Part shown: positions 1 through 12,692 of the stretch, in pieces | Position numbering within the stretch: the first letter of the stretch is position 1 | Layout: every line of letters begins with the position of its first letter | Assembly (NCBI GenBank): GCA_027596945.1 | Contig: JADGJH010000981.1 | Location: forward strand, 1-12,692 | Length of the DNA stretch: 12,692 nucleotides | Direction: 5' to 3' | From: Physocladia obscura | Taxonomy: Eukaryota > Chytridiomycota > Chytridiomycetes > Chytridiales > Chytriomycetaceae | Translations under genes and position numbers: made by a program | Notes under the pieces: model-generated | The model's input: the letters and a program-made list of their open reading frames with translations, nothing else | The model's database searches: none | What the model was told of the DNA's origin: nothing

Positions 1-806
1 CAATGAATCTTAATGCTACAAGTGTTGGTCTTGAAAATGAAAGCAATGATTCAGAATCTGAACTTGATATTCCTCTGGCCCATTTCCATAATGAGTGGCA
101 ACAAGAAATCCAATCTGGCAGAGTTCCATCAAGTCTTCAAAGTCCAATACCAGCTTCAAAAAATGGGAACTCTTCTTTAACTTCTGGCTGGGCAACTACA
201 TTACTTGCACCGTCTTTTTTATCACCTGCCCAATAATCTATGTCTTCCAGATCTGCAAAAAAAATTTTGCATCAGGTGATCAACAAGCAGTTGATCTTGC
301 ACATTACACAAAAACAGCAATCAGTTTGGCACCATTTTTTTCAAATGTTCAGTTGCATAAGATTATGTGTTATGTAAGCAGCAAAGGGACATGCTGCATG
401 TTAGTGTTTCTCAAATACCTTACTGATCACATGACTACTTTTGCTGTTTCTCCAGATGGTCGCCACTTAACTTATACTATTAAGCCAAATTATACAGATC
501 CATCTGCTTTTATTACAACCAAAAAATCAGCTTTATTGGATTCACAAAATGCTGCTGTTATCCAGTACTTCAACAATGACCCCGGCATTGAAGAATTTAA
601 TTACACCATCAATTTTTCAGAACCAGTTGATTCTGATCCAATTATGAATGTTGTTCACACTTGTGAAACCACTGCTTGCCTTAAATTAACTAACACAGAG
701 GTTTTTATCATCCAGCCAGAAATGAGCTTTCAAAATTTCTGGTCAAAAAAGTGATGAGCAAATTGGAGATTGGGATTTTGGAGATGATGAATCAGACACA
801 TTTTAA
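1..806 (+). pseudogene. Decayed protein-coding gene A, unidentified
   Basis: I do not recognise this protein. Coding-like sequence runs across the segment but changes frame. An acidic, Ser-rich stretch (SESELDIPLAHF, codons from position 3) is in one frame. From about position 176 a second frame holds a long continuous segment with FNYTINFSEPVDSDP and CETTACLKLTN, closing at the TGA at 752-754. Near 725-750 a third reading takes over and gives a plausible acidic C-terminal tail, GDWDFGDDESDTF, ending at the TAA at 804-806. The tail is followed by two AATAAA signals, as expected for a real 3' end. The start lies outside the window or is lost. Small indels therefore seem to have broken a once intact gene; uncorrected sequencing indels are the alternative. 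A hydrophobic stretch at about 180-245 (FFNFWLGNYITCTVFFITCP) could be a membrane segment or a frame artefact. Confidence 0.5.
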
Positions 807-910
807 CTTGATTTATTTTTCTAAATTATTTCTAGTTTGTGATTATTCTTAGTTCTGATTATTTTTACCAGTTTGCAATTACTTTTAGTTGTAATAATTT
901 TTTGTTTGGA

Positions 911-925
911 AATAAACTAAATAAA
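911..925 (+). other. Tandem polyadenylation signals after gene A
   Basis: Two AATAAA hexamers (911-916 and 920-925) lie about 105 nt after the TAA that closes the acidic tail of gene A. They support a real 3' end there. From 926 to 1219 I see only AT-rich spacer with no credible coding frame. Confidence 0.5.
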
Positions 926-1219
926 CTCTTGTATGTTCCACATATATGTTCTACATTTTTCTTCTCTTTGGGTATACTCCTGGATACCAATTTGTTTCCC
1001 TACAAATTGACTGCAGTGTGACACCTGAATCAACTTAACATTAAACTATGCTCTAGCTAAGGATACACATGAATTCTTTTTTAAACTTGATTCCAGATTT
1101 TATGTGCCTCCTTTTCTTTATATTGCCAAAAATAAAAATGAGACATGCACAAAAATATATAAAAATGGACTGCTCTCTGCAACAAAAATATTCTTTTTCT
1201 ATCACTTTGAAAGAATAAA

Positions 1220-2262
1220 TTGTTATTATTAGCTATTCAAGCTAGTTACATGAGCAACAATGATGCCATTGAACCAATCTCCAGTCTTCTTGACCAAATT
1301 GGCTTCAAACAGCGTTATGCTGGCCTACTTGCCAGAAATTCACTCAACCACTGCATCAATCCAAAATACATTTGTTTGAACAACCTTGGTGCCCACCCAG
1401 CCCTTCATGCTGTTTCACTTGCCAGTCTTGCTCAAACTGACCCAAACAATCACCATGCAATCACACATGATGGAATCTTTGCAATTGTTACCACAGTTAC
1501 CAACCTGCACTGCACCTTCCCAGATGTGATATGCCTAAAATTAAGCTCTCTTCTGATTCCTTTGGGTGAGTTTGAAGGTTTCCACATTCTTGGCATTGAT
1601 AATAGTAAAAATCTTAAACTTTTTTTTGTATTTTAAAGCAACTTAAAAGAAAACCTTGCTGGCATCCTTTTGCTCACCAAGAACCTGTTTTTACACTGTA
1701 CTGAAAAAAGTTCTTCAAAGAACCAACACATTCAATGACAAATAATTAAAAAACATTGTAAAAGAGTTCACAAATCTTTCAATGAGGGCTGCTGAATCTA
1801 TTCCTAATTTTTTTCACAGATTTTGTCTACTCATTTGCCCCATTATGGCTAACCCCCACATTGAATTATTAATGCTCTTGGCTACATTTGCACATCAAAA
1901 GGCTGCCATTACTGATGGATTCACTGCAACCTTTGCCAATTAAAAGGGATGCATTTTAGTTGATGGCACTGCTACAAATCTTGACTTGCTCCAAAGACTC
2001 ATTGAGGGAATTGCTCATGAGCTTGATTACATTCCAATTGCTGCCATAGCCAATCAAAACACTTCTGAGATTACAGTGACCACTACCATTCAATCCAATT
2101 TGGCATTGGATTTGCCAGTGAGAACCTAAGTACCAATGTTGAATTATTATCAGCAAAGCAAATGATGTGAAAACATTGCAATCAACAATTTGTCGAAACA
2201 AAACTCCACAGATTTTGGATTCCTCTGATACTTTTTACAAATTCAAAAACCTATGTGAGTGA
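1220..2262 (+). pseudogene. Decayed protein-coding gene B, unidentified
   Basis: Coding-like sequence switches frame several times. The first part (1220 to about 1565) contains ISSLLDQIGFKQRYAGLLAR and HHAITHDGIFAIV. A short stretch from 1640 reads NLKENLAGILLLTKNL. Frame 3 is open from 1746, is interrupted by TAA at 1941-1943, and continues with GCILVDGTATNLDLLQRLIE to a TAA at 2127. Two further frame changes lead through NLSTNVELLSA (from 2108) and NDVKTLQSTICRNKTPQIL (from 2161) to TGA at 2260-2262. At least four breaks make it a pseudogene. A good 5' splice site (GGTGAGT, 1565-1571) exists, but no acceptor restores the frame. Two parts look alike (AITHDGIFAIV and AAITDGFTATF), which may reflect an internal repeat. 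I cannot name the family. An intact start was not found; the first ATG in frame is near 1250. Confidence 0.5.
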
Positions 2263-2282
2263 TGCCAGCAGTATTTTTTTAA

Positions 2283-2288
2283 AATAAA
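2283..2288 (+). other. Polyadenylation signal after gene B
   Basis: AATAAA lies 21 nt past the TGA that closes gene B. Its position supports the reading of 2161-2262 as the true 3' end of gene B on the plus strand. Confidence 0.4.
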
Positions 2289-2307
2289 GGAATAATAAAA
2301 ATAGGAA

Positions 2308-2670
2308 CTAATCAAGTTGTTTGATGTGTTTGGTGGTTGCAGTTGCTTGGTACTGATCTAAGACACCTGAACCATTGTAGTCACAAATAATAGTCAAAAT
2401 TGGATCTGTTTGATTTGGATAGACCTACTTCCACAAACCATACACTGTTTTGAGTGCATTTTGGGCATAAATGGTCAATTCTTGTGCTGACTTCTTTGAT
2501 TATGGTCCCACTTTGATCTAATTTGCAAAATTTTTTGTAAAAGTCCTGACCCATTTTGTGATTTGTTGAAAACAGGAAAACAAATCAACTCTAATAACTC
2601 AATAAATTTTGTATTTCATTCCATCCTGCCCATGTCCAAGTCACCAAAAGCACAGTCTCTTCACACCCAT
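2308..2670 (-). pseudogene. Decayed protein-coding gene C, unidentified, antisense to its neighbours
   Basis: On the minus strand, from about 2670 down to the TAG at 2310-2308, there is coherent protein-like sequence: DCAFGDLDMGRME, then FIELLELICFPVFNKSQNG and LLQKILQIRSKWDHNQRS. After a frame change come AQELTIYAQNALKTVYGLWK and YPNQTDPILTIICDYNGSG. Two in-frame stops (after GRME and after LWK) and at least one frameshift break it. I do not recognise the family. It converges tail to tail with gene B, 45 nt away, a compact arrangement. The coding sense was deduced from continuity of the conceptual protein and not from any known domain, so confidence is moderate. Confidence 0.4.
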
Positions 2671-2833
2671 ACTCTTTTTTTTTTTTAAATTAATTTTTCT
2701 TGAGTTATGAACAAAAATAAATAGTATGTTTTTTAAAATGGCTACAGAAAAAGAATCAATGGTGCAGCTGATCTGGATCATAGGTTATTAGACTTAGAAG
2801 ATTGGTCTTTTTTTTCATTTTGGAAATCATAGG

Positions 2834-3676
2834 TTGAAAAAATTTCATTTTGATTTGCAACAAAATATGGAACACACAACCTGGTTGGTCATTGCTTCTC
2901 CTCAGATTGGATTAAAGACAGCAGAAGAACAATCATCCAAATGGCATCAACATTTTAATAGTCATTTTGGCTTTAACATCTTCAGCTGTGAAGATACTTG
3001 GACTGAATTGCTTCAGATCAACACCAATTCATCACTGAGAAGAATCCATCTGTTGATGCTCATATATTACTTGAAGGTATACCCTACAAATGAATGTGGA
3101 GCAGCATTCTTTTGTATCAATGAGAAAGCATGGTCAAAATGGGTCAATGTTGTTTTGGAATTAGTTGCAGGACCTAATGTGGTAAGTTTTTAAATCAAAT
3201 TTTTTTTGTCAGTAATCCAAAATAGATTGATTTTGAACACCAGAAAGAAAACTGGGAATCAATGAATCCATCTTGTTATGTTGACAGTGTAGATTGCTGG
3301 ATTCCAGAACAATATCCAATTGATAGATCTGATTTTAGCCATAAATTCAAATATGCTAGTCTTCAATACCAAGTGGCAACTGCATTTGGAACATCAAAAA
3401 TTGTTTTTGTTTCTCCATCAAGACCTTGTGGTTCCAATCCTGATATTGTAATGGCACGCAAATTTTCAGTACCAGTCTTGAACATAAAAAAACTATTGCT
3501 GCAGACAAGGGATATCACAAACTTCTGGGCTTCAGCCTGGGCTTGGGCACTTTGTTACTCCAATTAAAAACAACAGAAGGAACAAGTTAATCAGTCAACA
3601 CAATCATGAGTTGAAGATCATGGTCTCCCGTCATGGAACTATCAATAAATGCCAGAAGGATTTATATCTTTTGTGA
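2834..3676 (+). pseudogene. PIF/Harbinger-type DDE transposase, frameshifted remnant
   Basis: The order of motifs follows the DDE_Tnp_4 (PIF/Harbinger) fold. A pre-catalytic segment, LLMLIYYLKVYPTNECGAAF then KAWSKWVNVVLELV, precedes a phase-0 intron (3182-3243). Next come ENWESMNP, the first Asp in YVDSVDCWIPE (from 3277), and YQVATAFGTSKIVFV with CGSNPDIVMARK. The second Asp is in AADKGYHKLLG (from 3498), in a different frame. TPIKNNRRNKL and HNHELKIMVSRHGTINKC follow in a third frame, ending at TGA 3674-3676. The frame changes near the A-run at 3486-3492 and again near 3530-3548. The region where the third catalytic Glu is expected reads RHGTINK and appears to lack it. ATG 2867 is a possible start, but 2739-2830 also has coding-like sequence (MATEKES, then DLDHRLLDLEDW) in broken frames. 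The element is therefore dead. I found no clear terminal inverted repeats. Confidence 0.8.
3182..3243 (+). other. 62-nt spliceosomal intron inside the transposase
   Basis: GTAAGT at 3182-3187 follows GTG, and the intron ends with CACCAG at 3238-3243. Removing it joins PNV to KENWESMNP in phase 0, which is the expected continuity just before the first catalytic Asp. Without splicing the frame stops at 3191-3193. Confidence 0.7.
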
Positions 3677-4242
3677 ATCTTGAAGCAAGCATTAAACTGT
3701 ATTTTTTGCCTGTGCCAATATTACTTAAATCAAATTAAGATATGAGCCTCTTTTTGATTTGGATTTGAATTGAATTGGAATAAAAAAGCTATATTTTGAG
3801 TTTTTCATAAATTGGGGCATCTTCCTGGAGATGGCAAAAGTGAGGCTTCAACTTTCATATCCCATATGATGTTTCTTCTTGGCAAATTTTATTCCATTTT
3901 CAAATCCAACAAACTGTTCACTCAGTTGATATCAATTATCAGTTAATTTTCCCAGAATAGTTTTTGAAATGTATGGAGAAAAAAAAAAGGTTGTTTTTAT
4001 TCCAATTAAAAATCTTATTGTGTATTTCTTATTTTCATTGAAGATTTTGAAACAATACTCAAGATTCATAGTTAAAGATCAAGGGTAAAAATTCAGAATA
4101 ATTGATAGGATTTACTTTTTGGATTAATAGATAACTTTGTACTATTCATGGCGTTTGTTTCTCAAGTTCAGACTGCATTTCACACATGGCAATCCCATTT
4201 TGTTTCTCTACAGCTACTGAACTGCTCTTTTCTGTCTCTCTC
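3677..4242. other. AT-rich spacer between transposase remnant and glycosyltransferase 3' end
   Basis: An AATAAA at 3779-3784 could serve the transposase on the plus strand. A 46-codon open segment (3806-3943, containing HKLGHLPGDGKSEAS) is protein-like but short and unidentified, perhaps more decayed element sequence. On the minus strand AATAAA at 4001-3996 lies about 240 nt past the glycosyltransferase stop and is a candidate polyadenylation signal for it. Nothing else could be supported. Confidence 0.35.
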
Positions 4243-6040
4243 TCAAACAAAAAGCCGCTTTCGTTCATTCTCCCAGTCATCGCCGAACAACCTAAAATTA
4301 GCTTCCCTCCGGAAATTTTCCAAATTCTTTTCCATTAAAGCAGTATCATATTCATATGCAAGTCTAGCAAGCCGACCCATCTGCATCCGCTCATCAATAC
4401 TCATGGCCATAACTTTTTCGACAGCCTCACAGATCTGCAAGTGGTCAACTTTCACAGGCGAGATGAAATAAGGCGACATGCCTTGATATTTTTCTGGATA
4501 TGGGTCTCGGTGGTTGATAAGGATGCCAGATTTTCCGTCTTGTACGAATTCATTCATTGGCGGGTATGCGGTTGTGAGAACTACGGAACCAAGAGATCGC
4601 GCTTCGTTGATGTAATGGCCATATCCTGTTTTGTTGTTGTTTTGTTATTATTATTTTTTTCCTGTCTCACAGCCTTCCTCTCTACTCATGTTTTCCTTCT
4701 TCCTTTTTCTTTCCTTTTATTTTTTTATATTTTTTTTAAAATTATTTTCCAGAAATTTTGATTTCCCTTATCCTCACTATGTTTTAGTGAACAGAAAAAA
4801 AAAAGCTTAGTTGGCAGATTTTTTTTCTTCCCCCTTTCCTTAAAAGCTTAAAAAAAATTGGAAGAATTACTCTCATTTCGCTCTAAAATTTCTTACCTTC
4901 TTGTTCACTTGGACAAATATGAACAGCAGACTGGTACTGTAGCGCACGCAGATGGGCAACATCAAGGCGGTCATTAATAACGCGAACATTTTTCGGAAAC
5001 TTGAAATGCCGGGGTTCGCCTTTCGCTTTTAATTCAGCAGACCAATGGCGCATACGAAACTGGACGGGACGAGTATTGCCAATGAGGATGAGTGTGGGCC
5101 ATTCGGGATGCATTTCCCAACAATCGAAAACAGCAAAAGAAGATTTGCGGCCTGAAGAGCCAAAAGTATGAATAAAAGCGTTGAAGTCGCGTTTTTGAGA
5201 GAGGACTATTGCGGGAGGGACGTCGAGTAATGTGTCTGGAGATGAATGGGACATGAATATCGTCTGTGGGCGATGAAGGTCTGTGCCGTTGAGGCCCGTA
5301 TCGAGGAATTTATTGATAGCAACGCAAGTAGCGCGAGTTTTGCAGAGAATTGTGTGCATCTTTGCGAAATAGTGCATTTGCTGGTGAGAGATTTGCTCAA
5401 GGTTTGGCATCCAAACGTTTCGCACGTTTTCGTCGAGAAGGTGCTTGTTGGGGTATTCGCCGTGCAGATATGTTGAGTTTGGACACATTTGGGCCTTTCG
5501 CACAAAGACGGACCAGCCAAACTCTGTTGAGAGACGCGCGTCGGCGTGGAGAATGTAATTTATATAGTCAGCGCAGTGGCCCATCGAACGGCCGGCCTGC
5601 GAAGATGCAATTTCCACTGGAAAGCAGCGGCCGAGAAACTCTCCCGCTTTGTAATACTGGGGACCATCACCAGTGTAATCCGTGTTGGATTTTTCCAATT
5701 TGTCGGATTTGTTGGGTTTATAATTGTTCCAGTTTGCGTTTGGGAGACCAGCGCCCTTCGCCCACGCGTGCGTAATCTGCAAACCGGAACCAGTATTGCA
5801 CAGCTCCAGCAGTTGCGACTTGCTAAATACGCTGCTGGTGTTGTTGAGAATAAGCGGAACAACAGTGAAACCGGCTGGCTGTAACTTCGGTTTTAACCGG
5901 ACGGCTCCCTTTCCCTCTTCCTCCTTTTCATCCTTATCCAATTGCGGCATCCCCCTAAGCTCGTCAAACTGCCACCAAACCACCAGACCCAACGTCAAAA
6001 CGACTAAAACCCCACCCATCAACAACCGCCGTACCCGCAT
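4243..6040 (-). CDS. GT4-like glycosyltransferase, type II membrane protein, two exons
   Basis: The coding sequence is joined from 6040-4897 and 4625-4243 on the minus strand and gives about 508 residues. The start is the ATG at 6040-6038 (MRVRRLLMGG). Residues about 6-23 (LLMGGVLVVLTLGLVVWW) follow basic residues and form a signal anchor, so the enzyme is probably Golgi or ER lumenal. Asn-rich sites such as NNTS and NST could be glycosylated. The C-terminal half carries a retaining GT-B signature: VHICPSEQEGYGHYINEARS contains the EX7E motif (Glu 381 and Glu 389), followed by VVLTTAYPPMNEFV and DGKSGILI, as in group 1 glycosyltransferases. A 271-nt intron splits the Gly codon directly after the first Glu, and splicing restores the motif exactly. 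Donor and substrate cannot be told. The exons are clearly richer in G and C than the flanks. Apparently intact; overlapping open frames here are shadows. Confidence 0.88.
4626..4896 (-). other. 271-nt intron of the glycosyltransferase gene
   Basis: On the minus strand the donor is GAAG|GTAAGA (4897|4896) and the acceptor is AAAACAG|GATATGG (ending at 4626). It is a phase-1 intron; splicing joins CPSEQEG to YGHYINEA. The interior is strongly strand-asymmetric: the plus strand of about 4650-4740 is almost all pyrimidine, so the transcript is purine-rich there. The short pyrimidine tract usual before a 3' splice site is missing. Confidence 0.8.
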
Positions 6041-6046
6041 CTCCAA

Positions 6047-6601
6047 TTTTCCAAAAAAAATAAAAAACAGATTAGTTATTCACTTCAAGTACGATACGAG
6101 ATGCCCAATTTTAATAGTAATTTTGAATAGTTTAACTCTTCTTTAGTTGTAGTTTTATAACTATTTTGCTTTTAATTACCCCCGGAAAATGAAACTGAAC
6201 ACATGATAAATCTGGAGGACTTTTTATTTCAGATATGAGCTTGAAAAAAATTCAAAAAAATATGAATATGATACTTTTCCTTGACTTTTTCTCAGTAAAA
6301 GCTTGACTGTAAGGTTTGATTTTCTTTGAGAGAATTTAGTCCATTCAATGCTTGACAAATTGGATGCATCAAGAAATTTTAGCTTCTGTAATTTGAATAA
6401 CTGCTGTCTAACAGCAAATAATAATTTCTCAATATTGTTGCAAAAAGATATAGTGTCCTCATACTGACCCTCGTTCTAGGAGTCCAGTCTATATGGATCA
6501 AAAATAGAATAGGAATTGCACCTATGTCCCAAAATCTAATTAGTGTAAAAATGAAAACATCACTAGGAAAAAATGAAATACAGCAGGTGATCTCAAAACT
6601 T
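6047..6601. other. Spacer, possible copia 3' end or LTR residue, glycosyltransferase 5' flank
   Basis: No credible gene. On the minus strand this DNA lies just downstream of the copia pol stop, so it should contain a polypurine tract and 3' LTR if any survive. A purine-rich stretch (minus strand, near 6480-6465, ACGAGGGTCAGTATGAGG) is a weak candidate. The same interval is the 5' flank of the glycosyltransferase gene, so its promoter probably lies here. No second LTR copy exists in the window to confirm boundaries. Confidence 0.25.
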
Positions 6602-7209
6602 TCATTCTGTGAAAACTGAAATTGGACTTCTCATCTGATTATCTACCAGTAATCTCATTCCCATCAATGAAACAAGTTTTTTGTGCTCTGCTGGTGATAA
6701 TGCCTTTGTGAATATATCAGCCATTAAACTAATGCTACTTTCTTGTTCTTTAAATGATCTCTGAAAAAGGATTTACTTTCTGAAAAAGGTTTGATTGCCT
6801 TCATGATAGCATGCTCAACTTCAGGGTTAATAACAATTTCTGTAAGAAATGCTCTTATTCTGAGAATGTTTCTTTTCTTTACTTTATGATTAATTCTTTT
6901 CTCAAGTTTCTTTCAAGTTTTTCCAGTCCAAGCTGTTGATCTCACACATGAACTGGATGTCTGTTTTTTTGATTTGAATATGCTGTTCCAGAACTTTTTA
7001 TTGCATTCCAAAGGCATTCAATATGCTTCAGACTTGCAACCAGCTAATAGATAGATTCCAGTGTAACTTGAATGCTTTCTGTGCTTCATCAAAGAATGAC
7101 AGAGGTCATGCTTTGAAGTAATCCAGAATACATTTTTTGTGTGCTGTGGTAAATTTTTGAAAAACCTTTGTTTCCTTCTGAAAAAAATTTTCAGTCTAAA
7201 TACAATCAT
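6602..7209 (-). mobile_element. Ty1/copia retrotransposon remnant: RNase H and end of pol
   Basis: Read on the minus strand, short motifs appear in the order of the copia RNase H domain. HSSYTGIYLLAGC corresponds to the RKSTSGYxFLLAG block, KSKKQTSSS to the SKKQ block, and INPEVEH to the NPxxH block. FFRDHLKNKKVAL corresponds to HFIRExV, and ADIFTKALSP then EHKKLVSLMGM to the highly conserved ADIFTKPLP tail of copia pol. The last motif is in a clean frame ending at TGA 6604-6602. Frame changes and stops separate the others, so this is a decayed fragment. The spacing between the FLLAG-like and NPEVEH-like blocks is longer than usual, suggesting an insertion or mis-assignment of the middle blocks. 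The final block is very secure; the earlier ones are inference. Confidence 0.82.
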
Positions 7210-7382
7210 TCTATTCGACTGAATTTGATAACTTTTTTTGCTTTTTCATCTGAAATGGCAATTATAAAAAAATTTATTTTTTTGGTGGCACCCCCCCATT
7301 GACACGCCCACACAGTTTTCTCTGTGGAGATTCTCTAATAAAAAATTGAATTTCACTCTTCTTCCCTTCGGGTAGTGACAAA
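7210..7382. other. Unassigned spacer
   Basis: AT-rich DNA without a gene. It contains a run of seven C (in GCACCCCCCCATTG, near 7290-7300), unusual in such DNA, and a small imperfect hairpin (CACAG...CTGTG) near 7314-7328. Neither has an evident function. Confidence 0.3.
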
Positions 7383-7797
7383 TCAACTCAACTTTGAATA
7401 AGGTGTTTTATTTACACTGAAATACAGAAGGAGATATTGTGTTTATGTTAGTGAGAGTGTTAACTAAGAAAACTCAATATGGTGACATATTTGAATGGTG
7501 TGTTTTATTCACTCAAATACAGAGGGAGATAATGTGATTTATGCTGGTTAAAATAGTCGCTAAAAACGTGGGTTTGTTAAATAAAAAATGAGTATTATGT
7601 GACGAATCAGCTCTACTTTTATTTACACGGGATGGTAAAGTGATTTATGTTAGTGAGACTCTCCACTTAAAATGATGTATGTGTTTGAATGAGAGTATTC
7701 AGCTCAACTGAGATTCTTCACTCAAATTTAGTGGTGTGATTTATAATAGTGAGTCTAATTATTGAGAGTATTGTGTGTCGTCAACTCAACTTCGAAA
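7383..7797 (+). repeat. Degenerate tandem repeat, about four copies, roughly 100-bp period
   Basis: A recurring core can be read by eye. Copy 1 (about 7403-7465) has TTTATTTACACTGAAATACA, GGAGATATTGTG and TTTATGTTAGTGAGAG. Copy 2 (about 7500-7561) has TTTATTCACTCAAATACAG, GGAGATAATGTG and ATTTATGCTGG. Copy 3 (about 7615-7667) has TTTATTTACACGGG and GTGATTTATGTTAGTGAGA. Copy 4 (about 7713-7769) has TTCACTCAAAT and GTGATTTATAATAGTGAG. A second sub-motif, TCARCTCAACTTTGAA-like, recurs near 7383, 7606, 7699 and 7780. The copies are diverged and the spacing irregular, as in an old minisatellite. It ends about 170 nt before the OTU gene start. Confidence 0.6.
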
Positions 7798-7878
7798 TGT
7801 ATGTCTGATAACCACTTGAATCTAGGTGATGAATAATGTACAGGATTAGAGAGAGAGTTTTCGCTTAGATTTATACGT

Positions 7879-7890
7879 GTTATCGATAAC
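7879..7890. promoter_or_regulatory. 12-bp palindrome GTTATCGATAAC upstream of the OTU gene
   Basis: The perfect palindrome GTTATCGATAAC contains TATCGATA, the core of the DNA replication-related element bound by DREF in Drosophila promoters. It sits about 75 nt upstream of the likely start codon (7965), a suitable promoter distance. The regulatory role is inference, since the motif is short and the organism unknown. Confidence 0.3.
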
Positions 7891-7964
7891 AACTATGTAA
7901 TACAAGATGGTTGGTTCCTGTTGTTTTTTCAAGAATTATTTTTCTGAACAAAACACCTTCTAGA

Positions 7965-10900
7965 ATGAAACGCAAACCAAACAACGAGAAGACAGCGCCC
8001 GTCAAGAAGCAGCCGAAGAAAGACAAGAGAACACCTCTTCCTCCCGATGTCAGGAAACTGTGGGCGAAGGCGACGACATCGACCCAAGCACCACAACCCG
8101 TAACTCGTCCTGACGACTACGAGCCAGGCGATTCTGATTTCGAAGAGTCGTCTCTTTCGCGTATACGCTCAGTCAAATCCTCAAATCCTCGAGAATCGGT
8201 ATGTTTTTACTTTCGTTTTGTGGCACGTCGCACTTTCATTCTTAATTCTTAAATAAATAGAAACCGCCGGATAAGTCGGATTTTCGTCTCTTGGGGATTT
8301 TGGAGTCGCCGCTCGCCTCCCTGTCGTTTTAAACAGACAGGTATGTGTTGAATCTTCGGTTAAATAACGCACCTGATGTGAACAATCAGGTGCGTTATTG
8401 TTAATCTGCATTCTTTTATCAATGCTTACGCTCTATAAAAAAGGAAAAATTACCGGTGCATAGAACTAGATTTTATTATTATTTTACCTTATTTATGAAT
8501 AGCTTATTAGATGGACAAGTGGTAATTTTCACTTCGTTTGTCTTTTATATTCTCAGCTAATTTTTTTATTCAGAACGGAAACAACGGAGTAAATATCGCA
8601 CCTCATCAAAACCCACTTATTCGAATCTCCCACGCTGCTGACCTTCAATTATTACCAAACAATCTCAAACCATCCGGCTTTGTCGTTGGGGATGGCAGCT
8701 GCTTGCCGCGTTCTATTCTACTCGTTCTTACTGGTTCACAGAACGGATACCAACAACTGCGTCAATCCGTGGTACAAAGAATCCTTTCGTCTGAACTGCA
8801 GTTTGAACCCGACATCTATCGTCTCTACAACTGTTCTGTGGACGACTACTGTACTCGAATGGCTGATGTTTTCGAATTTGGTGATATTATATTCGTCATG
8901 GCTGCTGCCTTGGTCCTTGAAGTCGAAATCCAAGTTTTCACATTCAGCAGCGACCAGAATGGAGCATCGTCATTAACATCACAAATATTTACTCCCTCAC
9001 ATCGACGCATTTCGACCATTCAAATACATCTGGACTCTGGGCATTCAGAGCATTGGAATGTTGACGCTGAAACAGGTCTTCGTTGGGTCACGAACGTTCT
9101 TGTGCGAGAACCACACTTCGATACTCTTGTTGGCGATGACCGTCGAGATTCTGGAGTAGCGCTACAGGCAATTTGACTTTTTATTTTCGTTGACTTGCTC
9201 CAAAAACATTTTCTGAATTGTTTTATTTTTTATCTCAAACAGGAGGACGACATGAAGCGGAAACTCTCGTCCCCAGACAATGTAAACACTTTTTCACACA
9301 TATTAACAGTCTCTCCCACTGATACTGATACTCGTTTTGTTCAGGAATGCTCGGATCTCCTCTTAGAAGTGAAAGGACGTCAACCTCTGCTGCCTCCACC
9401 TCGTCAACTGCTTCCACCATCGCCACCTCCACCTATTGTCCCTGCTGTCCCATCAGCTCCTCTTCGAAGTACAACAATTCGTCCTGGTCAAAATCCAAAG
9501 AATAGAGCCTATGTAGTCGGTGTTTCATATGAAGTCTCCTATCTTGCGGAATCTGTTGATGCTGCCTGTTTAGAGCCTCCACCTGTATTTCGATTGGATG
9601 GAAGGCCTGCCCACATTTTTTTGAAATACCATCCTGGGATGTTATGTGGAATGGAATGCGTCAGAAAACAAGGGACGACCATGAAGCAGCTGTTCTTGAG
9701 ATGATAAATGAAACTGGCAAAGCACGGAGTGAGATTGAGGAATTTGGGAGGGACTGTTGCGGAAATACGTTTGAATTGCCTGGCGGTTTCTGGGTCTCAA
9801 CTTGTTGTTTCTATCGCAAGAAGTTGAATGTTATGACTACCGGTCAAGATGCTGGCCATGTCAGCGGGTTGAGGAGGAACTGCCGCGGATGTCTCGCCAA
9901 CCACAACACCCTCAACAACATGCTCCGACGAACATTCAACATCGAAACCGCTCTCAGGTGCAAGGCACATCACCTAATTGGAAACAAGGAATGGACAACC
10001 GACGTCAAACCCGACATCTCTTATTCACTCATTCTCCGCGTCCTTCGAAACCAAGGCTTCATTCACCTCAGAACACAAGCAGATGTCATTGCTATTCGCC
10101 AACCGCTCTCAAAAGCTGAACAGGCTGACCACCTCGCTTGGATTAAAGCCCGAACCCACTACGGATTCAGAACCGGAGCTGAACTAATCCTTTTGACGGA
10201 AGCTGGATTAAATATGATTTCATTTGACCGTTCGAATTCAGACAAGAAAATCGACGAATTGGGGCAGACGGTTGTCACGGACTCATGGGGTTTCAACCGC
10301 CTCTCGAATTCGTTGTCGGAGAAACGTACGGACAGATTGTTGCGTGAATTGTTGGCGGGCGATTATGCTGAAGGAAATGCGGCGTTTATACGAAGAAATG
10401 GGGGTGGGGAGCCAAGACACTTGTCGAAAGAGTGGGAGGATTCGATTATTAGGGTTTGGAGTGGACAGACCCCCGAAGCAAGGCTACATGCCCATCAGCG
10501 GCGGCTTGGTGTGGTCCTTCCAGATATTCGCTTTTGGGGTACAAATGGTGGACTCCCTGAATTTCAAAAGCTGTGTCGACTCAATGCAAACGAAAACGGC
10601 AATATGGTTGATGAAATAACTGGAGCAGAGTTGTGTCCAGATGATTTGGGCATTGACCGTGTAATTAACGGAATTGTTGCTGGACTATCAGGCGAATATT
10701 GCAATGGACAAACTTTAATTGTTCATCGCCGGGTGAATGACATGAAGGAGGTAAAATATTTCTTTTGTTTTTTTTAATATAATTATTATTTCAGGCCGAC
10801 GGTCGCAAAGTCTTTGCAACACTCGAAACGTTGGAACTCGAGAAGAGACGTCGAAACCTTGTTCAACCTGACCATCGTATTGCTACGCAGCTCATCATGC

Positions 10901-10992
10901 GAGAATATTTGACCCAAATTCGAATTTTTCGAAACTCTCAATCATACAGAGACAATATGGACAGACTGGTGGCTAAAAAGAATGAAAATTGA
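7965..10992 (+). CDS. OTU-domain cysteine protease with unrecognised C-terminal region, multi-exon
   Basis: Proposed exons are 7965-8198, 8574-9167, 9243-9281, 9345-9584, 9665-10750 and 10795-10992, all joined in phase 0, giving about 796 residues. Residues 1-78 are basic, Pro/Ser-rich and probably disordered (MKRKPNNEK start, nuclear-signal-like). Residues about 108-242 form an OTU deubiquitinase-like domain: VVGDGSCLPRSI with Asp 118 and nucleophile Cys 121, then MADVFEFGDIIFVMAAALVL, and catalytic His 238 in SEHWNVD. A proline-rich linker (PPPRQLLPPSPPPP) follows at about 300-330. The remaining part, residues about 370-795, is unknown; Cys 400, 401, 416, 417, 442 and 445 with nearby His suggest possible metal binding. 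It ends at TGA 10990-10992 with AATAAA 25 nt later. The ATG at 7965 is the first in frame after a stop-free leader. Uncertain points are the 9168 GC donor and the 9585-9664 join. It might be a host gene or a domesticated element gene. Confidence 0.75.
8261..8340 (+). other. Candidate stop-containing cassette exon in OTU intron 1
   Basis: This 80-nt segment, G/C-richer than its surroundings, is flanked by a plausible acceptor (AAATAAATAG|AAACC) and a strong donor (GACAG|GTATGTG). Joined to exon 1 it adds 23 codons (KPPDKSDFRLLGILESPL and so on) and then TAA at 8330-8332. Inclusion would end the protein before the OTU domain; skipping joins exon 1 to the OTU exon in frame. It could instead be the last exon of a separate gene of about 101 residues. 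Confidence 0.4.
8363..8399. repeat. Perfect 15-bp inverted repeat with 7-nt loop
   Basis: AATAACGCACCTGAT (8363-8377) and ATCAGGTGCGTTATT (8385-8399) are exact reverse complements separated by GTGAACA. A further TTAA on each side can pair with a one-base bulge. It lies in OTU intron 1, about 20 nt after the donor of the candidate cassette exon. In RNA it would form a stable hairpin; in DNA it could be a short palindromic element or a protein-binding site. Confidence 0.85.
9168..9242 (+). other. Probable 75-nt GC-AG intron of the OTU gene
   Basis: The OTU exon would read into a TGA at 9174-9176. CAG|GCAATT at 9165-9173 fits the non-canonical GC donor class. The acceptor is CTCAAACAG|GAGG, ending at 9242. 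The join is phase 0 (VALQ to EDDMKRK). A poorer GT donor at 9156 (GGA|GTAGCG) also gives phase 0. Confidence 0.5.
9282..9344 (+). other. Probable 63-nt intron of the OTU gene
   Basis: The donor AAT|GTAAAC and the strong acceptor TTTTGTTCAG|GAATG bound a T-rich stretch. Its length is divisible by three and it holds no in-frame stop, so retention would simply add 21 residues. I favour splicing because of the strong 3' site. Confidence 0.5.
9585..9664 (+). other. Frame switch in the OTU gene: 80-nt intron or homopolymer frameshift
   Basis: Upstream coding is in one frame (through AESVDAACLEPP) and downstream coding is in another (KTRDDHEAAVLEM). A GTATTT donor at 9585 and a GCGTCAG acceptor ending at 9664 bridge them in phase 0. 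Alternatively, one base is missing at the seven-T run (about 9615-9622), because the downstream frame stays open and protein-like through FFEIPSWDVMWNGMRQ. Confidence 0.5.
10751..10794 (+). other. 44-nt last intron of the OTU gene
   Basis: GTAAAATATT follows GAAGGAG and the intron ends with ATTATTTCAG. It is very short, T-rich and phase 0, joining NDMKE to ADGRKVFATLE. The length and TTTCAG ending resemble nematode introns. Confidence 0.85.
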
Positions 10993-11016
10993 ACTTTGAA
11001 GTTGTTTTGCGATGTG

Positions 11017-11022
11017 AATAAA
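11017..11022 (+). other. Polyadenylation signal of the OTU gene
   Basis: AATAAA lies 25 nt after the OTU stop codon. It implies a very short 3' UTR and marks the practical right end of the host-type gene. Confidence 0.6.
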
Positions 11023-11138
11023 GAATCAGTTTATTTTTCGAAAGTTTTGTTCCTCATTCGAATTTTGTAGGTGGTTCAGTGACATCTGGTTCTTTATCTG
11101 GTTCATATTCTGAGTTGGATACTCCAACTGATGCTTAA
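11022..11138 (+). CDS. 3' tail of an unidentified gene at the edge of the virus-like segment
   Basis: A frame open from 11022 ends with a low-complexity, acidic tail, GGSVTSGSLSGSYSELDTPT then DA, and TAA at 11136-11138. This reads like a genuine C-terminus, but no start is visible. A TTTTGTAG sequence ending at 11070 could be a splice acceptor, making this an alternative last exon of the OTU gene. Otherwise it is the truncated end of a gene of the AT-rich element. The stop codon overlaps the 19-nt motif of the next gene, which favours the element. Confidence 0.35.
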   Translation, partial: RISLFFESFVPHSNFVGGSVTSGSLSGSYSELDTPTDA

Positions 11139-11153
11139 AAAAAACTGAATTTT
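11135..11153 (+). promoter_or_regulatory. Shared upstream motif, copy 1
   Basis: TTAAAAAAAACTGAATTTT ends 30 nt before the ATG at 11184 and is identical over all 19 bases to the copy at 11694-11712. Between motif and start is A/T-only-like sequence with an AATAAA at 11176-11181. Position and identity suggest an early-promoter-like element of a virus-type transcription system; the A-rich core followed by TGA recalls poxvirus and mimivirus early motifs. Confidence 0.6.
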
Positions 11154-11183
11154 AAAATGAAAAAAAAAATGTTTTAATAAAGC

Positions 11184-11615
11184 ATGGCTGTATTTGATGA
11201 TTTGCCTTTCGAGCTCAGAATTATGATTTTTAATTTCAAAAAAGCACATTTCTTTGTTGAACGTCAAAATAAACTTGAAAGTATCCTTCAAAGTAGACAG
11301 TCCAAAGTTACAGTCGATGATTATGACAAAATTGAAGTGAATTTGTTCATAAATCATGAAAGAACATCTGCCAGAAAATTGCGAAGTTATTACTCAAAGT
11401 GCATTCAGTTTATGCCTGTTGATTCAACAATGCTTGAGTTTTATTTATGCCATCAACAAAAAAAGGCAGTTATGACATTTCATATGACAAATAGTTTGGG
11501 TAACAATCCCCAGTCAATGGAAAGGCCAAACTGGATGGTCGAATTGCATGAGCGTAAAAAATTATGGCATAAACGTGATATGTACAATCTGCTGAATAAA
11601 ATCAGAAATTCATAA
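11184..11615 (+). CDS. Small F-box-like protein of the virus-like segment (143 aa)
   Basis: An intact ATG-to-TAA frame encodes 143 residues. The N-terminus, FDDLPFELRIMIFNF (residues about 4-18), matches the core of an F-box (LPxELxxxIF), the segment that binds Skp1 in SCF ubiquitin ligases. The rest is helical-looking and basic, with KLRSYYSKCIQFMPVDSTML and a Lys/Arg-rich end (HERKKLWHKRDMYNLLNKI); I cannot assign it to a family. F-box-like proteins are known from several large DNA viruses, where they redirect host ubiquitination; that role here is inference. The gene has no introns, is AT-rich, and has the 19-nt shared motif 30 nt upstream of its start. The next gene starts 131 nt after its stop, on the same strand. 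Confidence 0.65.
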   Translation: MAVFDDLPFELRIMIFNFKKAHFFVERQNKLESILQSRQSKVTVDDYDKIEVNLFINHERTSARKLRSYYSKCIQFMPVDSTMLEFYLCHQQKKAVMTFHMTNSLGNNPQSMERPNWMVELHERKKLWHKRDMYNLLNKIRNS

Positions 11616-11693
11616 TATTTACTTTGACCAATTTAAATAACATCCAGCTAGGTAGACTTTTTGTTGAAGTTCTTCATCTATTTTCTTTGGACG

Positions 11694-11712
11694 TTAAAAA
11701 AAACTGAATTTT
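11694..11712 (+). promoter_or_regulatory. Shared upstream motif, copy 2
   Basis: An exact repeat of TTAAAAAAAACTGAATTTT, ending 34 nt before the ATG at 11747. A TATAATA (11734-11740) lies between motif and start. The flanks outside the 19 bases differ from copy 1, so the match is local and not a duplicated block. Confidence 0.6.
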
Positions 11713-11746
11713 TTTTGAAAACTTATTTTATTTTATAATACTAAAC

Positions 11747-12692
11747 ATGTTCTCGTTGGAAAGCGTACGTCCTTTCTACCAAAGTATACAACTATTTGAG
11801 CCAATTGATTATGCTCTGACTTACAAAGGGCTGTTCATCCCTTGTAAGAGAAGAAGTAGAATGGTTGTAAACCAAATAAGGCTTCCTCGTAATGAAACGG
11901 AGCACAAGACATTGCAGTCACACATTGCCAAACTCATTCGTAACAATAAAGCAATAATTATCGGAAACTATATTCTAAAGCTGGACAACACATTCATCCA
12001 GAAAACTGACAAGATTATTAAACAATTCCAATCGAGGGGTATGGAAGTTGTTCATAATGTTTTGAAAAGAAGGAGACCTGAATCACCTGAATCATCAAGA
12101 AAGGAGCAACGAAAGGAGCTTTTAATGAAAAGAAAGAGGCCAAATGCCCCGTTCGATGCTCAAAAAGAAAGAAATATTGACTATTCATTGTATTATCTTC
12201 CAACTCTATTTTCACAGAGAGTAATCGTGACTTATGAATTCAAGTATGTGATACATTATGGAGAGTATGATTACAATGACAGCAAAACTGGCATCATTCG
12301 AGATATTCCTGACCATTTGATTGAACAACACCTTGATACTCTGACAAAAGAATATGCTCAGAGACAGCCATACGATTGTGATATCCTAGAGATTGATTAC
12401 ACTACTCAACCCGTCCCACATCAACAAGTAGCTTTATTAGAACAGAGAATGTTTGGGACTGCTTTAAACTACCACCATTTAAATCTTGAACCAAACTTTA
12501 CCAATGAAAACATTTGTGTGTATAAACATTTAATAAAAACATATTCAAAACACATTAAAGGAGTAACTTTCGATGGTTTACAATGTATCTTTGAAGAAGG
12601 AGAGATTAATACTGAAGTAACAACAAATCAAGTTGTCCGATTCTGTGAAAAGTATGGAATTAGCTTGTATGCCATGGATTTGGAGTTTGAAA
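11747..12692 (+). CDS. N-terminal part of a large virus-type protein, probably linked to a family B DNA polymerase (partial)
   Basis: An open frame starts at ATG 11747 and continues for 315 codons to the window edge. There are no introns. Residues 1-100 are unassigned. Residues about 106-133 are a strongly basic, Ser/Glu-containing linker (LKRRRPESPESSRKE, then MKRKRPN) that could be a nuclear signal. Residues about 145-220 are Tyr-rich (DYSLYYLPTLF, IHYGEYDYND). Near the end ICVYKHLIKTYSKHIKG and VVRFCEKYGISLYAMDLEF follow a pattern I associate with the region preceding the exonuclease and polymerase domains in family B DNA polymerases of virus-like elements in invertebrate, fungal and protist genomes. 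That link is pattern recognition without a search, and no catalytic motif lies inside the window. The 19-nt motif lies 34 nt upstream. Confidence 0.5.
   Translation, partial: MFSLESVRPFYQSIQLFEPIDYALTYKGLFIPCKRRSRMVVNQIRLPRNETEHKTLQSHIAKLIRNNKAIIIGNYILKLDNTFIQKTDKIIKQFQSRGMEVVHNVLKRRRPESPESSRKEQRKELLMKRKRPNAPFDAQKERNIDYSLYYLPTLFSQRVIVTYEFKYVIHYGEYDYNDSKTGIIRDIPDHLIEQHLDTLTKEYAQRQPYDCDILEIDYTTQPVPHQQVALLEQRMFGTALNYHHLNLEPNFTNENICVYKHLIKTYSKHIKGVTFDGLQCIFEEGEINTEVTTNQVVRFCEKYGISLYAMDLEFE

Follow-up and report, generated by a model that had tools for sequence, protein, structure and literature searches.

The early motif AAAATTGA is common to Mimiviridae and to pacmanvirus, of the extended Asfarviridae, according to the passages cited here (PMC11788076; PMC11464507). 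In the same sources, AAAATTGA stands upstream of the helicase gene pltv_5 of the transpoviron pltv (PMC11788076), and a single transpoviron gene of megavirus vitis is described with an early motif, 54 nt before its start (PMC11464507); late promoters and hairpins are what the cited part of another account of Mimiviridae transpovirons stresses (PMC7031253). Transpovirons and Tlr1 are both described as combining an N-terminal PolB with a C-terminal helicase (PMC12721341). Among endogenous virophages, the CroV-responsive type is reported to be the one bearing the CroV late motif (PMC10945749). In fungi, a 1.5-Mb Asfarviridae-related region (PMC10640383) and a Polinton-like virus of the chytrid Spizellomyces (PMC7805220) are on record; according to an abstract of 2023, fungi were without any known dsDNA virus (PMC10640383), and giant fungal virus genomes have been reported from sorted virions (PMC9894930). 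Among the matches listed in the open-licence literature, none describes elements of the kind presented below in Chytriomycetaceae.

The locus considered here comes from the chytrid Physocladia obscura. The window, that is, the whole stretch of 12,692 nt that was analysed, is the entire contig C902 of a 21.76-Mb assembly of 1222 contigs. It contains two genes preceded by an identical motif, and these genes belong to integrated elements of about 8.7 kb with terminal inverted repeats (TIRs), present in dozens of copies, many of them decayed. Like the transpovirons pltv and mvtv, the chytrid element is short (~8.7 kb, compared with ~7 kb), has TIRs and a tandem repeat, and includes a zinc-finger-type gene and a helicase gene with an upstream early motif, with no capsid gene seen; the helicase is of the SF1 type, recognized here by the profiles PF13245/PF13604/PF05970, which matched in paralogues. 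In contrast to transpovirons, however, it is integrated into a fungal genome, where its copies are numerous and often decayed, and it has no known helper virus. Its repeats are subterminal rather than central, it carries OTU, 2EXR and intron-bearing genes, and its motif reads mostly CTGA instead of TTGA, the likeness being judged by motif and architecture.

The resemblance to the PolB-SF1 helicase fusions of Tlr1 and Polinton-like elements lies in the sequence of parts, from a putative polymerase palm through an SF1 helicase to a C-terminal nuclease-like tail, although the chytrid tail is HNH-like in appearance (by eye) instead of GIY-YIG, and the OTU domain is located in a separate gene. Furthermore, capsid, ATPase and integrase genes were not found among the scanned ORFs of the chytrid element, and the Pfam scan, which covered part of the ORFs of this element type, returned no rve integrase, no pPolB with exonuclease and no capsid gene. 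Searches for MCP and VLTF3 were empty, as were their controls, and carry no weight. Krupovic (2016) reportedly bears on the PolB and helicase of Tlr1 and transpovirons as well. The type 4 EMALEs of Cafeteria are comparable as genome-integrated elements with a giant-virus-type promoter motif, but, as described in the cited passages, their motif is the late one of CroV, and they are capsid-bearing virophages whose helper virus has been demonstrated (PMC10945749). With NCLDV early promoters (AAAATTGA), the chytrid motif shares the A-tract, the TGA and the short distance to the start codon, but here it belongs to an integrated element in which no viral polymerase was seen. An A-tract with TGA is also the core of the poxvirus early motif. 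Finally, cytoplasmic linear plasmids of the yeast killer type encode their own RNA polymerase and capping enzyme, whereas neither these nor a transcription factor was found among the scanned ORFs of the chytrid element.

Structure and gene content of the integrated element

The features of the window copy are listed in Table 1. Genome-wide, the TIR has at least 40 matches. The full-length pair, C365:6734-15430, spans 8.7 kb and encloses copies of the helicase-fusion, RING and last genes; shorter TIR pairs occur elsewhere. Read from the TIR, the gene order is the intron-bearing OTU/HNH-like gene, an optional 2EXR gene, the helicase fusion, a RING/TRAF-like gene, an assignment that lies below the Pfam cut-offs, and a last gene on the opposite strand. 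Four of five TIR pairs (the pairing of ends being assumed) showed no clear target-site duplication, and at the full-length pair, that of C365, there is a possible one of 5 bp, CAAAA, for which reason missing duplications were dropped as proof of a linear episome.

Table 1. Coordinates of the element's features within the window
Feature	Positions	Strand	Basis
Terminal inverted repeat, C-tract start, AAAAAATTGAATTT near 7340	7291..7578	+	Matches L035 (one end direct, other inverted), L037, L041
Subterminal repeats, spacing about 96-106 nt	7402..7756	+	–
Region of the intron-bearing gene, with an N-terminus rich in lysine, an OTU protease domain and a conserved C-terminal part	7965..10992	+	PF02338 4.6e-8
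Motif copy 1, TTAAAAAAAACTGAATTTT	11135..11153	+	Exact 19-mer match
2EXR/F-box-like gene, 143 aa, intronless	11184..11615	+	ORF; PF20150 8.5e-4, under curated cut-off
Motif copy 2, identical to copy 1	11694..11712	+	Exact 19-mer match
Putative PolB / SF1 helicase / HNH-like gene, first 315 aa	11747..12691	+	ORF, cut by contig end

Short, TIR-bounded, MITE-like derivatives also occur (C1148:6052-6675, C564:7624-8531 and C1210:3838-6545); their C-tract ends vary in length and no clear target-site duplication accompanies them. Where the window TIR has AAAAAATTGAATTT, the other copies read (L035, L037 and L041) have AAAATTTTGAATT, and this TIR sequence resembles the promoter motif.

The intron-bearing gene has 27 homologues, including some in Chytriomyces, Siphonaria and Physocladia, and its C-terminal part contains a stretch that is HNH-like by eye. 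Removal of the intron 10751-10794, the sole mapped exon limit, gives an NDxKExGGRKVF-type read-through of the homologue consensus. A perfect inverted repeat of 15 bp around a loop of 7 nt (8363-8399) is located in a non-coding part of this gene region and is not listed at the corresponding place in L037 (contig C1152).

The second gene downstream of the motif, referred to here as POL, belongs to a family with at least 94 genome matches among the best candidates, many with stops. A homologue of 1144 aa in Obelidium mucronatum, in which the first 90 or so query residues have no counterpart, shows the SF1/Pif1-like helicase from about residue 700, and profile comparison to structures matched PIF1 for this part. 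Ahead of the helicase, PolB-like motifs A, B and C can be recognized by eye in A1 (FDIQKCHTACL, KLMINCFVGCLN and LKTDCVVVED). Pfam, PDB-sequence and fold searches returned no support for PolB; two AlphaFold models were poor (mean pLDDT 42.5 and 51.2) and no fold in the PDB matched at E<=0.001, so that predicted structure was set aside as an argument. We thus treat the putative PolB palm as a lead rather than a result. No viral contig relatives of the element were found, which is a weak negative, and phage matches, in the best 20 of 75 records, covered the helicase part alone.

The 2EXR-like gene has few relatives in the genome (C1152, C589, C927, C820, C278 and C1057), and no database candidate shared enough words with the protein to be scored as an outside homologue. 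In C927 (L048, L056 and L057), the diverged 2EXR gene and its motif are located inside a Polinton-like element, recognizable by pieces of rve integrase (3.3e-7 and 7.3e-5, under the cut-off) and by ORFs with PolB-like motifs seen by eye. This placement suggests gene exchange between the two element types.

Placement of the motif before two gene families

The preliminary description had reported an identical 19-nt motif at the same distance before two adjacent intronless genes, and in this it was accurate: the two copies, both on the forward strand, match exactly, end 30 and 34 nt before the ATGs of the two ORFs, which are unrelated to each other, and are the only matches in the window at up to three mismatches. 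None of 200 dinucleotide shuffles of the window had two 19-mer matches. In the whole genome, the exact 19-mer occurs three times, compared with zero for the reversed control, and the third copy (C1040:1885) stands 35 nt ahead of a gene paralogous to the second one of the window. At up to one mismatch, six of seven genome matches precede the two gene families, and at the seventh, in C12, no such gene was found; at up to two mismatches, there is no excess over the control (26 and 26). The shared unit is a variable-length A-tract followed by YTGAATT, and the exact identity over 19 nt in the window is due in part to the A-tracts being equally long in this copy.

The core AAAAAACTGAATT has 38 genome sites, compared with 11 for the control. 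By coordinates, 22 of the 38 lie just before copies of the 2EXR or helicase-fusion families, two of them (C520 and C742) placed by extrapolating a truncated match. One additional family copy is preceded by the core in C385, and the cores of C905 and C954, the latter with a shortened leader, are likely to lie before diverged family copies, judged by eye. Altogether, 25 of the 38 cores (23 firm) precede the two families.

We read the region before codon 1 in 39 POL copies, searching from 20 to 60 nt upstream. A4+YTGAWT is present in 26 of these, at 35-41 nt (median 37), compared with 0.09 expected from single-letter shuffles; the copies are related, so the counts do not represent independent events, and the shuffles ignore A-tract clustering. 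Excluding C1035 and C385, which entered the set via motif searches, the figure is 24/37. The nearly fixed spacing to the ATG and the promoter-like character that the preliminary description ascribed to the motif are thus borne out across the family, and so is the resemblance to NCLDV early motifs, since five copies (C1035, C4, C48, C54 and C198) carry AAAATTGA exactly. At 44-46% identity, C48, C54 and C198 are the most diverged of the motif-keeping copies within the 39. CTGA, which the window copies have as well, is found in 21 more of the 39, including diverged ones such as C669 (48%), and probably in C905 (36-40%, outside the 39), and AAAATTGA may therefore not be ancestral. The strict motif is missing in 13 copies: seven have a variant of one or two bases in the same place (C951, C150, C853, C589, C307, C1143 and C557), one has a looser variant (C848), and five show neither motif nor variant before codon 1 (C105, C820, C232, C618 and C373), codon 1 of C618 having been extrapolated, possibly to a wrong position.

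For the 2EXR family, five starts were examined, with the decayed C589 and the fragmentary C278 left out. CTGAATT precedes four of them, in the window, C1152 (TTAAACTGAATTTT), C927 (TTAAAAAACTGAATTT) and C820 (TTAAACTGAATTTT), and C1057 has CTGA only. Identities are 43% for C927 and 38% for C820, and C927, C820 and C1057 together span 35-43%. The motif does not extend to the other genes of the segment: by eye, it was found before none of eight RING copies, nor before the last gene of L041 or the intron-bearing gene of the window. Absence before further genes of the same segment, which the preliminary description would have taken as refuting it, is thus seen in part, a distribution in keeping with a promoter for one class of genes and not for all.

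Hairpins of the Mimiviridae 3'-end kind first looked attractive because of C1152, C1040 and a palindrome, TCCAACGCGTTGGA. At the site directly upstream of the motif, hairpins are strong in C1040, C1152 and C54 only, and with a mean z of -0.53 over 25 copies the test was not significant, so they were rejected as a general feature. The hairpins of L037:5606-5633 (C1152) and L003 (C1040) are strong (z -4.2 and -7.6) and differ from each other. The palindrome TCCAACGCGTTGGA has only five genome sites (C820:12971, C1057:11088 and 9880, C927:7985 and C169:16906), and at two of them a 2EXR gene's motif core follows 10-14 nt later; the C927 site beside the 2EXR gene falls within a convergent ORF.

Candidate readings of the motif

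That the motif is a dedicated promoter of element genes is well supported. How it is read is less certain. We tentatively favor, with close to an even chance of its being correct, an early-type promoter of a transpoviron/Tlr-like element, read mainly by the giant-virus-type RNA polymerase of a helper. Under this reading, the ~8.7-kb TIR elements would have a dedicated promoter of early type, with the motif as its core, that drives two intronless genes, encoding an F-box-like 2EXR protein and a replication protein of the Tlr/transpoviron fusion type (putative PolB palm, SF1 helicase and HNH-like tail), with transcription presumably starting a little downstream of the motif. The preliminary description had assumed transcription machinery belonging to the element itself, which is not borne out: with no polymerase among the scanned ORFs, one would need to be supplied by the host or by a helper virus. 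On infection, a helper, perhaps asfar-like, may provide RNA polymerase, in the way put forward for transpovirons and for endogenous virophages that respond to CroV. The host would express the element's intron-bearing gene in the nucleus. Motif and architecture together suggest the link to viruses. Counting against it are the 13 POL copies without the strict motif, the prevalence of CTGA, the lack of general hairpins, the missing profile and fold support for PolB, and the single early motif and the stress on late promoters in accounts of Mimiviridae transpovirons; no giant virus was found here.

A serious, if doubtful, possibility is that the motif is an ordinary promoter of a nuclear transposon, used by host RNA polymerase II with a host factor, and that its likeness to NCLDV motifs reflects convergence on an A-tract with TGA. 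The copies lie in nuclear contigs and many are decayed, the short TIR-bounded derivatives are typical of DNA transposons, and the element also includes a gene with introns. Moreover, the possible target-site duplication of C365 and the CTGA of other diverged copies led us to lower our estimate of the helper-virus reading and to raise that of the host promoter. Against the latter stand the exact AAAATTGA in five copies and the composition of the motif-bearing genes, which are intronless and A+T-rich (33-37% G+C), whereas the intron-bearing gene has 42-49% G+C. The motif is also rare before other ORFs, as the reading in the preliminary description required: the examined loci contain 168 distinct ATG-ORFs of 100 aa or more, and the 11 that have it at most 90 nt upstream all belong to the two families (probably many of these ORFs are not genes, and the other 157 include family copies without the strict motif). 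Once the element genes are removed, the remaining 13 cores are at about the control level (11). A general host promoter is ruled out by these two observations.

It is improbable that a promoter leader was simply copied from one gene to the other, the identity reflecting shared ancestry instead of selection. The window's two copies are letter-identical, and in a comparison of 9 of 20 POL and 4 of 5 2EXR copies, the leaders that separate the motif from the ATG show weak similarity across the families (25% of 36 pairs at p<0.05, median p 0.22), whereas the stretch upstream of the motif behaves like shuffled sequence (6% of 36 pairs at p<0.05), so that a copied leader is conceivable. Nevertheless, the motif is kept across deep divergence in both families, and a copied leader would in any case be a copied promoter. 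Still less credible, indeed very improbable, is a function other than that of a promoter, such as that of a signal for the 3' end or the processing of the preceding gene, or of a replication or packaging site; both copies are intergenic and a few (C1152 and C1040) have a palindrome just upstream, but it is the distance to the downstream start that is nearly fixed, and the upstream sequence varies among copies. A chance repeat in A+T-rich intergenic DNA, to which the lack of excess at two mismatches might point, is refuted by the genome-wide placement together with the shuffles and controls given above.

Implications for chytrids and a possible virus of chytrids

What is known of large DNA viruses in fungi comes mostly from sequence data. 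A broader scenario, which we consider unlikely though worth stating, is that chytrid genomes harbor a large heritable population of transpoviron-like elements that exchange genes with co-resident Polintons and whose replication and F-box-like genes answer to an early promoter belonging to a chytrid virus yet to be discovered, a cytoplasmic DNA virus, infection by which would wake them as hyperparasites or as an inherited antiviral system. If the helper-virus reading is true, a conserved giant-virus-type early promoter in inherited fungal elements would point indirectly to a chytrid virus of this kind. The motif would then give a sequence tag for finding the chytrid virus and would extend virophage and transpoviron biology to fungi.
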